64,000 bases of DNA from a virus. The position numbers were made by a program, and so were the translations under genes. The stretch is taken from IMG/VR virus record IMGVR_UViG_3300043425_001634, positions 1-64,000 of that record; one strand, written 5' to 3'. The notes beneath the pieces are model-generated. The model made no database searches. It was not told the DNA's origin and was given only the letters and a program-made list of their open reading frames with translations. Positions 1 to 64,000 of the stretch are shown piece after piece (positions within the stretch are counted from its first letter, which is position 1; each line of letters begins with the position of its first letter).

Positions 1-128
1 ATCGCGGTGGTGGATTCGGAGGCGATCGCGGTGGTGGATTCGGAGGCGATCGCGGTGGTGGATTCGGAGGCGATCGCGGTGGTGGATTCGGAGGCGATCG
101 CGGTGGTGGATTCGGAGGCGATCGCGGC
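1..128. repeat. 24-bp tandem repeat, at least five copies, each holding HIP1
   Basis: A 24-bp unit is repeated without change from the window edge to about 128. Each unit contains one GCGATCGC octamer. On minus it encodes an octapeptide (AIASESTT) in frame with the broken gene. On plus it could be read as a Gly-rich peptide, but that frame has no start in view and stops at 132-134. The array enters the window from the left, so the true copy number is unknown. Confidence 0.9.
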
Positions 129-374
129 AAATAAGGCATAAATTGCAGCACTCTTGATCCGAATGCCGATAAGAACCGGCTTAATTTTTGGGGATTCTAG
201 TAAAGCTGCATTTAATCCTAACTGAATTTCCAAGAACAACCGATCTAGGTGATCAAAAAAACTGGTTTTGTATTTAGCAGTGCCCTTGTACTTTTCAATC
301 AATAAATCAACACTGCCAACATTATTAACAGTGTTAACAAAATATTCCTTGTTGACCGTGATTGCCACTGCGCC

Positions 375-428
375 GGTATCAATGACGGTAGCGGTATCAA
401 TGACGGTAGCGCTATCAATGACAGTAGC
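375..428. repeat. 18-bp tandem repeat, three copies
   Basis: Three adjacent 18-bp units (375-392, 393-410, 411-428), the last with small changes, encode the minus-strand hexapeptide repeats of the broken gene (VIDTAT and variants). A fourth, partial copy follows. Together with the 24-bp array this makes the gene a repeat-expanded coding region. Confidence 0.85.
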
Positions 429-605
429 GGTATCATCGACAATCAAATGATTGTGGATCATCTCGATTAACATTTCCTTAGTCGGGGCCTTACCATCGAT
501 CTTACTGTAGATACCTAGCTCGATCGCCTGTCACTTTAACTCTGACTTAGTGGTAGTGGTAGTGTTCATATTTTCAAAACCGATCGCGGTTTCAGTGCTT
601 TTCAT

Positions 606-1095
606 TGTTATACCTAATCAATTTAGGTTTGCCAATATTTAAAAAAATAACCCTAGAACCATTCCAAGGTTAAAAATTTTATCGTGCGATCGCTTTTTAT
701 TTATCCGACATTCCCAGAAAATCAGCTTTTTCCCCTTAGCAAATTTATAAACCTGAAATTCTAAATTTATAAAAGAATTATGGATTGCTAGACAAAAATA
801 GACGCCTTTACTAGGGAAAAACTGATCATATAGAAGTTGTTGTTATTTGGGATTGATTCAAGATGAAACATTGCAGATACCTATTGTGTTGTTGTCTACA
901 ATGACAACCTATCTGATTAATAAAGTCAACTACTGAGTTAACTATAATAACCGATGAATGGGTAAGTAAAAGTTATAGCATGATCTTTTTGGTTTTTTGG
1001 GGTGTTTTTTCTGTGGCGCTACCCCCCAGTCATCCCATTAGTCAAGTCCTTTAAACTTTAGTTGCAAATTGCCAACATGGGACAACAAGGAATAA
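606..1095. other. Intergenic stretch without a gene
   Basis: I see no open frame of useful length on either strand. The stretch is AT-rich, has one HIP1 octamer near 688 and a small GTTGTC/GACAAC inverted repeat near 890-910. It lies between the starts or ends of minus-strand genes, so it may hold the promoter of the broken gene at 605, but no convincing -35/-10 pair stands out. Confidence 0.5.
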
Positions 1096-1120
1096 AAATG
1101 CCGCTGACTATGCGGCATTT
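1096..1120 (-). terminator. Intrinsic terminator of the small minus-strand operon
   Basis: Nine-base-pair stem AAATGCCGC/GCGGCATTT with a 7-nt loop, followed on the minus strand by a short T-run. It lies directly after the stop of the membrane-protein gene ending at 1126. Confidence 0.8.
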
Positions 1121-1125
1121 AGGAT

Positions 1126-1446
1126 TTATTGATCAAAAGTAAAGTCGCGAGACTGCTCGGTTTTGTCAATCAAATCACTGGTGACTCCATCAATGGTGAT
1201 CGCCGTCAGTCCGTTAGTCAAAGCGCCAAACAAAAAGTGAAACCAGTTAAAGTTGGCAGAACCCGACAGGACAAGACAGGCATAAACAATTATTGAGCAT
1301 TCAATCATTTGACAGTAAACACAGTGCAATAGCTCTAAAGAAACTTTGCCAATCAAGTCTCGAACAAACTGCGTCTTCTTGTAATCAAAGATTAGCCAGC
1401 GAAGCCCCAGCGAGTACAAGCAGAATACCACCCAAGATTCAATCAT
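1126..1446 (-). CDS. Small membrane protein, DUF1360-like
   Basis: A product of about 106 aa with two or three hydrophobic segments and a Cys-x-x-Cys pair (LHCVYCQM) just before the second one. This pattern resembles the phage DUF1360 membrane proteins, where a LxCxYC motif precedes a transmembrane helix; the assignment rests on pattern only. Start choice: the ATG at 1446 overlaps the TGA of the upstream small gene (ATGA), which argues for translational coupling; an ATG further up at 1470 lies inside that gene. A strong terminator follows. Expected location is the host inner membrane. The role is unknown; a lysis or superinfection function is possible but not shown. Confidence 0.6.
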   Translation of the reverse strand: MIESWVVFCLYSLGLRWLIFDYKKTQFVRDLIGKVSLELLHCVYCQMIECSIIVYACLVLSGSANFNWFHFLFGALTNGLTAITIDGVTSDLIDKTEQSRDFTFDQ

Positions 1447-1610
1447 TTTAACTTTTGTGCCTCTTCCCAAAGTCGTTCTAACTGCAAAAAGTTGATTTTA
1501 ACAGTTCCACCGTAATCGTCGGTAATGATCAGCATATCTTCATCGTCCTTAGAAATAGCAGGGCAGCAGCGATTGCGACAAGGGGCGGTTGAATTATTTG
1601 GTTCAATCAA
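1443..1610 (-). CDS. Small hypothetical protein, TTG start
   Basis: A short frame ending in LQLERLWEEAQKLK, coupled by ATGA to the membrane-protein gene downstream. Two starts are possible: TTG at 1610, preceded by AGAGG at good spacing (55 aa), or ATG at 1535 (30 aa). The C-terminal half is amphipathic and charged. No family was recognised. It overlaps the promoter proposed for the plus-strand operon, so the two transcription units would interfere. Confidence 0.45.
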   Translation of the reverse strand: MIEPNNSTAPCRNRCCPAISKDDEDMLIITDDYGGTVKINFLQLERLWEEAQKLK

Positions 1611-1628
1611 AGTATTTACCTCTATAAT
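1602..1628 (+). promoter_or_regulatory. Candidate promoter of the plus-strand tail operon
   Basis: A perfect TATAAT at 1623-1628 with a weak -35 (TTCAAT, 1602-1607, 15-nt spacer) lies about 30 nt before the likely start at 1657. The spacer is short and the -35 poor, so the call rests mainly on the -10 box and position. Confidence 0.4.
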
Positions 1629-1656
1629 TAACTTAGCCCCTATTTTAGCAACTCAA

Positions 1657-2037
1657 ATGACAATAATGCAAGTCGGAGAAACTTATTTAGACAGTTTAAA
1701 AATTTTAGTAAAAAATATTCAAGGAACCCTAAAAATAGATCCAGAGACTGGTAACTACACAAGATCGGGAACAGATATTTGGATTAAGGCATTGATCAAG
1801 CCAATGGGCGGGGAAAAAAACTATTCAGATCAGTCAGGGTACGATCCGTCCTTAGTTGGGTTTGAAGGTTGGTTAGTCGATCCACCAACTTTCCCTGTAC
1901 CCATTAGCTATCCGTTTAATACAAAAGGAATCTGGAGGGATAGCGAAGTAAAAATAATTTTAATGCCAGTATTGCAAAAAAGTTTATATGTGCTACAATA
2001 TAGTGGTACGGTGATTAAAGGAAATCTAAGCTTATGA
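1657..2037 (+). CDS. Putative head-tail connector or neck protein
   Basis: First gene of a tightly overlapping plus-strand operon (ATGA overlap with the next gene) that leads into the tape measure. The product is about 126 aa. A longer frame starts at 1525, but its first 44 residues look non-coding and overlap the divergent gene, so I prefer ATG 1657, 29 nt after a TATAAT box; ATG 1666 is also possible. There is no clear Shine-Dalgarno sequence, which is common in cyanobacteria. The domain is mostly beta-type. By position it should be a head-completion or stopper protein; no diagnostic motif was seen. Confidence 0.5.
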   Translation: MTIMQVGETYLDSLKILVKNIQGTLKIDPETGNYTRSGTDIWIKALIKPMGGEKNYSDQSGYDPSLVGFEGWLVDPPTFPVPISYPFNTKGIWRDSEVKIILMPVLQKSLYVLQYSGTVIKGNLSL

Positions 2038-2435
2038 TTCACGTTGACCGAGATAAAGTTGATACAATTAAACTCAAAATCAAAAATTGCTTTAATCGGA
2101 CAGTTGATGTCTTGGACAAAATGCAAGATCGAGTGATTCAAGATCCTTGGGAATTTGCCGATCTTGGTTTTTTGGATCAAGACATTGTTGACACGGGTCG
2201 CTTGCATAACTCTAAGATTGTCGAAACCGTAGATGAAGGCGATCTTGTTTTTGTCAGATATGTGTGGAATCCCATTAACCCAGAGGACGGTCGCGCCTAT
2301 GCAGGAGACGTTTTTCTGGGGTTCACTTCTTACGCGGGGAATTTTATCCCTGGTCGCGATTGGCCTAATAGATCAGAAGAAAAATTAAACACCCGTGAAC
2401 ACTTCGTGGAAACATTAAAAGCTGAATTTCAGTAA
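2034..2435 (+). CDS. HK97 gp10-like tail-completion protein
   Basis: A 133-aa product with an N-terminal helical part (residues 1-45), then DTGRLHNS, a beta strand and YAGDVFLGF. That order (Asp-Thr/Ser-Gly-x-Leu followed by a Tyr-rich strand) resembles the HK97 gp10 / tail-completion family, which joins the head to the tail. It overlaps the previous gene by ATGA and the next by TAATG, and stands two genes before the tape measure, as expected for this role. The family call is from pattern and synteny. Confidence 0.55.
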   Translation: MIHVDRDKVDTIKLKIKNCFNRTVDVLDKMQDRVIQDPWEFADLGFLDQDIVDTGRLHNSKIVETVDEGDLVFVRYVWNPINPEDGRAYAGDVFLGFTSYAGNFIPGRDWPNRSEEKLNTREHFVETLKAEFQ

Positions 2436-2857
2436 TGGATAAATTGCCAATTATTAAAATCAGGCAAACTATACAAGATGGAATGAAAGGCCATCTTGGA
2501 ACTTATCGCTTTGTGACCGGGGAAGTTGCCCCAGCGATCGCAGTATTGAAATCTTACGATCAAGAATACCCTCCCGCTGGCACGTCTACCGAAGGCATCG
2601 AAGTCGTCTTGATGTTTCCCCAAGTCAAAGCGTCAACACTTCTAGGAGGCCATGACTTAAAGCTGACATGGTATTTATTTTTAAAACAGTGGGATTTTAA
2701 TGAATCAACCACAATGGCAGTTCAATCGCTGGTATCAGCGCTAAATGAATTGAATTTTCTTAAAGTAGAAAATATTTTTACAAATCCGTCAAATCGTGGC
2801 AAAAATCAGCCGGAAACTGTTAGAATAGAATTAAGCACTTATAGGTTCGTAGCATGA
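2435..2857 (+). CDS. Putative tail terminator protein
   Basis: A 140-aa product with an alpha/beta arrangement: N-terminal helix, a strand with EVVLMFPQ, a long helix (residues 90-112) and a last strand with RIELSTYRFVA. This size and layout, and the place between the gp10-like gene and the tape measure, fit the tail-terminator (lambda gpU-like) family, which caps the tail tube. It overlaps both neighbours (TAATG upstream, ATGA downstream). There are no catalytic motifs. The call is mainly from position. Confidence 0.45.
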   Translation: MDKLPIIKIRQTIQDGMKGHLGTYRFVTGEVAPAIAVLKSYDQEYPPAGTSTEGIEVVLMFPQVKASTLLGGHDLKLTWYLFLKQWDFNESTTMAVQSLVSALNELNFLKVENIFTNPSNRGKNQPETVRIELSTYRFVA

Positions 2858-5800
2858 GCAATGTAGTAGGGTCGGTCGAATTTGACGTAAGGCTAAATTT
2901 TGATAGTTTTAATCAAGAGTTGAATCGGATTAAAAATCAAAAACTGCCGTGTATTCCTATTTGCATTGAACCACCTAAAAATTTAGCTCAAGATATACAA
3001 AAGCAAGTCAAGCAAGTATCCATACAAGAAAAAAAAGAGCAGACAAAATCCCAGAAAGGGGAAGATCAACAGACCAAAGAAAATATTGAGAAATTAAAAG
3101 AAGCTATAGAAAAAGCGACAGTCGCATTTTCTTCTGTTCGATCTGTCTCAGTTGGAACTCGGTCTACCCAGTCTTCATCGGGCGTAAGAAGTGAGAAGGG
3201 ATTTACTGGAGAAGAGGGTATTATTCTTGGAATAAAGTCTCTTAGGTTAGCGATTGAGCAAACCGCAGTATCGATAGGAGAAGGTATCGCTGTAGCACTT
3301 GAATCAACGGAATCAGTTCTAAGAGAATTGCTGCCTAAAGACAACATATTTAAAGCTGCGGGCAGAATAGTAAATCAAACAGCGGGAAACTTGATATCTG
3401 ATTCGATTACAGGGGGTGGTTCTGGCCCAAATAAAATAGGTGTATTAATTGGAAAAGGAGCAAAATTTGCAAATAATTCACCTGGATCTGAAAAATTCAA
3501 TAAAGACGTTGATACCGTAATACCTGGATTTAGCAAATTATTAAAATACCTTGAGTCATGGGATTCTTCGTCTAATTCTGTGTCAAAAGTAGGCGAGTCT
3601 GAACGTCTTGATGTGGCCATCATTGTTTCTCGGTCGCTAACTGATGCAGCAAACAGGATAGTTGAATCACTTGCAAACACAGAAAAAGAAATTAACTCAT
3701 TAGCTTCTGCACTGTCGAGTATTCCTTCTTTGTCTCTAGAGTCATTATCTCCTCAAAGAAACAACAGTCAAAACCCTTTGCTTATGGCGGCACAAATAGC
3801 AGGGGCGAATGTTGCGGCAGATGAGATAAAGAATATATTCAATCAAATATTTGGTCAGTTTTTCTCTAACGCGGTAAACAACACATCTGGCGTCATCAAA
3901 AATAAGATCCAAGAGGTTTTTGATGGTATCTTCTCAAAAGAGGCAAAAGAAGATAACTCCGTCATGGGCGCAATTAAAAATATTTCTGACGGATTATTTG
4001 CTGGAATTTCAGAAGAATCAGATGATTCTTCTATTGTTGTTCATCCTAATTTCAGTGAAAGCTATTCATTGATCTCTTATTTTCAAGAAATCACGCAAGT
4101 ATCAGATGATCTTGCAAGAAATCTACTGAAGTTAAATGAATCTATTATTGTAGTAAATGGCGCAAAAGAAGTTGATTCTTTTGGCGTAGCGACACAAGTA
4201 AATTATAAAAGCATAATGGAGGAAGGTGAAGCTTTTGTAGAAGAAAGACAGCGACATTATAATGAAATAAAAAATCAATCTGTTGACAATATTGATATAT
4301 GCCGCATCCATGAATTGACAGACAGTGGATACAATATAAAGCAAGGTCTAAGAAAAGCAAAAAAAAGCGATAATTCGTTACCCAAAGAAGAGCAATTGCT
4401 ATCATCTGGCAGTGAGTTCTATCAACGTTATATAGAAATCTTAAGAAAAATAGGCCAGTACGATACTTTAATCGTTAAAAAGTTAAGGGGAATAGATAAA
4501 GAAATTGATCAAGAAAGTAGTAATAAAATCTCTCAAATAGAATCTTTTACGGGTCAAAAAATATTACCGCAAAAAAAATCAGGCCAAAACATCGCTCAAG
4601 GGATAGCTGTTGGGATTGAAGATGGTAATGATTTACTAAAAGAAAGTGCAACTGCTGTATTTAATATTATAGATAAAACTATCAGAGACAAGTTTGATAT
4701 CAATTCACCGTCGGGTTGGGGAAAAATCGTCGGAGAAAATATAATAAAAGGTATATTAGAAGGTCTTAGAACCAACGATCTAGAAATGACCTTAAAAAAT
4801 TCTATAGGTGGAATTATTAATAGTGTAGATACAGGAATAGGAGGAGAAACACTTAACAACACAATAAGAGAATTATTGGGAATCTCCGCAGAAAAAATAC
4901 TTAGCGAAAACAAAGAAAGCCTTGACGATTTAGCTAAACAGGTTTACGAGTATGTATTAAGTCAAGACATGGATGGCGTTAGATCCAACTTCTTAAGATT
5001 TTTTAGTGGATCTTTTATTAATAATTCCCAAATAATGCAGGGAGATGGTCGAGTCATAGGCAATAAGGGCGGAATGGGAGAAGTTGCCGCAAGTTCCGCC
5101 GCTGGAGCAACGGAGAATGTGCTAGGAACCGATTCGGGCTTACAGTCGGAGATAGACAATCTTTTGTCAAGAAACAAAGGAGTGCTAAAAAGCGTAAGCA
5201 CTTTAATGGAAGTCGTCAGTTCTCTTTCTTCAATGGATTTAGGGAAAGAAGTTTCTCGTGATGTTATTGATGTTTTCAGAGACATACTGAGCGGAAAAAC
5301 GATAAAAGACAGTTTAAGTAGTAGCGAAATACTTCAAGAAGTAGCCGACATTTTAAAGCAAGCACAGCCAACAAATGAAGATGGAGTTAGGGAAAATTTA
5401 AAAAAACATTTACTAAAATCCCTAGAAGGTGCCAATGCAATCAGCCAGTCCTCTTTAGGGGATGATCACTTTATTTCTGTTTGGCTAAAGGCTTTTAATG
5501 ATACGTTTAACAGAACAGAAGAAACAGAGCGAGAGGATGGTCTGCCAAGCCTTGAAAATATATTATCAGAAGAACGTCCGGTTCATGTGAATCGATTTGA
5601 TGCCTGGAAAGAAAAGGCTAAAGAATATTTAATGAAAGCATCCCGGTATGCAAAAGCAGCAGCAAAAACATATTTTGATCAAACAGAATATCAAGGGCAC
5701 TTATTTAGTCTTTTCTTGGACGCAGCAGAAACTGTAAATAGCGAAATGCAAGGAATCTTTAATAGAGACGCATTTGCCAAAATGCCCGGTATTGAAGCTA

Positions 5801-8800
5801 AAATTCAACAACTGGAATCCGCCGTAGAAGAGCTAAAAAGACAAAAGGAAGTGTTGGAACAAGAGCAAAAAGAAATTGTTGACAAGATAAATGAATTGGA
5901 TGCAGCAAGAGACCAAATAATTGATTTCACGGCAGAAAAAGTAAAAGAATTAACAGAGCAATTAAATAATTATGCTTCAGATCCAATGGGAAATGCGGCA
6001 TCTCAACTGAAGTCACAAATAGAAGAAATTAATCAGGACGAATCGAATAAACTGCAAGAAATATTAGAAGAAAGGCAGCAGTTAATTGGGGGATTGAGTC
6101 AGGTTGAGCTAAATATTGCCAATATCTCAAGCGAAGAATCTCAACAAGAAAGCCGACTGAAAGATCAGTATAAAAGAAAAGAAAAGCAGGAAAATAGACA
6201 GGAAAATCCCTTTAACGCTGAAGCCTCTTATGAAGAAACCAGAAGAATAGAAAATGTATTTCAAGAACGGATACAACAATTTGACAATCTATTTCCTGGG
6301 GTAAAAGATTTCATGGTTCAAGGATTAGCTTTTCTTGGATCTATGGAAACTTTTCAGTCTATGCTTGGTCAGGCAGTTGATTTTGTTCAAGAAAGTTTAG
6401 AACAAGTGCTGGGTTTGCTGACAAACAGAGGCGTATTAAAAGGATTAACCTCTACAGGACAAGAATATCAAGACATTCAAACTTTTCTTGACAAGCAAAT
6501 TAATACTTTTAGCTTAGATCGCGCAACAACTGAATCGGGATTTAAGGGATTTTACGCTTCTGCTCAAGGAACAAGCATGGAAGGAGATCCCACTAAAAAA
6601 ATATTTGAAGGTATAACGCAAGCTTCTCGTGCATACAACTTGACCAGGGATCAACAAGAAGGGACTTTTTTAGCCTTAACTCAAATGATGTCACGAGGCA
6701 CTATTTCAATGGAAGAATTAAGGGGGCAGTTGTCCGAAAGACTTCCAGGAGCAATGGCGATCGCAGCAAGAGCGATGCAAATGACTCAAGGCGAACTCGT
6801 TGAGTTAGTCTCTAGTGGACAACTTGCAGCAAATATCTTTTTGCCTAAATTTGCACAGCAATTAAAAAATGAAACGGCTAATGCGGCGAAATCAGCCACA
6901 GGATCGCTTGCGTCAATTAGACAGGAATACGAAAATATTGTATTTAACTTTAGAGTAAAAGTCGTTGAAACCATAGAACCAGGATTAAAAGTTTTAGGCC
7001 GAGGATTTATTTTCTTGATAAATACAGCAAAAAAACTTGCTCCTTTAGTTGCTTTTATGGCAGGTACTATATTTTTAGGATCACTGGAAGGAATAGCCGG
7101 ATTCCTAAAAATTATCGCTGGACATATAGTAAGAATAGTTGGACTGGCGCCACTAATAGCTGCTGGTGCAGCAGGAATTGCAACACCATTTGTTGCTTTG
7201 TTGCCTCTTATGGCTCAAGTTTTTGAAATAAAGCAGTGGATAGGCTTATTCACGCTATATATTCCGATTATCACCACATTAATAGATGGTCTTAATACTA
7301 AAATTGAATTATTTGGTGTCACGCTGTATCAATCAGAATCAGATAAAGCATTAGAAAGAATAACTAATTCTGTTCAAGCGCTAAAACAAAGCTTAAACGA
7401 ATCAACTGAATCAGCAAATAAATTAGCAAATTCTACAGCAAATATTAAGTCAGTCAGCCCAATTGACGACAAATTAAGATGGGACAATAAAAATTCCCAA
7501 GAAGAAATACTTAAAGGAGAAATGAGTGCCATCAAAGACTTTGCCTACATTGGTGGTGCATTTGCTTTTGACCTTGTTCGGAGCGACTATCATGCCTATG
7601 ATCAGGAGATCCGCAGAGTTGCTCAAATCAAGAGAGGACAAGACGAAGCTTTATTTAGAGCAGGCAAAGCCGATGTTCCTACACAAAAAATACTTCGGTC
7701 TTCTCCAGAATTTATTGATGAATGGTATTACACCAGTCACGGAATAAATAATGTAGAAAAACCTAAATCAATGCGAATATACGATCGCATGACAAGTTTG
7801 ACTACATTTGGTAAATTTAATGATTTTAATCAACTCAACAGAAAATTATATAAAGGATTTGATAAATTTTTAACAAATTTTTTGAAAACGTTAGGAGGCC
7901 TGCCTGCTAAAGTTGCCGCTAGAAATGCGGCAATGGAAACTGGTGCATCCATTGCCGGAAGTGCTGTGAACGGGATTGGAATAGCAAGAACGGGAAGCTT
8001 TAGCCGTGGAGCTAGTCGCCTTGTAGGAAATATCCCAGGCATCAACTTGTTAGGTCGCACAGCGGCTTCTGTCGCTAAAGCGTTTGCTCCGCTTGGCAAT
8101 GCTGCCACTAAATTGTCTTCTAAGTTTCTTTTAGCTGGAGCATCTGTCGTTGGGCCGTTAGCCGATATAGCATTAATGGCAAAATCATTTGCTGTGGCTG
8201 CTCTTCCAACTTTAAGTGCTGTTCTAGTAGGCATGGTTCAATTTGCTGTGATCATAGGATTGGTTGCAGCCGCTGCACTTGCTTTCAACAAGACCGTAAG
8301 TTGGATGAAGGGTCAAGGAGGCAAAACTATTACCTGGACTCAAGTGCAAGAAGAATGGCGAATTAATGATAATGAAAAATTCAATAAACAATCAAACGTA
8401 ACTGTTGACGAAATATTAAAAACGATTGGTCAGTATCAAGGCAATGTGGGAATTTTAGCTGAAGCTGAAAACAAAAATCGCCAAATTCAATCGTTAACAG
8501 TTGAATCCGGTCGTCTTTCTGATGCTGATCCGCGCAAAGAAATCGTCAAAGGAGAGATTGCTCGATTAAATAGCACCAAAGCATTGGTTGACGAAAGAAT
8601 AAACAATCTCAGATCTGCCAACTTAGATGCAATAAAGCAATTAGAATCGCAGTTAGAAACCGAAAAAAATCCTCAACTTATTTCTAGTTTACAGACTCAG
8701 TTGAATCTAGTTAAAAAAGCTCAGACGATGCTAGAAGTAGCAGAAGCGGAAGCTTCCAATATGTCAGCAGTTAAAAGCTTTGCTGTGGCGTTGCGTAGTT

Positions 8801-11800
8801 TAAACAATCAGTTTGATTCAATCGCTGCAAGATTTGAAAATTATGCAACAAATCTTGATATTGATTTATCAGAAAAAGAAATTGCTGAATTTAGTAATCC
8901 TAATGCAAGATTTCTGTCTTCTCGTTTAGACGTAGACAGAAAAACTCAAGAGCAAGAAATAGCGCAGCAAAGATTGAGTGAGGAACAACAATCTGCAAAC
9001 TTAGCAAAAGAACAAATTACTTCACAAGCTGAGTTTGGCAACATTGAGCGCATCTTAAGAGCAGAAATAGGGGATCTTGGAATTGACGCAAGTGGAGCTA
9101 AAACTTTTGATGAAATGATTCAGTCTCTTTCTTCCGATCAAATTTCTGCGCTTAGGGAAAAGTTCACAGATGAAGCTATTAAACAAAATTTAGAATTAGT
9201 TGCATCTTACAGGGAAAAGCAATCACAAATACTAAGCGGAGAACAAGAATTAGCTGCAAAAACTATTGAATTAAAACGAGCTAAAGAAGCAGCCGAAATT
9301 GAAATTATTGAAAACACTTATGATCAAGCAGCAAATAAACTTAAGCTGGCAGCTACAGATGAAGAAGTGTTGATTCAAAGACAGTTGTTGAATCAAGAAA
9401 TTAATGAGCAAGAGTCTCAGTTAAGAATGAGGCAATTGGAAGAGGTTAACGCAGAAAAATCCATTAAACTGACAGAAAATAAAATCAAACAACTACAAGG
9501 ATCTCACAAAAAAGGAATTATCTCCACTGATGTCTACGCTGAAAAAATGCAAGGATTAGAACAGCAATTAGCCGATGAGCAAAAGCAATTAATAGAATCC
9601 AAAGTCGCCACACAAGAGGCTGTGCAGCAAAAAGTATTAGATGAAATGGAAAAAGCATTGCAAATAGCGACTGCCTTGATGGAGCAAAGACAAAATCAAC
9701 AAACTGCTATCATCAAAAAAGCACAGCTAGACAGAAAAATGACAGAATCTCAGGCTAATGAAGCATTGGCTAAATTAGCATCTGATCGAGCAAAGGCAGA
9801 AGTTACCATCAAAGAAAAACAGTTGATGGAACTAAGAAAGGCTCGCACAAAAGGTTATATTACGGAATCAGAGTTTGCCAGTCGGGAAAGAGATTTAGTT
9901 ACCGAACTTAGTGCCGCAAAGACTCAAGCATTAGAGGAAGAATTGGCGTTAAGGGAAGCGATCAAAGAAAGAATCCTTGACGAATTAGAACGCGCTAATG
10001 CTATGGCAGATGCCGCCATCAACAAAAAATCGTCAACTGCCAAACAAAATATTATTCAAACTCAAATTACGGAATATCAAACAAAAGGAGATCGCGTTGA
10101 TGCTCTTGCTAATCAGGATCAGCTAAAAGCGGACAGACAAGCGTTAGAGAAACAGCAAAAGCTTAAAGTTCAAGCTGTTGAAGCCAACAAGAAAATGCTC
10201 AATGATAATATCTTGAGCCAAGAGGAATATACGGATCGGCAAATTGCCGCAGAGCAAGAACTTGCCGATATCAAAATTCAGATACTGGAAAACACATTAG
10301 CCCAACAGAGAGAAGCTGCTAACTCAGCTACAGCGGAAATTGAACGTGCCGTTAGCGAGTCTCAGTCAAAAATTGATAAGTTGCAATCTCAGCGATCCGT
10401 CTCGATAAAAGAAGATCAGCTAAAAAAAGGATCATCTTCGCGTCGATTGGCCGCAACTACAGCGGAGATCGCTCAATCCGAATCAGAATTAATCGCAGTA
10501 CAAGAAAGACTTAAGGCGACAGAAAAGCAAGTCAGAGAAATCCAAGATGCCTACAACGAAGGAACCATTTCCCAGCAGACTTACTTTGAACAAATGACTG
10601 CGGCTGAACAATCTCTGGCTGAGTTAAAAGTGCAAAATTTTGAACAGCAAATTAGTCTTCAGGAGCAAATTGCTAACGCTGCATTGGAAGAGCTAGATCG
10701 GGTGATCCAAAAATCTGAGCAAGCTTTAGATAAAATCAATACCGATAGTCAGATTGAAATTCGCCAAACTGAACTTGGGCAAGTTCAGTCTTTAGGCGAA
10801 GAAAAAGCAGGGCAAAATGCCGAGGTTTCTACAAATAAATTAGAAAAAGAACAAACACTGGAGCGGATTCGCCAAGCGCAGATGGAATTGGCTGAAATAA
10901 GTCGTTTGAGAAGAGAAGAAATTATAGATGCGGAAACAGCAAATGATCATATTGCGGAAACCGAAACTAAGCTATCTCAATTAAAGCTTGACTTAATTGA
11001 GAATGAGATGAATGCCAAACAACTGGCTGCTGATGCGGCGATCGCTGAATTAGAAAAGGTCATACAAAAATCTGAGCAAGCTTTAGATAAAATCAATACC
11101 GATAGTCAGATTGAAATTCGCCAAACTGAACTTGGGCAAATTCAGTCTTTAGGCAAAGAAAAAGCAGGGCAAAATGCCGAGGTTTCTACAAATAAATTAG
11201 AAAAAGAACAAACACTGGAGCGGATTCGCCAAGCGCAGATGGAATTGGCTGAAATAAGTCGTTTGAGAAGAGAAGGAATTATAGATGCGGAAACAGCAAA
11301 TGATCATATTGCGGAAACCGAAACTAAGCTATCTCAATTAAAGCTTGACTTAATTGAGAATGAGATGAATGCCAGACAACTGGCTGCTGATGCGGCGATC
11401 ACTGAATTAGAAAAGGTCATACAAAAATCAGAACAAGCTTTAGAAAAAATAAATATTGAAGGCCAAACAAAAATTCGCCAAACTGAACTTGGGCAAATTC
11501 AGTCTTTAGGCGAAGAAAAAGCAGGGCAAAATGCCGAGGTTTCTACAAATAAACTAGAAAAAGAACAAACGCTGGAGCGGATTCGCCAAGCGCAGATGGA
11601 ATTGGCTGAAATTAAGCGTTTACAAGAACAGGGCATAGTAGACGCGGCAACGGCCAGTGAACGAATCACAGAAAGTGAAATTAAGCTATCTCAATTAAAG
11701 CTTGACTTAATTGAAAATGAGATGAATGCCAGACAACTGGCTGCTGATGCGGCGATCGCTGAATTAGAAAGAGTCCAGCAAGCCGCTAATTCAGCACTAG

Positions 11801-13386
11801 AAATTGCTGAAGCAAAACAACAACTAAGCATACAACAGGCTGCACTAAGTGGAATAGATTCTCAGTCGATCGAAGCATTAGAACGTCAAGCTAGAAGCGC
11901 TGAATTAGCGTTAGAGCAACAAATGCAGCAAGAGCGGTTGAATCTTGCCAAACAAAATCAGCGAGAGTTAAATAGACTAAAATCCACAGGATTGATTACC
12001 GAATTTGATTATCAGCAACGAAAAATAGAAGCAGAGAAAGAAATGCTGGAAATAGAAAAAGGATTGACTGAAACCCGGAAGCAGATCAAACAAGCAGAAA
12101 CGGACGAAATCATCCGACAAATTGATCTGCAAATAGCGGCTGAACAGCAAAGAATGAATGAGTTGTCTGCCGCAGTAGATGCAGAAAAAGCACTAAAAGA
12201 TCACAAGACTCAAATGCTTGATTTTGACAAAACCTTACTTGATGCACAGGCGGGACTGCAAAAAGCAAGGTTTGATGCAGAGATTAGTCAAATTCAGATT
12301 AATCTCAATGAAACCGAAGATCCAATAGCAAAGGCCAGCCTTCAAGAGCAATTGAATGCAGCAAAAATTGCTCAACTTAAAGAGGAGTATCAGATTCAGC
12401 TTCAGCAATTAGAAATTGAGACTCAGCGCAATCAGTTGGCGGCTGAACAAATGACAATGGAAGCTGAAATCAACAAAATGAAGGCAGAGTCGGCTGTCTT
12501 AGAAGCTGAAATGAATTTGTCCAAGGCCAAAACAACTAAAGATGCAGAGCAGATAGCATTGGCGCAATCTCAATTAAATATTGCACAAAAGCAAGTCGCG
12601 GCATCCGATCTGGGAATACAAGCCGCCAAGCGCAATATGGAGTTACAAGCAAAAACCTCAGAGATTGCCAAGCAAACACTGGACGTGCAACATCAAACAG
12701 CAATGGCAGAGGCAGAAGCGGCTGCAAGAGCGGATCAACGGGCTGCCGCATATCAAGGAATGGAGCAAAGTGCTAATAACGCTGCCGACGCGGTAAGTAG
12801 AGCCAGTAATGCAGAAGCTAACGCATCAGCCAGAAGCGGAAGGGAATATGCTCAATTAACAGATCGAACTGAGCGCGTTGATGGCATAGAAGCTGAATTT
12901 CAACAAAAATGCGAAGGTAGTGGCGCTTTATGGGGGCCGGGTGTAATCGAAAGAAATCGAGGCAAGGGAATAAGCGCAAACCCAATGTCTTTGCGAATCC
13001 CCTTACCCGGAGGTGGCACTATTGTTCCCTCATGGGAAGTTGATCCAAAGACAGTTGTAGACGGGGCAAGAGCAATGGGTGGTCCAGTTGATGTCAATAA
13101 AACTTACTTGGTTGGAGAAAAAGGACCAGAATTATTTATTCCTTCCGCCAGCGGGCAAATTATCCCAAATGGTAAGCCCGCACCCGTAAGTGCCAATGCG
13201 ACCCCCGGCGTAGGCATGGTAAATAATTCAAATAAAGAATTGTCTATTCGCTTAGACGCTTTGGGCGATCGCATTATGCGATTAGCAAACTCTCCTCGCA
13301 ATATCTCTGTTTCCACCGCGACACCGATCGCAGATACGTTAAGTTTGATTAACAAAGTCTCCGCAACTAAATATCCTGATGTATGA
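2854..13386 (+). CDS. Tail tape measure protein, 3510 aa
   Basis: Sets tail length and takes part in DNA ejection in long-tailed phages. Residues 1-1100 are helical and Ser-rich. The TP901-type tape-measure core lies at about residues 1230-1370 (MSRGTISMEELRGQLSER, then the GELVELVSSG region). Hydrophobic, membrane-seeking segments follow at about 1390-1480 and 1690-1810. A very long coiled-coil rod runs from about 1830 to 3300, including three near-identical 119-aa repeats. The C-terminal end has the familiar GGPVDVNKTYLVGEKGPELF motif. The start overlaps the previous stop (ATGA). It is far larger than usual (lambda gpH has about 850 aa), implying a very long tail. Unlike most phages, no tail chaperone gene precedes it; those genes lie near 31 kb on the other strand. 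Confidence 0.95.
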   Translation: MSNVVGSVEFDVRLNFDSFNQELNRIKNQKLPCIPICIEPPKNLAQDIQKQVKQVSIQEKKEQTKSQKGEDQQTKENIEKLKEAIEKATVAFSSVRSVSVGTRSTQSSSGVRSEKGFTGEEGIILGIKSLRLAIEQTAVSIGEGIAVALESTESVLRELLPKDNIFKAAGRIVNQTAGNLISDSITGGGSGPNKIGVLIGKGAKFANNSPGSEKFNKDVDTVIPGFSKLLKYLESWDSSSNSVSKVGESERLDVAIIVSRSLTDAANRIVESLANTEKEINSLASALSSIPSLSLESLSPQRNNSQNPLLMAAQIAGANVAADEIKNIFNQIFGQFFSNAVNNTSGVIKNKIQEVFDGIFSKEAKEDNSVMGAIKNISDGLFAGISEESDDSSIVVHPNFSESYSLISYFQEITQVSDDLARNLLKLNESIIVVNGAKEVDSFGVATQVNYKSIMEEGEAFVEERQRHYNEIKNQSVDNIDICRIHELTDSGYNIKQGLRKAKKSDNSLPKEEQLLSSGSEFYQRYIEILRKIGQYDTLIVKKLRGIDKEIDQESSNKISQIESFTGQKILPQKKSGQNIAQGIAVGIEDGNDLLKESATAVFNIIDKTIRDKFDINSPSGWGKIVGENIIKGILEGLRTNDLEMTLKNSIGGIINSVDTGIGGETLNNTIRELLGISAEKILSENKESLDDLAKQVYEYVLSQDMDGVRSNFLRFFSGSFINNSQIMQGDGRVIGNKGGMGEVAASSAAGATENVLGTDSGLQSEIDNLLSRNKGVLKSVSTLMEVVSSLSSMDLGKEVSRDVIDVFRDILSGKTIKDSLSSSEILQEVADILKQAQPTNEDGVRENLKKHLLKSLEGANAISQSSLGDDHFISVWLKAFNDTFNRTEETEREDGLPSLENILSEERPVHVNRFDAWKEKAKEYLMKASRYAKAAAKTYFDQTEYQGHLFSLFLDAAETVNSEMQGIFNRDAFAKMPGIEAKIQQLESAVEELKRQKEVLEQEQKEIVDKINELDAARDQIIDFTAEKVKELTEQLNNYASDPMGNAASQLKSQIEEINQDESNKLQEILEERQQLIGGLSQVELNIANISSEESQQESRLKDQYKRKEKQENRQENPFNAEASYEETRRIENVFQERIQQFDNLFPGVKDFMVQGLAFLGSMETFQSMLGQAVDFVQESLEQVLGLLTNRGVLKGLTSTGQEYQDIQTFLDKQINTFSLDRATTESGFKGFYASAQGTSMEGDPTKKIFEGITQASRAYNLTRDQQEGTFLALTQMMSRGTISMEELRGQLSERLPGAMAIAARAMQMTQGELVELVSSGQLAANIFLPKFAQQLKNETANAAKSATGSLASIRQEYENIVFNFRVKVVETIEPGLKVLGRGFIFLINTAKKLAPLVAFMAGTIFLGSLEGIAGFLKIIAGHIVRIVGLAPLIAAGAAGIATPFVALLPLMAQVFEIKQWIGLFTLYIPIITTLIDGLNTKIELFGVTLYQSESDKALERITNSVQALKQSLNESTESANKLANSTANIKSVSPIDDKLRWDNKNSQEEILKGEMSAIKDFAYIGGAFAFDLVRSDYHAYDQEIRRVAQIKRGQDEALFRAGKADVPTQKILRSSPEFIDEWYYTSHGINNVEKPKSMRIYDRMTSLTTFGKFNDFNQLNRKLYKGFDKFLTNFLKTLGGLPAKVAARNAAMETGASIAGSAVNGIGIARTGSFSRGASRLVGNIPGINLLGRTAASVAKAFAPLGNAATKLSSKFLLAGASVVGPLADIALMAKSFAVAALPTLSAVLVGMVQFAVIIGLVAAAALAFNKTVSWMKGQGGKTITWTQVQEEWRINDNEKFNKQSNVTVDEILKTIGQYQGNVGILAEAENKNRQIQSLTVESGRLSDADPRKEIVKGEIARLNSTKALVDERINNLRSANLDAIKQLESQLETEKNPQLISSLQTQLNLVKKAQTMLEVAEAEASNMSAVKSFAVALRSLNNQFDSIAARFENYATNLDIDLSEKEIAEFSNPNARFLSSRLDVDRKTQEQEIAQQRLSEEQQSANLAKEQITSQAEFGNIERILRAEIGDLGIDASGAKTFDEMIQSLSSDQISALREKFTDEAIKQNLELVASYREKQSQILSGEQELAAKTIELKRAKEAAEIEIIENTYDQAANKLKLAATDEEVLIQRQLLNQEINEQESQLRMRQLEEVNAEKSIKLTENKIKQLQGSHKKGIISTDVYAEKMQGLEQQLADEQKQLIESKVATQEAVQQKVLDEMEKALQIATALMEQRQNQQTAIIKKAQLDRKMTESQANEALAKLASDRAKAEVTIKEKQLMELRKARTKGYITESEFASRERDLVTELSAAKTQALEEELALREAIKERILDELERANAMADAAINKKSSTAKQNIIQTQITEYQTKGDRVDALANQDQLKADRQALEKQQKLKVQAVEANKKMLNDNILSQEEYTDRQIAAEQELADIKIQILENTLAQQREAANSATAEIERAVSESQSKIDKLQSQRSVSIKEDQLKKGSSSRRLAATTAEIAQSESELIAVQERLKATEKQVREIQDAYNEGTISQQTYFEQMTAAEQSLAELKVQNFEQQISLQEQIANAALEELDRVIQKSEQALDKINTDSQIEIRQTELGQVQSLGEEKAGQNAEVSTNKLEKEQTLERIRQAQMELAEISRLRREEIIDAETANDHIAETETKLSQLKLDLIENEMNAKQLAADAAIAELEKVIQKSEQALDKINTDSQIEIRQTELGQIQSLGKEKAGQNAEVSTNKLEKEQTLERIRQAQMELAEISRLRREGIIDAETANDHIAETETKLSQLKLDLIENEMNARQLAADAAITELEKVIQKSEQALEKINIEGQTKIRQTELGQIQSLGEEKAGQNAEVSTNKLEKEQTLERIRQAQMELAEIKRLQEQGIVDAATASERITESEIKLSQLKLDLIENEMNARQLAADAAIAELERVQQAANSALEIAEAKQQLSIQQAALSGIDSQSIEALERQARSAELALEQQMQQERLNLAKQNQRELNRLKSTGLITEFDYQQRKIEAEKEMLEIEKGLTETRKQIKQAETDEIIRQIDLQIAAEQQRMNELSAAVDAEKALKDHKTQMLDFDKTLLDAQAGLQKARFDAEISQIQINLNETEDPIAKASLQEQLNAAKIAQLKEEYQIQLQQLEIETQRNQLAAEQMTMEAEINKMKAESAVLEAEMNLSKAKTTKDAEQIALAQSQLNIAQKQVAASDLGIQAAKRNMELQAKTSEIAKQTLDVQHQTAMAEAEAAARADQRAAAYQGMEQSANNAADAVSRASNAEANASARSGREYAQLTDRTERVDGIEAEFQQKCEGSGALWGPGVIERNRGKGISANPMSLRIPLPGGGTIVPSWEVDPKTVVDGARAMGGPVDVNKTYLVGEKGPELFIPSASGQIIPNGKPAPVSANATPGVGMVNNSNKELSIRLDALGDRIMRLANSPRNISVSTATPIADTLSLINKVSATKYPDV
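10690..11760 (+). repeat. Three 357-bp direct repeats inside the tape measure gene
   Basis: The coding DNA repeats with a period of 357 bp (119 codons): the same TCTGAGC/TCAGAAC position falls at 10714, 11071 and 11428. The first two copies are almost identical in DNA, the third has diverged in its second half. Each unit encodes a heptad-rich helix beginning near VIQKSEQAL. The period is a whole number of codons, so gain or loss of copies would change tail length without a frameshift. Confidence 0.9.
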
Positions 13387-13397
13387 CAAAAATCAAT

Positions 13398-13514
13398 GGG
13401 GCAGTAGCGCAGCTAGGAAGCGTACCGGCACCTTCTTGGTGTTGTTGGCCAAGCAGTTCAAATCTGCAATCGGTTCAATGCCGGTGGTCGCGGGTTCAAA
13501 TCCCGTCTGCTCCT
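13398..13514 (+). tRNA. tRNA-like element with a 43-nt insert in the anticodon loop
   Basis: The acceptor (GGGGCAG/CTGCTCC, one G-U pair), D arm (GCGC/GCGT), anticodon stem (CCGGC 13425-13429 with GCCGG 13480-13484), 5-nt variable loop and T arm (GCGGG, loop TTCAAAT, CCCGT) fit a normal tRNA. The loop closed by the anticodon stem is 50 nt, not 7. Inside lies a second T-arm-like hairpin (13453-13467, GCAG/CTGC around TTCAAAT) and a CACC/GGTG hairpin. No CCA is encoded. If 13431-13473 were removed the loop would read ATTCAAT, anticodon UCA; this is speculation. It may be a disrupted tRNA, an intron-bearing tRNA or a structural tRNA mimic. It follows the tape measure stop by 11 nt. Confidence 0.55.
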
Positions 13515-13517
13515 CTT

Positions 13518-13593
13518 AAAGCGATCGCGTAATTGGGTAGCGCACCGATATCGCAAGAAAATCGGTAGTATAGGTTCAACTCCTGTTCGCTTT
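13518..13593 (+). tRNA. tRNA-like element with an 11-nt anticodon loop
   Basis: Seven perfect acceptor pairs (AAAGCGA/TCGCTTT), D arm GCGT/GCGC with an AATTGGGTA loop, anticodon stem CCGAT/ATCGG, a 4-nt variable loop and T arm ATAGG/CCTGT around TTCAACT are all in normal register. The anticodon loop has 11 nt (13550-13560) in place of 7, so no anticodon can be assigned safely. No CCA is encoded. A HIP1 octamer spans the acceptor and D arms. The 3' end overlaps the stop codon of the convergent gene at 13592 by two bases. It is probably a tRNA mimic or decayed tRNA. Confidence 0.5.
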
Positions 13594-14293
13594 ATTTTAA
13601 GCCAAAGTGATCAATAAATGCTTTTGCCAAGTATTTTATGTTTACGTTATCGCATAAATTGTCGTGATAGCCTAAAACTGGAATTAAACAAAAATTTTTG
13701 ATTTTGGACTGCCAGTTTAGATAAGAAGTAAATTGAAAGACATTGTTGGCGTTACGAGGCAATAAAGCATTATCTTGAGCGTAGAAAAAAGTCACTTCCT
13801 GATCAAACTCAAAATATTTTGGTTCATAGCTTAAAGATGAATTGATGAAAAAGTCACTTGTTTTTGTTGATTCCTCTGCTTCTTCTTGTGTCATTCCTTC
13901 AAGCATTCTTCGCTGAATAGCTGCCGGTTTTTTTATTTTCAACCATAAATCTTTTGCAATATTTTTTTCTTCTTCAGTTTGTACAAAAAACATAGGCGGA
14001 TCAAAAAGAGCAATTCCTGACACCTCAATTTGATTATTTAAATAAATTCTTGCGATTTCCAATGCAATCATACCACCTATGCAAATGCCCGACAAAAAAT
14101 AAGGAGGTGATTGACTGGTTATTATCTTATCTGCGTAATCAGAAGCGATTGACTCAATTGATAAATTTTGCTGTTCAATTAATTCTTTTGTGGGCTTAAT
14201 CCCTTTAAGAATATACTTGCTGTCAATAAAAGGCGAAATTCCTTGAGCTAAACTTAGCCGTCCGCCCGCATCATGTATAATATTTATATTCAT
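13592..14293 (-). CDS. Thioesterase-like alpha/beta hydrolase with Cys nucleophile
   Basis: A 233-aa product with the fold signature of thioesterase domains from peptide and polyketide synthases: an N-terminal strand followed by HDAGGRLS, a nucleophile elbow GICIGG (residues about 90-95) before a helix, a strand with GIALFDPP giving a likely catalytic Asp, a lid region (about 110-165) and a late His in GYHDNL. The usual Ser in GxSxGG is Cys here. It is the last gene of the minus-strand tail-tip/fibre operon, after the fibre gene. A stand-alone thioesterase in a phage tail cassette is unusual; it could act on host lipids or glycoconjugates or on a host metabolite. The fold is fairly sure, the substrate unknown. 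Confidence 0.7.
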   Translation of the reverse strand: MNINIIHDAGGRLSLAQGISPFIDSKYILKGIKPTKELIEQQNLSIESIASDYADKIITSQSPPYFLSGICIGGMIALEIARIYLNNQIEVSGIALFDPPMFFVQTEEEKNIAKDLWLKIKKPAAIQRRMLEGMTQEEAEESTKTSDFFINSSLSYEPKYFEFDQEVTFFYAQDNALLPRNANNVFQFTSYLNWQSKIKNFCLIPVLGYHDNLCDNVNIKYLAKAFIDHFGLK

Positions 14294-14305
14294 TTTAATT
14301 TTTTC

Positions 14306-15658
14306 TTATATTTTAGATATTAACAGTGAAGTCTTCCATCGGACGGCTGTGGCAGCATCTCCAATTACACGAATTTCAAAATTATCTGTTCCTTGGTTTA
14401 TATCAGCGATTGCCGACCATCCAGCGGAAATGTCTCCACGTACAACAATCTCCGATTCGTATCCCGGAGAAGTAACGATACGGATTTCCCCGTTGTCGTT
14501 AATGGCACTAACATTAAATTCAAAAAACATTATCTTTCCTGCGTTTGTGCCGCTGACTCCTTTTCCTGCGACGTGACCAGAAACAGTAATTGATTCATTT
14601 ATGCTTAGTGGATAACTGCCAATAATTGTTGCTGCTGCATCTACGGTTTCCGTTGATAAAACGGCCACAGAAGCATCAGTAGAAAAATCAGATTTTGTAA
14701 CATAAATTGCATTTGCTTGAGACTCTGTTAAAAACGCTGCATGATTGTAAGACGATTCGTGTGTATTTATAGCATTCTGTACCATTACTTGAGACGCAAA
14801 GGACGAATGATTATGCTGTGCATTGTGAGCAGTCATTAATCCTATAGCTGTTCCTGTACTGTCTGCTCCAATGTCTACTGCTGTAGGCATCTGTACTAAC
14901 TTGTTGTTGGCATTTAGCGTAGCGATGCCACTCGCAACACCAATTGGCTGATAGCTCCATGATGTTCCATTAAAAGAAAGAGCGGACGGAACGGTGAATC
15001 CAGGCCACGCCAATGATTGAATTGCAGATAGCTGATTTCCCGAAGGCTGCGCTCCAATAATTCCTGGGGTTAATACAACTGTGCCAGTCAAGCCGTTTAC
15101 CGATAAAATTGAGTTGTTGTCAGGAATTCTAATCCATTTAGTCCCGTCAGACATCATTTGATCGCCAGGATTAAAATTTGTCTCTCCGTCAATTGCCGAC
15201 AAAGTTCCACCAATATTGCAAATAAAAAAATCTCCGTTAGATGTTAAAGTGCCGTTTCTCAATCCTCCTGTTATTAAAGTTGGAGTATTGGTGCTGGCAT
15301 TCCATGAACCTAAATAATTTAAGCCTCCTGTAATTGGTGGCAAAAAATCCACGGGAATAATGCCATTTGAATCAAGACGGGCAAACCCTAATGGCAGATT
15401 AACTGGGTACGAAACAAAAGTATCTTCCGGGGTGATGCCGATTAAAGAATCATCTGCTACCGTCAAAGGAAAAGCACTCCTAAATGGAGTCAGGTCTAAA
15501 CCAGTGATCGCTTCCCATGTTGCCATGCTTGAAGCTATTCCATCGTTAGTCTGCGCTTCAACAGGGATGTCTCCAGGATTATTTAATGCTGTTCTCAAAG
15601 ATCGATAAAAATTAGCAAATTCCTGGGATAATTTACCCCAATAATCAATGGCGCTCAT
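14306..15658 (-). CDS. Tail fibre / receptor-binding protein
   Basis: A 450-aa product. Residues 1-70 look like an attachment segment, residues about 80-240 a beta-rich shaft with SVNGLTGTVVLTPG and ALNGTSW-type strands common in fibres, then His-rich short repeats (HNAQHNHSSF, YNHAAFLTES) and a C-terminal beta-sandwich head (about 325-450). The His-rich repeats and YLTQ/FLTES pieces recall the plus-strand fibre at 39.5 kb, so the phage has two fibre loci. It probably sits at the tail tip and contacts the cell surface. It precedes the hydrolase gene by 12 nt. Confidence 0.7.
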   Translation of the reverse strand: MSAIDYWGKLSQEFANFYRSLRTALNNPGDIPVEAQTNDGIASSMATWEAITGLDLTPFRSAFPLTVADDSLIGITPEDTFVSYPVNLPLGFARLDSNGIIPVDFLPPITGGLNYLGSWNASTNTPTLITGGLRNGTLTSNGDFFICNIGGTLSAIDGETNFNPGDQMMSDGTKWIRIPDNNSILSVNGLTGTVVLTPGIIGAQPSGNQLSAIQSLAWPGFTVPSALSFNGTSWSYQPIGVASGIATLNANNKLVQMPTAVDIGADSTGTAIGLMTAHNAQHNHSSFASQVMVQNAINTHESSYNHAAFLTESQANAIYVTKSDFSTDASVAVLSTETVDAAATIIGSYPLSINESITVSGHVAGKGVSGTNAGKIMFFEFNVSAINDNGEIRIVTSPGYESEIVVRGDISAGWSAIADINQGTDNFEIRVIGDAATAVRWKTSLLISKI

Positions 15659-15671
15659 AATTAACCTCTTT

Positions 15672-16331
15672 TTACTGATACAAAATCAAAAAACTTTTAA
15701 CAGCGTAGCTCGGAATCTCTTGTTCTGTTAATTCCATCCCTCCAGGAATCTCACCAAGTGTAATTGTTTCATCCTTAATGGAACATTCATTTTCTACTTT
15801 TGTTAATGTTTTTTTGTTAATGTCAAAATCAACTACTTGTGCGGTATTTTTTGGCGCAGTTAATAGCAAATCAGTTATTTTAGTGTCTACAGTTTTTGCT
15901 TTTGATTCCGGATCAAACTCCCAAATATCCGCGCTTACATCAACTTCTTGTACTATAGTATTCGCAAAATTAGTCAAAAGACGAGTGTTGATTTCTTGCT
16001 GAAAACAATCATCGACTTGCGAAATACTAATATTTTGATTTGGATCTATTGTCACTTGCTGTCTCCAGTCCGGGGGAGTATGCAAAACATTGTCAGTCAC
16101 CTCCAGTTCTTCGCTTGAATCCCAAACAATATTGTTGTTTTTTAATTCAACTAAATTTAATTTATGAATATCTTTTTTTTGATAAAGTTGATTTACTGTG
16201 TCCAGATCGTAATGCACTGTAACCAAGTAGTGTTGACTTGTTGCTGTCACAAACACCCTATGGTCTCCGTCAACATAGCTCTTTGGTAAAGGAATATTGA
16301 ATGTTCCGAAAAGGACTGTATATTCAGACAT
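15672..16331 (-). CDS. Putative tail-tip protein
   Basis: An acidic, beta-rich product of about 219 aa. I chose the ATG at 16331 because it overlaps the end of the upstream gene by 8 nt, as is usual in this operon; an upstream in-frame start at 16349 lies deeper inside that gene. No family was recognised. The single-operon context (hub, baseplate-like and fibre genes) suggests a structural tail-tip or fibre-attachment part. Confidence 0.5.
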   Translation of the reverse strand: MSEYTVLFGTFNIPLPKSYVDGDHRVFVTATSQHYLVTVHYDLDTVNQLYQKKDIHKLNLVELKNNNIVWDSSEELEVTDNVLHTPPDWRQQVTIDPNQNISISQVDDCFQQEINTRLLTNFANTIVQEVDVSADIWEFDPESKAKTVDTKITDLLLTAPKNTAQVVDFDINKKTLTKVENECSIKDETITLGEIPGGMELTEQEIPSYAVKSFLILYQ

Positions 16332-18408
16332 AAATATAAACTCCAGCAATTCTAGCTATATTATAGCTTTCTTGATCTGTAATGCCAAATCCAGGCTGTA
16401 AACTATTCAATCTTTCTATTCGATTAGTCTTTAGTACAAAAACATCTCCTGATTGGGACTTTATTCTGCGATATCTTACAACTGGAATAATAATATTTGC
16501 TTGCTCAATTAATTCATTTGATTTAATTATATGCTCTTTTAATGTAATGCCATTAACTAAACTACTAGGACTCACAGAATAAATATCAATAATCAAATCA
16601 GAGTTTGGCTCAACAAAAGGATTCAATGTTCCTTTTATTAATTTACTAGAATAATATCCATAAGTATGATTATAAGGCACGAATGTAATCTTTGAGTCAT
16701 TCCTCTCAAAAATCTTTGGCAGAAAATCGTCTATAAAATCACGGTATAATAAAGATGTAGTCTGAAAAGTGCGATCAAAAACTATTTCATCGTTTTGAAT
16801 CCCTGACGCATGGTAAAAACGATAGTCTACGTCTCCGAAATAAACAAATCCAGAGGCTATTTCTATTTTTTTTGATTTAATGCTTAAATCTGCTTTATTT
16901 AAATAAAATGTCGTTAAAACTTTCAAGCGATTCATGCTACGCATTTTGTGCCAAATCTTAAGCAATATCTCATCCGTTTCTATTCCTAAAACAAATTTAT
17001 GATTGTTCGCTGGATTAGTATCATCGGCAGGTATAGCCAATCCAGAATTAAATTTTTTGCCCTCAAACAATAAACTGTATTCTCTCCAAAGATTTTTTCT
17101 CTCGCTAGGATAGTTTCCGCAGTAAGGTTCACCATTAATCCATCCGCTTTCGCCACCGCTTTCGCCGCCCGGAAAAAATCTATTTGTACTTGGTTTATCG
17201 TAAGTCGATTTAGACGTATAAGCCAAATAGCCAGTTACTCGATAAGGAAAAACTTCTGTGAAAGATTGACTTCCTACTGGGGCTAATTGAAAATCAGAGA
17301 AAAAATATCCGTGATCTAGACATTCAGTGGATGAACCTCCCTGAAAGTTTAGCAAGGGTCTTTTTTTAATGTCTTCCCTAACACTATCCTTTGATCCCCC
17401 ACTAGAATAAATATAAAAACCTGTGTATTGCTCATAGTCAGTCACATTTTCTGGAATCAATCCTTGATCACAAGGATTGTGTATTAATTCAGACTGACTG
17501 TTATAAATAGTTTCATATGAAGGTTGATTACCAAAAGCGCGATAATTAGGAGAATTACTAGGAGCCACAACAGGATTTCCTGGTTTACCAGAATTATGGA
17601 CTTCGCTAATAGGCCAAGCAATAGTCCCATTATACCAAATGGATGCTGGGTTAACGTGCTGAATAACACGAGAGCCATGAGCAATATAAACAGTGAATTC
17701 CCATCCAGGATGATTTTCTATAATGGAGTCCATTGCAGCAATACTGGAGTCAAATCCATCCGATCCACCTCCACCTCCTGATCTCAAGCCGCCGGAACAA
17801 TGTTTTTTATCTTCCTTGCATTCTTCGTAGTCTTTGTAAACATCGTGATATTGTATTAATTCTGAAACAGGTATTCTGTCACAAGAATGTACCTCTGGGT
17901 TATAAATATAAACATATTCAGTTTGCAATTCTAAAAGCGCAATATAAGCCGTTTTCAATTCGGATTTTGCAACAAGCGCTATAATACTTATGTTGTTTGA
18001 TTTTTTTTGAATTAATATTATTGACGTTGCTATTTTTTTGTTCGCTTGTATTAAAGCAATAGCGATTGGAGTTTTAGTGCTCTTTTGAATTAAAACTATG
18101 GAAACAGGAGTTTGAGTGATTTCATCTGCATTGTCATTAGCTGGTAAAGAAAAAGGGACTGGAGTAAACATTTTCCAGTCAATCAACGATTCAGCAGAAT
18201 CAGTTGTTCTGTAATGTTCTGGAATCGTCCCCCTGGAAATTGCGCCATTAGACAAGTATTTGGCATAGCGAATTTGACCCGCTCCATAATTAATCCATTT
18301 TTTATTAGTTTCTGCATCATTGCCAATAAAAGATATTTTTGGTTGAGAGTCTGGAGTAGATTTATACTCCTCTTTTTGAAGATTTCTTTGCTCGTCTGAT
18401 TGTTCCAT
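16324..18408 (-). CDS. Large putative tail-tip structural protein
   Basis: A 694-aa product. The N-terminal region has repeated IALIQ/IVLIQK-type hydrophobic strands (about 100-170), then a Cys pair region, a flexible Gly/Ser linker (GGLRSGGGGGSDG, about 215) and a long region rich in aromatic residues and loops that looks like a surface or carbohydrate-binding domain (PGWEFTVYIAHG and after). No catalytic motif was identified. It overlaps the next gene and follows the previous one by 3 nt. It is likely part of the tail tip and a candidate for host-surface binding. Confidence 0.5.
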   Translation of the reverse strand: MEQSDEQRNLQKEEYKSTPDSQPKISFIGNDAETNKKWINYGAGQIRYAKYLSNGAISRGTIPEHYRTTDSAESLIDWKMFTPVPFSLPANDNADEITQTPVSIVLIQKSTKTPIAIALIQANKKIATSIILIQKKSNNISIIALVAKSELKTAYIALLELQTEYVYIYNPEVHSCDRIPVSELIQYHDVYKDYEECKEDKKHCSGGLRSGGGGGSDGFDSSIAAMDSIIENHPGWEFTVYIAHGSRVIQHVNPASIWYNGTIAWPISEVHNSGKPGNPVVAPSNSPNYRAFGNQPSYETIYNSQSELIHNPCDQGLIPENVTDYEQYTGFYIYSSGGSKDSVREDIKKRPLLNFQGGSSTECLDHGYFFSDFQLAPVGSQSFTEVFPYRVTGYLAYTSKSTYDKPSTNRFFPGGESGGESGWINGEPYCGNYPSERKNLWREYSLLFEGKKFNSGLAIPADDTNPANNHKFVLGIETDEILLKIWHKMRSMNRLKVLTTFYLNKADLSIKSKKIEIASGFVYFGDVDYRFYHASGIQNDEIVFDRTFQTTSLLYRDFIDDFLPKIFERNDSKITFVPYNHTYGYYSSKLIKGTLNPFVEPNSDLIIDIYSVSPSSLVNGITLKEHIIKSNELIEQANIIIPVVRYRRIKSQSGDVFVLKTNRIERLNSLQPGFGITDQESYNIARIAGVYIYV

Positions 18409-18411
18409 GTT

Positions 18412-18984
18412 TTAAAATGGTGACAAGTCACCGACTCCAATTTGAATATTTATTGCTGAATTATTTGCCGATAAAACTGTAAAAAAAACTGAATCCCATG
18501 AATCAGACATTCCTGGATTTCGAGCCATTAAAGTTAAATACTTCAATGTGTTGGTTAATTTAAATGGCAACTGTCCATTATTTCCCGTCAATTCTCCTTG
18601 CCAAAATCTACCCAAAAAATCACTATTAGGTACTTGATTCCATAAATGCAGTTGAATGCCAGATCCGATAACTACGATACTGGGGTGAACTGAAATAGTT
18701 GCGATATAACTCTTGTTTTCTTCGTAAGTTAAGAATTCTATGTAATTGCCATCACAATTTCCACTTGATTTTGGGTTAACCGCATAAGTCAAGGTAGAAG
18801 TAGCAGGAGGAGTTAAATCAACTATCTGCCATATAAGTTGATTATTTGCATTTTTAGCATAGAACAGTCGATTGTTGGCACTAGAAACAGCTAATATTCC
18901 TTCTCCGTAAATTAAATCCGCATTAGAAGGATTTGCAGTAGAATGAATTTTTACTACCGACTCAACCGAGTTTGCGTGTTCCAT
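18412..18984 (-). CDS. Putative tail-tip protein, beta-sandwich type
   Basis: A 190-aa product with alternating short strands. The N-terminal part (ANPSNADLIYGEGILAVSS) resembles the collar of small fibre-attachment proteins; the rest looks like a jelly roll or Ig-like domain. Its ATG overlaps the TAA of the 59-aa gene upstream (TAATG). No family was recognised. Its place in the tail operon supports a structural role. Confidence 0.45.
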   Translation of the reverse strand: MEHANSVESVVKIHSTANPSNADLIYGEGILAVSSANNRLFYAKNANNQLIWQIVDLTPPATSTLTYAVNPKSSGNCDGNYIEFLTYEENKSYIATISVHPSIVVIGSGIQLHLWNQVPNSDFLGRFWQGELTGNNGQLPFKLTNTLKYLTLMARNPGMSDSWDSVFFTVLSANNSAINIQIGVGDLSPF

Positions 18985-19163
18985 TACGTTACCAACCGAG
19001 TCCAGATTTTGTTATTGTTCACTACATCTATATAATACAAATAGTTAACATCCTTAGCAACTCCCAGTTGTCCTTGCTGATAATTGCCAACAACTGAATC
19101 TAGTGCAGCTTTGTTTGCCGCCACTAAAACTCTAGTGGTAAATAAATCTTTATGAGCGGCCAT
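18984..19163 (-). CDS. 59-aa tail-operon protein
   Basis: A short gene that is easily missed: ATG at 19163 one base after the previous stop, with a GAGGGGG ribosome site inside the end of the previous gene, and a TAA that overlaps the next ATG. The sequence has a helical start (TTRVLVAANKAALDSV) and a beta end (VNYLYYIDVV, NNKIWTRLV). The end is very like the segments in fibres that carry a W/Y-rich strand after a variable loop. The coupling on both sides makes it very likely to be translated. Confidence 0.7.
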   Translation of the reverse strand: MAAHKDLFTTRVLVAANKAALDSVVGNYQQGQLGVAKDVNYLYYIDVVNNNKIWTRLVT

Positions 19164-19164
19164 A

Positions 19165-19449
19165 TTACCCCCTCGCTTTCCCCTCTAATGTACCCATGCT
19201 TCCGCTTGATGAAATAGTGGCAGCTATCCAACTATTCCTGGGCAATGCGCCACTGGTAATACTAATCCCTCTGACAACACCCCCGGCAAGTCCAGTGGAC
19301 AAAAACTGTCCTGTTTGTGGATCAACTCCAGCAAACAAAGTATTTTGCACTCTATTTGCCATTGACCATTGATTCTGCTGGCGATCGCTTTTGTACTGAG
19401 ATCGCTGTTGTTGTCGCTGAGATGCCGATAAAATTTCGCGAATATTCAT
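19165..19449 (-). CDS. Small tail-operon protein, Gln/Arg-rich start
   Basis: A 94-aa product. The first 30 residues are rich in Gln, Arg and Ser (SASQRQQQRSQYKSDRQQ) and likely helical or disordered; the rest (TGLAGGVVRGISITSGALP) looks like a short beta domain. It starts 1 nt after the upstream stop. No family was recognised; it may be a linker or chaperone part of the tail tip. Confidence 0.5.
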   Translation of the reverse strand: MNIREILSASQRQQQRSQYKSDRQQNQWSMANRVQNTLFAGVDPQTGQFLSTGLAGGVVRGISITSGALPRNSWIAATISSSGSMGTLEGKARG

Positions 19450-19450
19450 A

Positions 19451-20113
19451 TTACGTCACCAGTCCAAATATAAATTTAATTTTTCGCTGTTCATTCGCTT
19501 GAACAACTTGTTCTCCAGGAAATTCGACATAGCTATCCAGTTCCCCGGTAGTGCTACCCCTAGTCGCAGATCCTCCTCTTATAAGAATAGCTTTATTAAA
19601 TAAAATTGACGTGGAACCTTCATTAATCCAAGTTGTTTCCACGGTAGGATAAACTGCCACTCCATTGGCGTTAATAGTTGGCTCTACACCGGGAACTGTG
19701 ACTGTTTGCCTAGCAGTGTAACTTGCTTCCTTGGCTACCCACTGAGCAAGGCTAGACGTATCAGAATCTAAATCTTTTCTGTTGACTGTAAAATTACCAC
19801 CGTTGGTAGTTAAATCAATGGGAGATCCCCCACTGGTTGCGGCAACCTTAAAATTAGCTGCGGTAATCTGAACAGCATAATAAGTCGCAGTAGAAAGCAA
19901 TGGGACAGGTAAATCGCCAAAAGAATCGGAAAATTCAATTGGAGTATTTTCAATGAACCCGTGGGGTTGAGTCGTGGCGACCTGATCTAGTGTTGCGCTT
20001 GCAAGCGCACTAAAAGATGCAACCGTATCGTTAATCAGAGCGATCGCAAACGTCGTTCCTTGAGGATAAATTAGCTTTAAATTGGCTATTTGGCGACTTT
20101 TGGTGAGAGGCAT
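19451..20113 (-). CDS. Putative tail-tip structural protein
   Basis: A beta-rich product of about 220 aa. An internal segment with HGF, then YYAVQITAANFKVAATSGG, strongly resembles the small beta modules in cyanophage tail or fibre proteins where FYV-V-AATTFQL-type strands occur. I chose ATG 20113 (MPLTKSR), with GGAATTAG upstream; 20164 is an alternative in a longer overlap with the previous gene. Probably a structural part of the tail tip. Confidence 0.5.
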   Translation of the reverse strand: MPLTKSRQIANLKLIYPQGTTFAIALINDTVASFSALASATLDQVATTQPHGFIENTPIEFSDSFGDLPVPLLSTATYYAVQITAANFKVAATSGGSPIDLTTNGGNFTVNRKDLDSDTSSLAQWVAKEASYTARQTVTVPGVEPTINANGVAVYPTVETTWINEGSTSILFNKAILIRGGSATRGSTTGELDSYVEFPGEQVVQANEQRKIKFIFGLVT

Positions 20114-20751
20114 TTTGCTAATTCCGTCGGTATAAATTCTCGATTGGCTAAAAAGTAAATCCAAGCCATGATTTTTTTAAATTTCCACTTTTTCTGCAAA
20201 TTGCGACTTCCAAGCTGTTCAAAAAAATCATATTGAAGTTGCTCATCTTTTGCGATCTTTAAAAATATTGGCTCTTGAGTATAAAAATAAAGATTTTGAT
20301 ATAAATAATTTAGCGATCGCTCTAACTCTCCGTACATGGCAAGCAAATCTTTATCGCTCAATGCAACGCAATCAGTCCCAACAAATCGCTGCACTGGCTC
20401 AATAGTAGCAGTCCCTCCTCTGATGTAGTAAATATTTTGCTTATTATTTTGTCCTTCCGAAAAAATGCACAGCCGCTTTTCTTCTGGTGCGAAAATTTTA
20501 ACACTATCTCCCGTCATTTGTGAATATACTCTCTTTAGTATCAGAGAGTGGCGAAACTCTATCTGTGATTCACTTAATAGTAATTTCATTCCCCGAATTT
20601 GAGATGCTTCTGCCAAAAAACACCCCAACCTATACTCAATGATCATCAAAAACTTAACAATCTGAGCAATACCAATCTTTGCCAATGCCCGACCAAGAAT
20701 TAGCCTAATTAGCCAGTATTCGAGACTAAGGGGATGTAACGACTTTGCCAT
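20086..20751 (-). CDS. Helical tail-operon protein of unknown function
   Basis: A 221-aa product, largely helical, with a hydrophobic N-terminal half (residues 10-45) and aromatic-rich segments (LNYLYQNLYFYTQ). Its ATG lies inside the end of the large hub gene with a GGAAA ribosome site. No family was recognised. Position between the hub and tail-tip genes suggests a tail assembly or tail-tip part. Confidence 0.45.
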   Translation of the reverse strand: MAKSLHPLSLEYWLIRLILGRALAKIGIAQIVKFLMIIEYRLGCFLAEASQIRGMKLLLSESQIEFRHSLILKRVYSQMTGDSVKIFAPEEKRLCIFSEGQNNKQNIYYIRGGTATIEPVQRFVGTDCVALSDKDLLAMYGELERSLNYLYQNLYFYTQEPIFLKIAKDEQLQYDFFEQLGSRNLQKKWKFKKIMAWIYFLANREFIPTELAKCLSPKVAK

Positions 20752-23700
20752 TTTCCGTAACTACTTCTCCATATTTGTTAACCAGTATAGCATTAAATCT
20801 GATATCGCCAGTTGTTGTAACAACAAATCCATTTTCCGTAACAATTTGTCCGTAGCGATCAATTACAATTACGTCAAATTCATCGGTGACAGATTGGGTC
20901 ACTACAGATCCCCCTTCTGTTAAGACTCTACCATACATATCGACTACTATTAATCCAAAATCTAACGCTGTCACCTGAACTGTTTCTACTTCTGCCTGGA
21001 TTACAACTTTTGGCAACTGCTGAACTATTAAATCAGCAAAAATCAAACTTGACTCAGAAGCTAGAACAATTACTTCTGCTTGAATTTCGTAAACCAATGG
21101 CAGCTTAATATAGGGATCTACCACTGGCTTGGCTGTTACGATAATATCAAAATTGACAATATGTTGGACTCCCTGAGAAAGAATTGTTGCTGTAACAGGA
21201 AATGTTCCAGAAGATAGTGGTCGCCCTTGTAAAAATTCTTGACTTAAGGCTATGCCAGAGGGCAATCCCGTGGCTGATTGAATGCCTTGTAAATATAATG
21301 TAATATAATACCCTTCATCCACTATAAAATCCTGGATTGTTGGCGGGGGTGGCGGCGGGGGTGAAGCGGCGGCAATCGAATAAGTGGCAGAAGTAATTCC
21401 CGTGGGGGTAGGTTGCTGGACAGTAAAAGTGTAAGTGGTGCCAGGGGAGACTTGTCCTGATAAAGTTTGCGTAATCGGATCAAACATAACGTTGGGTGGC
21501 AATCCTGACACTACGGCAGAGGCAGTGAATGACGGAACGGCATTCACTGCCTCTACGGTTGAATAAGTGATAGTCCCATTGCTGTTTTGTGTCGCGACAA
21601 CAAAAGAAGTTGATGAACCAGCATCACCAGAAATTGTGCTGGTAACAGGATCAAAAAATACATTTTGTGGTGCGCCAACTAAATAAGACGTTGGCTGATA
21701 TGTACCCGTATTTTCCGTGGCAACAAGGGCAAAATCGTAGTCTTGCCCGTTAATGCTGGCTGTAATCGTATGAGTGCCAGTAGTGATCGGACTGCCTTCA
21801 AACCTGCCGGTTGAAGGATTGTAAGTAATTCCTTCTGGCAATCCTGTTACGGTCGAGCCAGCAGGAATTTGATTTAAGTTGTTATTGTTGGTTCCCGATA
21901 AAGTGTAACTCGTTCCAATTGACTGATAAGTAGTTCTTGGGTTTACAGCGGGAGTAGAAAATATGTCAATCGGATAAAAAATATTTTTAAGTTGAATACT
22001 TCCACTATAAATTCCAGGCGTTGCAGGATAACCAGAAATTACACCATTAGAAAAATTCATACCGGCAGGCAATCCAGTCACGATCGCCTCTCCAGGGAGA
22101 GGAAATGGCGGTATGCTCCCCGCGTAAGTCAAGGAATACCCGCCGGGATTGTTTCGGATGATCTGAAAATTTCCGCACTTGGCGGCTGGATATTGAATCT
22201 GTCTAAATACCGGGTCTTTGATTTCCCTGTCATTTTTGCCCACATAATTGCCAGTCCAGGCAAATTCAGCTTCGTTCACGGAAGAACGAACACAAGAAAC
22301 CACTAAACCGTCACAGATGTAATGGCCATCCTTGATATTTACGGAAACAAAAGGCTCCCATTCTTCTAAAAACCAAGGATAATAAATGGGATGGCTAACG
22401 CTTCGAGCATAGCGGCGGTGCCACTGAATTTTGCCAATTAATTGCGCCATTAACTGAGCATTTTTTTGACTGGTCAACCAGTCTACATTCTGTTCTTGAG
22501 TTTTTTCGGTGCAACTATCGTAGGGCAACTCAAAAACATCCTCACCACAAAATGTTACTGTTCCAGTAGGAGTTTCCGCCTCGCGGTATGTTGGTGCGGG
22601 GGGCCTGGAATCTTCTTGCGTGGTGATTTCAATTAGTGCTAAGTCACCGGGTCTGACAGTGACAATGGGTTCCTTGGGTTTCTCTTCTACAGGAACTTCT
22701 CCTATCGTAAATGTACTGCCTTCGGGGTCTTCGTTGGGGACGACCCCATATTCCCACTCTGGTTTCTCCGAAACATTAAAAGAAGATTCTTTTCGGATTA
22801 TATCTCTACGCTTGACTGTTCGCCTGTACTTCCAGCGATCGCATTCAGCCAATTTTTTCCTTGACGCACCGGCAGCACGGGTTCCGCCACCTGGCGTTTT
22901 TTTGCTCCATGTTTCGTTGATTTCTTCTCTAATCATAAGAGGTGTAATTTGTCTTACCCCCTGAGTCGAAGTGCCTTGGGCAAAAAGAAATTGAGAATAT
23001 TTTGTTAAAATCTTTTGCTTAATTACATTGTCATCATTTTCAATTTTTAATTTTTTTTCTCGACACTTGCTACCAGTATCGTTTTCTGAACTTTTCTTGC
23101 CATTTAATAACGAGAAATCAAAAGCCGCTCTAATCCCCCTGCTTTTAAAAATAAATTCTTCGATTTCCTGTTCAGATCCTTTAAGAGAGAAGTCGTCGGG
23201 AAAATTTGAAGGGAACATTGAACAGAGTGCTTTTTTTCTGGTAATTGTTCTTTTGTATAAACGATTTTCTCGATCGTAATACCATGTTTCTGTTTCGTTA
23301 GATTCGGTAATTAATCGTGTGCTACCTTGATATTTTTTATTGTCGGGCATTATGTCTCCGAGGGCTCGCTGGACTACTCTGGTGACAACATCCTTATCTA
23401 TCTTCCTGTCAACCGGACTAATCGTTTCTCTTCTAATCACAACATTACTTTCGCCGATGTAGCCCCAGGTTTCAATTGTCTCACCACCATCGCGATCTCC
23501 GCAGTCTGCAACTTCGTCTTTTGTCCCGGTGACAATAATTCGTTCGTAGGGCCGCTCTGGACTGCCTTCTCTTTCATATTTGGCTACGCGACTTCTAGAC
23601 AGTGAGGCGATCGCGCTAGTGGGATTAAGCGGATATTTGGCCAATCGGATTTTCCCGTCGCGATCGCACCATAACCAATGGCCGTGAGCGCCTGCTACCG

Positions 23701-24265
23701 CTTGGGCAAATTTAATGTAGGACCCATTCACCTTGACCAAGGGTACAGCGTAACTTCCCTCCGGTGTATAGCTTGACTCAAAAGCAATATCCGCCTTTGT
23801 TAGGTACTCCGCCCCTGACTCTGGGTTTTTTCCTGCTTGAATCAAAGCAAGCTTCACTACTTCCCACCAGTCATTGTCTTTTCCGACTTTCACCCCCTCT
23901 ATTTCGTCAGCGGGCGATCGCCAGTCTAGCAAGCCCAGCTTATCTGTCACCTCCGCCGTACCGCGCCCGGTATCTTCGTCATAAAAATAAGAGTCAATTT
24001 CTAAAGTTAAAAATTTAATATTACCAAAATAAACTTCTAGCGGCTGCTGGCATCTTTCCCACCGCGAAGGATTTTCTAGCTCACTTAAACTTTCTTTAAA
24101 TGGCTCCCCTTCTTTTTGAGCAACATTAAGCGTCCCTTTCCAGATCAAAGGAGTTGTGATTTCAGCAATGGGATGACGCACTGAAAAATCAACAACAATT
24201 TCGGTGATATCTAAATCACCGAGCATCCAGCGACTATTCTGTGGAAGAACAAAATTAAGGCTCAT
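20726..24265 (-). CDS. Tail-tip / baseplate hub protein with Ig-like repeats, 1179 aa
   Basis: First gene of the tail-tip operon. Residues 1-300 resemble hub proteins of long tails (a region with AGAHGHWLWCDRDGKIRLAK typical of gp27/gp44-type hubs). Residues about 560-700 carry a second tail domain. From about 700 come several putative Ig (He_PIG) domains with the typical GLPxGhxFSxGxISGxP pattern, then a Pro-rich hinge (AAASPPPPPPPT) and three C-terminal repeats of about 35 aa holding YGxhhTExGxVVT. The N-terminal part would plug the tube and the repeats would reach out to the cell. It is driven by a strong promoter 30 nt upstream. Confidence 0.7.
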   Translation of the reverse strand: MSLNFVLPQNSRWMLGDLDITEIVVDFSVRHPIAEITTPLIWKGTLNVAQKEGEPFKESLSELENPSRWERCQQPLEVYFGNIKFLTLEIDSYFYDEDTGRGTAEVTDKLGLLDWRSPADEIEGVKVGKDNDWWEVVKLALIQAGKNPESGAEYLTKADIAFESSYTPEGSYAVPLVKVNGSYIKFAQAVAGAHGHWLWCDRDGKIRLAKYPLNPTSAIASLSRSRVAKYEREGSPERPYERIIVTGTKDEVADCGDRDGGETIETWGYIGESNVVIRRETISPVDRKIDKDVVTRVVQRALGDIMPDNKKYQGSTRLITESNETETWYYDRENRLYKRTITRKKALCSMFPSNFPDDFSLKGSEQEIEEFIFKSRGIRAAFDFSLLNGKKSSENDTGSKCREKKLKIENDDNVIKQKILTKYSQFLFAQGTSTQGVRQITPLMIREEINETWSKKTPGGGTRAAGASRKKLAECDRWKYRRTVKRRDIIRKESSFNVSEKPEWEYGVVPNEDPEGSTFTIGEVPVEEKPKEPIVTVRPGDLALIEITTQEDSRPPAPTYREAETPTGTVTFCGEDVFELPYDSCTEKTQEQNVDWLTSQKNAQLMAQLIGKIQWHRRYARSVSHPIYYPWFLEEWEPFVSVNIKDGHYICDGLVVSCVRSSVNEAEFAWTGNYVGKNDREIKDPVFRQIQYPAAKCGNFQIIRNNPGGYSLTYAGSIPPFPLPGEAIVTGLPAGMNFSNGVISGYPATPGIYSGSIQLKNIFYPIDIFSTPAVNPRTTYQSIGTSYTLSGTNNNNLNQIPAGSTVTGLPEGITYNPSTGRFEGSPITTGTHTITASINGQDYDFALVATENTGTYQPTSYLVGAPQNVFFDPVTSTISGDAGSSTSFVVATQNSNGTITYSTVEAVNAVPSFTASAVVSGLPPNVMFDPITQTLSGQVSPGTTYTFTVQQPTPTGITSATYSIAAASPPPPPPPTIQDFIVDEGYYITLYLQGIQSATGLPSGIALSQEFLQGRPLSSGTFPVTATILSQGVQHIVNFDIIVTAKPVVDPYIKLPLVYEIQAEVIVLASESSLIFADLIVQQLPKVVIQAEVETVQVTALDFGLIVVDMYGRVLTEGGSVVTQSVTDEFDVIVIDRYGQIVTENGFVVTTTGDIRFNAILVNKYGEVVTENGKVVTSP

Positions 24266-24296
24266 GTCTTAACGTTTACGGCACCAATGAATTTTT

Positions 24297-24326
24297 ATTA
24301 TAACAAAATATTTAATTGATTGTCAA
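24297..24326 (-). promoter_or_regulatory. Strong promoter of the minus-strand tail-tip operon
   Basis: On the minus strand: TTGACA (24326-24321), 18-nt spacer, TATAAT (24302-24297), both perfect consensus boxes. The expected start of transcription is about 25 nt before the ATG at 24265. It would drive the nine or ten genes down to 13592. Its -35 overlaps that of the divergent promoter. Confidence 0.8.
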
Positions 24327-24348
24327 TTTTTTCAAGAAGTATTACAAT
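24320..24348 (+). promoter_or_regulatory. Divergent promoter for the gene at 24394
   Basis: TTGTCA (24320-24325), 17-nt spacer, TACAAT (24343-24348). The -35 box overlaps the -35 box of the minus-strand promoter almost base for base, so polymerase cannot bind to both at once; the two units are likely regulated as a pair. Confidence 0.6.
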
Positions 24349-24393
24349 TATTGAAAATGCCTCTTGATGTGTTCCATATTCGACAATCGTGCT

Positions 24394-24675
24394 ATGAACG
24401 CGAAAATAACAGAAATTAGCGAAATTCTTAATGACGATGGCGAACAATTTATCTTTTGTAAAGGACATCTTGACAAAGATGTTTTTTTAAAATTAGCTAA
24501 AGAATTTTTAAAAGACAATTACGGAGATAATGTAGAAATTGAATTAGATGAACCAACTTATTCATCCGCCCGGTGGACTTATGATTTCCCAAATAAGCGT
24601 AAATGGCTATATTTAAGTGGGCAATCAGGCAAAGGCGCTTTTAAGGTAACTGCGGCTCAATTCAATATAGAGTAA
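24394..24675 (+). CDS. Small hypothetical protein
   Basis: A 93-aa acidic alpha/beta product (start at ATG 24394; a TTG at 24364 is possible but lacks a ribosome site). It contains a helix (DKDVFLKLAKEFLKDNYG) followed by strands ending in KGAFKVTAAQFNIE. No family was recognised. It stands alone on plus between the tail-tip operon promoter and a double hairpin, so it may be a regulator or early gene of the divergent pair. Confidence 0.6.
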   Translation: MNAKITEISEILNDDGEQFIFCKGHLDKDVFLKLAKEFLKDNYGDNVEIELDEPTYSSARWTYDFPNKRKWLYLSGQSGKGAFKVTAAQFNIE

Positions 24676-24805
24676 AGCTAACTAATTAGTTCCAAAGAGA
24701 CTGATTTCAAGCTGATTTTAAGCTAATTTTGGCGTCACTAGACAGCATTGTTGCAGCAATCTTTGTAACTAAAACGTAGCTAGTAAATATCACATAAAGA
24801 CATAA

Positions 24806-24893
24806 CAAAGTGACAAAGCGTCATTACAGATACCTGTATTTGGAGCTTTGTCACTTTGACCGGGTTAGGTGTTGGCGTCAGAGTGATGCCAAC
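24806..24893. terminator. Two strong hairpins between convergent genes
   Basis: A perfect 14-bp inverted repeat (24806-24819 with 24845-24858, 25-nt loop) is followed by a second hairpin (24871-24880 with 24884-24893, one G-T pair). They separate the plus-strand gene ending at 24675 from the minus-strand gene ending at 24904, the usual place for a two-way terminator. Neither has a long T-run. Confidence 0.55.
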
Positions 24894-24903
24894 GGGCTAT
24901 GTA

Positions 24904-25335
24904 TCACAAAAAAGGTTTGAAATTAGGCTTCTCTATCCATTTAGTCCAGTCATCCATATAATCCGCTGGGATGCGATCGATAGGAATGTAACAGGTGGAT
25001 TCTGTTGTACCGGGGGGGGGTATGTCGGCCCAGGCATAGAATTGACCGTCCGCTAGACACAGCCAAGCGGTTGATCCCCATTCATCTTTGTACTCACGGC
25101 GATAACGGCGGCTTGAACGGTAATCCAAGATAGGGTGCTGTCGCCACGTTAGAAACTGAATTTTGTAGGCATCCCATAGGGGTTTACGGTGGGTTTTATT
25201 TTTTGGGTCATACAGACTGGGTAAAATTTTTGGGCATTTTCTGCGAATTTCAGCGACCGTATCAAAGCGGTAGTAAGCAGTGCTTAAATACTCGCAAATA
25301 TCGCGCCAACCTCTCATCTCACAATAAGAAATCAT
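24904..25335 (-). CDS. Hypothetical protein with a C9 tract in its gene
   Basis: A 143-aa basic product. The N-terminal part (MRGWRDICEYLSTAYYRFDTV) has the shape of a small helix-turn-helix as in AlpA-like or terminase-small-subunit-like proteins; the middle is Arg/Tyr-rich (YRSSRRYRREY). A run of nine C on the coding strand (G9 at 25012-25020) encodes PPP and is prone to slip. It is coupled to the previous gene by ATGA. No family can be named with confidence. Confidence 0.55.
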   Translation of the reverse strand: MISYCEMRGWRDICEYLSTAYYRFDTVAEIRRKCPKILPSLYDPKNKTHRKPLWDAYKIQFLTWRQHPILDYRSSRRYRREYKDEWGSTAWLCLADGQFYAWADIPPPGTTESTCYIPIDRIPADYMDDWTKWIEKPNFKPFL

Positions 25336-25547
25336 TCCTCATCCTTTAAATACTTGCGTAAATTTTCTGTCAAACCGTCTAGCTGTTGAAGCCGTCTGTA
25401 AATTGGCCAGAGGTAACTTTCAACGGGGTACGATGATTCGTTACGATAACGCTCAAGTTCTGACATATCATACATAGCAGCCTCTATGGTTTTGGCGTAA
25501 GTTTTTAAGAAATGTTGCCCAAGTTCTTGTAATTTTTGTTCACTCAT
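25332..25547 (-). CDS. Small helical protein
   Basis: A 71-aa product, fully helical and charged (ending LTENLRKYLKDEE). It overlaps the next gene by ATGA and follows the partition genes after a strong hairpin (25565-25582). Unknown function; possibly a partner of the 143-aa protein. Confidence 0.55.
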   Translation of the reverse strand: MSEQKLQELGQHFLKTYAKTIEAAMYDMSELERYRNESSYPVESYLWPIYRRLQQLDGLTENLRKYLKDEE

Positions 25548-25564
25548 TTTTTTACTCTATTAAT

Positions 25565-25582
25565 GGGGGCAATAAAGCCCCC
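25565..25582. terminator. GC-rich hairpin after the partition genes
   Basis: GGGGGC, loop AATAAA, GCCCCC: a compact 6-bp GC stem lying after the 58-aa partition partner (stop at 25610) and before the ATG at 25547. There is no T-run on the minus side, so it may be only a partial terminator or a barrier that protects the upstream mRNA. Confidence 0.5.
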
Positions 25583-25609
25583 GTAACTGCTTAAAACAAC
25601 CCGTCTAAA

Positions 25610-25786
25610 TCATCTATAGCGCTGTTTTTTTGCTGATTGTTGGTCAGTTGGTTTTTGACCCTGTAGATTCACAAAAAGCAGCGAGTTAACCGCTCCTGAA
25701 AAACTCCTCAGCCCTAGGGATTTCTGGTAGCTTTCGACCATCTCAGCCACATCATCTCTGATGTATGCTCGCTTAACTGCTTTCAT
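25610..25786 (-). CDS. ParM partner: small DNA-binding adaptor (ParR-like), 58 aa
   Basis: A 58-aa basic product whose ATG overlaps the stop of the actin gene (TAATG). It has the short strand - helix - helix outline of ribbon-helix-helix proteins: MKAVKRAYIRDDVAEMVE, a turn at LGLRS, then FSGAVNSLLFV, and a polar tail. In ParM/StbA systems a small ribbon-helix-helix protein encoded right after the actin binds the centromere and the filament end; size, order and coupling fit that role. The family call is inferred from context and outline. Confidence 0.65.
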   Translation of the reverse strand: MKAVKRAYIRDDVAEMVESYQKSLGLRSFSGAVNSLLFVNLQGQKPTDQQSAKKQRYR

Positions 25787-26793
25787 TAGGCAACCTCACT
25801 CTTAACTGATGATTTTTGGGCGATAATGGCTAATCCCTTAATGTGGGAATTTTGCGGGTCATTGGCTACGATAAAGCCTTTAGATTGTGCGAATTTTCGC
25901 AGGATGTTGGCACCGCCCCCACAGAGAATGATATTGTCGATTTCATCCGCCATTGGTGCCAGATTTTGTAAGGCTGGCTTGATAGCTTTTTCCGCCCATA
26001 AACGTAACCGCTTTTGATAAATCTCACTGATGTTAACCCCGGTAGATCCATACTGGAAATCTCCCATAATCGCCCGTTGCAATAGGTGAATTTTTGCCTC
26101 ACCGCCAATAGCTTTTTTAAGGGATGGATCGGAGGCGATCGCACCCAGTAAGTCAGCGATACCCGCATCCGACACAGACCGTAACTGGGGGATTAGGCTA
26201 CCGTTGGGGGAAAACCCGGTGCTGATGACCGTGCCATGCCCGATGTCCAGAATGGCGTTAGTTGACCCGCGTTCGATCGCACCATCAGTCAGACAGCTAA
26301 CGAGACATCCGCTTGACTCTGGTTTCAGGGTGACGCGCTGAATCACAAGGGTCATGCGATCGCCGTTACGACTGATGACATGGCGGCCCTGGATAGCGGT
26401 ACGGAATTGATCGCCCAATATGCCCGTATCTGGAAGTGATGCCAGAATCTCAGGGATAGTGATGGTTTCACCCTGATATGTGGGGCGAATGGCATTGCAC
26501 ATCAAAATCAGTCCCCAAGTCACTTTGCCCCGGTTTTGCCCCTCTGACACGATCGCTTGGAAACCAGCCGGGGAACTGATAGCCGCCGCTGTTCCCACTG
26601 CAAAAGTCCGACCAATCAGGTCAGAGCGATCGCCGTCATGGTAAGTGATGATTGCCCCGTTGTTGCCCCGGTCATCGCAGGCTTCACTAGGATCCGCTAA
26701 TTCGGCGATATGTGATGGGAAAGTGCTTACCTGAAAGGGATTTAGGGCGATTTTAGAGAATCCGTTGCCGATATCAATGCTGAGAGTGTTCAT
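25786..26793 (-). CDS. parM: ParM/StbA-like actin ATPase for plasmid partition
   Basis: A 335-aa product of the actin/Hsp70 superfamily. It has the phosphate-1 loop SIDIGNGFSK near the N-terminus, the phosphate-2 loop ILDIGHGT (about 190) and the adenosine motif IILCGGGANIL (about 285). Length and spacing match the ParM/StbA-type segregation actins found on cyanobacterial plasmids. It forms filaments that push sister plasmids apart. It is followed by the small DNA-binding partner and preceded by a repeat-rich stretch that may be the centromere. Its presence suggests that the phage can be kept as an extrachromosomal plasmid. Confidence 0.85.
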   Translation of the reverse strand: MNTLSIDIGNGFSKIALNPFQVSTFPSHIAELADPSEACDDRGNNGAIITYHDGDRSDLIGRTFAVGTAAAISSPAGFQAIVSEGQNRGKVTWGLILMCNAIRPTYQGETITIPEILASLPDTGILGDQFRTAIQGRHVISRNGDRMTLVIQRVTLKPESSGCLVSCLTDGAIERGSTNAILDIGHGTVISTGFSPNGSLIPQLRSVSDAGIADLLGAIASDPSLKKAIGGEAKIHLLQRAIMGDFQYGSTGVNISEIYQKRLRLWAEKAIKPALQNLAPMADEIDNIILCGGGANILRKFAQSKGFIVANDPQNSHIKGLAIIAQKSSVKSEVA

Positions 26794-26827
26794 AAGTCTG
26801 AATTGTCCTAATGTAGGTTTGTCTGGG

Positions 26828-26992
26828 TTTTTTGGTCTACTTTGGTCTATGGGGTTGATGTCGCCTCACAATTAGCTATATCCCTTGTGTGTTAAGGTTT
26901 TTTCCCTGATTTTGGCAGGGCGCCGATACAGGGCTAAATATGCCTAAGCTAGGCAGATAAAGCCCTATATAGGCTATGTGAGGCGATACCGG
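26828..26992. promoter_or_regulatory. Candidate centromere (parC) upstream of parM
   Basis: This stretch before the parM start holds two direct copies of TTTGGTCTA (about 26835-26850), AGGGCT/AGCCCT inverted pieces, and a long imperfect inverted repeat whose arms share TGTGAGGCGA and ATATAGC/ATATAGGC (about 26873-26900 and 26967-26987). ParM-type centromeres are repeat arrays just upstream of the actin gene, so the site is well placed. The repeats are few, so the call is tentative. Confidence 0.4.
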
Positions 26993-26993
26993 G

Positions 26994-27146
26994 TTAACGT
27001 GAGTCTTTTACCCCGTCTTGATAGGCGTCAAACTCGATTTTTAAGTGTTCCAATTCCCTTTGGGATTGCACCGATTGAGTGATGCCAAACGTGGCAAGGG
27101 ACGCAAGGGCGATCGCGCAAATTACTCCGATTAGTCCGTCGTTCAT
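26994..27146 (-). CDS. 50-aa single-pass membrane protein
   Basis: A short frame from ATG 27146, which overlaps the TGA of the gene before it (ATGA). Residues 4-22 form a transmembrane segment (LIGVICAIALASLATFGI) followed by a charged helix (QSQRELEHLKIEFDAY). It is a probable inner-membrane peptide with its C-terminal helix in the cytoplasm. Function unknown. Confidence 0.6.
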   Translation of the reverse strand: MNDGLIGVICAIALASLATFGITQSVQSQRELEHLKIEFDAYQDGVKDSR

Positions 27147-27343
27147 TTTTTCACCCCATACATTTCTTGAAAAGTGTCGTTACAGGTTGCTTCAAAGACC
27201 ATCGCTGCATGAATGGCTTCTTTAGCAAAATCCTCATAGCAATCAGGCTTTAGGGGTAGCTTGTGATTTAGAGAATGTGCGTAATAAGCCTTGATTAAGG
27301 CTGCATAAATGGCAAAAGCTTTATCGCTGTCAAAAGTATGCAT
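27143..27343 (-). CDS. Small helical protein
   Basis: A 66-aa product, helical (FAIYAALIKAYYAHSLNH and EAIHAAMVFEATC). It lies between the clamp-tagged gene at 27353 and the 50-aa membrane gene, with a 9-nt gap upstream and ATGA overlap downstream. No family was recognised. Confidence 0.55.
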   Translation of the reverse strand: MHTFDSDKAFAIYAALIKAYYAHSLNHKLPLKPDCYEDFAKEAIHAAMVFEATCNDTFQEMYGVKK

Positions 27344-27352
27344 TTTTTGCTC

Positions 27353-27817
27353 CTAAAATAACGATAATTGGATGGGTTTAGAGCGTTCTGTCATTTCCTT
27401 AAAAGATTTCTTTATGCTGTCTATCAGGGCATCGTAGTCGCATCCGCCGACGGGTTCAAAAACGACACACAACCCGCCCTTAAAGAGGCATAGACTTGCA
27501 CCATCAGTCGTTACGTCCCATCCGCAAACGGTAGTTATGATTTCCTCAGAGTCCGGTGAATCAAGGGATTCTAGGTTAGGCTCAAAACCTAACTCAATCA
27601 GCTTTCTGGTTTCTTGGTTGTAAGGAAGTGGCATGATGGCACTATAGTAATAATCCAAAACTTTAATGATTTGAGCCTTAGTTAACCGTGACCAATCGCG
27701 CTTGTCAAAACCGAGTGACCGGAAAAACCGCCGCGTGATTTTGAAGGCAGTTCGACTAAGGTGAGAGATTTTGGCCTTAAGTTGCCGGATGGTTAGCGTT
27801 GAGTAAAGTCGTTTCAT
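27353..27817 (-). CDS. Hypothetical protein ending in clamp-binding QLSLF
   Basis: A 154-aa basic product. The N-terminal 60 residues are Arg/Lys-rich and helical and include LTKAQIIKVLDYYY, similar to a SAP or HeH DNA-binding helix pair. The middle part is acidic and Cys-containing (CGWDVTTDGASLCLF). The last five residues are QLSLF, the consensus beta-clamp-binding peptide, at an exposed C-terminus. It is likely to bind DNA and dock on the sliding clamp; the reaction, if any, is unknown. Confidence 0.65.
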   Translation of the reverse strand: MKRLYSTLTIRQLKAKISHLSRTAFKITRRFFRSLGFDKRDWSRLTKAQIIKVLDYYYSAIMPLPYNQETRKLIELGFEPNLESLDSPDSEEIITTVCGWDVTTDGASLCLFKGGLCVVFEPVGGCDYDALIDSIKKSFKEMTERSKPIQLSLF

Positions 27818-27843
27818 AGGTTCCTCACTGATAAATGAAGTAC

Positions 27844-27867
27844 CCCCATAGCCCGAAAGCTATGGGG
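27844..27867. terminator. Perfect hairpin in front of the clamp-tagged gene
   Basis: CCCCATAGC, loop CCGAAA, GCTATGGGG: nine perfect pairs between the frameshifted gene (ends 27878) and the start at 27817. There is no T-run on minus. It is one of several leader hairpins of this type and may be a partial terminator or an mRNA processing or protection element. Confidence 0.5.
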
Positions 27868-27877
27868 CGTAGGGGTT

Positions 27878-28109
27878 TTACGCTAGTTCTTTGGCTGCGA
27901 TTGCAGCCACCGTGCTGATAACTTGTTGGTCAGATTCAGACCGTGAGAATTCGGTGAAAGATTGCTTTAAGGTCAGAATTAGCGCCGCCGTTTCCGCGTC
28001 CCGTGGGGTGCGCTTCAAACTTGGTAAAGAAGTGCTTACGGGCTTCAAAAACGAGAGCCTGAGAGCGGTCTAACCGATAGGTGATGCTGTCATGGGTAAA
28101 GGTTCTCAT
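27878..28109 (-). pseudogene. Frameshifted small gene
   Basis: The ATG at 28109 overlaps the TAA of the upstream gene (TAATG). The first frame gives MRTFTHDSITYRLDRSQALV and continues well to about residue 35, after which it becomes Gly-rich and poor. In the +1 frame the DNA encodes a convincing helical tail (DAETAALILTLKQSF and after, ending IAAKELA at 27878). One base too many near the run at 28005-28008 explains the break. Repaired, it would encode about 76 aa. It could be a real mutation, a sequencing indel, or a pair of overlapping genes (a TTG at 28048 could start the second frame). Confidence 0.5.
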
Positions 28110-28447
28110 TATTTCCACCCCCGCATCAATTCATCTGCCAGTTGTTGTTCGTCAGTCGGATCAATGTCGTCACCGGCGATGATGTCGTAAGCTTCTTGTA
28201 GAGCCACGTCCGCGTCATCGTCATCCGCGTCGTCGTCATCTAGAGATTCTTGAATTAAACCCAAAATTTCGTAAACCGTATCGCTTGCGCCTACCAATTC
28301 ACGAATTGTATTTTGGTCATGGCGCGATAACAGGTCTAGCGCTACCCGCAAGTAGTGGTCAGCATCCGAAAGCGCCTCTAAGAAGTCCGGGGCATCATCC
28401 TTTAATCGGCGGATGATGCAATCGACATCAAACTGTGTTATATTCAT
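28109..28447 (-). CDS. Acidic hypothetical protein
   Basis: A 112-aa, very acidic, mostly helical product with an Asp-rich stretch (DDDDADDDDADVA, about 72-84). It is the first gene of the minus-strand partition operon, with a consensus promoter 165 nt upstream. Very acidic small phage proteins sometimes mimic DNA or bind basic proteins, but nothing here proves that. No family was recognised. Confidence 0.6.
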   Translation of the reverse strand: MNITQFDVDCIIRRLKDDAPDFLEALSDADHYLRVALDLLSRHDQNTIRELVGASDTVYEILGLIQESLDDDDADDDDADVALQEAYDIIAGDDIDPTDEQQLADELMRGWK

Positions 28448-28618
28448 AGGTAATGAACCTTCTAGGTACAGGTATGCCCGTGTCAGCGAAACCGTCGAAA
28501 GTTTTTGCGCTGATGCGGGTTTTAACGTTTTTGGGGTTTATGGGGTTGCATCAACGTGACCATAAGGGTCAGTCTCAACCATTCTTGGTGAGGCTTGTTT
28601 TTGCTTGCCATGCTTTGT

Positions 28619-28646
28619 ATTATAGCACGGCATTGACTTGATGCAA
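28619..28646 (-). promoter_or_regulatory. Promoter of the minus-strand partition operon
   Basis: On minus: TTGCAT (28646-28641), 16-nt spacer, TATAAT (28624-28619). It would start transcription near 28611, leaving a leader of about 160 nt before the ATG at 28447. It faces away from the promoter of the HTH gene at 28753; both have a TTrATGCAAyC-like element. Confidence 0.65.
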
Positions 28647-28690
28647 CCTATTTTGAAGAATAAATAAAATGACTTGATTTGGATAAAACT

Positions 28691-28721
28691 TAATGCAATC
28701 TATCATAAGATAGAGTACAAT
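28691..28721 (+). promoter_or_regulatory. Promoter and palindromic operator of the HTH gene
   Basis: TACAAT at 28716-28721 is a good -10 box. Directly before it lies the palindrome CTATC-ATAA-GATAG (28700-28713), between the -35 and -10 positions, a classical place for a repressor site. The HTH protein encoded 30 nt downstream is the obvious candidate to bind it. Confidence 0.55.
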
Positions 28722-28752
28722 AGACATGATAAACTGATACTGAGGTTACGCT

Positions 28753-29028
28753 ATGGCACAAATTATAAGTATGGGTAAGGTACGGTGGCGTTTAAATGAG
28801 ATCATGGCTAGATACTTTATCAGGGTTGATTACTTGGCGGAAAAGGTAGGCATTTCCGCTCAGTCACTATCAAATATGAAAAATCGTGACGATATGCCAC
28901 GGATCGACGGTGACAGACTTGGGGCGCTATGCAGACACTTAACCCTGATGGCAAGGGAGCGTGATCCGTCGGTTCTGATAACCCCTAATGATTTGATCGA
29001 ATACATCCCAGACCGTGACGCGGCATGA
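28753..29028 (+). CDS. XRE/Cro-type HTH regulator
   Basis: A 91-aa product. Residues 8-75 form a Cro/C1-type helix-turn-helix of the HTH_26 kind (VRWRLNEIMARY, then the recognition pair YLAEKVGISAQSLSNMK, then MPRIDGDRLGALC and LITPNDLIEYIP). It has a GAGG ribosome site 7 nt before the ATG, an operator-like palindrome in its promoter and a strong terminator, so it is a single-gene, probably self-regulated unit. It lies back to back with the partition operon and likely controls both directions. Confidence 0.8.
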   Translation: MAQIISMGKVRWRLNEIMARYFIRVDYLAEKVGISAQSLSNMKNRDDMPRIDGDRLGALCRHLTLMARERDPSVLITPNDLIEYIPDRDAA

Positions 29029-29086
29029 CCCCACTTTTCGCAAAGTGGAGTTAACGCTAGAATAATAAATCTTCAATAAAAATATA

Positions 29087-29117
29087 AAGGGCGAGGATTT
29101 TTCCTCACCCTTTTTTT
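29087..29117 (+). terminator. Intrinsic terminator of the HTH gene
   Basis: AAGGGCGAGGA paired with TCCTCACCCTT (one G-T or G-A wobble at the sixth position), followed by seven T. A smaller hairpin (CCACTTT/AAAGTGG) stands just after the stop codon. Confidence 0.85.
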
Positions 29118-29213
29118 ACTCCTCAATCTCAACACCACCGTAAGCTAAAAACTTTAGACGATTTACCTCAAACTTAAAATGGCGGTGTTATTGGCGTTAA
29201 CAAGCCTATCTAT

Positions 29214-30119
29214 TTAAAACAAACTGAGTTGCTGTTGATCATTTGAAACATAGGTTGCGCTAAATAATTGCTTCCTGATCAACAGCAACTCAGTTTTCTT
29301 TGACCTGGTTTGCTTTTTGTCTTTTTTCCTAATTCCTGTTGATATGGTCGAATACTTAACGTGGTACTCCCAAGAACTTTCATTATATAAACTTCGCACA
29401 AAAGGATGATCATAGTAACTTACTACTGGTTGCCCCTTGCATTCGTGAAGCAACTCCGCCAGCCTTATATGATCTTTTTCACCAAAAGTATGGCTGTAAT
29501 ATTGCTCTTTCTCGACATACGGCGGGTCACAATAAAATAAAGTATGTGGCGTGTCCCATCGCGTAATACAGCGCTCAAAACAGTCATTTTCAATGTAAGC
29601 TGACTTAAAATATTTTAATGCAACTTGCAATCTTTTTGGTATGCCGCTCCAATCGGTAATTGAATTTTGAGAGCCCCATTCTTTTGCCGTCTGAAATCCC
29701 CAAGTTTCATTTTGTTTAGCAAAAGATTGCCAGTTCTTGACTAAATATTTTCTGGCTTTTTCTATCGGATCTTCGCAATTAGGCGAATTTTTAGCGTTGT
29801 TAAATTCTATCCTAGAATAAGGCGTTAGAGCAATTGCAGCTTGCAATTGCTCTGGAAAATCCCGGCAAACTTTAAATAGGTTAATGATTTCATCATCAAT
29901 ATCGTTTAATATAGCCCTAGGAGAGTTTTCTTGCTTTTTGATTTCGCCAAAAACTCCTTCTTGGATTAATTTAAAATAGACAGCAGCCGACCCGCAAAAT
30001 GGTTCGCAATACATACTCCAATTAAACTTTTTCAAATGACTGCATATCCAAGAAGACATTTGAACCTTTCCACCTGGTCTGCCGATAATTGGGCGTGGAA
30101 CTTCGGATAAGTAACTCAT
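29214..30119 (-). CDS. dam: Dam-type N6-adenine DNA methyltransferase with C-terminal QLSLF
   Basis: About 301 aa, class D12 (Dam) family. Motif X is at the N-terminus (IGRPGGKVQMSSWI), motif I is CEPFCGSAAVYF (about 45) and motif IV is YCDPPYVEKEQYYSH (about 180), in the D12 order. It transfers a methyl group from S-adenosylmethionine to adenine in DNA, protecting phage DNA or marking it. The last five residues are QLSLF, the clamp-binding peptide. ATG 30119 is preferred; a TTG at 30146 with GGAAA before it would add nine residues. It is flanked by transcription stops and is a unit on its own. Confidence 0.9.
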   Translation of the reverse strand: MSYLSEVPRPIIGRPGGKVQMSSWICSHLKKFNWSMYCEPFCGSAAVYFKLIQEGVFGEIKKQENSPRAILNDIDDEIINLFKVCRDFPEQLQAAIALTPYSRIEFNNAKNSPNCEDPIEKARKYLVKNWQSFAKQNETWGFQTAKEWGSQNSITDWSGIPKRLQVALKYFKSAYIENDCFERCITRWDTPHTLFYCDPPYVEKEQYYSHTFGEKDHIRLAELLHECKGQPVVSYYDHPFVRSLYNESSWEYHVKYSTISTGIRKKDKKQTRSKKTELLLIRKQLFSATYVSNDQQQLSLF

Positions 30120-30236
30120 GACTGTTGTGTAATTGCTGTGTGACAAGGAATTTCCATTGATCTCTAATGACTTAGATGCAGCATTAGAGTAAAATATTTA
30201 TCTTGAACAAGGCAATCAAGTAACGTCAAATCATAA

Positions 30237-30273
30237 ACAATAAAAGCCTGAAAATAATTTAGGCTTTTATTGT
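30237..30273. terminator. Two-way terminator after the tail chaperone gene
   Basis: Thirteen perfect pairs (ACAATAAAAGCCT/AGGCTTTTATTGT, 10-nt loop). The arm nearest the chaperone gene includes its stop codon. With A-runs on one side and T-runs on the other within the stem, it can act in both directions. Confidence 0.75.
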
Positions 30274-31615
30274 AAGGGGATAGATTCATCAATCAATTCC
30301 CATTGCACATCTCGATTAATTAAATTAGTGCTGGACGGCAATTTGATCGTATAGAGTCGGTCGGAATCTAAATCGTAGACTTTAGAGAACTGAGCCTTTT
30401 TGTCGTCAATAAATACCAATGGGGCATTCAGCCAATTTTCTTCAGTGATCGCAGGACAAAGTACATAAATCCAAGCATTTGCCAAAACGCGGGGTTTGTG
30501 TACCGAGAATCCGCGATCTCGATAACCTAGCTGATCTACCGGCAGGTAACTAGCCGCCCAATCTGGAAACAAATTATCCTCGATCAAGGAAATAATCGTC
30601 TGACAGACAGCAAAACTGTAGTGTTCGTCTTTAGGCCAAAAATGGCAAAATTCCTTTGTAGTTGAATATGGAGGTTTGGTTTTCTGGGAATTTACATAGA
30701 CCGCAGTAAGTTGGGCGATCGCGATTTCCTGAAGATGCAATTTTTGAGATTGAATTCTTTCGCCACTTGCCAGTGCATCCAGGATCAGCCATACGGGTTG
30801 ACTTGAAAAATTTTCTTCATTAAATCGCGAATCATGCGGCCATAAGTCCCTTAATCGCCAGAAGATTTCGTTCCAATCTGTTTTTTGCTGGGCTTTCCCT
30901 CTTCAGCGGCTTTTCGAGTTTCCTCCTCAGAAGGAATTTGTTTTTCAGATTCAGTCGAGTCCTCTTCTAAGTTTTCTTCCTTACGGAAAAACTTGTAAAA
31001 TTCATTGATCAATTCAACCGGCAATTCCCCAACTTCTTCTTCAGTGATAATTTCATAATCTTCAAGGATCTTTGATTCTAACCCTTTAAGGAATTTAGTA
31101 ATCTCGCTTGCTGGCACCATTCCGTTAGATTTGGCCATCCATTCTTTAATCTGAGGATGCAATACCAACATGATCTGACTAACAACTGACTTGATAGCTG
31201 AAGTCGAAACGGCTAAGTTTTCAGAATGCTGTGTCTTGTTGAGTAATCGACACTGCAAAATCGCTTGAGTTGCAACAACGGAAGATCGTGCTTCGTTGTT
31301 ATTAAACAATGACCAAATCTGTTTTAGGTCTGCTAAATATTTTTGACGAATATCCTCAAGCCCTTCAAATCCAGGATTTGTGACGAGCGCGTAGGCGTCT
31401 TTGTAAGAGATGCCTTCGTCGTCTGTAATTTTAATAATTAATTTGCTCAAACTAGAATGAACGTCTGGCAGAATAGATCGCAATTCATCCATCATTGCTT
31501 TTTCTGCTTGCAGTAACCCAGTCTTGGGGACAGCAATAATCCCAATATTTTCATTGCCAATTTCAACTTCAGTGGTTTTTGGCAATACCTTAAAAACAGA
31601 CTTAAGACGAGACAT
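30267..31615 (-). CDS. Tail assembly chaperone GT fusion made by -1 frameshifting (449 aa)
   Basis: Reading from ATG 31615, 241 codons lead to the slip site at 30899-30893. A -1 shift there opens a frame of 208 more codons ending at 30267, with no stop in between. The extension starts AQQKTDWNEIFWRLRDLW and is compact, Trp- and Tyr-rich. This copies the lambda G / GT layout: most ribosomes make the G protein, a few make GT, and the two chaperone the tape measure during tube assembly. The second frame also has an internal ATG at 30740, but the first 51 residues before it are clearly coding. It stands after the tail-tube gene, as in lambda, yet the tape measure is elsewhere. Confidence 0.8.
30851..31615 (-). 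CDS. Tail assembly chaperone G-like protein (254 aa)
   Basis: Product without the frameshift: 254 aa, helical, with a domain at residues 35-190 and an acidic C-terminal tail (FFRKEENLEEDSTESEKQ) that ends shortly after the slip site. Comparable G proteins of other tailed phages also carry a variable C-terminal tail at the slip site. The ATG is preceded by TAGGAG. It follows the tail-tube gene after a 10-bp hairpin. The size is larger than lambda gpG (140 aa) but normal for phages with long tape measures. Confidence 0.75.
   Translation of the reverse strand: MSRLKSVFKVLPKTTEVEIGNENIGIIAVPKTGLLQAEKAMMDELRSILPDVHSSLSKLIIKITDDEGISYKDAYALVTNPGFEGLEDIRQKYLADLKQIWSLFNNNEARSSVVATQAILQCRLLNKTQHSENLAVSTSAIKSVVSQIMLVLHPQIKEWMAKSNGMVPASEITKFLKGLESKILEDYEIITEEEVGELPVELINEFYKFFRKEENLEEDSTESEKQIPSEEETRKAAEEGKPSKKQIGTKSSGD
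30893..30899 (-). other. -1 ribosomal slip site, G GGA AAG
   Basis: The minus-strand heptamer GGGAAAG is phased as G GGA AAG in the chaperone frame (GAG GGA AAG). It is identical in sequence and phase to the lambda gpG-T slip site. A second slippery run (C AAA AAA C) follows 8 nt later but is in a less good phase. Confidence 0.8.
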
Positions 31616-31633
31616 ATTAACTCCTAAACGAAT

Positions 31634-31657
31634 AAGGGATATTCAACAATATCCCTT
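31634..31657. terminator. Hairpin between tail-tube and chaperone genes
   Basis: AAGGGATATT, loop CAAC, AATATCCCTT: ten perfect pairs. On minus it lacks a T-run and is followed directly by the chaperone leader, so it is more likely a partial terminator that keeps tail-tube expression above chaperone expression, or an mRNA protection element. Confidence 0.5.
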
Positions 31658-31663
31658 TTAAAA

Positions 31664-32377
31664 TTACGCAGCCGGGGTGTAGCTTACTGGTCCAGTAAAG
31701 CTAAATTCAATGTTTCCTGAAATCAGTCCTTTTGGAGTTGCTTCGATCGGCATGGATGTAATGACGGCAAAGCCCTCGTAGGTATCGCCAGCGGTAAATA
31801 CATCTCCGCAGCCTGGTTTGGGAAAAACGATTTTTAAATACACTTTTCCGCTGCCACCATCCGCAAAAGCGTATCGAGTGTAATGGCAGGTTTGCCAGCC
31901 TGGATCTGTGGGCAAATAGTTGCCATTAGCGGATAAGTTATAACCTAATGCTGTAAACTCAAAAGCCTTCCAGCCATCATTGTCAAAGTCTTCCGATTCA
32001 ACGTTTTCATCTTGAGTGGAAAGGTTGGCTGAATTTCTGCCGCCTAATCGACAAGGGTATTCGGCATCAGATCCAGAAGGAATTAAAAATTTAACAGGAG
32101 CAACAGTAAGAGCCGTTGAACCGGGTGCAATATCTGAAGTTACTTTTACTGTACTTGCTTTTCCAGTTACACTATCAACAAACTTTATCCAGATCGGGGC
32201 AAGAATCGTTTTAGTGTTAGTGGATGCAGTGATTGCGATCGACGTAGCATTAACCGCGATATCAGCAGTCGCGTTAAAGGAAACTTCTTCTGGGGCGACA
32301 TAACTACAATCGTGTGCAGGAGCGCAGTAAATTCGCGTGCCACGACCTACTTCGTAATCGATAATCTCTTTAGCCAT
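31664..32377 (-). CDS. Major tail (tube) protein
   Basis: A 237-aa beta-rich product that polymerises into the tail tube. It has an N-terminal strand region, a small inserted Ig-like stretch (about 35-95, AVNATSIAITASTN), the typical loop LSTQDENVESEDFDNDGW of tube proteins, and a final strand pair ending IEFSFTGPVSYTPAA, which matches the C-terminal ends of TP901-1/lambda V-type tube proteins. It stands directly before the tail chaperone genes, the standard order. A good leader precedes the ATG at 32377. Confidence 0.8.
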   Translation of the reverse strand: MAKEIIDYEVGRGTRIYCAPAHDCSYVAPEEVSFNATADIAVNATSIAITASTNTKTILAPIWIKFVDSVTGKASTVKVTSDIAPGSTALTVAPVKFLIPSGSDAEYPCRLGGRNSANLSTQDENVESEDFDNDGWKAFEFTALGYNLSANGNYLPTDPGWQTCHYTRYAFADGGSGKVYLKIVFPKPGCGDVFTAGDTYEGFAVITSMPIEATPKGLISGNIEFSFTGPVSYTPAA

Positions 32378-32403
32378 TTTTGTATTTTCTCCGAGTTAAA
32401 AAA

Positions 32404-32832
32404 TTAATTCAAGGTATAGTCTTCTTCGATCAAAAACTGTCCTTTGATCGTGTAAACTAATGGCGGCGTTGTAGTTGTTTTGAATTCAATATCAAAAACA
32501 AAGTGCTGACCAGGTTCAAAGCCCGATGTATCAGCAGATTCAATAAAAGCTTTAACAGAACTAACCGCCGGGTTAATTTGAGCTAAAGTAATTCCGCCTG
32601 CCGCACCAGAAGTTTTTGTAATCACTGCTGGGCCGACAGACCCATCTGGCATAATCATTCTGCCTGTCAAAGAAGCGCTTAATCCTGTCAAGCTATCCCC
32701 TGTAATTTTTCCAACGAGAATGATCGTGTCGCTCCTAGGAAAAACTGGTGCATAGTTAAAATTAACTGGTTTGCCATTACGTTCGTAGAACAAAGACGCA
32801 TCAATACTTTTTGGCACTTTTGAACCCCTCAA
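32404..32832 (-). CDS. Structural protein of the head-tail module
   Basis: A 142-aa beta-rich product (KPVNFNYAPVFPRSDTIILV, and a last strand VYTIKGQFLIEEDY). It lies next to the tail-tube gene and 6 nt after the previous gene. The fold outline recalls small tube- or tail-terminator-associated proteins, but no family can be named. Confidence 0.5.
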   Translation of the reverse strand: MRGSKVPKSIDASLFYERNGKPVNFNYAPVFPRSDTIILVGKITGDSLTGLSASLTGRMIMPDGSVGPAVITKTSGAAGGITLAQINPAVSSVKAFIESADTSGFEPGQHFVFDIEFKTTTTPPLVYTIKGQFLIEEDYTLN

Positions 32833-32838
32833 TGAACA

Positions 32839-33225
32839 CTAAACAGCAACATCAGGCACTAGAGCAAAAACACCTTGTTCAAGAGTGGTGATGTCAGACC
32901 CAATCGTTCGCTCTAGGTCATAAATTAATTGAATTTTTTCTTGGAAGTGGCTGGTATCGCTAGACAATAATTTCATTTCAGCCAATAAAACGTTGCCCGA
33001 TCCATTAATACTGATCGTAAAATCAAGACTTGATTTAATAACTTGAGGACTACCATTCGGGTGATCTGCAAATAGCCTAGCGACAAAACGCAGTGTTGCA
33101 CCAGTTTGTTCTGGCTCTACAACTTTAATTCGTACAGTTTCTTGATCGCCTCGAAATATAGTTGATCCATTCAAAGGCTGCATTGCCTTTGCCAAGATTA
33201 CGCTTACCAGTCTGGGTGATTTCAT
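32839..33225 (-). CDS. Structural protein of the head-tail module
   Basis: A 128-aa beta-rich product that starts inside the end of the previous gene (ATGA at 33222-33225). Its central segment (VRIKVVEPEQTGATLRFVARL) looks like an Ig-like strand pair. It resembles its neighbour at 32404 in size and style, so the two may be distant paralogues. Function unknown beyond the module. Confidence 0.45.
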   Translation of the reverse strand: MKSPRLVSVILAKAMQPLNGSTIFRGDQETVRIKVVEPEQTGATLRFVARLFADHPNGSPQVIKSSLDFTISINGSGNVLLAEMKLLSSDTSHFQEKIQLIYDLERTIGSDITTLEQGVFALVPDVAV

Positions 33226-33890
33226 AATCCTCTAAAAATTAAAGTTCCTTCTTCCAGAAAATATTTTTTAGTTGTGCTATTTTTTAACTCCAATAAAAAT
33301 TTAGTCTCATAATTTTTGTAGTTCCGAACGAAATCGGTGTCCTGTGGCAGCAAAATCACATATCCGGTGATTGTTTCATTGCCATCAAGATCAACGCTAT
33401 AATCGTCAATTGCTACCCCGCCCGGATCCAACTTAATTTGCTTAGAGAGCAATAATTCTCCTGCCAGATTCTTTAAAGTAAAAGCAATATCTAGCCCAAC
33501 CATTTTGCGGCCAAACAAATTAAATCCAAAAGAGTACGATCCGTTTTTTAACAAGGTCATATCCTTGATAGAGTGACCATCGAAAAATAACTGACCAACA
33601 GGATGCCTAACAGCAGGAATTGTCGTTAGTTTCCGGCAAGTAGCTTGAGATTTGGGATAAATTAACAAAATGCCATGCCGCACTCTTAGATATTGAGGAG
33701 CGCCAAAGCAAATATCTGATAAACCAAAAGAAATAAATCCGGCGCGATCTCTACCCGTTAAGGTGGGCGCAATTTGTGATATAGCCCCAGACAAAACTTC
33801 TGCTCCACGAATTCTTGCCAGAAAATTAACAGGAATATCGAGAGACTGAGACTGCACCAAAATTTCAGAAAAACCATATAAAATAGGCAT
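33222..33890 (-). CDS. Structural protein of the head-tail module
   Basis: A 222-aa product, beta-rich, with a middle part carrying basic residues (YLRVRHGILLIYPKSQATC) and a C-terminal part with an Asp-rich turn (DDYSVDLDGNETITGYV). It follows the duplicated-domain protein by 2 nt and overlaps the next gene by ATGA. No family was recognised; likely a virion protein. Confidence 0.5.
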   Translation of the reverse strand: MPILYGFSEILVQSQSLDIPVNFLARIRGAEVLSGAISQIAPTLTGRDRAGFISFGLSDICFGAPQYLRVRHGILLIYPKSQATCRKLTTIPAVRHPVGQLFFDGHSIKDMTLLKNGSYSFGFNLFGRKMVGLDIAFTLKNLAGELLLSKQIKLDPGGVAIDDYSVDLDGNETITGYVILLPQDTDFVRNYKNYETKFLLELKNSTTKKYFLEEGTLIFRGL

Positions 33891-33892
33891 AA

Positions 33893-34687
33893 TTAATCAA
33901 GAGAGACTTTGATGTCGCCAGCCAAAAACTTAAGCTGATCATTTGTAAGTAAAGCCTTTGCAGGATTGAGCATCCCATAAGCTAAATGCTGCCCACCCGA
34001 CGCAGCGTTATAAATAGAAAAGTGAGAAATATTTCCAATATCGGCAGTAGCAATGGGAAACTCAATTTCTACTGCATTTTGCTTAATCCCCCCAGATGTT
34101 GCGGGGAAGTTGGTCGCATTATTGGCGATCGGCTGACGAATATATCCGCCAATTGTCGGTTCAGTTCCAGGGGTTTGATCTGTCGGCGCTGCTGTATTTA
34201 AGCCACTATAAACAGTGGGAAACAGCGGCATTGGCACACCACGGTAAATATGATTAAAAATTAAATTCTTTAAGTATTCAGAAAAGCCACCCGCCAAAAA
34301 AGAGTGACTTAATCCGCCCGACAAAATCACCAAAGAATCACGATTTTCAATTAACTCAGTATCGGTTGAGTTGTAGTAAACGTAGCAGTTCCCTCCTACC
34401 GCTGAATCAAATAATCCGATCGCCACAACCGTTCCTTGATTTGCGGTCGCACGAGGACAAATAATATCTTGAACATTTTGGGTTTGTGCCACCGTGGAAG
34501 TAAGCCAAATATTACTCGCTGTAGCTACCCGATTGTATCCACCGCCTGCCGGTTCCGAACCTGGCCCTGACTCCCCAGGAGAAGTCAGGAAATAGCCAAT
34601 ATAAGGCGTGAATTGTGGCAGCGAAATGCCTCCGAGAATAGCATCTAAAATCTTGGCTTCTGCGTAATCTGTAAAACTTCCCGTCAT
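33893..34687 (-). CDS. Virion protein with two copies of a tail-fibre-type domain
   Basis: About 264 aa. Two repeats of about 120-130 aa are visible: each starts SxYxEAKILDAIL or SEYLKNLIFNHIY, continues with (Y/T)xGL/FLTSP, EPxxGGYxRxxxA, and ends with (I/F)(G/S)LFDSAxGGN or FSIYNAASGGQHLAYG. This is a well-known domain of phage tail-fibre or surface proteins, normally present once. The duplication probably arose by internal tandem duplication and has diverged greatly. ATG 34687 overlaps the previous stop (ATGA). Confidence 0.7.
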   Translation of the reverse strand: MTGSFTDYAEAKILDAILGGISLPQFTPYIGYFLTSPGESGPGSEPAGGGYNRVATASNIWLTSTVAQTQNVQDIICPRATANQGTVVAIGLFDSAVGGNCYVYYNSTDTELIENRDSLVILSGGLSHSFLAGGFSEYLKNLIFNHIYRGVPMPLFPTVYSGLNTAAPTDQTPGTEPTIGGYIRQPIANNATNFPATSGGIKQNAVEIEFPIATADIGNISHFSIYNAASGGQHLAYGMLNPAKALLTNDQLKFLAGDIKVSLD

Positions 34688-34941
34688 AAAGTGCTCCTGT
34701 TGCACAGTGAATGGTGAACAAGTTGAACTGGTGCGGTATAAGGCTGTCTTTCGTGCAATAAAATCAAAGCAATTTTTTCTTCATTTGATGGATTATGGGG
34801 CAGTCGAAGTTGATACGCTTTTGCAACAATATCAACTTCGTCCGCAGTCATCCTACAAAGCTGATCGTGGCGAGTCATTCCACCGGATACAAGAGGATCA
34901 ATAACCGTGTAAAAATTCTTCCAAGGGTGAGAGTCTACCAT
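34684..34941 (-). CDS. Small head-tail module protein
   Basis: An 85-aa product with a helical middle (MTADEVDIVAKAYQLRL) resembling the outline of LEM/HeH-like or helix-hairpin peptides, and His-rich ends. It overlaps both neighbours. No family was recognised. Confidence 0.5.
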   Translation of the reverse strand: MVDSHPWKNFYTVIDPLVSGGMTRHDQLCRMTADEVDIVAKAYQLRLPHNPSNEEKIALILLHERQPYTAPVQLVHHSLCNRSTL

Positions 34942-35279
34942 AAGATTTTTACTGAGTAAGAGTACCCGATAGCACGAGATAATTTTGCCTTCAAATCATC
35001 CTGATACCGCCGCAATTGACAATCTCGGTTTTTGTTAAATTCAATCACGTCAACTTTAGTCACTCCGGTTTCTTTGACTGAAATTTCATGCAATCGCTTC
35101 GACGTTTCCTTGAGTTGCTCTAACAACTCAATAACCTGTCTAACTAAATAGTCAGAAGTTTTTTCTGCATTAGCCAAGCATTGTTCAATTTCCTGAAATT
35201 TGTCTTGAGTCAACTCAAGTTCAGTTATAATTTGCCATTTTTGCTCTAAACTAAAAGCACCGCTCATTTGTTTGGACAA
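34935..35279 (-). CDS. Coiled-coil protein of the head-tail module
   Basis: A 114-aa product, almost entirely helical with heptads (residues 15-75, LELTQDKFQEIEQCL and after). It overlaps the genes on both sides. Possible head-tail connector assembly factor or scaffold; no family was recognised. Confidence 0.5.
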   Translation of the reverse strand: MSKQMSGAFSLEQKWQIITELELTQDKFQEIEQCLANAEKTSDYLVRQVIELLEQLKETSKRLHEISVKETGVTKVDVIEFNKNRDCQLRRYQDDLKAKLSRAIGYSYSVKILW

Positions 35280-35668
35280 TCAGATTTTGCGATTGGGCAA
35301 ATTTGCTTCCCGGCAAAAAAACGTTTTTTTTCTCCACAGTAAGAGCAAGTTTCTACGCCGATCGCCTGATAAAAACCAGTAGAAAATCTTGAGCGCATTT
35401 CTTGTTCTTGACTAGATTTTGGTAACGTTTCTTCTTGATCGACTGAATTGCTCTTGTCTTCGCCAATTGACTCAGGCAATTGAATCAATCCGGATCCAGA
35501 TTCAGATTGAAATAACAAATTTTGATTGCTTGATTGTTTCTCCAGGATTAAAGGAATTGCTTCAGTCCATCCATTTTCGGGTTTTGGAATTTGCAAGGAT
35601 TCAGCGATTTCCTTAATTTCTCTCCAATCAAGCTGAGATAGCTCAGTATTGGACCACATTTTAGCCAC
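35264..35668 (-). CDS. Zinc-ribbon protein next to the capsid gene
   Basis: A 134-aa product. It has a short N-terminal SAP-like helix pair (LDWREIKEIAESLQIP), an acidic, Gln/Ser-rich linker (about 45-90) and a C-terminal zinc ribbon with CSYCG then CPIAKSDC (about 108-131). The N-terminal part and ribbon suggest a DNA- or protein-binding adaptor. It begins one base before the capsid gene stop. Possibly a head-tail joining or packaging helper. Confidence 0.5.
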   Translation of the reverse strand: MAKMWSNTELSQLDWREIKEIAESLQIPKPENGWTEAIPLILEKQSSNQNLLFQSESGSGLIQLPESIGEDKSNSVDQEETLPKSSQEQEMRSRFSTGFYQAIGVETCSYCGEKKRFFAGKQICPIAKSDCPNK

Positions 35669-37519
35669 CTACACTGGAGAATCAGCTAGACGAATCTCGA
35701 CAACTCTTAATTGTTCGTTGCCCGATCCACCCGCGCGAGCGGGATCAATATCTAGCGCCCCGCAGCCTTCGTGAGATAACCAAATATAGCGGTTCAATCG
35801 GCCAAAGTCGTCATTGTTATCGCGCCGCAACATCATTGGCATTGATGTCGCCCATCCAATAGAATCGGGACCAAAGGCAAAGCCTGATCTCATTACTTTT
35901 GATGCGCCGCCGCCAACTGCTTCTTGTGCAACTCCAGTCGTTCCCACCGCACCTGTACTAAAGCTGCTGCCCTGGAAAATATGAAATCCAGCGATCTTGC
36001 CGACATATCCAGAGATTCGATTGATTTCATTATTTTGAGTTGCGTTCACGAACATATTCGTCACGCTTTCAACATTTTCTTTTGAAATATATTGATGGTG
36101 TGAATATGTGTCAGATTGCAATTGCCCAACATGATTTGGGGGGCAAGCAATTCCATAGCAACCGTCTTCGTAAGTGGGAATATTTTGTGAGGCTAAATAA
36201 GCGTACAACTGACCCAAAAATGGAACGGTCATTTGTCCACCAGAGGTCACCTGTGCCGCTGTGGAAACTACTCCACCGCCAGAACTGTAGACAACATTTG
36301 TTGTCGTAAACCAAATCTCCTGGTGGGCCAAATCCTCCCACTGAGCATAGTTATAAGCAATACGACGGCGCAGGACCATCTCTAAATCAACAAGCGAGTA
36401 AGCGGTAATAAATTCGGGAATTGCCACCGCAGGATTTGATGCAGTTTTTCCCATCCCGTTTTCGAGAATTACTACTGATTCTGCCGTGCTAGTTAAAGGC
36501 TGACTTGCGATATTAGTTGGAGTACCCGGAGTTAACGTCCAGTCGGCTGCTACCGTACCACCTTGAACGTGAGGAATACGAGGTACTAAAATCGTCTGTC
36601 CCGGAGGAATCCCTGTTTGAATTCGGCGATTACTGAATTGCCACAAAACGTGAGCGGGGGTATGCTCCAATCGCATCGACTCAGAAAGATAATCCAGAAA
36701 AAGAGGAGGCACGTCCGCTAAAGTAGTTGGGGCGTCAATACCAGCGCCGGATCCCCCGCCACCTCGCAAAAAACCGTGTTTTTTGGCATAACATTCCATG
36801 CCATCTCTAAGTGCACCACGATTTTTCTTGACGAATTTCACTAAAGGCCGGTTATCAACCTGAAGACTGACCTTTCCCGTGGCATGATCGGTTACGTGGA
36901 TACCAGATTTTTTCACTCCATCAGAAATTCTTTGAAATTCGCGAAATGCGGCGTCGCCGTCTAAGGCTTGTTTTGCAGCGGTGGCAATATATGGACCGGT
37001 TACAGCGGTAGAAGAAGGCGATCGCAGATCAAGACCTGGTACGGGAGAATAGCCAAAATCATTCACCACGCTGGCTATTAAATTTTTTTCGTCAACCGCT
37101 TTTTTTAGCTTTGCTTCGTATTCTTGCTTAAGCTGCTCTTTGGCGTCTCTTTCTTTGGTGATCTGTTCGACCAATGATTGATTTTGGTCTTCTGCCTTTG
37201 CAAGTCGCTCTGAAATGTCCTTAGTTACATCTGCGGCTTTTCTCTCAAACATTTTTTGCAGCATATCCTTGCTAAGAGAAATGTTGCCATTATCTTCAAA
37301 GCTAATCTGAGGAGTAATTGCCTGAATCGCCCGATCCAAAGACTGAGAAGGCTTGTCTTCTTCTGCGGCAGAATCACTGCCTTTAATGCTACTGGGAAAA
37401 ACCTGTACAGGAACAGAGTCACCTGAATCAGTTGTAGCTGGTTGAGTTTTTTTCAAATTATCTTTGCCTGACTTTGCCCGATTGATGGCATCGATAATAC
37501 CTTGTTCGTTTGTGGCCAT
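35669..37519 (-). CDS. Major capsid protein with fused N-terminal scaffold-like region
   Basis: A 616-aa product. Residues 1-60 are disordered, 65-150 form a coiled coil (MLQKMFERKAADVTKDIS to KLKKAVDEKN) like the delta/scaffold region of HK97-type capsids, and residues about 230-616 look like a HK97-fold coat protein (MRLEHTPAHVLWQFSN, IPPGQTILVPRIP, RRRIAYNYAQWEDLA, FGPDSIGWATSMP, and a last strand RVVEIRLADSP). The details recall the N4-gp56 group. A protease gene lies upstream, so the N-terminal region is probably cut off during maturation. Gene order (protease, capsid, then tail genes) is typical. Confidence 0.75.
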   Translation of the reverse strand: MATNEQGIIDAINRAKSGKDNLKKTQPATTDSGDSVPVQVFPSSIKGSDSAAEEDKPSQSLDRAIQAITPQISFEDNGNISLSKDMLQKMFERKAADVTKDISERLAKAEDQNQSLVEQITKERDAKEQLKQEYEAKLKKAVDEKNLIASVVNDFGYSPVPGLDLRSPSSTAVTGPYIATAAKQALDGDAAFREFQRISDGVKKSGIHVTDHATGKVSLQVDNRPLVKFVKKNRGALRDGMECYAKKHGFLRGGGGSGAGIDAPTTLADVPPLFLDYLSESMRLEHTPAHVLWQFSNRRIQTGIPPGQTILVPRIPHVQGGTVAADWTLTPGTPTNIASQPLTSTAESVVILENGMGKTASNPAVAIPEFITAYSLVDLEMVLRRRIAYNYAQWEDLAHQEIWFTTTNVVYSSGGGVVSTAAQVTSGGQMTVPFLGQLYAYLASQNIPTYEDGCYGIACPPNHVGQLQSDTYSHHQYISKENVESVTNMFVNATQNNEINRISGYVGKIAGFHIFQGSSFSTGAVGTTGVAQEAVGGGASKVMRSGFAFGPDSIGWATSMPMMLRRDNNDDFGRLNRYIWLSHEGCGALDIDPARAGGSGNEQLRVVEIRLADSPV

Positions 37520-37579
37520 GATTTATTTTATTGCTGTCTTTATGGCCAATGCTAATAAAAAATAGTATGATCTTCAAGT

Positions 37580-37612
37580 AAATAGACATATAGCAACTAA
37601 ATAGACGCTATA
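37580..37612. promoter_or_regulatory. Operator-like repeats before the HTH gene at 37643
   Basis: Two direct copies of AAATAGAC (37580-37587, 37599-37606) 19 bp apart, overlapped by an inverted repeat TATAGC/GCTATA. A spacing of about two helical turns fits binding of a regulator dimer. It lies between the divergent capsid gene and the HTH gene, so it may control either. Confidence 0.45.
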
Positions 37613-37642
37613 TGAATCAAGCTAATTGTATTTTGCCGTAAA

Positions 37643-37945
37643 ATGACAAATAATTTAAATGAACAACTTGGCTCTAGATTAAGAGAAGCAAGAAGGCTTT
37701 CTGGCATGACCCAAAAAGAAATGGCAAAAAAAATAAACTCTGAGCCATTATATTTGGAAATGGCTCAGAGAACAGTAACTCAGAAAATGGTAAGTCGAGT
37801 AGAAACGGGACAGTGTCCGGCCAGTTTTCTATACGTCCAGGTGATAGCACTCTTAACCGGGCAGCACACTAATTTCTTTACTATATTTTTGCATTCTGCG
37901 CTGAATAAGACCAGCGGCAGGCAAGTTCGGAATCAACACAAATGA
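37643..37945 (+). CDS. XRE-type HTH protein, antisense to the protease gene end
   Basis: A 100-aa product with a Cro/C1-like helix-turn-helix (LGSRLREARRLSGMTQKEMA, then KMVSRVETGQCP). The loop between helices 3 and 4 is longer than usual. It is the only plus-strand gene inside the minus-strand head module, and its last 31 codons overlap the end of the protease gene. It has repeats in its promoter. It likely controls late-gene expression or is a small immunity-type regulator. Confidence 0.65.
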   Translation: MTNNLNEQLGSRLREARRLSGMTQKEMAKKINSEPLYLEMAQRTVTQKMVSRVETGQCPASFLYVQVIALLTGQHTNFFTIFLHSALNKTSGRQVRNQHK

Positions 37946-38965
37946 CACTTCTCCCAAGTCAATAATTCCAATTCGCTCATAATAAGGAGCAACGTTCTCT
38001 TTCCCTTTATTAAGTTCCGTAGGAACAGAGTGAGGACATTTTTTGTCCATAAAAGAACATTTGCAAATTGGGCAAAAAATGTCCTTAAACTCAAATCCTC
38101 CCAAGCTGACGGAGTTCAACAAGGAAAATCTAATTTTTTGAGCAATTGGCGAGGTTATCGGAATAGCAGCGATCGCGATAACTGAAATATATCCTTCTTC
38201 TTTAACTATTTTTTGATTAATATCTAATTGATCCTTGACTCCCATTTTTTGAACTAGCCACGAATGCTGATAAATTTCATCAGGAGAAATTATCTCGATC
38301 TTAAAATCTATCAACAAAGAATGGCTTTTATTTACTGAATCCCAGTCGTGATCCAGTGTGACGGGAATACCGCAAATCATGTTAGCCATTTTTTGCAAAT
38401 CCGGAAAAGTCCACCGACTAAAGCTTCGGTTTACTATATTGTCGGCAATGCGGATCGGGTACACTACAAACTCTTCTGCTTGAACCGAAGGAAAACCCAA
38501 AGGAATATAAGAATTGTATTTCTCTAAATATTTTTCTGACGGAATAATATTGGATTGATAGGTTTCAGCATACTCGGCGACTTGCCCGTCATCAGTGCAG
38601 TATCTTAAAGTGATTTTTTCGGGCTGAATCCGGTGATCTTTGTTAATCAACGCATCCGAAGAATAGTGTAGAATTAAAGATTTTGTGCTTGGGCTTAACC
38701 CTGCGGACTCTAATCGTTCAACCAAAGGAGAAGAAGCTATTTCTAGGTGAATATTTCCATCAGCCGAAACAGAAAGTGAAGCATCCCAAGAAATGATACT
38801 AGATTGAAGCGATTCAATGATTTTTTCAACCTGATCCACGGAAACATTTTGAGTCTCGACCAACGTAAACTTAGGAGAATACAAAAAACGAGCGCTTCCT
38901 CTGGCGTCAGAGCGAATATCAAGAGGAAATGGTAAAATTTGACAAGTAAGAGTGAGTAGAGACAT
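37853..38965 (-). CDS. Putative prohead maturation protease with zinc site
   Basis: About 370 aa. Central region: GIPVTLDHDWDS gives a likely catalytic His, and about 80 residues later LNSVSLGGFEF gives a likely catalytic Ser, the His...Ser order of S78/U35-type prohead proteases. Right after that comes a zinc motif CPICKCS...KKCPH, seen in some large-phage proteases. It stands just upstream of the capsid gene, the normal position. Start: ATG 38965 is preferred to 38995, because the longer form would run deep into the divergent region. The protease assignment is by motif order and synteny, not by full-length similarity. Confidence 0.6.
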   Translation of the reverse strand: MSLLTLTCQILPFPLDIRSDARGSARFLYSPKFTLVETQNVSVDQVEKIIESLQSSIISWDASLSVSADGNIHLEIASSPLVERLESAGLSPSTKSLILHYSSDALINKDHRIQPEKITLRYCTDDGQVAEYAETYQSNIIPSEKYLEKYNSYIPLGFPSVQAEEFVVYPIRIADNIVNRSFSRWTFPDLQKMANMICGIPVTLDHDWDSVNKSHSLLIDFKIEIISPDEIYQHSWLVQKMGVKDQLDINQKIVKEEGYISVIAIAAIPITSPIAQKIRFSLLNSVSLGGFEFKDIFCPICKCSFMDKKCPHSVPTELNKGKENVAPYYERIGIIDLGEVSFVLIPNLPAAGLIQRRMQKYSKEISVLPG

Positions 38966-39057
38966 AATGGCTTCTTTGTTGCTAAGTTTAAACAATTTGT
39001 CAGTTGAAATTGGTTGCGCTTGTAGTCCTTTTTTAGCAGGAGGATATAAGCGTACTA

Positions 39058-39455
39058 TGCTTGATTTTGCTCAAGTAGAGCGAACTATAGTTGGCACCCC
39101 AATGATGGGTTCTCCATTCTATATTAATCCTTTTTTTTGGGAAATACAGTCAATTCTTAAAGAAACTGAAATGACAATGTTACAATTAATTTATAAAACA
39201 TCGGACAACTTAAGGAGACAGCATAAACCTTACGCAATAAATTGCCAAGATACAATTGAATTCATTGTAGAAGAAAGCACAAATTCTCGTCAAATTGCCA
39301 CAGGATTTTCTTTGCAAACGATTGAAAACACCGTAGGTATTAAGTATTATGGGGCATTTCCAGTATGGATCGGCAACTTAGAAATTCAGCGAATAAAAAC
39401 ATCTCACCTGTGGCAAGCTTCATTTCAACTGACAGAACTAGATCCTTTAAGTTAA
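39058..39455 (+). CDS. Hypothetical protein upstream of the fibre
   Basis: About 132 aa. The best start is ATG 39058, with GGAGG upstream, because an earlier ATG at 38967 sits one base from the divergent start at 38965 and leaves no room for promoters. The product is beta-rich (TIEFIVEESTNSRQIATGF, AFPVWIGNLEIQRI). It stands 6 nt before the fibre gene and is likely its partner, for example a base or attachment protein. Confidence 0.5.
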
Positions 39456-39461
39456 AAAAAT

Positions 39462-40811
39462 ATGGGTACTTTATTAGTTTATAACGGCGCAAAATGGGTT
39501 TCGATAGAACCACACGCATTTAGTCACGCAACTGGCGGCAAGGATGAACTAATGGCGTCTCTAATTGGTGCCGCAACTGAAGATTACGTTGATAGCGTGA
39601 TTGCTCATGTTGCTGATAGCGTGATTGCTCATGTTGCTGATACTGATCCACACCCAGATTATTTGCTCCAATCCGAATCAGATACATTATACGATTCAAT
39701 CGGTACAGCTAACGCAGCAATTTTAAGCCATGTTCAATCACCAGATCCCCATCCTAATTATTTGAATCAGTTGCAAGCCGACAGTTTGTATGATTCTTAT
39801 GGAGCCGCCGCAAGTGAAATCGGCGATCATCTAACAGCAAATAATCCACACCCTGGTTACTTGACTCAATCGACGGCTAATGCTTTATATGATTTTTTTG
39901 GTACGGCAGACACAAAACTCGCTGATCATATTAGCTTAGAAAATCCGCATCCCATTTACTTAACTCAAGCAGAAGGCGATACAGTTTATTCTGCCTTAAA
40001 TCATAATCATCCTTATGCCTCAATTAATCATAAAACACAGCATGAACCCCTCGGCAATGACTCTTTGGGTGGATATGCTCTTACCGTCCATGCCCATACT
40101 GGATCTAATATTTCGGGAAATATTTCTGGTAATGCGGCAAATATCACTGGAATCGCAGCGATCGCCAATGGTGGCACCGGAGCAAGTACCGCAGCCCAGG
40201 CACTTACCAATTTAGGTGCCGCCGCTGCCAGCCACAACCACGCCGCCAGCGCCATCAACTCTGGTACGGTGGCGATCACCAATGGCGGCACTGGGGCATC
40301 AACTGCCGCTGGCGCTCTTACGAATCTTGGTGCAGCACCGGCAACTCATACTCATGCCGCAAGCGCTATTACCAGTGGCACGATCGCGATCGCAAACGGT
40401 GGCACCGGAGCAAGTACCGCAGCCGCCGCTCGTACAAAATTAGGTGCAGCAGCAGCATCGCACACTCATGCTGCATCTTATATAGAGGCAGCAACTTTCC
40501 CTTTTGCAGCAGGGTGGAGTGAATATAGCCCTACTTATAGGTGTTTGATCGAAAAATATGAAGCCATAATGTTTCTTGCTGGCTTGGTAGAAAGATCAGC
40601 CACAAATCAACCGTTAATTCTTGTTTTACCCACTGAATATATACCTTTCAGCAGAAAACTATTTATGTGTTGGGGTATGATTGGTTCCACTTATACACCT
40701 TGTCGTGTTGATGTTGAGGTCAACGGCAACGTTTCATTAATCTACCCAATAACAAGTGCAGCAATAAGCTGGCTATCACTGGATTCAATTATTTTCAATC
40801 AAAGGCAATAG
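39462..40811 (+). CDS. Repeat-rich tail fibre
   Basis: A 449-aa product. Residues 40-185 hold four repeats of about 38 aa (DPHPxYLxQ...LYDxxGxA...H), preceded by a tandem copy of DSVIAHVA. Residues about 215-335 hold three repeats of a classic fibre shaft unit (IANGGTGASTAAxALTNLGA followed by ASHTHAAS). The last 100 residues form a variable head. Such shaft repeats shift by recombination and change host range. The DNA shows matching repeats, including a 24-bp perfect duplication near 39590-39640. The minus-strand fibre at 14.3 kb carries similar His-rich pieces. Confidence 0.8.
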   Translation: MGTLLVYNGAKWVSIEPHAFSHATGGKDELMASLIGAATEDYVDSVIAHVADSVIAHVADTDPHPDYLLQSESDTLYDSIGTANAAILSHVQSPDPHPNYLNQLQADSLYDSYGAAASEIGDHLTANNPHPGYLTQSTANALYDFFGTADTKLADHISLENPHPIYLTQAEGDTVYSALNHNHPYASINHKTQHEPLGNDSLGGYALTVHAHTGSNISGNISGNAANITGIAAIANGGTGASTAAQALTNLGAAAASHNHAASAINSGTVAITNGGTGASTAAGALTNLGAAPATHTHAASAITSGTIAIANGGTGASTAAAARTKLGAAAASHTHAASYIEAATFPFAAGWSEYSPTYRCLIEKYEAIMFLAGLVERSATNQPLILVLPTEYIPFSRKLFMCWGMIGSTYTPCRVDVEVNGNVSLIYPITSAAISWLSLDSIIFNQRQ

Positions 40812-40812
40812 A

Positions 40813-40856
40813 CTCATAAGCCCTTGGTCTCGTGTTCAAATCACGCTTGAGCCATA
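40813..40856 (+). other. Partial tRNA-Met 3' half, degenerate copy (att-like)
   Basis: Starts with a CTCATAA loop (Met anticodon CAT), then the 3' anticodon-stem strand, TGGTC, a T arm (TTCAAAT loop) and the 3' acceptor strand ending GAGCCA. There is no 5' half upstream. The sequence equals the copy at 47907-47950 except for two bases; here the T stem has a mismatch. It is followed by a terminator, as at the other copy. A tRNA 3' half is the usual attachment site of tyrosine recombinases. Confidence 0.7.
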
Positions 40857-40857
40857 G

Positions 40858-40904
40858 ACACCGCATCAGGGTACACTGCTGTAGGCTCAATGCGGTGTTT
40901 TTTT
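40858..40904 (+). terminator. Intrinsic terminator after the tRNA-Met half
   Basis: ACACCGCAT paired with ATGCGGTGT over a 23-nt loop, then a T-run. It ends the fibre unit and lies just after the tRNA-derived sequence. The same order (tRNA half, hairpin, T-run) is seen at 47.9 kb with an unrelated stem. Confidence 0.8.
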
Positions 40905-40968
40905 CACACCATGCTACAACTTTGCTACATTTTTTGTACTTTGTTTTGTAGTTAATCAAAATATTAAT

Positions 40969-42405
40969 TCAAGGAGCCAACTTAGCTTTTTTCGCTCTTT
41001 TTTTAGAATACCATTCAGCAATTTCAGGCACCCATGCTTGGAAATGCGGCCAAATTAAATCGCAGAGTTTCTGACATTCTAACTGGGCATCTTTTTTCCA
41101 GCGCATATCTAATAAATGCATCAGCGATCGCACATTTAAAGACATGACCCAATGTTGTCGCACATCAAAGGGAATAATCCCTCTAGCGTGTTCTTCCGCT
41201 GCCCCTTCAGAGATCAGTTGTTGATAGCGTTTTGCTGCTTCTAAACACCAAGCTAAATCGCGATCGCGCTGTGCTTGAGTATAGTCATAACGCTTTCCTT
41301 GGCGATCGGTGTAACTGCCCACGGGACGCAGATAAAATACTTCTTCGAGATCGCGTTTTCCTGTCGCCGCATCAACGATCCGATTTCCCGTATAGCGGTT
41401 AGAGTTATGCACCACCATACCATTGGCGACAAAATTATGCCAAGGACCTTCTACTTCTAGGTCATAAGTCATTTCAAATCCCAGGAATTCAACGCTTTTT
41501 ACCTTAATTGGATGCGATCGGAGTTTATTCCCTGGTGATTTCGGTTTAGGTTGCCAATTTTTTGCTTCGAGAATCGGTTGATAATTTTTGGCAAACTCCG
41601 CCTCTTTGTTATTTTTCTGTTCTAGAAACTCTTTATTCCGATAAAGTCCATTGCCTGCCACTGCCATGCCATTACATAAGACCCAGCAATTTTTAATCAT
41701 GTTAATTACCTGACCATTTTCGGCTGTCATTAAACCGACCGCTTCCCCCATTGTTTGCCAGCCGAATGTGGTAAATAAGCGGTGATTGGTCGTACAATCT
41801 AAGGCTTTACCATCTTCTAAAGTTAGGCGATAAACAGGTTGAATCCCTTTAGCCATCACATCCTTAATATGTCCGAACTCAAAAAAGCCAGTGGTTTCAT
41901 TCAGAACCCTTAGCCGCATTTTTTTGATTCGGGTTTTGCCATCACGACGATATTCTCCAGTGGGTTCTCCGTTTCGACCTTGTTTTAATCGTTGGCGAAT
42001 CGCTTTTTTGCCATTCGTCCATAACTCGTAAAGTTCCGCAATTTTGATTTTGCGTAAACTGCCACTAGCATGAACAAATGTCACCTCAGTATTTCCCGCC
42101 AGACACTGCACGTCGAAAGAAATTCCTACGCGGTGAGTTCTAATTTGCTGCATCACACTATGAGGAAAATATCCACAATTAAAAACAATGGCAGGGTGTT
42201 CGCAGCTACCAAAGTGTCCGCGATCGCCTGCCAATAATCTTTTTACAGCAATTTCTCCGCACTTGCTTTCTGATGGCCATTTGTCCAACTTAGATAACCA
42301 CTCATCTATTACATATTCTTCGCTGTAATCCTGGTGCATTGCTGCATAAATAATTTGCTGAGGATTCGCAGCTTTAGATAGCACTTCTACTCGAAATTTT
42401 TCCAT
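40969..42405 (-). CDS. thyX: Flavin-dependent thymidylate synthase ThyX, interrupted by an intein
   Basis: A 478-aa precursor. Residues 1-100 and 335-478 are ThyX: the signature around the active site (QIRTHRVGISFDVQ, then SNRYTG) is split exactly before the conserved Ser by an intein (101-334). The mature enzyme would have about 244 aa, the normal size, and convert dUMP to dTMP with methylenetetrahydrofolate, FAD and NADPH. With the thymidylate kinase at 59.9 kb it would raise dTTP supply during infection. It lies next to the first tRNA-Met half and is divergent from the zinc-protein gene. The C-terminal end is Lys/Ala-rich. Confidence 0.9.
   Translation of the reverse strand: MEKFRVEVLSKAANPQQIIYAAMHQDYSEEYVIDEWLSKLDKWPSESKCGEIAVKRLLAGDRGHFGSCEHPAIVFNCGYFPHSVMQQIRTHRVGISFDVQCLAGNTEVTFVHASGSLRKIKIAELYELWTNGKKAIRQRLKQGRNGEPTGEYRRDGKTRIKKMRLRVLNETTGFFEFGHIKDVMAKGIQPVYRLTLEDGKALDCTTNHRLFTTFGWQTMGEAVGLMTAENGQVINMIKNCWVLCNGMAVAGNGLYRNKEFLEQKNNKEAEFAKNYQPILEAKNWQPKPKSPGNKLRSHPIKVKSVEFLGFEMTYDLEVEGPWHNFVANGMVVHNSNRYTGNRIVDAATGKRDLEEVFYLRPVGSYTDRQGKRYDYTQAQRDRDLAWCLEAAKRYQQLISEGAAEEHARGIIPFDVRQHWVMSLNVRSLMHLLDMRWKKDAQLECQKLCDLIWPHFQAWVPEIAEWYSKKRAKKAKLAP
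41404..42105 (-). mobile_element. Intein in thyX (234 aa)
   Basis: Splicing motifs: the first residue Cys in CLAGNTEV (block A), TxxH in CTTNHRLFT (block B), and the C-terminal end with WHNFVANGMVVHN (block G) followed by Ser as the +1 residue. There is no LAGLIDADG motif; residues 240-285 may be a reduced insert of about 45-60 residues (WVLCNGMAVAGNGLY). It is therefore a mini-intein, probably unable to home. Inserting in the catalytic loop of ThyX is a known preference of cyanobacterial and phage inteins. Confidence 0.85.
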
Positions 42406-42453
42406 AAATTAGATATAATAAAACAAGAAGTTAAAGTTATTTTAGTACGAATC

Positions 42454-42939
42454 ATGGATAAAGCACAAGAGATTTTACACAGTTTAGAAAAATTAATTAA
42501 ATGGCGACGCGGGCAATCAAGATGCAAGCACTCTAAAAGCATTAGAGAAGGTAGTGTATTGTGCGAAGAATGCGGATTTCTTCGCTTGCCTGTGGTCACA
42601 ACATACCCGTCACAATGCAAAAAATGCGAACAACAACTTTCTAAGGTTGATGCAAGGGGTATATACTGTCCAGTTTGCAATTCTTACGAAAACTGGTTCT
42701 GCGCTCCAGAATTGCTCGTAGAAAAACACAGAGAATCAATTAAAGATTTTGTTGTCAGATGTCTGGATAACTATCCAGAACAAGAAGACTTTGCAAAAAG
42801 AATGGGATGGCCTAATTGCAGCGATCGCCAATTGGTTTGGTTGGCAAGCTTTCTCAACGAACAAACGATCGTTGAGTCAATCTTAACTTCTCACAATAAC
42901 GAAATCACTTCGCCGATTCCCCGAAAAAAAATCAGTTAA
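42454..42939 (+). CDS. Zinc-binding protein with two ribbons
   Basis: A 161-aa product. The Cys/His pairs CKH, CEECG, CKKCE and CPVCN (about residues 24-85) make two interleaved zinc ribbons like those of transcription or replication factors. The C-terminal half is helical (DFVVRCLDNYPEQEDFAKR). It is divergent from thyX over a 48-bp gap and is followed by a perfect 18-bp hairpin. The role is unknown; a DNA-binding helper is likely. Confidence 0.6.
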   Translation: MDKAQEILHSLEKLIKWRRGQSRCKHSKSIREGSVLCEECGFLRLPVVTTYPSQCKKCEQQLSKVDARGIYCPVCNSYENWFCAPELLVEKHRESIKDFVVRCLDNYPEQEDFAKRMGWPNCSDRQLVWLASFLNEQTIVESILTSHNNEITSPIPRKKIS

Positions 42940-42992
42940 TTTTAGCAATTTTTATTTACCATGCAAGCAACTCAATATTTTACAAATACAAC

Positions 42993-43038
42993 CCTGTCAG
43001 CACCCAAGGTAATGCGACTCACCTTGGGTGCTGACAGG
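42993..43038. terminator. Perfect 18-bp hairpin between convergent genes
   Basis: Arms 42993-43010 and 43021-43038 pair without a mismatch over a 10-nt loop. It stands between the plus gene ending at 42939 and the minus gene ending at 43065, and works as a two-way terminator. The T-run on plus is short (ATTTTG). Confidence 0.75.
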
Positions 43039-43064
43039 ATTTTGTCAAAATTTATATTTTTATA

Positions 43065-43818
43065 TTAATCCATAAAACATCCACATCCGCCCAAGTCAAA
43101 CAAATCTAGCTGAATTTCAGAATTATTCACCTGCTCACGCAAATTCGCTAAAGAAATATCTTTTAAAATGGTAACTGGTTTTTGCAATAAATTTTGCATT
43201 TCTTTTTCGTGATCTTCCCATTCAAGAAACCTTTCTGGAAAGTATTTTAGTAGTTTTCGCCATTGTGCTTTTCCGCCTCGAACACACGCTCCTCCGCAGT
43301 TATTGTGCGGAAATCCTTTGCTATAAAGTAAAGGCAAGCAAATTCCTAGTTTGCTAATTTCATGCTGGCACTGGAGTTTATCCCAGTAAGGCGGATCGCA
43401 AAGTGGAGCAAGCACATCCCAGGGCTCCCAGGACGATTTAATCTTAGACAGTCTGTGAATCTCACTCCAGTCAATTCCTACAATTAATTTAACTGAAGTA
43501 TCACAATTATTCTGTACCCAATTAAGGCAAGTTTCCTGTTTTAGGACGTGGCTACATGGAGCAATTCGACTATTTCCAAGCCATCGCTTATCTTTAAAAA
43601 CTTGTTGCGGAGTTCTTCCGTCCGAAACAAAACAAAGAGGAATTAATGTTTTTTTTGCTGAACTCATCGATAAAACGATATAAATCTGGATCTTCTATTT
43701 TTGTGTCAGCAAACAATAAAGTGATTTGAGTCGTTTTTGCTGTTTCTAGCAATTTTAATACAGAAGCGGCAGACCCTACTCCTCCGCTAAAAAAAACTAC
43801 ATATTTTTGTTCTATCAT
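43065..43818 (-). pseudogene. PP-loop ATP pyrophosphatase (PAPS-reductase-like), frameshifted at A8
   Basis: The ATG at 43818 starts a frame with the PP-loop FFSGGVGSAAS (residues 8-18) and LLFADTKIEDPDLYRF. At a run of eight A (43649-43656) the reading must move +1 to continue with VSDGRTPQQVFKD, LGNSRIAPCS, the Cys-rich NNCGGACVRGGKAQW and GGCGCF at the end. Repaired it has about 250 aa and matches the phage PAPS-reductase-like N-type pyrophosphatase group. Near the C-terminus is QLDLF, a clamp-binding peptide. Polymerase slippage at A8 could restore the frame. It may act in nucleotide or DNA modification. Confidence 0.7.
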
Positions 43819-43914
43819 GTTTTCTCGTTTAAACTTTATCAAATATTTTAGCACATAAAATCCCACCATTCCATTAATAACAGAAAGGTTTAATGGAATT
43901 TTATCAGCGGCCAA

Positions 43915-46900
43915 CTATACCGATTCAAAAATTTTCGGAGTCAGTCCAAAAGATTGGCAAATTTCTGTCAAAAATTCTTGAATAAATGAGACAAAACCAG
44001 AGGGATCTAGCCATTTTGCCGCCACCAGCATCTCCTTAAGTCTATCAATTCCATATTTTTTGATAGCAGAGGCAACAAATTTAGTGGTACAAAGCACATC
44101 TTCTTCTATTGTTTGATGAGCCAGATGCTCCCAATGTTCGCCATAAAATTCCAAAGCCAGGTTGGTCAAGGCTTCAGTTGTATCTTCTGTTTGTTTAATT
44201 TCGCTATATATACTGTCTAATAGCGAAATTAAACAATTTTTCAACGCCTTAAATCCACCAAAAGCTTGGGCAATTTGACTGATCCGCCCTTTCGTCACTC
44301 CCACAAAATCTGCTACCTGCTGACAGGTTTCTGCACCCGCCTTAATCGCCTCCCCAATTTTCCGCTTGAAACGATCAACTATTCCTAGGCATTCAGGACT
44401 GAGTGATTCCAGATCAACAACCTCGACTTTGTAACCAAGGGGAGATAAGTCAACATCAGTAATTACCCATATAGTTATATTTTCCTCGCGCAAATTCGCT
44501 CTTGGGCGGCCAATAGCCTGTTCGTATTCAATGTAAATTTTTTCAAGCAAATACTGATTTAGCTCATCTTCAGAAGGAAGATGAACAAAAAGAAGGTGAA
44601 ACTCGCTTTCTACTGATGCGAGATTTTGTGCTGGCGTCAAAGTCAAGATAAGATCCGTCACGCCTTGCTCGTAGAAATAATTTGTTCCGCGACTGTGACT
44701 GCTAAAAAAGTATCGATCGTCGCCTAATTTTTTGCTGCCGATAATCGCAGCCTTGGGGCATTGCTGTAAAATTGCTTCCTTAGCCGCTTCGATCCGGCGC
44801 GATTGATCTGCCCCCCGGTGCAGATAGGATTTGAGAGGAATTTGCTTAATTATTAAATTTTTTGATTTTTCTGTTTCCTGGCAAATAACAAAAATTTCGT
44901 CTGGGCCGCATCGTAAGATGGCCGCCAAGCGATCACGTGAAAGCGTAGCATCAGAGAAAATATTTTTTTCAGCCTCTCTTGCTATTACAGGGATGCGATC
45001 ATTGAATAGATCGATCATTAGACTTCGACGGCTAACATGAAAATGCCCTATTTTTTGCCCTGTGAGAATCGCAAAAAAGTGATGCAACCATTGTTTTGTG
45101 AGTTTTTCCGCTTGGGATAACTTTTCTTGGGTAAAGGCGTGTCTTAATGAGATCGCCTCTTTTCCTGTTAATTCACTGCCGTCGAAAGAATCGTTCAGAA
45201 AATCTAGCTTTGGAGAAATCGCCTCATAAACTTCCTTGAGTTCTTCATGTGTAAATTTTCCCATTAAATCTTTGACATTGAATGATTCAATGATCTTGGA
45301 GTGAGGCATCCCAAAGCGGGAGTTGTCTTCGGAAATTATTTTTCTGAGAATCTTGACTAACTTCCCGATTTCAAATGCTCTTGACACTGATTGAAACGAT
45401 TGCAGGATTTCAGTAAAAAAATTGTCCAACAGATCCAAGTATCCAGCAGAATCTACTTGTTTTACGGATGCAATTAACTCAGTAAAGTGATAAAAGCCAT
45501 GCTTTTGATAAATATCAGCAATAAAGCTACATACTGGTAAAGGCGTCTGAGATGATTGAGCTAAATAATTCCACAATTTCTCGAAAAACTTTACTCCCAT
45601 TTCCTTTGCAGTCACCGACAAGTCATGCGCTTGGCGCAGATTTGATACCATTAACTTCATGCAAGATTTGAGCGTGTTAAAATCACCAAACTTGCCAATA
45701 ATTTGATTGCTGATATCGCTTGAAGTTGCCGCATCAAATCTTAGCGAGTCTATTACATTGAAGTTAATATCGCAAAAAGTTTTTTCTAAATCTTCCAGCG
45801 ATACACCAATAGAATGGACTATCGGGACTGAACCAAATTCCTCCCAATAAAGCAAGCTACCCAGGTCTTTTCCTTGTTGCGATTTTGCATAAGGGAAAGA
45901 TTCACCGTCAAAAGCCAATTCTTTGGGCTGGGGCAAGGATTGAGGGTGGATAATTATAGCGGACTTACCCAGACCTTCTCTCCGCTGATAAATGTAATTG
46001 GGATAGTCGCCAGCAGATCCCTTAATTTGAGGTGATTTGCAAACATTAAAATAAGGGCACGATACACAGCCAATTCTCGAACTATCCGCATTCTCGATCC
46101 CCGCAATCCTTAATGCCGTGAAAATTTCAGGAACGAAGCAACTGGGGGGTGCCGCCAATTGATCCCCTTGCTTCGCAACGCGGTATTCTCCGGTGGCTGT
46201 CTTTGTTACTCCTTTGTGTCGGGAGTCGATCCGTGTGACACTTTTCAATCCTTCTACTGTTACGTTCCGTGGATCTTGAGTGACAAAAATGATTCGACTG
46301 GCACCAAAATACTCTCCGCCAAGTTCAATCATTTCCGCTGCGGTGTAGCTTTTTCCTGTCCCGGTCGGGGAAATATCTAAAATATATTTTTTTTCAGAAG
46401 CTAAAGCCGCTTCAATTGCTGCGATTCTTCCGCCCTTTGGAAAATAAAGATCGACAAAAGATGGCTTGCGAATAAATGCTTTCCGTTCGTTTTTTGCTGC
46501 AACAACAACTTCTTCTGTCGGGTATAATTTTTTCAGAGATTTGGCTAGTTGTCTCTGATATTTTTCTTCTTCTTCTAGTAATTTTTCGACCTTTAACCCA
46601 CACTTAACTGCGGCATCTTTGAATTCGCCGACAGATAACCAGCGCACTTTTTGTTCCCAAGTTGCTGTTTCTTCGCCAAGATCAACTAACCAGTCATCTG
46701 GAGATGGAATTAGGTTGCCGTTTAACTGGCCGTAATCGGCAATCACAATCTCCAAGAAATTGTTTTCTGAGTTTCCGATCGCCTGAAGCTTTTGGATTTG
46801 CCCCCAGGTTCTTTGAGCCACTTGGGGATTCCCTAGGCTGTTCGCGTCAGCAAAAATCCCAAGTTTTTTGGGATGATACTTGCGAATATAGCTTCTAATT

Positions 46901-47784
46901 TGCGCCTCTCCGCTCGTCCAATTACCACCGGCTGCACCAATTAAGGTTCGCTCTGTTTTTAAAAATACAATATCAGTTTTTAAAAACCCTTCAGTGAGCA
47001 ACGGAAAATCTGGCTGGTCTCCGACCATGATCGCCAGGGGTGACTCCACTGCACCTTCGGTAGAGACTTTAAGTTTGTATTTTCCGCCACCAGATAACCA
47101 CTTGTATTTGCCGATCTTGTTTTCGGTGCGGATTTGTGCCGCGACAACTTGCCCGTATTGCCGAACCGGGCAAAGAAAACCGGGATCTGCTATTCTAAAT
47201 TCCCCGCCAAAAATTCCTGGGAATTCTGTCCCCGATACGCGATCGCCGGGGTTGATCGAGACATAACCAAATTCTTTGATCTGAGATTCGCTCAGACCTC
47301 TCTTGGTTAAATCATTAAAATGAATATCCGATAATCCAAGCTGTTGTTGAATTTTTTTATAATTTCTATCGCGATCATGGGTGTTTTGAATCTTAATTTT
47401 GGTCGGATCTAGCTGGACGTATGTTTTAATTTTTGGCTTGGGAATAAGATCACCACTGTTTTTGGGGCGCTCATATCCTCCATCCTTCAACGGTAACGGC
47501 AATCCAAGTAAATCATGGGCTCTTTCAATTTGCTCTTTCCATTCCGAAATACCACACAGCAATCCCACTAATTGAGAAGGAAACCACGCCTCTTCGCAAG
47601 TATGGCAATAGATGTGAGGCGAATCATTGCTTGCATAAAGATAAGCACTGTAATGCCTATCTTCGTGTTGCGGACTCGGACATCGACAAGAGCGACCTCT
47701 TGTTTCCACTCCTAAAATATCTAGGAGCCGGGGAAACATTGTATTGAGGTTTTCATTGCATCTATCAAAATCAAGTAACGGCAT
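43915..47784 (-). CDS. Replication primase-helicase fusion, about 1289 aa
   Basis: From ATG 47784 (a longer frame starts at 47835): a primase-type zinc finger with C33/C35, H40 and C60xxC63; a Toprim-like region at about 255-370 (LLTEGFLKTD, LGIFADANSLGN, PDDWLVDL); a Walker A site SPTGTGKS near 475; a Cys-rich CVSCPYFNVC near 575, like the Fe-S cluster of DinG/XPD helicases; a WEEF Walker B-like site near 635; helicase motif VI QAIGRPRAN near 1090; and a helix-turn-helix (QQVADFVGVTKGRISQIAQ) near 1170. It likely opens and primes the phage or plasmid origin. It lies inside the block flanked by the tRNA-Met halves. Confidence 0.7.
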   Translation of the reverse strand: MPLLDFDRCNENLNTMFPRLLDILGVETRGRSCRCPSPQHEDRHYSAYLYASNDSPHIYCHTCEEAWFPSQLVGLLCGISEWKEQIERAHDLLGLPLPLKDGGYERPKNSGDLIPKPKIKTYVQLDPTKIKIQNTHDRDRNYKKIQQQLGLSDIHFNDLTKRGLSESQIKEFGYVSINPGDRVSGTEFPGIFGGEFRIADPGFLCPVRQYGQVVAAQIRTENKIGKYKWLSGGGKYKLKVSTEGAVESPLAIMVGDQPDFPLLTEGFLKTDIVFLKTERTLIGAAGGNWTSGEAQIRSYIRKYHPKKLGIFADANSLGNPQVAQRTWGQIQKLQAIGNSENNFLEIVIADYGQLNGNLIPSPDDWLVDLGEETATWEQKVRWLSVGEFKDAAVKCGLKVEKLLEEEEKYQRQLAKSLKKLYPTEEVVVAAKNERKAFIRKPSFVDLYFPKGGRIAAIEAALASEKKYILDISPTGTGKSYTAAEMIELGGEYFGASRIIFVTQDPRNVTVEGLKSVTRIDSRHKGVTKTATGEYRVAKQGDQLAAPPSCFVPEIFTALRIAGIENADSSRIGCVSCPYFNVCKSPQIKGSAGDYPNYIYQRREGLGKSAIIIHPQSLPQPKELAFDGESFPYAKSQQGKDLGSLLYWEEFGSVPIVHSIGVSLEDLEKTFCDINFNVIDSLRFDAATSSDISNQIIGKFGDFNTLKSCMKLMVSNLRQAHDLSVTAKEMGVKFFEKLWNYLAQSSQTPLPVCSFIADIYQKHGFYHFTELIASVKQVDSAGYLDLLDNFFTEILQSFQSVSRAFEIGKLVKILRKIISEDNSRFGMPHSKIIESFNVKDLMGKFTHEELKEVYEAISPKLDFLNDSFDGSELTGKEAISLRHAFTQEKLSQAEKLTKQWLHHFFAILTGQKIGHFHVSRRSLMIDLFNDRIPVIAREAEKNIFSDATLSRDRLAAILRCGPDEIFVICQETEKSKNLIIKQIPLKSYLHRGADQSRRIEAAKEAILQQCPKAAIIGSKKLGDDRYFFSSHSRGTNYFYEQGVTDLILTLTPAQNLASVESEFHLLFVHLPSEDELNQYLLEKIYIEYEQAIGRPRANLREENITIWVITDVDLSPLGYKVEVVDLESLSPECLGIVDRFKRKIGEAIKAGAETCQQVADFVGVTKGRISQIAQAFGGFKALKNCLISLLDSIYSEIKQTEDTTEALTNLALEFYGEHWEHLAHQTIEEDVLCTTKFVASAIKKYGIDRLKEMLVAAKWLDPSGFVSFIQEFLTEICQSFGLTPKIFESV

Positions 47785-47906
47785 ATTGTAATTTACCTGT
47801 AATGTGTTGACAACAAGATAAACGGGACAAGGCAAAGATTAAGCAGTGATAATTTTAGTGAAAAATTTTATTGTTCCCACAAGAGATTCCTTAGACTTCT
47901 TTAGTC

Positions 47907-47950
47907 CTCATAAGCCCTTGGTCGCGTGTTCAAATCACGCCTGAGCCATA
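47907..47950 (+). other. tRNA-Met 3' half, near-perfect copy (probable attP core)
   Basis: CTCATAA anticodon loop, stem strand, T arm GCGTG/CACGC around TTCAAAT, and acceptor strand CTGAGCC plus A. All 3' features of a tRNA-Met are intact and the 5' half is absent. The integrase gene begins 124 nt downstream. Phages that integrate in a tRNA gene carry its 3' part so that the gene is restored after integration. It is a near copy of 40813-40856 in the same direction. Confidence 0.75.
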
Positions 47951-47958
47951 TATACTGC

Positions 47959-47990
47959 AAGCGATCTGAGGAATTTAGATCGCTTTTTTT
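47959..47990 (+). terminator. Intrinsic terminator after the tRNA-Met half
   Basis: AAGCGATCT paired with AGATCGCTT over a 9-nt loop, then a run of T. On integration it would end up behind the host tRNA gene and serve as its terminator. Confidence 0.8.
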
Positions 47991-48073
47991 GTGAGAATAA
48001 ATATATCCATAGGTAGGCATTTGGTTTCTTTTGTATTTAAAATTTTAAGCAGGAGTTAAGCGGGAGCAAAACT

Positions 48074-49165
48074 ATGTCTAACAACAAGCTTACGATTGAA
48101 AGTATCAATCAAGACCTCAAGGCGGCCAAGATCCGCATCCGCATCTGTACGGTAAAAGAAGGAAATACTTTGTTCTTAAGGGGGACTTTGCCTCCTAAGC
48201 CGGGTAGTGGAAAAGTTGGGGCTTACCAGCAAAGAGTCTCCCTTGGAGTTTTTGCCTCAGAAGTGGGGCTTCAATTTGCAAAAGGAGAAGCAATTAGATT
48301 GGCTGGCCTATTGGATACATATAGATTCTCATGGGAATCTTATCTCCCCGACATTTTCAATGATAGCACAAGTCAACTCAAAAAATGTGGGGAATGGATC
48401 AAATTATTTGAGGAAGATTTTTGGCAAACGGGGACAAGATGCCGAGTTACCTGGAAGGATTACCGCAAGGTTTTCAAGAAGCTTCCTACTAATGAATTAT
48501 TGGTTTACGATCTTGCAAAAAAAATTATTTTAGAGACAAAGCCAAACACGAAAAGCAGAGAACGTACCACGGATAAAATTGCATCACTTTGTGAATTTGC
48601 CGAAATACCCGATGCCTCAAATTTGCGCCGTTACCGGGGTTGCTATTCTCAGAGGGGTAAAAATACGCCTATAGTTGTCCCTGCATATCAAGAAATTCTT
48701 GATTGCGTGGATCATTTCCATAATGACTGGTGGCGAAATGCCTTTTGTTTGCAGGCAGCTTATGGACTCAGAAATCACGAAATTTACCACCTGAATTTTG
48801 ACAAGATGCACCAGGGTCTTCTGATTGTCAACAAAAATACAAAAACTGGCTGGCGGGTAGTCCCCAGTTGCCACCCTGAATGGGTGGAAAAATGGGGACT
48901 CAAAAAATTAACACCGGCGGATATGCCCCAGTCTACCTTGACCGATAATGACTTACTTGGTCGCCAGGTTTGGAAGGCTTACAAGCGATCAAAAGTACCA
49001 TTTTCCCCCTATGCTTTGCGCCACCGATTTGCCTGTGACTGTGCCTTACAAAATAAGCCTGTGGCCTTGGCCGCAAAAGTCATGGGGCACAGCTTAGAAA
49101 CGCATACAAAAATTTACCATGCTTTTCTCAGTCAGGATGACTTGCTGAGTGCATGGTATAAGTAA
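48074..49165 (+). CDS. int: Tyrosine recombinase / integrase
   Basis: A 363-aa product. The C-terminal catalytic domain shows the Arg of box I (AAYGLRNHEIYHL), a Lys-bearing beta-turn (NKNTKTGWR), the box II LRHRFACD with HxxR, MGHSLETHTKIYH with the His/Trp position and the nucleophile Tyr. The N-terminal part (1-150) is an arm- and core-binding region. It has AGGAG and GGGAG ribosome sites. It stands directly after the tRNA-Met half, as usual for integrases that use a tRNA gene. It would integrate and, with the small protein at 49170, excise the phage. Confidence 0.9.
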   Translation: MSNNKLTIESINQDLKAAKIRIRICTVKEGNTLFLRGTLPPKPGSGKVGAYQQRVSLGVFASEVGLQFAKGEAIRLAGLLDTYRFSWESYLPDIFNDSTSQLKKCGEWIKLFEEDFWQTGTRCRVTWKDYRKVFKKLPTNELLVYDLAKKIILETKPNTKSRERTTDKIASLCEFAEIPDASNLRRYRGCYSQRGKNTPIVVPAYQEILDCVDHFHNDWWRNAFCLQAAYGLRNHEIYHLNFDKMHQGLLIVNKNTKTGWRVVPSCHPEWVEKWGLKKLTPADMPQSTLTDNDLLGRQVWKAYKRSKVPFSPYALRHRFACDCALQNKPVALAAKVMGHSLETHTKIYHAFLSQDDLLSAWYK

Positions 49166-49169
49166 ATTT

Positions 49170-49358
49170 TCAAGACTTTCTTTTAGCCATTATTGTGTTC
49201 ATGTATTTTTCTATGGCGGGTAAGTTATACTCATACTGACCAGAAGGTGTTCGCCGATAATGGATGCCTTCAATCCAGTAATTAATTCGCCATCTCCTGA
49301 TCGTTGATTTATGTTTTCTGAGTTTTGCTGTAATTTCTTTAATTTTCAAGTAATTCAC
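49170..49358 (-). CDS. Excisionase-like small HTH protein
   Basis: A 62-aa basic product with a MerR/AlpA-like winged helix: LKIKEITAKLRKHKSTIRRW, then a wing with WIEGIHYRRTPSGQYEY and a short C-terminal helix. It resembles recombination directionality factors and sits convergently next to the integrase stop. It starts with GTG at 49358, preceded by AAGGGG. The likely role is switching integration to excision. Confidence 0.65.
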   Translation of the reverse strand: MNYLKIKEITAKLRKHKSTIRRWRINYWIEGIHYRRTPSGQYEYNLPAIEKYMNTIMAKRKS

Positions 49359-49381
49359 TTTGTTTCCCCTTGATTACAATG

Positions 49382-49410
49382 ATACCCCGACTAAAGTTTA
49401 GTCGGGGTAT
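49382..49410. terminator. Perfect 14-bp hairpin before the excisionase-like gene
   Basis: ATACCCCGACTAAA, a single-base centre, and its exact complement. The T-run is on the plus side. In the minus transcript it stands between the resolvase gene stop (49416) and the GTG at 49358, so it may separate early replication genes from the excisionase. Confidence 0.6.
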
Positions 49411-49415
49411 TTTAT

Positions 49416-49979
49416 TTATCGACCAAAAAGTAGCACTTCTGAGGATTTAAATAACCGCTCATTGGTTGGCAGTTGCCAACTTCTTAGGAGGTCAAAAATG
49501 GCGATTTTTGCAATCTCATATCGCTGTTCGTCCATCACATAACATTTAATGTGATAATCATTTAATTGCTCTTGTGGGTTTAATTTTTTCCGACCTCCTC
49601 TTGGTCCAGTTTTTATGATTGGTTCAATAAAGCAGCAAGACCCAATGTAATAGGATGGCGAATCATTGATCGCCAATCCATTCGCTACAAAAACATCCAA
49701 TAGTGCGCCTATAGCATTGTCTATATCCGCCCTCAAGGATCCGTGAAAGCAAAAGATTAAGCCAAATCTCTCAGGAAATGCTTGAACCTGCTGTTGATTT
49801 AGGTAAGAAATTACCTTATTCTGCCACTCCCTGTATTCAGAAGCCATATATGCCCCGTTGGTTCCGAACCGAGGCCGCTCTTTGGCGGCGCAGAGTTTCG
49901 GTTTGTTATTGATCACTACAGCAGGAATTTCAAAATATTGACTGCTGCTGTTTATGCCGAAAATTTGACTGGCTGCCAT
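49416..49979 (-). CDS. rusA: RusA-like Holliday junction resolvase
   Basis: About 187 aa from ATG 49979, with GGAG upstream. Family features: KERPRFGTNGAYMASEYREWQ near the start and the metal-binding signature ADIDNAIGALLDVFVANGLAINDSP, where RusA has D-x-D-N and a late D. A longer Gly/Arg-rich tail follows. It cuts four-way junctions made during phage recombination and packaging. The start overlaps the methylase gene end by 28 nt. Confidence 0.75.
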   Translation of the reverse strand: MAASQIFGINSSSQYFEIPAVVINNKPKLCAAKERPRFGTNGAYMASEYREWQNKVISYLNQQQVQAFPERFGLIFCFHGSLRADIDNAIGALLDVFVANGLAINDSPSYYIGSCCFIEPIIKTGPRGGRKKLNPQEQLNDYHIKCYVMDEQRYEIAKIAIFDLLRSWQLPTNERLFKSSEVLLFGR

Positions 49980-50611
49980 AGCGTGTACGTTTCTCCAAAT
50001 ACTTTGACAAAGTTTTCTGGGTGGTGTCCAAAATAATAAAGACAAGTGTCGTATCGATTGCTTTCGCCAATTGGTTGGCGATCAAGATCCACGAATTGTA
50101 TTCGTGGGCATACCATTGCTCCTACCTTGCAGTGGCTACCCAGCAGCTTGCTTGTACCTGCATTTTGCATAGTCCCTGCCAGCATTAGCGCGATCGCTTC
50201 CGCTACATTCCCAATTTCCATTTCTTGAATCAATTTTTCCAAGAAAAGAGATTGGTTCCCCTTATTTCCCACTTTGCTGTAAGGAGGATTCATAAACAAA
50301 CAGGCATTAGGGATACGACCTGGATTCCAGGTTAGTTGTTCTAGAGCATTATCTTTTTTGGTGAAAAAAGTTTTTGCTCCTATTAAATTTGTTCCGTCTT
50401 CCTTTTTTCTTGTACAGGGATCTATGTCTATGTCGCTAAAGTCAGGTCTGGACATCTTGAATACTTTTCTGATCTGGCCTAAATGCCATTCAGGGGTGTA
50501 GGCTTCATCTGAGCCTTTTTCTTCTTGTCTTTTCGTCTGGTTGACTGACTGAAAGGTAGAAAGTTTATTATTAGCAGATGCTTCAAATAGCGAAAGTTGA
50601 TTTGGCGTCAT
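49952..50611 (-). CDS. Phage N6-adenine methyltransferase with N-terminal QLSLF
   Basis: A 219-aa product of the phage-type DNA N-6-adenine methyltransferase group. It has DEAYTPEWHLGQIRKVF, IDIDPCTRKK as the cofactor region, and the catalytic CLFMNPPYSKVG (NPPY). Residues 5-9 are QLSLF at an exposed N-terminus, a clamp-binding peptide. It may modify adenine in phage DNA just behind the replisome. A preserved active site suggests it is functional. It overlaps the resolvase gene downstream. Confidence 0.8.
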   Translation of the reverse strand: MTPNQLSLFEASANNKLSTFQSVNQTKRQEEKGSDEAYTPEWHLGQIRKVFKMSRPDFSDIDIDPCTRKKEDGTNLIGAKTFFTKKDNALEQLTWNPGRIPNACLFMNPPYSKVGNKGNQSLFLEKLIQEMEIGNVAEAIALMLAGTMQNAGTSKLLGSHCKVGAMVCPRIQFVDLDRQPIGESNRYDTCLYYFGHHPENFVKVFGETYTLWQPVKFSA

Positions 50612-50658
50612 ATAGCTAGTTCTACCCGGTTTTAGTGACCTTTGAATTCCGATTGTCT

Positions 50659-50902
50659 TTAGTAATTCTGCCGTTTTTGTTCGTAAATTGATTCGAGACT
50701 TGCGACTACAAATTCAGCCGCTAACGGAGGAATGATCGCGTTTCCGTAGCCCCGTAAATCTCTGGAAATTTTCAATCGCTCCACTCTATCCCGTACCCCC
50801 ATCAGCCACCGGACAAACTCCGGGTTTAATGGGGCGCGATTGCCCTTCTGAATCTTGAATGAGGTCATTGTGACCTGCTTCCTGCTTTTCATCTCCGATC
50901 AT
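50659..50902 (-). pseudogene. C-terminal remnant of a cytosine-C5 methyltransferase, frameshifted
   Basis: Two frames overlap. ATG 50902 gives a short reading ending ...PGVCPVADG and then a stop. From the run of five C (50796-50800) the other frame goes on with VRDRVERLKISRDLRGYGNAI, then IPPLAAEFV. Joined they read like the last 80 residues of phage C5 methylases (PLxxGVxxRVxxLRGYGNAIxPxxAxEF, motif X). ATG 50892 can start the second frame alone (77 aa). Motifs I-IX are absent, so no catalysis is possible. It is a fragment left by deletion, or a short protein with another role. Confidence 0.6.
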
Positions 50903-50930
50903 TAACCCGATCAGAGATGAAAAAAATATG

Positions 50931-51698
50931 CTAAAATAAATTTAACTGCATTGGTTGATTTGTTGGCTCCAGCTTTGCTTGCTGGGGCTTATTTTTTAGG
51001 TTCTGTTCGGGAAATTCTTTAATCTCTTCTCCTTCCAATAAGCAACCACCTGCTTTTGGGGTTCTGCCGCCCCATTGCTTGAAGAAAAAAGGCACTCCCG
51101 CTACATAGCACTGATCTCGAATACTTATTGCCCATTGATATGCCATATCGCGAGAACCCGCCCCCGATTCCCCACCCACAATTACCCAGTGAATGCCATA
51201 CAGGGGTAGGTAAAGGGGGCCTAGCAGTGGCTCACAAGAAAGGAATCGGATTTTTGCAGGAACCGTAACCAAATCAGCAATTCGATTAACGTAATCCTGA
51301 GTCTCTACTGATACGCCCATCCAGATATTTTCATGCCAGATTAATTTAGGGGCAAGTTCTTTCAGGCGATCGCTTCTTTTTGTCAAAATTTGATAAGTGT
51401 GCCAAGGGGTTTTTTCTATAACGCTAAATACCTCTTGAATAAATTCTAGCGGCACATCTTTGTGAAACAAGTCACTCATTGAGTTAACGAATACTCGACT
51501 AGGTTTGCGCCACTTTAAGGGGTCGGTTAATCGGTCTGAATGTAATGTTAAGTTAAAGCCGTTTGGCCACCCGTTTGGAAAGCGCCTTGTTAGTTCTTCT
51601 GCATAACACCGGAGGCAACCTGGGCTAATTTTTGTGCAGCCCGTGGTGGGGTTCCATGTGCGGTCTGTCCATTCAATACCAGTTTTTGTGTTTGACAT
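50931..51698 (-). CDS. DUF5131 (phage Gp37/Gp68) protein with C-terminal QLNLF
   Basis: A 255-aa product with the family hallmarks: IEWTDRTWNPTTGCTKISPG, then CLRCYAE (Cys cluster), FVNSMSDLFHKDVP, LTKRSDRL, IWMGVSVE, FLSCEPLLGP, WVIVGGESG and FFFKQWGG. The family resembles radical-SAM-type barrels with a Cys cluster; its reaction is not established. The last five residues are QLNLF, a clamp-binding variant. It lies between a PP-loop enzyme and methylase genes, so a part in DNA modification is plausible. Confidence 0.8.
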   Translation of the reverse strand: MSNTKTGIEWTDRTWNPTTGCTKISPGCLRCYAEELTRRFPNGWPNGFNLTLHSDRLTDPLKWRKPSRVFVNSMSDLFHKDVPLEFIQEVFSVIEKTPWHTYQILTKRSDRLKELAPKLIWHENIWMGVSVETQDYVNRIADLVTVPAKIRFLSCEPLLGPLYLPLYGIHWVIVGGESGAGSRDMAYQWAISIRDQCYVAGVPFFFKQWGGRTPKAGGCLLEGEEIKEFPEQNLKNKPQQAKLEPTNQPMQLNLF

Positions 51699-51700
51699 TT

Positions 51701-52720
51701 TTACTCCTCAGTTCCGTCTGTGCACGAACACATGATCAAATTTTTAATACTATCGATTTCCAATTGCTCGCTTTCAGTCAATTCATTGCAATTAGACCAT
51801 CCGAAAGAACGACCTAAACCAATAACTTTGCTTCCCTGGGGGGTGTGTTGTAGCGCCTGTTTTTCCAGAAATACCCCGATCTCGTAGAAGTCCGGGTGTT
51901 TTTCTTTCAATGCTAATACTTCGCTGATTTTTGCATTCGAGCAAAACCAGCACGATGATTTTGCTGGTTGTTTCTCCAGTAATCTACACAAGTCTAGGCA
52001 GTTTTGCTGGTTTTGGTTGAATCTGCTGACTAATGGATAGTCGATCAAACCATAGCTTGTTTCAAGCGACTTGGCTTCACCTTGTTTTGTAAACAATCTT
52101 TGGGTTTCGCCCGAATGGATTCCGATCCATTGAGTAATTGGCAATAAAAGGTAATTGTTTTTTATGTAAGCTTCAATTACAGCGATCTTCCATTCTTTTG
52201 AGCAAGCACCATATCCATAGGCTTTAGAGGGAAGGGTTTCGCTTAACAGGCAACGGTCACCCAGCGTCTCTGCTACGCCGTAAATCTTGGTATGAAACTC
52301 AACAACAATCCAAGGGAGAATGGCCATAAAAATTTTAGTATTTACCCTTGACTTGAGATTTTCTACCCGTGCTTTTAGATGGGATTCTAACGTGGTTCTT
52401 TTTCCTGGATTACCGGGATTCTTTCTCAGAACAGTTATGCCGACCATAGGCGGATAGCCTTGCCAATCATTTGTCAACCAAGTGCTGAACCATTCGATAA
52501 ATTCATAAGTCCGGGGATGCTCATTTCCTGTATCTGCAAATAATATTGCATCCACCTTGATGCCCTTTAATCTTGCTATTATTAGCATGGCGGTAGAATT
52601 TACTCCGCCACCATAGGAAACTACGATTGGCCAATCAGGAAGCACTCTATTTTTTATTGCCTCCACTGGATTAATCGGCAATTCTTTTTCCATCTCCTTG
52701 AAAAGACTTAATTGTCTCAT
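51701..52720 (-). CDS. PAPS-reductase-like PP-loop enzyme with N-terminal QLSLF
   Basis: A 339-aa product. After an N-terminal MRQLSLFKEM (clamp-binding peptide) comes the PP-loop VVSYGGGVNSTA (about 35-45), then ILFADTGNEHPRTYEF, a helical middle and paired Cys (SSCWFCSNAK, about 265; a further CSC near the C-terminus). Such N-type pyrophosphatases activate a substrate by adenylation. Two PP-loop enzymes in one phage and a DUF5131 neighbour suggest a common modification pathway. It starts 5 nt after the previous gene. Confidence 0.8.
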   Translation of the reverse strand: MRQLSLFKEMEKELPINPVEAIKNRVLPDWPIVVSYGGGVNSTAMLIIARLKGIKVDAILFADTGNEHPRTYEFIEWFSTWLTNDWQGYPPMVGITVLRKNPGNPGKRTTLESHLKARVENLKSRVNTKIFMAILPWIVVEFHTKIYGVAETLGDRCLLSETLPSKAYGYGACSKEWKIAVIEAYIKNNYLLLPITQWIGIHSGETQRLFTKQGEAKSLETSYGLIDYPLVSRFNQNQQNCLDLCRLLEKQPAKSSCWFCSNAKISEVLALKEKHPDFYEIGVFLEKQALQHTPQGSKVIGLGRSFGWSNCNELTESEQLEIDSIKNLIMCSCTDGTEE

Positions 52721-52724
52721 TTTT

Positions 52725-53180
52725 TTATCGTCTCCTTTGATTTATTCTTGACTGAGCAAGAATTTCCTTCCACTCTTTTAGCGATTCCCAATGTGCATTG
52801 ACCCATGAGTAAAGTTCTGTCCATTGCTTGTTGTTTGCTACTTTTTGCCCAATTTTTTTGTTCAAAAAGTCAATAAAATTTTCGGCGCTTGAAGAGTCTG
52901 CATTTAAAATTTGCAGTAATCTTTCTAAGCATTGAACTTTTTCACTAAATTTCGATCTCGGAATCAAGAATACAGCTATTCGTCCTTTCGTTTTTTGTAA
53001 GTTCTCCTTGTTCATTTTTTTTACTAACACTATTGTTAGTCTCTGAGGTATCGATTGGTTTGTGTACGCTGTTATTTTTGACTGCGAAATTGAATAGCAT
53101 CCACAGAAAAAATAATAATCGTCCTGATTTTTTCCGTGGAGTCGAAAATTTTCAATTAATTTATTCCAGGATGGAATCAT
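52725..53180 (-). CDS. Hypothetical protein, paralogue of the next gene upstream
   Basis: About 151 aa from ATG 53180, which overlaps the previous stop (ATGA). It shares its plan with the product of 53177-53638: IPSWNKLIENF near the start, a DYYFFCG segment, a strand TIVLVKKMNK, KGRIAVFLI, QCLERLLQIL and a final NNKQWTELYSWV. It therefore arose by tandem duplication. Basic end (SRINQRRR). No known family. Confidence 0.6.
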   Translation of the reverse strand: MIPSWNKLIENFRLHGKNQDDYYFFCGCYSISQSKITAYTNQSIPQRLTIVLVKKMNKENLQKTKGRIAVFLIPRSKFSEKVQCLERLLQILNADSSSAENFIDFLNKKIGQKVANNKQWTELYSWVNAHWESLKEWKEILAQSRINQRRR

Positions 53181-53638
53181 TCTTTGATGTCCCACTTGCT
53201 TTTTAGATCAATCCATTCACTCAGTTGGATCCATTTGGTAAGGGAAGTTATTTTCTTGGGAAACAGAAAAGTGAATTCTTCCTCTAGGGATGGATTACTG
53301 TTTAGTAAGTTTAGTAGTTTTTCTAAACAACAGAGTTGATCCCATGACTCAAAATAGGCATAGGGAGTACATTGATTAATCATAAAAGAACCGATCTTGC
53401 CTTTTGACATTTTTAGCTCCCCCTTATCACCTTTCTTTATCAAGGTAATAGTTATCGTTTCTTGCCTGGAATAAGGACATTCCAGCCATTTATCTTTACT
53501 TATGTACTCTTCTATTTTCCACAATTTGAAGAACAAATAGTATTGCTGAACAGGATCGAGTCCAGTGATACATTTTTCATCATTTAATTTTCGGTTTAGT
53601 AACTCCCAACTGGGGACAGTAAAAACATTCGTGATCAT
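53177..53638 (-). CDS. Hypothetical protein, tandem paralogue
   Basis: About 153 aa. A longer frame starts at 53707, but that ATG lies inside a perfect inverted repeat (53681-53713), so I prefer ATG 53638. Shared order with the downstream gene: VPSWELLNRKL, QYYLFFKLW, TITLIKKGDK, KGKIGSFMI, CCLEKLLNLLN, TKWIQLSEWI. No family was recognised; an alpha/beta fold is likely. Confidence 0.6.
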   Translation of the reverse strand: MITNVFTVPSWELLNRKLNDEKCITGLDPVQQYYLFFKLWKIEEYISKDKWLECPYSRQETITITLIKKGDKGELKMSKGKIGSFMINQCTPYAYFESWDQLCCLEKLLNLLNSNPSLEEEFTFLFPKKITSLTKWIQLSEWIDLKSKWDIKE

Positions 53639-53680
53639 TGCTGTGTGCTGTGTATTCAAAAGTATGTATTGTTGTTTACC

Positions 53681-53713
53681 AATATCATGGTAGTTTACAG
53701 CTACCATGATATT
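53681..53713. terminator. Perfect 13-bp hairpin before the paralogue pair
   Basis: AATATCATGGTAG and its exact complement around a 7-nt loop. It lies just after the gene ending at 53723 and holds the possible upstream start at 53707, which makes that start unlikely to be used. Probably a transcription boundary or regulator of the pair. Confidence 0.55.
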
Positions 53714-53722
53714 TTCTTGAGG

Positions 53723-54163
53723 TTAAGGAATGAAGGATTGTTTTCTGCCCGCTTCAGCTAAAAGATTGACTAAATCTGCTGGGTCGTTTACCCATCCTTC
53801 AACGGAGTTGTCGCTACTGTCGAATTGCGACCAAATGGTCACATACCATTCATAATAATCAGCGAATTCATCTGATTTCGACCATCGGAATTCAAAAATC
53901 ACTAAAACCGGATAAGTGACATCATTTTTTCCTTTTAGTGTACTGATTGATTCTTTTTCTATATCTACTTTGACTTTTCTGCCTGTCACCAAGAACTGAT
54001 AAAGGTCTTGACCTATAACACCAGTTAGCATTTGAACCAGCACTTGAGATTCAGCTACTTTCTGACGTTTTTGTCGTTTTTGCTCTAGAATTTCTTGTTC
54101 TGTTGCTCGTTGTGCAGCGGTTTCTATTAACTGTCGAATTGATGAAAATTTTTGGTTTTTCAT
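53723..54163 (-). CDS. Hypothetical protein with charged helical start
   Basis: A 146-aa product. Residues 10-45 form a charged helix (ATEQEILEQKRQKRQKV); the rest is an alpha/beta domain (YPVLVIFEFRWSKS, YYEWYVTIWSQFD). It has AAGGAAATTATACC before the ATG and a hairpin further up. No family was recognised. Confidence 0.55.
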   Translation of the reverse strand: MKNQKFSSIRQLIETAAQRATEQEILEQKRQKRQKVAESQVLVQMLTGVIGQDLYQFLVTGRKVKVDIEKESISTLKGKNDVTYPVLVIFEFRWSKSDEFADYYEWYVTIWSQFDSSDNSVEGWVNDPADLVNLLAEAGRKQSFIP

Positions 54164-54192
54164 GGTATAATTTCCTTAATTGTGACCTCTTT

Positions 54193-54238
54193 ATCTCCAA
54201 GCAACTAATTGCTACAAAAATTGCTTGGAGATTTTTTT
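54193..54238. terminator. Hairpin with plus-side T-run
   Basis: ATCTCCAAGCAA (54193-54204) pairs with TTGCTTGGAGAT (54221-54232); a T-run follows on plus. In the minus transcript the order is A-run, stem, leader of the 54163 gene. It belongs to the group of leader hairpins of this region. Confidence 0.55.
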
Positions 54239-54240
54239 AC

Positions 54241-55197
54241 TTAATAAAGCATTTCGTATCCTTGTGACTCGAAATCGTCAAGACCTGCCGAATCTGCTGC
54301 TATCGCTTGGGATCGGCGAACGTAGTCGATTCCTTCTTCTGTCGCTTCAGATTCTTCTGACTTTTCCGCTTTACTCCAGTTGAGATCCCAGCTAGAAACT
54401 TGTTCCAGCATTTCATTTATCTTCACGCGAGACTCTGGGGGCAGTAAAAGGGATTCAAAAGATCCTGCATGATAGCCAGTCATGCAGTAAAGTTTTTTTG
54501 AGGCGCTACCCGATCCTCGTACCTCAATTTTGTATTGCGGAGCGAATGAAAACTTCGAGAAAAAACCGGTGCTGGTAACGCTTATTTTCCGCTCCGTAGC
54601 GTACCCGCGAAGCAAATCACAGAAGGCAATCTGTTGATCCTTTTTCTTTTCAATCTTTCGTGCAAAAGATCCGAAGTATGCTCCCATTTGGGCGCACAAT
54701 ACGCCCTTAAAGGTCAGCATTAAAGGGGTATCCTGACAGATGTTATTTTTCGCATCTAAAAATGCGATCGCGTATCGTTGGAGTAGCTGGTGGCTATCTT
54801 TATTTTCTTGATAGTATTTCCACTTTGCTTGATTCATTTTTTCTGGAAATGAATCTTTTTGGTTCCGCGCCTTCATGTGGATATCTCCTATCTTGAGGAT
54901 ACACAGGCGGGGTGACGCTGATACAAACAGGGGCAAGGTATCTCCACCCTGGAACCGATATTCGATGAGTTCCCACGACTCATCGGCGGCGGTGAATCCG
55001 CATTTTTCAGCATTCTCGGCAGTGATAGCCATCCCTACCACCCGACGAAATTCACCATTCACTTCCACTGGATCGGCTACGACCATAGTCTGCCCATACG
55101 GGCGAATCCGAACGGACTCAATAAAATCACCGCCAGAGTTGAGATCGTCATAATTGGCTGTAATAGACTTTGTTGTATTGGGCATTGTATTAGGCAT
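54241..55197 (-). CDS. Phage/plasmid protein of unknown function, perhaps DUF5895-like
   Basis: About 318 aa from ATG 55197 (a start at 55272 exists but precedes a non-coding-looking stretch). The outline, with AITAENAEKCGF, WELIEYRFQGG and SPRLCILKIGD, then QLLQRYAIAFLDAKNN and PLMLTFKGVLCAQMGAYFGSF, recalls the DUF5895 proteins of cyanobacterial plasmids, which look like single-strand-DNA-binding or recombination proteins. The similarity is from memory and weak. The C-terminal 40 residues are acidic, as in SSB proteins. It is a member of the replication operon. Confidence 0.5.
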   Translation of the reverse strand: MPNTMPNTTKSITANYDDLNSGGDFIESVRIRPYGQTMVVADPVEVNGEFRRVVGMAITAENAEKCGFTAADESWELIEYRFQGGDTLPLFVSASPRLCILKIGDIHMKARNQKDSFPEKMNQAKWKYYQENKDSHQLLQRYAIAFLDAKNNICQDTPLMLTFKGVLCAQMGAYFGSFARKIEKKKDQQIAFCDLLRGYATERKISVTSTGFFSKFSFAPQYKIEVRGSGSASKKLYCMTGYHAGSFESLLLPPESRVKINEMLEQVSSWDLNWSKAEKSEESEATEEGIDYVRRSQAIAADSAGLDDFESQGYEMLY

Positions 55198-55268
55198 GGT
55201 ATTTTTTCTCAGTAAGTGTAAGTTTTTAGTATGTTTTAGGGACTTTACCACCTGTCCAGCAGATGAGA

Positions 55269-55466
55269 TCATCTAGCGATCGCAATGAGCATTCGCAAAG
55301 TAGTCACCAAATAAATCTTTTTTCTGGATTCCAAATTCCTAAGACAAACTTCAACATCTTTTTTGTTGAGATGAGTTTTTTCTGCGATTTGTTCGAGATT
55401 CATCGCGCAATCACCGCTTTTGATTAATTGCATGATTCTATTTTCTTCTTGATAATAATTTGACAT
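55269..55466 (-). CDS. Small winged-helix protein
   Basis: About 65 aa. The segment NLEQIAEKTHLNKKDVEVCLRNLESRKKIYLV is a classical winged helix-turn-helix. I prefer ATG 55466, which still overlaps the gene before it. Probably a transcription regulator of the operon. Confidence 0.6.
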   Translation of the reverse strand: MSNYYQEENRIMQLIKSGDCAMNLEQIAEKTHLNKKDVEVCLRNLESRKKIYLVTTLRMLIAIAR

Positions 55467-55725
55467 GGCTATCCATTTCAAATGATAAAGAGAGTAACTC
55501 GTTTAATGTCCGCTGTAAAGTTTCCGTTGGTGCAGTTTCCAGCCTTACGTTTAATCTAGGGATTATTATGGCTACGGCAAACAATTCAAAAATTAAATCA
55601 CTTTTTTGCTGATTTAATTGTTGCACTGTCTCAATGTAGTCGATTAAAGTCCGCCTATCTTCGACTCGATAAATCTCTCTGCGGTATTTTTCCGCAGCGA
55701 ATAACTGCTCGATCGTCAATTCCAT
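55438..55725 (-). CDS. Helical hypothetical protein
   Basis: A 95-aa product, helical throughout, with a hydrophobic centre (LIFELFAVAIIIPRLNV). It begins 16 nt after the previous gene with GGAGG-like AGAGGAGG before its ATG and overlaps the winged-helix gene. Function unknown. Confidence 0.55.
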   Translation of the reverse strand: MELTIEQLFAAEKYRREIYRVEDRRTLIDYIETVQQLNQQKSDLIFELFAVAIIIPRLNVRLETAPTETLQRTLNELLSLSFEMDSHVKLLSRRK

Positions 55726-55741
55726 TTTACTAACCTCCTCT

Positions 55742-56659
55742 TTAGGTGAAATCTAGGCTGAGTTGAACGTGACCAAGGGTAGCCAGTCTTGTTTCAATTT
55801 CGCTCTTGATATTCCCCGTCAATTTGCTGCTGGATTGCAATAAATCTTCGCCGACTCGTTTTGTCTTGGTCAGCAGAACATTAAATTTCTGGAGAGACTG
55901 TAACGCCTTGCCGCCAGGTTCAACGGATTTATTTTTAATTGCTTCTCTGACAACTTCTACCTCGATCTGATTGGCAAGCATTTCCTCTGCCGCCATTAAT
56001 TTTTCGGTAAAAGATTGGACACTTTCAGTGTCATCCACATTGACGGACTCCTCTAAGTCAGAGGCGATCGACAACAAGATTTCTTGCGTTTCTTCGTTTT
56101 GTTTGTCGATCGTTTCAACCACTTTCGCCAAGTGTTTACAGACGATTGCCCCTTGTCTTCCATCCATTCCTACTGCTACTTTTGCGATCGCTCCCAGTTG
56201 AGATGTCCCAACTGTTGCAATATTTTGGAGTTTTTTCAGCAACTTGGTCGTTAGGATGCCTTCTGCTTGTTGCTGAAATAGTTCAACAACTTGAGATTTT
56301 ATTCTGTCTTTGAGCTTCAATAATTTCAACAAAGCTTCGTGAGTAATGCTTGCTAAGTTTAAATCTTCATTGTTTTTAAGCCAAAAGTACGACTGGCACA
56401 TCGTGTCAATTTTCTTTTGTGTCAGTTCTGCAAACCAACCGCCCCTCGCCCGCAGTTCTTTAAGCAATTGCTTTTCTTCCACCCGTAGAAGTAGAGAATT
56501 AACAGCTTCCACTAAAAGCTTGCATTTTTGATAGTAAGCTAGGTTCATTTTCGACTCAGGGTTATTGATTTCATCGTTTTGATGATTTTGATGATTTCTT
56601 GCCACGCTACCACCGTTAAATTGACGATCGTACTCTTGGTTGATTACTTGAGCCAGCAT
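55742..56659 (-). CDS. Helical protein ending in clamp-binding QLSLDF
   Basis: A 305-aa product, almost all helical, with coiled-coil stretches. Residues 299-304 are QLSLDF, the six-residue form of the clamp-binding peptide (QxxLxF), followed by a single Thr. The leader AAAGGGAAACAATC resembles that of the excisionase-like gene. It may be a replisome-linked scaffold; no enzymatic motif was seen. Confidence 0.6.
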   Translation of the reverse strand: MLAQVINQEYDRQFNGGSVARNHQNHQNDEINNPESKMNLAYYQKCKLLVEAVNSLLLRVEEKQLLKELRARGGWFAELTQKKIDTMCQSYFWLKNNEDLNLASITHEALLKLLKLKDRIKSQVVELFQQQAEGILTTKLLKKLQNIATVGTSQLGAIAKVAVGMDGRQGAIVCKHLAKVVETIDKQNEETQEILLSIASDLEESVNVDDTESVQSFTEKLMAAEEMLANQIEVEVVREAIKNKSVEPGGKALQSLQKFNVLLTKTKRVGEDLLQSSSKLTGNIKSEIETRLATLGHVQLSLDFT

Positions 56660-56694
56660 GATTGTTTCCCTTTGTTTGATTTACTGTTTTAGGC

Positions 56695-56725
56695 AGTCCC
56701 GGAAAAACCGGGACTTTGTTTTTTT
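56695..56725. terminator. GC-rich hairpin with plus-side T-run
   Basis: AGTCCCGG, loop AAAAA, CCGGGACT, then TTGTTTTTTT on plus. It separates the SAP/SWIM gene (stop 56724) from the ATG at 56659. On minus it has an A-run before the stem and no T-run after it. Confidence 0.55.
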
Positions 56726-58076
56726 ACGAACCTTTTTTGATTTCTTCGAGTTTTTCGAGTTTTTTGATTAAAGCCTCATTGCCTTTCTTGAGTTCGGCGT
56801 ACCCGATTTTGAGGGTTGTTCCAAACTCCTCGTCAACCAGGAGCCTTAGCAACCCATTCTTACGGCAAAATTGGATTAACTGAGCGCGTACCTGGCATTC
56901 TTTAAGTGTGGGCTTTAATAGTTTTTCGTATGCCTTGACATGGGCGCACTTTTTCCCGTACTTATAAGCAGCGCAGTCGCACTCTGTCTTGATGTCACCT
57001 GCAATTATTTCGTGAAAAGATACCTGATTATTGGCTTTTTCTCGAATCACCGAATACAAAACGTGATGCATTTTGTATTCGGTGGGGAATACCCAGAAGT
57101 ATTCCCCATCAATTACGGCGTCGGGTTCTCGGCTAGGCGCTTGAACAACAAGAGAAGACAGCATTACAACGTAATGACCGGAATAACCTTCTGTTAAGGT
57201 GGGAACGTAACGACAGTCCCACTCATGCACCTGATGTTCTACTGCGTTTATGTGATGAACCCATCCCGGCTCATCCTCTGTGCGCGGTTCTTTTCGCACG
57301 ACTTTGATCTTTGGGGAGACGTGGTGATAAATGTGATCCGTTTGGGTAAATTTCCCCAGCAAATCACCCTTTTTTCCCTGCAAAGACTCAAGTCCCATCT
57401 CTTTGGCTTCATGCTCTGGCGCAAATACAAACACTAGCGTCTCTGACTGAAGACCATTGTCTAAATCCCGATAATACTGATTTTCTACAGGCTTGTAATT
57501 GCTCCGTATGTAACTGGCGACTTCTTTCCAGCCATTAAATCGGTAAACCATCTCGGATATAATGACCTGATAGCTGTCTCCGCTCTTGTAGAGTGAAATC
57601 TCCGCAAAACGGACTTTATGAGGATTGATATGCAGTATTTCCCCAAAATGAGGAAACTTAATAAATTTTGCCAAAAAAGCAGGAATGTAGCTGACTTCGT
57701 AGAGGGATGCCACAACTTTTTTGTGTCCCCAGTTTTTCTCCACCCATACTTTCTTGGGACAAAGATTTTCTTTGATCCAGAACTTATAATCTTGCCACTC
57801 GGTCAGCCCTTCGGGGGGATACGCAGCAGGCAAGTTAAATTTTTTGTCCTCAAAATCGTATGTGTCTGTAGCTGCTGTGGCTGTGTCAATCTTCTTCTTC
57901 AGTGCATCCAATATTGAGGCTCTAGTTCCTGATGCGGATACGCCTGCCGCTTTTGCGTAGGCTCTCAATTGATTCCAACCTAGAGACTGGATTTCTTCCC
58001 AGTCAGGTGCGGTAAACCCACCGTCGCTTGATTGAGATATGTTAGAATTGACTTGATGAGAAAATTCAGATAACAT
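56724..58076 (-). CDS. SAP-domain and SWIM-zinc-finger protein
   Basis: A 450-aa product. Residues 25-66 form a SAP-type DNA-binding pair (WEEIQSLGWNQLRAYAKAAG, then SGTRASILDALKKK). A middle alpha/beta region follows. Near residue 380 comes the SWIM finger CDCAAYKYGKKCAHVKAY (CxC...CxH). SWIM fingers occur in recombination and chromatin proteins. Together they suggest a DNA-binding protein with a role in replication or recombination. No Walker site was seen. Confidence 0.65.
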   Translation of the reverse strand: MLSEFSHQVNSNISQSSDGGFTAPDWEEIQSLGWNQLRAYAKAAGVSASGTRASILDALKKKIDTATAATDTYDFEDKKFNLPAAYPPEGLTEWQDYKFWIKENLCPKKVWVEKNWGHKKVVASLYEVSYIPAFLAKFIKFPHFGEILHINPHKVRFAEISLYKSGDSYQVIISEMVYRFNGWKEVASYIRSNYKPVENQYYRDLDNGLQSETLVFVFAPEHEAKEMGLESLQGKKGDLLGKFTQTDHIYHHVSPKIKVVRKEPRTEDEPGWVHHINAVEHQVHEWDCRYVPTLTEGYSGHYVVMLSSLVVQAPSREPDAVIDGEYFWVFPTEYKMHHVLYSVIREKANNQVSFHEIIAGDIKTECDCAAYKYGKKCAHVKAYEKLLKPTLKECQVRAQLIQFCRKNGLLRLLVDEEFGTTLKIGYAELKKGNEALIKKLEKLEEIKKGS

Positions 58077-58180
58077 AATTTAGTTAGCTTCTCTGTTTTT
58101 AAGTTTGCAGATTCCTGAGATTTAGCGAAGGAAACGGATTGGAATCCGCTTGCAGGCTTAACCACAGGTTGTTTTGAACA

Positions 58181-58223
58181 CCCATCCCGGTTCGGTCGCC
58201 AAACTTTTCCGGGATGGGTTTTT
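58181..58223. terminator. Hairpin with plus-side T-run
   Basis: CCCATCCCGG (58181-58190) and CCGGGATGGG (58209-58218), 18-nt loop, then five T on plus. It lies in the leader between the HTH gene (stop 58272) and the ATG at 58076. Confidence 0.55.
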
Positions 58224-58271
58224 AATTCATGTTTTTTATGATACACGGTCTACCGTACATCGTCAACTCCT

Positions 58272-58895
58272 TTAGGCGACAATTTTAATTTTTTTTATCC
58301 GCTGACTCAGATCCTTCTCCCCACAAGGCTTTTGTCGCTTATTAACTCTTTGAGAATTTTGGATCGCTGCAATCCATTCCATATCACCACCAGTCCCATC
58401 TTCATTCAATAGGTTGAGCAGTTTACGCGCCCGGTAGTTCGTCTCTGCTGTTAGGTGCGGTTCGGAAAGCCCAGCACACCAATCTTGTACTGTTCGGTAA
58501 GAGACGCCTAATAGATGCCCAAACCCTACCTGAGTCAATCCTGCTTTTTTTATCAGATACCGCAAATCATAGTCTGGATCGCTGATTGGCTTTTTTGCCA
58601 TCACTTTTTCGATCTCCTTAATTCCATATTTTTTACAACCAGATCGCCCAGAGAGCAAAATTTTTAGGTCGTAAACCGATAACCCTAGGATTTCCCCTAG
58701 GGATTGCCACTGGTCAAGAGTTAACCTCCATTCGACCTTTCCCCCTATCCAGTTAAAAACAGTCTGGTTAGACGGTGGCTTGCCCAATTTTTTGTCCTCC
58801 CACACCTCAAATATGTATAGGTGTAAATGGCTAGGTAGTATCTGCCGCTTTTGCAAGTATAACTCAAAATGATTTGAATTGGAATCGATGTTCAT
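58272..58895 (-). CDS. HTH regulator with two helix-turn-helix units
   Basis: About 207 aa from ATG 58895 (GAAGGATC upstream). A first helical unit (QTVFNWIGGKVEWRLTLDQW, then EILGLSVYDL) looks like a degenerate XRE domain; the second (LRYLIKKAGLTQVGFGHLLG, then VSYRTVQDWCAG) is a clear XRE-type helix-turn-helix. The C-terminal tail is Lys/Arg-rich. It is the first gene of the minus-strand replication-modification operon and is likely its regulator. Confidence 0.65.
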   Translation of the reverse strand: MNIDSNSNHFELYLQKRQILPSHLHLYIFEVWEDKKLGKPPSNQTVFNWIGGKVEWRLTLDQWQSLGEILGLSVYDLKILLSGRSGCKKYGIKEIEKVMAKKPISDPDYDLRYLIKKAGLTQVGFGHLLGVSYRTVQDWCAGLSEPHLTAETNYRARKLLNLLNEDGTGGDMEWIAAIQNSQRVNKRQKPCGEKDLSQRIKKIKIVA

Positions 58896-58920
58896 GGTAT
58901 GATCCTTCTTGTGCAAAACC

Positions 58921-59257
58921 GAGAGGGATGAGGCGACTATGCCGCCCCATTCCTCTCGCTCCTATCAAAGCAGGGGATTATGAAAATCCCATGAATGAGC
59001 AAAGATCAGTAGTTTTTCGGATGTCCCCTGCTTTATTTCTAGAATAAAGAATAATTTAAGATTCGTAATAAAGATTTGTGTAGCTTAAACTGAAGTCATT
59101 CCGACTTTGAGTGCTTTATCGCAAACCTGAAATAATTGAAGCGGATACAGAAAATGTCGATTTTACGTTACAAAAGTGCTTAAAAGCAAAATGATCTTAA
59201 GGAAGCGGCTACGGGTCATTTTGCTTTTATCTAGCGGGCTTATTTCCTTATCTAGCG
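58921..59257. other. Intergenic stretch with three hairpins and TATCTAG repeats
   Basis: No gene seen. Hairpins: 58921-58957 (15-nt arms with two wobbles or mismatches), 58967-59034 (AAAGCAGGGGA/TCCCCTGCTTT, long loop) and 59182-59228 (13 perfect pairs, AAAAGCAAAATGA/TCATTTTGCTTTT). At the end stand direct copies of TATCTAGCG (59228-59236, 59249-59257) and a third TATCTAG at 59280-59286. The hairpins may end or protect transcripts on both sides; the repeats may be a protein-binding site. Confidence 0.5.
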
Positions 59258-59282
59258 TGTAAGCCTCAAGAATAACCCATAT

Positions 59283-59724
59283 CTAGTGGGTAATCTCTAA
59301 AGATAAGGATAATTGAGTGAAGTTTGGTAGCGAGATCGCTCGTTCAACTGCTTGGGTCTTTTTCTCGGAAATCCCCCAGTAGGCAGAAGCTTGGCTTGAG
59401 TTCCACTCCAGGCATCGAAAGTCAGCTTCGGGTAATTGGCGAATATCTAGCGCTTTTGTCTCGCAACCGAGGCACTTAATAATTTCATCGCCCAAACACT
59501 TGGACAGCATAGGGATTATGGCATTACCGATTTCTCTAAATCCATGCCAGATTGTCCGGTGGAAATGAAACCAATCTGGGGAAGTGTGCAATCTTGCGGC
59601 TTCACGAATTGTAATACATCTCGGTTCCCGGTAGTGAATTGGCCGGGGGCGGTGTGCGATCCTTTTCTGCTCCAGTACCCGCTCCACAGCCTGAGAATAA
59701 ATCGATCGCGATCGGTCGTTGCAT
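59283..59724 (-). pseudogene. Internally deleted cytosine-C5 methyltransferase
   Basis: ATG 59724 begins MQRPIAIDLFSGCGAGTG, which is motif I of C5 methylases. About 15 codons on, the sequence jumps without catalytic motifs II-VIII to the C-terminal part, in another frame: RPIHYREPRCITIREAARL, then FREIGNAIIPML (motifs IX-X). The Pro-Cys catalytic motif IV is missing. The second frame can be read from GTG 59687 (134 aa). It ends QLSLSLEITH, with QLSLSL fitting the six-residue clamp-binding form. It is either a dead remnant or a reused target-recognition fragment. Confidence 0.65.
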
Positions 59725-59827
59725 TTTTTACTCTATTTATTTATTGTCAATACTTGCATATTGTACATTAAAGTTTAACAAACTTGTTTTTTTGATTTTA
59801 AACAATTAGACAAAAGTATAATCAATA

Positions 59828-59856
59828 TTGACAGTGTATTTATTTTTTCTTATTAT
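59828..59856 (+). promoter_or_regulatory. Consensus promoter of the tmk-dnaN operon
   Basis: TTGACA (59828-59833), 17-nt spacer, TATTAT (59851-59856). It lies 43 nt before the ATG of the thymidylate kinase gene. Confidence 0.75.
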
Positions 59857-59898
59857 TGAAAATAAATTATAGCTTTAGCAGCATTTTTGCTCAACACA

Positions 59899-60513
59899 AT
59901 GAAAGGAAAGTTAATTGTTTTTGAAGGCATTGAAGGCAGCGGTAAAACCACTCAAATCAAACTAACTCAATCATGGCTACAAAGTCAAGGGTATTCGGTT
60001 GAATGTACACGCGAACCAGGTGGCACCGAGTTAGGTCAGCAAATAAGGCAAATATTATTAGATTCCAATCAGGCGGTTTCTAATAAAACTGAATTATTAC
60101 TTTACATGGCAGATCGCGCACATCACATAGAAACCAAGATCATCCCACTCTTAAATGAAGGCAAGATTGTTTTATGCGATCGCTTCATATACTCGACTCT
60201 TGCTTATCAAGGATTTGGCCGGAGGATTCCTGTAGGCTTGATCGATCGACTTAACTATTTTACTTGTGCTGATGTTTCTCTTGATTTAATTTTCTGGCTA
60301 GACATATCACCAGAAAAAGGTATTCAGCGAGCAAAGTCAAGAAGTAAGCTAGATCGGATGGAATCTGAAAGCTTATCCTTTCATCAAAAAGTTTGCAGCG
60401 GATATGGCAAGATATTTGACAATTTAGACATAGTTCATAAGATAGATGCGGAAATGCCCGCCGAAGATGTCAACATAAAAATACAAGCAATTTTAGCTCA
60501 ATACTTAATATGA
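59899..60513 (+). CDS. tmk: Thymidylate kinase
   Basis: About 204 aa. P-loop FEGIEGSGKTTQ (about residues 6-17), DRx motif LCDRFIYSTLAYQG (about 93), the lid region around RAKSRSKLDRMES and EPGG in CTREPGGTELG: complete Tmk. It phosphorylates dTMP to dTDP, the step after ThyX. ATG 59899 is preferred to TTG 59887. It is first in a plus-strand operon with the sliding clamp and overlaps the next gene by ATGA. Confidence 0.93.
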   Translation: MKGKLIVFEGIEGSGKTTQIKLTQSWLQSQGYSVECTREPGGTELGQQIRQILLDSNQAVSNKTELLLYMADRAHHIETKIIPLLNEGKIVLCDRFIYSTLAYQGFGRRIPVGLIDRLNYFTCADVSLDLIFWLDISPEKGIQRAKSRSKLDRMESESLSFHQKVCSGYGKIFDNLDIVHKIDAEMPAEDVNIKIQAILAQYLI

Positions 60514-60728
60514 AGAAAGAGAAATCAGGATACTGGCTTTTTCGGGAAACTTTATACATTGTGGGTGACTTTAGTTACGAAGATTTTACAAATAATCGTC
60601 CATTTTGTAAATTTTCAGGTTATTGTTTTTTAAGTCATCCTAGATGGAGAAAAAGCGATTTACAGTGGCGGCAAGTCATAAAAAACGGCAAACAAATATC
60701 TTGTTTTTTGTCGCCACACAAGAACTGA
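60510..60728 (+). CDS. Small hypothetical protein
   Basis: A 72-aa basic, aromatic-rich product (SGYWLFRETLYIVGDFSYED, HPRWRKSDLQWRQV), coupled by ATGA to the kinase gene and followed 52 nt later by the clamp gene. No family was recognised. Possible accessory to the clamp. Confidence 0.6.
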   Translation: MKKEKSGYWLFRETLYIVGDFSYEDFTNNRPFCKFSGYCFLSHPRWRKSDLQWRQVIKNGKQISCFLSPHKN

Positions 60729-60780
60729 TCGCAAAACTTTGTTAAAATTACAGTTATCACCTACCACTCTGGAGTTACCT

Positions 60781-61917
60781 ATGAAATTTACTTGCAAACA
60801 ATCTGATTTTAATGTAGCGCTATCTGCCGTCAGCCGCGCTATTCCTTCTCAGCCAAGTCATCCGATATTGGCTAATATTTTGATTAAAATAAAAGAAAAA
60901 CAGTCGATTCAAGTGATGGCTTATGACTTGAGTCTGGGTATTTTTGCGACTTTTCTTGCTGAAGTAGAAGACGATGATCGAAGCTGCATTACTTTACCAG
61001 CTAAATTATTGACTAGCATAGTGTCTCACTTATCTGATGAAGATATTACCTTAGAATCTTTGCCAGGAACAAATATAGTGGAGATTACTAGCTCTACAGG
61101 AAAATATCAAATTCAAGGTCTGGATGCCGAAGAATACCCCGCCTTACCTGATGTCAACAATCAAAATTCTTTGACGTTACCAGTTGAATTTTTTAATCAG
61201 GGATTAAATGCTGCATTATTCGCTGTTAGTCCGGATGAAACAAAGCGGGTATTGACAGGATTGCATTTAATTGTTTCTCTCGAAAGATTAGAATTTGCTG
61301 CCACTGACGGCCATCGACTCGCAATGATTGAGATACCTAGAGATGTCGATTCAATTGAAATGGAAGACGCAGATTTTTTTGAGGCTACAATTCCAGGTCG
61401 AGCATTAAAAGAATTGGCAAAGATAATTGGCTCAAGTAATGCCGAATCTTTGTCCATAGCATTTGAATCAAATCAAATCGCTTTTGGCATTGGAGAACAA
61501 AAAATGATCAGCCGAATTCTTAAGGGCAAATACCCAGATTATAAGCAATTGATACCCACTCAATTCAATAAAACAGTGACAATTAATCGAAAAAAAATTA
61601 TTGGCGCATTAGAGCGAATTTCGATTTTGACTGCAACTTGTGCTCTTTTGCGTATCAGCGAATCGGATCAGTGTGTTTATGTTACCTCTGAAGCTAAAGA
61701 TATCGGCATTGGAGAAGAAATCGTTTTTGCCCAAGTAACAGGAGGCGAACTAAGTTTAAGCCTTGCCCCTAAATACGCCATTGAATCTTTAAAGCACTTA
61801 GAGGCAGAAGAAGTGCAAATTCATATTAACTCTGCTAAATCTCCAGTTGTTTTTACCCATCTAACTGGAGCAAGTGTAGTTCATCTGTTAATGCCTATCC
61901 AATCGCGATCGCTATAA
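60781..61917 (+). CDS. dnaN: DNA polymerase III beta subunit (sliding clamp)
   Basis: A 378-aa product with the three-domain DnaN layout: MKFTCKQSDFNVALSAVSRA and PILANILIKI in domain 1, LTGLHLIVSLERLEFAATDGHRLA in domain 2, and a C-terminal end VVHLLMPIQSRS that matches the VxxLxMPIR motif that helps form the peptide-binding pocket. It forms a ring on DNA and binds partners through QLxLF-type peptides. ATG 60781 fits the start of known DnaN; an upstream start at 60739 is possible. Phage-encoded bacterial-type clamps are uncommon. Eight other predicted products of this window carry a matching peptide. Confidence 0.93.
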   Translation: MKFTCKQSDFNVALSAVSRAIPSQPSHPILANILIKIKEKQSIQVMAYDLSLGIFATFLAEVEDDDRSCITLPAKLLTSIVSHLSDEDITLESLPGTNIVEITSSTGKYQIQGLDAEEYPALPDVNNQNSLTLPVEFFNQGLNAALFAVSPDETKRVLTGLHLIVSLERLEFAATDGHRLAMIEIPRDVDSIEMEDADFFEATIPGRALKELAKIIGSSNAESLSIAFESNQIAFGIGEQKMISRILKGKYPDYKQLIPTQFNKTVTINRKKIIGALERISILTATCALLRISESDQCVYVTSEAKDIGIGEEIVFAQVTGGELSLSLAPKYAIESLKHLEAEEVQIHINSAKSPVVFTHLTGASVVHLLMPIQSRSL

Positions 61918-61960
61918 TTCTATAATTTACGCTATATCCAAAACTAATCAGCCTTTCAAT

Positions 61961-61991
61961 CCTGCCCTAAGCAAAACAGGCAGGTTTTTTT
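61961..61991 (+). terminator. Intrinsic terminator of the tmk-dnaN operon
   Basis: CCTGCC paired with GGCAGG over a 12-nt loop, then seven T. Confidence 0.8.
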
Positions 61992-62033
61992 GTGCTAAAC
62001 TTAATTTATTGGGAAATAGTTTTAGGTGTCAAC

Positions 62034-63245
62034 ATGGATCCTATTGCCACAGAAAAAATACTGAATAGCGCTTTTAATCAAATAAATAAATTAAAATTTC
62101 TCGAAGAAAACCCATCGATGGCTTGCATCATAACCGATTCGCATAACAATATACTTTGGGCAAATACCGCTTTTCTTAATTTTGTTAAGTTTTCAATAGA
62201 AGAACTTTTGGACAAGCCTTTTGATTCTTTAAGAACAAGGGGCTCTGACTTTGTTGAACATAAATTAAAAGAAACTTTAAAGACAGATTATACTGCAAGT
62301 TTAGGCTTAACATTACGGACAAAAACAGACAGAGAATTTACGGTATTTGCCACAATTGTTCCTCTCAATTCTGACAATAATCGATACTTTCTGTATGTTT
62401 TTAGTTTTTATAGCGACAGAGTTAAAAATTTACTCAATTCGATGCATGAAAGTTTCAAGCAGTTAACCGGCAGTCCTTGCGTTGTTTTCATAACTTTGTC
62501 ATCTTTTTACCCGTACACTGTGGAACTAATTACCAATAATTGCTTTTTGGAATTAGGGCAAGACTACCAACTAATTCAAAGCAAATCGATTCTAGAGTTC
62601 ACCGAAAGTCAGGATAAAAATATACTGATTGAATCTTTTGAATCTTTAATCTTAGGACACAGTAAACTAGAAACATTAACTATTGGGTGGTACTATTCAG
62701 CAGGGAACAAGAAAGTGCTCGATTTACTTATTCAGTTAGACGAAGAAGATAAAAAACATTTCTATGTGTTGGCCGCGCCTTCAACGAATGATTATGCGAG
62801 AGAGGAACAGGCTCTATCCGAACTAAAAGAAATAAGCTATTTACCCCAGTCGGCACTAAGTAAAATCGAGATCATTGAAGAATGCTTAAATCATCAAAGA
62901 AAAGTGGAAGAATTTCAGGATAGACAGGCAAGATATCTTCAAGATTCTTTGGATCAACTAAGACAAGAATTAGATGACACTAAAGATCATTTGTCTGGCA
63001 TATATCTCGATGTAATCGCCGTGATAGAAGATTGGAAATCAAGAAATAAGCGTCAAGAAAAAAGAATAGAAAAAATCAAGGATTTTTTGATAAAAATCCT
63101 TGAATCTCCTACTAATATTGTTGCAATAGTTACTCTTCTCACTATTTTGTTTGTCGAGGGATTACTGTTTTTTGCTCCAGAAGGTTCACGGCTTAAAAAC
63201 GCACAAAAAGAAATGACAGATTTTTTAGAGAAAATTCTAAAGTGA
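62034..63245 (+). CDS. Membrane-anchored PAS-domain protein
   Basis: About 403 aa from ATG 62034. Residues about 20-125 form a PAS domain (MACIITDSHNNILWANTAF, then FSIEELLDKPFDSL); residues about 140-260 look like a second, diverged PAS. A coiled coil (EFQDRQARYLQDSLDQLRQ) follows, then one transmembrane segment (NIVAIVTLLTILFVEGLLFF, about 360-380) and a short tail. There is no kinase, cyclase or methyl-acceptor output domain. It might sense light or redox state and signal across or along the host membrane, or modulate lysis, as it lies next to the lysis genes. Confidence 0.7.
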   Translation: MDPIATEKILNSAFNQINKLKFLEENPSMACIITDSHNNILWANTAFLNFVKFSIEELLDKPFDSLRTRGSDFVEHKLKETLKTDYTASLGLTLRTKTDREFTVFATIVPLNSDNNRYFLYVFSFYSDRVKNLLNSMHESFKQLTGSPCVVFITLSSFYPYTVELITNNCFLELGQDYQLIQSKSILEFTESQDKNILIESFESLILGHSKLETLTIGWYYSAGNKKVLDLLIQLDEEDKKHFYVLAAPSTNDYAREEQALSELKEISYLPQSALSKIEIIEECLNHQRKVEEFQDRQARYLQDSLDQLRQELDDTKDHLSGIYLDVIAVIEDWKSRNKRQEKRIEKIKDFLIKILESPTNIVAIVTLLTILFVEGLLFFAPEGSRLKNAQKEMTDFLEKILK

Positions 63246-63410
63246 ATTTTTACCTTGTTTTGCTGGATATCTGTTTCCGTAGGTGCCACCGGGTAGCTCT
63301 ATAATATCTGGCACGGTAATAGCATTGCCGTGAGAACCTAAGCTTAAACCTCCGCCATTCAAAAAGAATAAGATCGAAGCAAGTAAACCTAGCAAACTAA
63401 GTAATTTCAT
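63237..63410 (-). CDS. Small membrane protein of the lysis cassette (57 aa)
   Basis: ATG 63410 lies inside the end of the 79-aa gene (14-nt overlap). Residues 1-24 are a transmembrane helix or signal anchor (MKLLSLLGLLASILFFLN); the rest is short and polar (VPDIIELPGGTYGNRYP). It follows the endolysin in the same direction, so it could be a holin, an antiholin or a spanin part. No Cys for a lipoprotein is present. Its last codons overlap the convergent PAS gene. Confidence 0.5.
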   Translation of the reverse strand: MKLLSLLGLLASILFFLNGGGLSLGSHGNAITVPDIIELPGGTYGNRYPAKQGKNSL

Positions 63411-63636
63411 ATATCAATGCCTCAATCAATCTTATACTATCCTCGGCCCCTCTTTTGGCGCTTTTGCTGTCTAATGCAATCTTAAATACTTTTGATCCAT
63501 AAATAGCTGCTATGTCGCTATTTTGTGCATAAAATTCAATCCTATGCCACCAACCGTCAGGATGAATATATTTGTAGTTAGATGGCTGATCGAATGTTTC
63601 CTTGAATCCAATCTTTTTTAGTATTTTTTCTTCCAT
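63397..63636 (-). CDS. Small protein after the endolysin (79 aa)
   Basis: Best start ATG 63636 with AAAGGTGG 6 nt upstream, 10 nt after the endolysin stop. An alpha/beta product (KILKKIGFKETFDQPSNYKY, then WWHRIEFYAQNSDIAAIYGS). No family was recognised; it probably belongs to the lysis operon. Confidence 0.6.
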   Translation of the reverse strand: MEEKILKKIGFKETFDQPSNYKYIHPDGWWHRIEFYAQNSDIAAIYGSKVFKIALDSKSAKRGAEDSIRLIEALIYEIT

Positions 63637-63646
63637 GAACCACCTT

Positions 63647-64000
63647 TTATTCGTATGTTTTTTTTCTTTCCTGGTAAACATTAAGCAATTTTTTTAAAGA
63701 CAATTGCCTTTGCCCGTAATTATTGTGAGGAAAACTTGCCCATGTTGACCCGGATTTTTGAATAGCAAGAGCAATATTTCCTTTTTCGATTAAAGGTAAG
63801 ATGCCCTTGGCTTTTAGTAGTGCGATCGCCGCTCTATCTTGAGATTCTGACGTGAAATCTGGTTGAGCGTACTCGTTCCAGGTTGTCGTCAGGAATTGAT
63901 AGCGTCCCGCTGCACTGCTACAAAGATCCCTTCCGTTGTATTTTCGGCAAATTACCCGGTCGGGGTGTTTGTCGAAATTTGTAATTTGTTCGTACCCGTA
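63647..64000 (-). CDS. Endolysin, lambda-R-type lytic transglycosylase (GH104), partial
   Basis: The C-terminal 117 codons are in the window, the start lies beyond it. Matches to lambda R-type lysozymes: SSAAGRYQFLTTTW, then FTSESQDRAAIALLKAKG, LPLIEKGNIALAIQ and STWASFPHNNYGQ. The enzyme cuts the glycan strands of peptidoglycan. It heads the minus-strand lysis operon. There is no signal sequence in view; the N-terminus is not visible. Confidence 0.85.
   Translation of the reverse strand, partial: YGYEQITNFDKHPDRVICRKYNGRDLCSSAAGRYQFLTTTWNEYAQPDFTSESQDRAAIALLKAKGILPLIEKGNIALAIQKSGSTWASFPHNNYGQRQLSLKKLLNVYQERKKTYE

What the first reader, a model, noticed from the sequence alone, without database searches (positions are those of the whole stretch)
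13398..13593. Two adjacent tRNA-shaped elements with enlarged anticodon loops
Both have all arms in exact register and proper T-loops (TTCAAAT, TTCAACT), yet the anticodon loops measure 50 and 11 nt. The first loop holds a second T-arm-like hairpin. Stems are perfectly paired, which suggests selection on the structure. They might be tRNAs with small introns, tRNA mimics that bind host factors or nucleases that cut anticodon loops, or transcription-end structures between convergent genes. For the first, removing 43 nt would leave a UCA anticodon, but the phage uses TGA as a normal stop.
Basis: partly seen in the sequence, partly recalled or inferred. Interest (0 to 1): 0.72.

Follow-up and report, generated by a model that had tools for sequence, protein, structure and literature searches.

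The report
Cyanophage tRNAs with enlarged anticodon loops
A virus of cyanobacteria carries two adjacent genes that fold exactly like transfer RNAs except that the loop which should read the genetic code is far too long; the shape is real, similar misfit tRNAs turn out to be common in other phages, but what these two do is not yet shown.

Summary
Element 1 (13398-13514) and element 2 (13518-13594) are tRNA-derived cloverleaves with all arms paired and tRNA tertiary contacts kept. Their anticodon loops are 50 and 11 nt. ARAGORN finds both only when introns are allowed, and finds none in 3.84 Mb of random sequence; Rfam scores element 2 as tRNA (46.5 bits). Function is open. Only three nearly identical genomes carry them. 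In the two relatives element 2 is unchanged, and element 1 has three changes, one of which breaks a D-stem pair. As encoded neither can decode. A splicing reading is weak: no usual anticodon, and no RNA ligase, RtcB or tRNA-splicing endonuclease in the 91.5-kb record. The best guess is a non-decoding tRNA-like RNA (0.42), ahead of decaying tRNA genes (0.36) and spliced tRNAs (0.13). Following the lead outward gave firmer results: (i) a family of ~40-54-nt inserts between tRNA positions 29 and 30 in many phages, whose removal leaves proper tRNAs of six isotypes; (ii) phage tRNA-like RNAs with two T-arms and strong compensatory changes. The window elements belong to neither family by covariance model. 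tRNA introns in phages were first reported for Lak megaphages (PMC6784885), so this is a new variant of a known kind.

The parts
13398..13514 (+). Element 1: tRNA-like cloverleaf, anticodon loop 50 nt, discriminator T at 13514
   Evidence: intron-allowed ARAGORN SeC(tca) i43; in relatives read as Leu(caa) i45
13398..13404 (+). Element 1 acceptor 5' strand GGGGCAG (pairs 13507-13513 CTGCTCC)
13407..13423 (+). Element 1 D-arm GCGC-AGCTAGGAA-GCGT; 13422 G>A in both relatives breaks C11-G24
13425..13429 (+). Element 1 anticodon stem 5' strand CCGGC (pairs 13480-13484 GCCGG)
13430..13479 (+). Element 1 enlarged anticodon loop, 50 nt
13453..13467 (+). Extra T-arm-like hairpin GCAG-TTCAAAT-CTGC inside the loop
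13490..13506 (+). Element 1 T-arm GCGGG-TTCAAAT-CCCGT
13518..13594 (+). Element 2: tRNA-like cloverleaf, anticodon loop 11 nt, discriminator A at 13594 (overlaps stop codon of the ORF on the other strand)
   Evidence: Rfam RF00005 46.5 bits; ARAGORN Ala(cgc) i4
13550..13560 (+). Element 2 enlarged anticodon loop ATCGCAAGAAA; predicted inner UC-GCAA-GA (GNRA tetraloop)
2854..13386 (+). Upstream gene, 3510-aa tape-measure-like protein, ends 11 nt before element 1
   Evidence: naming by length, coiled-coil repeats and position; inference
13592..14293 (-). Convergent gene with thioesterase domain
   Evidence: PF00975 9.8e-10

Best explanation
The two elements are tRNA-derived RNA genes of a cyanophage in which the acceptor-T half and the D-T elbow are kept but the anticodon loop has been enlarged, so that as encoded they cannot decode. 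Most likely they are made from the late transcript that runs out of the tape-measure gene. Host RNase P and RNase Z would trim them and CCA would be added, because those enzymes read the intact acceptor-T half. They would then act as non-decoding tRNA-like RNAs, that is mimics or decoys for a tRNA-binding or tRNA-cutting factor. Shown: the cloverleaves, tertiary contacts, loop sizes, and presence in three genomes. Inferred: transcription, processing, and any mimic role.
For: Two intact cloverleaves side by side, against none in 3.84 Mb of random sequence. In both, the only departure from a tRNA is in the anticodon loop; two random insertions both falling in that loop would have a chance of about 1% (inference: 8 of 76 positions, squared). 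Element 2 has 0 of 77 changes where the genomes differ by 1.5-1.8%. A similar architecture is under selection elsewhere: the double-T-arm element of Aeh1-like Aeromonas phages keeps 150 of 156 pair cells with 7 pairs changed on both sides, one of them in the extra T-arm, and another double-T-arm family has 13 of 19 pairs with compensatory change. No ligase, RtcB or splicing endonuclease in the record speaks against splicing.
Against: Only three genomes, two of them alike in this region. Element 1 changed at 3 of 119 sites, no slower than the genome, and one change breaks a D-stem pair, so there is no direct sign of purifying selection. No homologue outside this phage species; distant relatives Cr-LKS4 and CrV-01T have no tRNA at all. 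Element 1 is not a member of the double-T-arm family (17.7 bits against 62-104 for members and up to 31 for ordinary tRNAs). No expression data.
Confidence: 0.42

Rival explanations
1. Decaying tRNA genes: two tRNAs picked up by the phage lost their anticodon loops through small insertions (element 1 perhaps by recombination with another tRNA, which left an extra T-arm) and are no longer used.
For: Element 1 evolves no slower than the genome and has a broken D-stem pair in both relatives. The elements are confined to one phage species. Chimeric and partial tRNAs are common in phage tRNA arrays. This phage carries two other tRNA 3' halves.
Against: All four arms and the tertiary contacts are intact in both elements, and both depart from a tRNA only in the anticodon loop.
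Confidence: 0.36
2. Intron-bearing tRNAs: an insert is removed and a working tRNA results (element 1 UCA or CAA, element 2 CGC).
For: ARAGORN models both this way. Phage tRNA introns are published for Lak phages, one intron itself holding a possible tRNA (PMC6784885). A conserved 40-54-nt insert family at 29/30 in other phages leaves perfect tRNAs when removed.
Against: Covariance model R2 of that insert family finds nothing at these elements. The best anticodon differs between 98.5%-identical relatives (SeC-tca against Leu-caa). UCA would read TGA, a normal stop here. A 4-nt intron has no precedent known to me. No RNA ligase, RtcB or tRNA_int_endo match in the record, though the record may be incomplete and a host enzyme could serve.
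Confidence: 0.13
3. Attachment-site scar: tRNA pieces left by integration and excision at tRNA genes.
For: The phage has a tyrosine integrase and two 43-bp tRNA-Met(CAU) 3' halves, one next to it; two T-arms in tandem is what an insertion at the anticodon loop followed by deletion would leave.
Against: Both elements have full 5' halves and lie 34 kb from the integrase; the two T-arms of element 1 differ much in stem sequence; it does not explain element 2.
Confidence: 0.05
4. Transcription-end structure between convergent genes.
For: The elements fill the 205-nt gap between a + and a - gene.
Against: No terminator-like site in 13100-13900; a T-loop and D-loop register is not needed for termination.
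Confidence: 0.04

Closest known systems
Intron-containing tRNAs of Lak megaphages (PMC6784885)
   Same: Phage tRNA cloverleaves with an insert in the anticodon region; one Lak intron was predicted to encode a tRNA itself, like the extra T-arm here.
   Different: Different phages and hosts; Lak introns are highly conserved between cohorts and leave an assignable anticodon; neither is shown here.
Phage tRNA inserts between positions 29 and 30 (family assembled here, model R2: Aeromonas Aeh1-like, Vibrio QD01/KVP40-like, Synechococcus BUCT-ZZ01, metagenomic phages)
   Same: 40-54-nt insert in an otherwise canonical phage tRNA; often two or three such genes side by side.
   Different: Insert sits in the anticodon stem at 29/30 and has a conserved hairpin plus NCNGCAA; window elements do not match R2.
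Double-T-arm tRNA-like RNAs of phage tRNA arrays (family assembled here, model R3) and element a of Aeh1-like phages
   Same: Acceptor, D-arm, a middle hairpin, an extra T-arm, then the T-arm.
   Different: Element 1 scores 17.7 bits with R3, inside the range of ordinary tRNAs (up to 31).
T4 stable RNAs rnaC and rnaD (species 1 and 2)
   Same: Stable tRNA-cluster RNAs of ~140 and 119 nt; rnaC has a T-arm.
   Different: No cloverleaf with an enlarged anticodon loop in T4 rnaC or rnaD.
YrlA (bacterial Y RNA with tRNA-mimic module) and tmRNA
   Same: tRNA-like modules; weak covariance hits (26.5 bits and 19.8 bits).
   Different: Both far below the curated cut-offs (69 and 47 bits).

Membership tests
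canonical tRNA (RF00005) | 7/4/5/5-bp cloverleaf, T-loop TTCRANY, D-loop GG, 15-48 pair | tested here: met
   both elements; Rfam 46.5 bits for element 2; element 1 below cut-off because of the insert
canonical tRNA (RF00005) | 7-nt anticodon loop with U33 | tested here: not met
   loops 50 and 11 nt; in the same strict scan 450 cloverleaves in 146 loci have 7 nt
phage tRNA intron of Lak type | insert whose removal leaves a working tRNA; splicing seen | tested here: inconclusive
   removal gives UCA or CAA for element 1; no RNA data
29/30 phage tRNA insert family (R2) | match to covariance model of the insert | tested here: not met
   no hit at 13398-13594 at E<=10; none at E<=0.001 in G000, G002, G003
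double-T-arm tRNA-like family (R3) | model score well above ordinary tRNAs | tested here: not met
   17.7 bits; members 62-104, ordinary tRNAs up to 31
YrlA (RF02553) | gathering score 69 bits | tested here: not met
   26.5 bits
tmRNA (RF00023) | gathering score 47 bits, tag peptide | tested here: not met
   19.8 bits; ARAGORN tmRNA search of 13300-13700 finds nothing
group I intron | catalytic core of about 200 nt or more | tested here: not met
   insert is 43-50 nt; no Rfam intron hit in the window
protein-spliced (BHB) tRNA intron | tRNA splicing endonuclease and ligase | tested here: not met
   PF01974, PF01139, PF09511, PF09414 absent from the 91.5-kb record; record may be incomplete, and a host could supply enzymes

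The most novel reading that the evidence does not exclude
Phages carry several unnamed families of tRNA genes with remodelled anticodon arms (inserts at 29/30, double T-arms, enlarged loops) that are real, selected RNAs; the two cyanophage elements are an independent example in which the RNA works without decoding, or is spliced by an enzyme not yet known in phages.
Probability: 0.35. Interest if true: 0.78.

Novelty: new variant of a known kind. Interest (0 to 1): 0.52.

Why it matters
Why phages carry tRNAs is an open question, and tRNA finders with bacterial settings pass over or mislabel genes like these (Aeromonas phage Ahp1 has one marked 'tRNA-Pseudo'; PX29 has one annotated as a two-piece tRNA-Leu). 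If the inserts are spliced, some phages have a tRNA-splicing route with no known bacterial enzyme. If they are not, the RNAs are tRNA mimics that could be tested against tRNA-cutting defences. Either case can be tested in culturable phages such as Aeh1, KVP40-like vibriophages and BUCT-ZZ01.

Tried and rejected
T4 rnaC/rnaD as the same architecture: folded and scanned, not alike. Membership of element 1 in the 29/30 insert family, suggested by a shared 9-mer TCTGCAATC: rejected by covariance model. Membership in the double-T-arm family: rejected by score. YrlA and tmRNA: sub-threshold. Terminator: none. RNA ligase as a marker of intron-bearing phages: not enriched, 8 of 10 against 7 of 9 in other tRNA-carrying phages, one of which has a weak R2 hit of its own. 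Homologues by DNA pattern or blastn in viral contigs, phages, plasmids and GTDB genomes: only two nearly identical contigs, apart from shared tRNA T-arm ends. MCP-based search for prophages in genomes: none. Intron-allowed ARAGORN with long inserts joins neighbouring tRNAs in arrays and misreads long variable arms, so only strict-scan or family-supported cases are used. Model R1 was sequence-only, included element 1, and was not used. One query (with fetches 65-68) hit the wrong stretch of Aeh1 because of reversed coordinates and was replaced.

Full report
WHAT IS THERE. The record is a 91.5-kb IMG/VR virus contig. Its capsid protein is 31% identical to those of Cylindrospermopsis phages Cr-LKS4 and CrV-01T, and the window holds 41 HIP1 sites, so it is most likely a cyanophage. 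The 205-nt gap between a 3510-aa tape-measure-like gene (+) and a thioesterase-domain gene (-) is filled by the two elements. Both are complete class-I cloverleaves in exact register, including the nucleotides that make the tRNA elbow (T8, A14, G18G19, 15-48 pair, T54-A58). The anticodon loops are 50 and 11 nt. Bacterial-mode ARAGORN misses both. With introns allowed it makes exactly these two calls in 64 kb and none in 3.84 Mb of Markov-1 sequence. Rfam calls element 2 a tRNA at 46.5 bits. So they are tRNA-derived.

VARIATION. Two other contigs carry the locus. Genome-wide they differ from the window by 1.5-1.8%. Element 2: 0 of 77 sites. Element 1: 3 of 119 sites. 13422 G>A turns the D-stem pair C11-G24 into C-A. 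13443 T>C turns a G-U into a G-C pair in the alternative middle arm of the minimum-energy fold. 13479 T>G is the last loop base. That is too little to prove or exclude selection. More distant relatives (Cr-LKS4, CrV-01T) have no tRNA.

SPLICING OR NOT. Removing 43 nt leaves UCA, which reads a codon used here as a stop (7 of 35 ORFs); in the relatives the best model is CAA with a 45-nt insert. Element 2 would need a 4-nt intron. No RtcB, T4-type RNA ligase or tRNA-splicing endonuclease family is found in the record. So splicing is possible but not favoured. In element 2 the extra bases fold as UC-GCAA-GA, a GNRA tetraloop. A non-decoding RNA fits both elements; so does decay.

LOOKING OUTWARD. 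A scan of viral contigs for two T-arm motifs 12-42 nt apart gave at least 120 loci. A strict scan of 146 loci, most of them chosen for such motifs, found 450 cloverleaves with a 7-nt loop and a handful with loops of 43-99 nt, several with a T-arm inside: element 1, L099, L112, L121, L076, L113. One contig proved to be Aeromonas phage Aeh1 (L101), which has three odd tRNA-like genes in a row. These are conserved in Aeromonas phages PX29, Ah1, avDM12-TAAL, phiAS5 and phiWae14; Vibrio phage QD01 and Synechococcus phage BUCT-ZZ01 share the same kind of insert.

FAMILY 1, INSERTS AT 29/30. In BUCT-ZZ01, Ahp1, Aeh1-like phages, vibriophages and metagenomic phages a 40-54-nt insert lies between tRNA positions 29 and 30. 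Taking it out leaves a 5-bp anticodon stem, a 7-nt loop, U33 and A37: Asn(GUU), Met(CAU), Gly(UCC), Ser(GCU), Arg(UCG), Val(CAC). In the ten sequences that fit the model cleanly, 96 of 100 pair cells form; stem positions 27-30 and hairpin positions 1 and 4 change on both sides. L160 and L171 have 8-9-nt loops and the Aeromonas set has one T-T mismatch. The insert has a hairpin with a TGNNAA loop followed by NCNGCAA. Model R2 separates this family from everything else, and neither window element matches. A second intron class, 65-92 nt, sits between positions 33 and 34 in L076 and L113. RNA ligases occur in 8 of 10 phages with 29/30 inserts but also in 7 of 9 tRNA-carrying controls, so they say little.

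FAMILY 2, DOUBLE T-ARMS. Twelve phage RNAs of 85-97 nt have acceptor, D-like arm, a middle hairpin, a full extra T-arm, a linker (often TTGGCAA) and the T-arm; 13 of 19 predicted pairs show compensatory change. Element a of Aeh1-like phages has the same plan, with 150 of 156 cells paired and 7 compensatory pairs, one in the extra T-arm. These are selected RNAs of unknown function. By model R3 element 1 (17.7 bits) is not a member.

VERDICT. Its class is known in outline: Lak phage tRNA introns, called enigmatic in PMC6784885; and 22-49-nt tRNA inserts in cyanobacteria reported as group I introns in PMC5733544, though at that size a group I intron is implausible. For the two window elements I lean to non-decoding tRNA-like RNAs over relics, with low confidence. 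One known role of phage tRNAs is to evade tRNA-cutting defences by anticodon-loop changes (PMC10264068), which would be the first function to test.

Noticed in passing
L156 (Synechococcus phage BUCT-ZZ01) 849-961 and 979-1092; L157 486-598; L101, L150-L155, L160, L164, L171, L186, L194, L204, L217: Family of ~40-54-nt inserts between tRNA positions 29 and 30 whose removal leaves canonical tRNAs of six isotypes, with compensatory changes; looks like a conserved phage tRNA mini-intron family.
   Followed up: partly
L049, L054, L077, L086, L092, L106, L114, L119, L120, L130, L132, L140, L191 (for example L120:480-569): Conserved 85-97-nt five-armed tRNA-like RNA with two T-arms in phage tRNA arrays, strong compensatory changes; model R3 scores 62-104 bits, ordinary tRNAs up to 31.
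   Followed up: partly
L076 3871-4022, 5005-5158; L113 tRNA calls c[5772,5936] and c[3925,4065]: Phage tRNAs Gly(UCC), Val(AAC), Ser(GCU) with 65-92-nt inserts between positions 33 and 34 that share a plan: small 5' hairpin with loop like AGTAAA, A-rich linker, long stem enclosing a T-arm-like hairpin. The L113 phage encodes RtcB, the L076 phage two RNA ligases.
   Followed up: partly
window 40813-40855 and 47907-47949: Two 43-bp direct repeats (41 identical) equal to the 3' half of a tRNA-Met(CAU), one just upstream of the tyrosine integrase gene (48074-49165): probable attachment-site sequences.
   Followed up: partly
L056 (for example 5644-5731), L129, L048: Several tRNA-like genes in one phage with the same Leu-like body (AGTCAGGTGGCGGAATTGGTAGACGC...CAGGTTCGAATCCTGTCCTGACT) but quite different middle parts.
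   Followed up: no
window 40969-42405: ThyX thymidylate synthase gene interrupted by an intein (PF02511 and PF14890).
   Followed up: no
window 25786-26793: Partition protein (phrog_691) in a phage that also has a tyrosine integrase; possible phage-plasmid life style.
   Followed up: no
L132 5417-5668, L119 776-1034: Rfam hits to cyanobacterial/permuted tmRNA inside phage tRNA arrays, well above cut-off.
   Followed up: no
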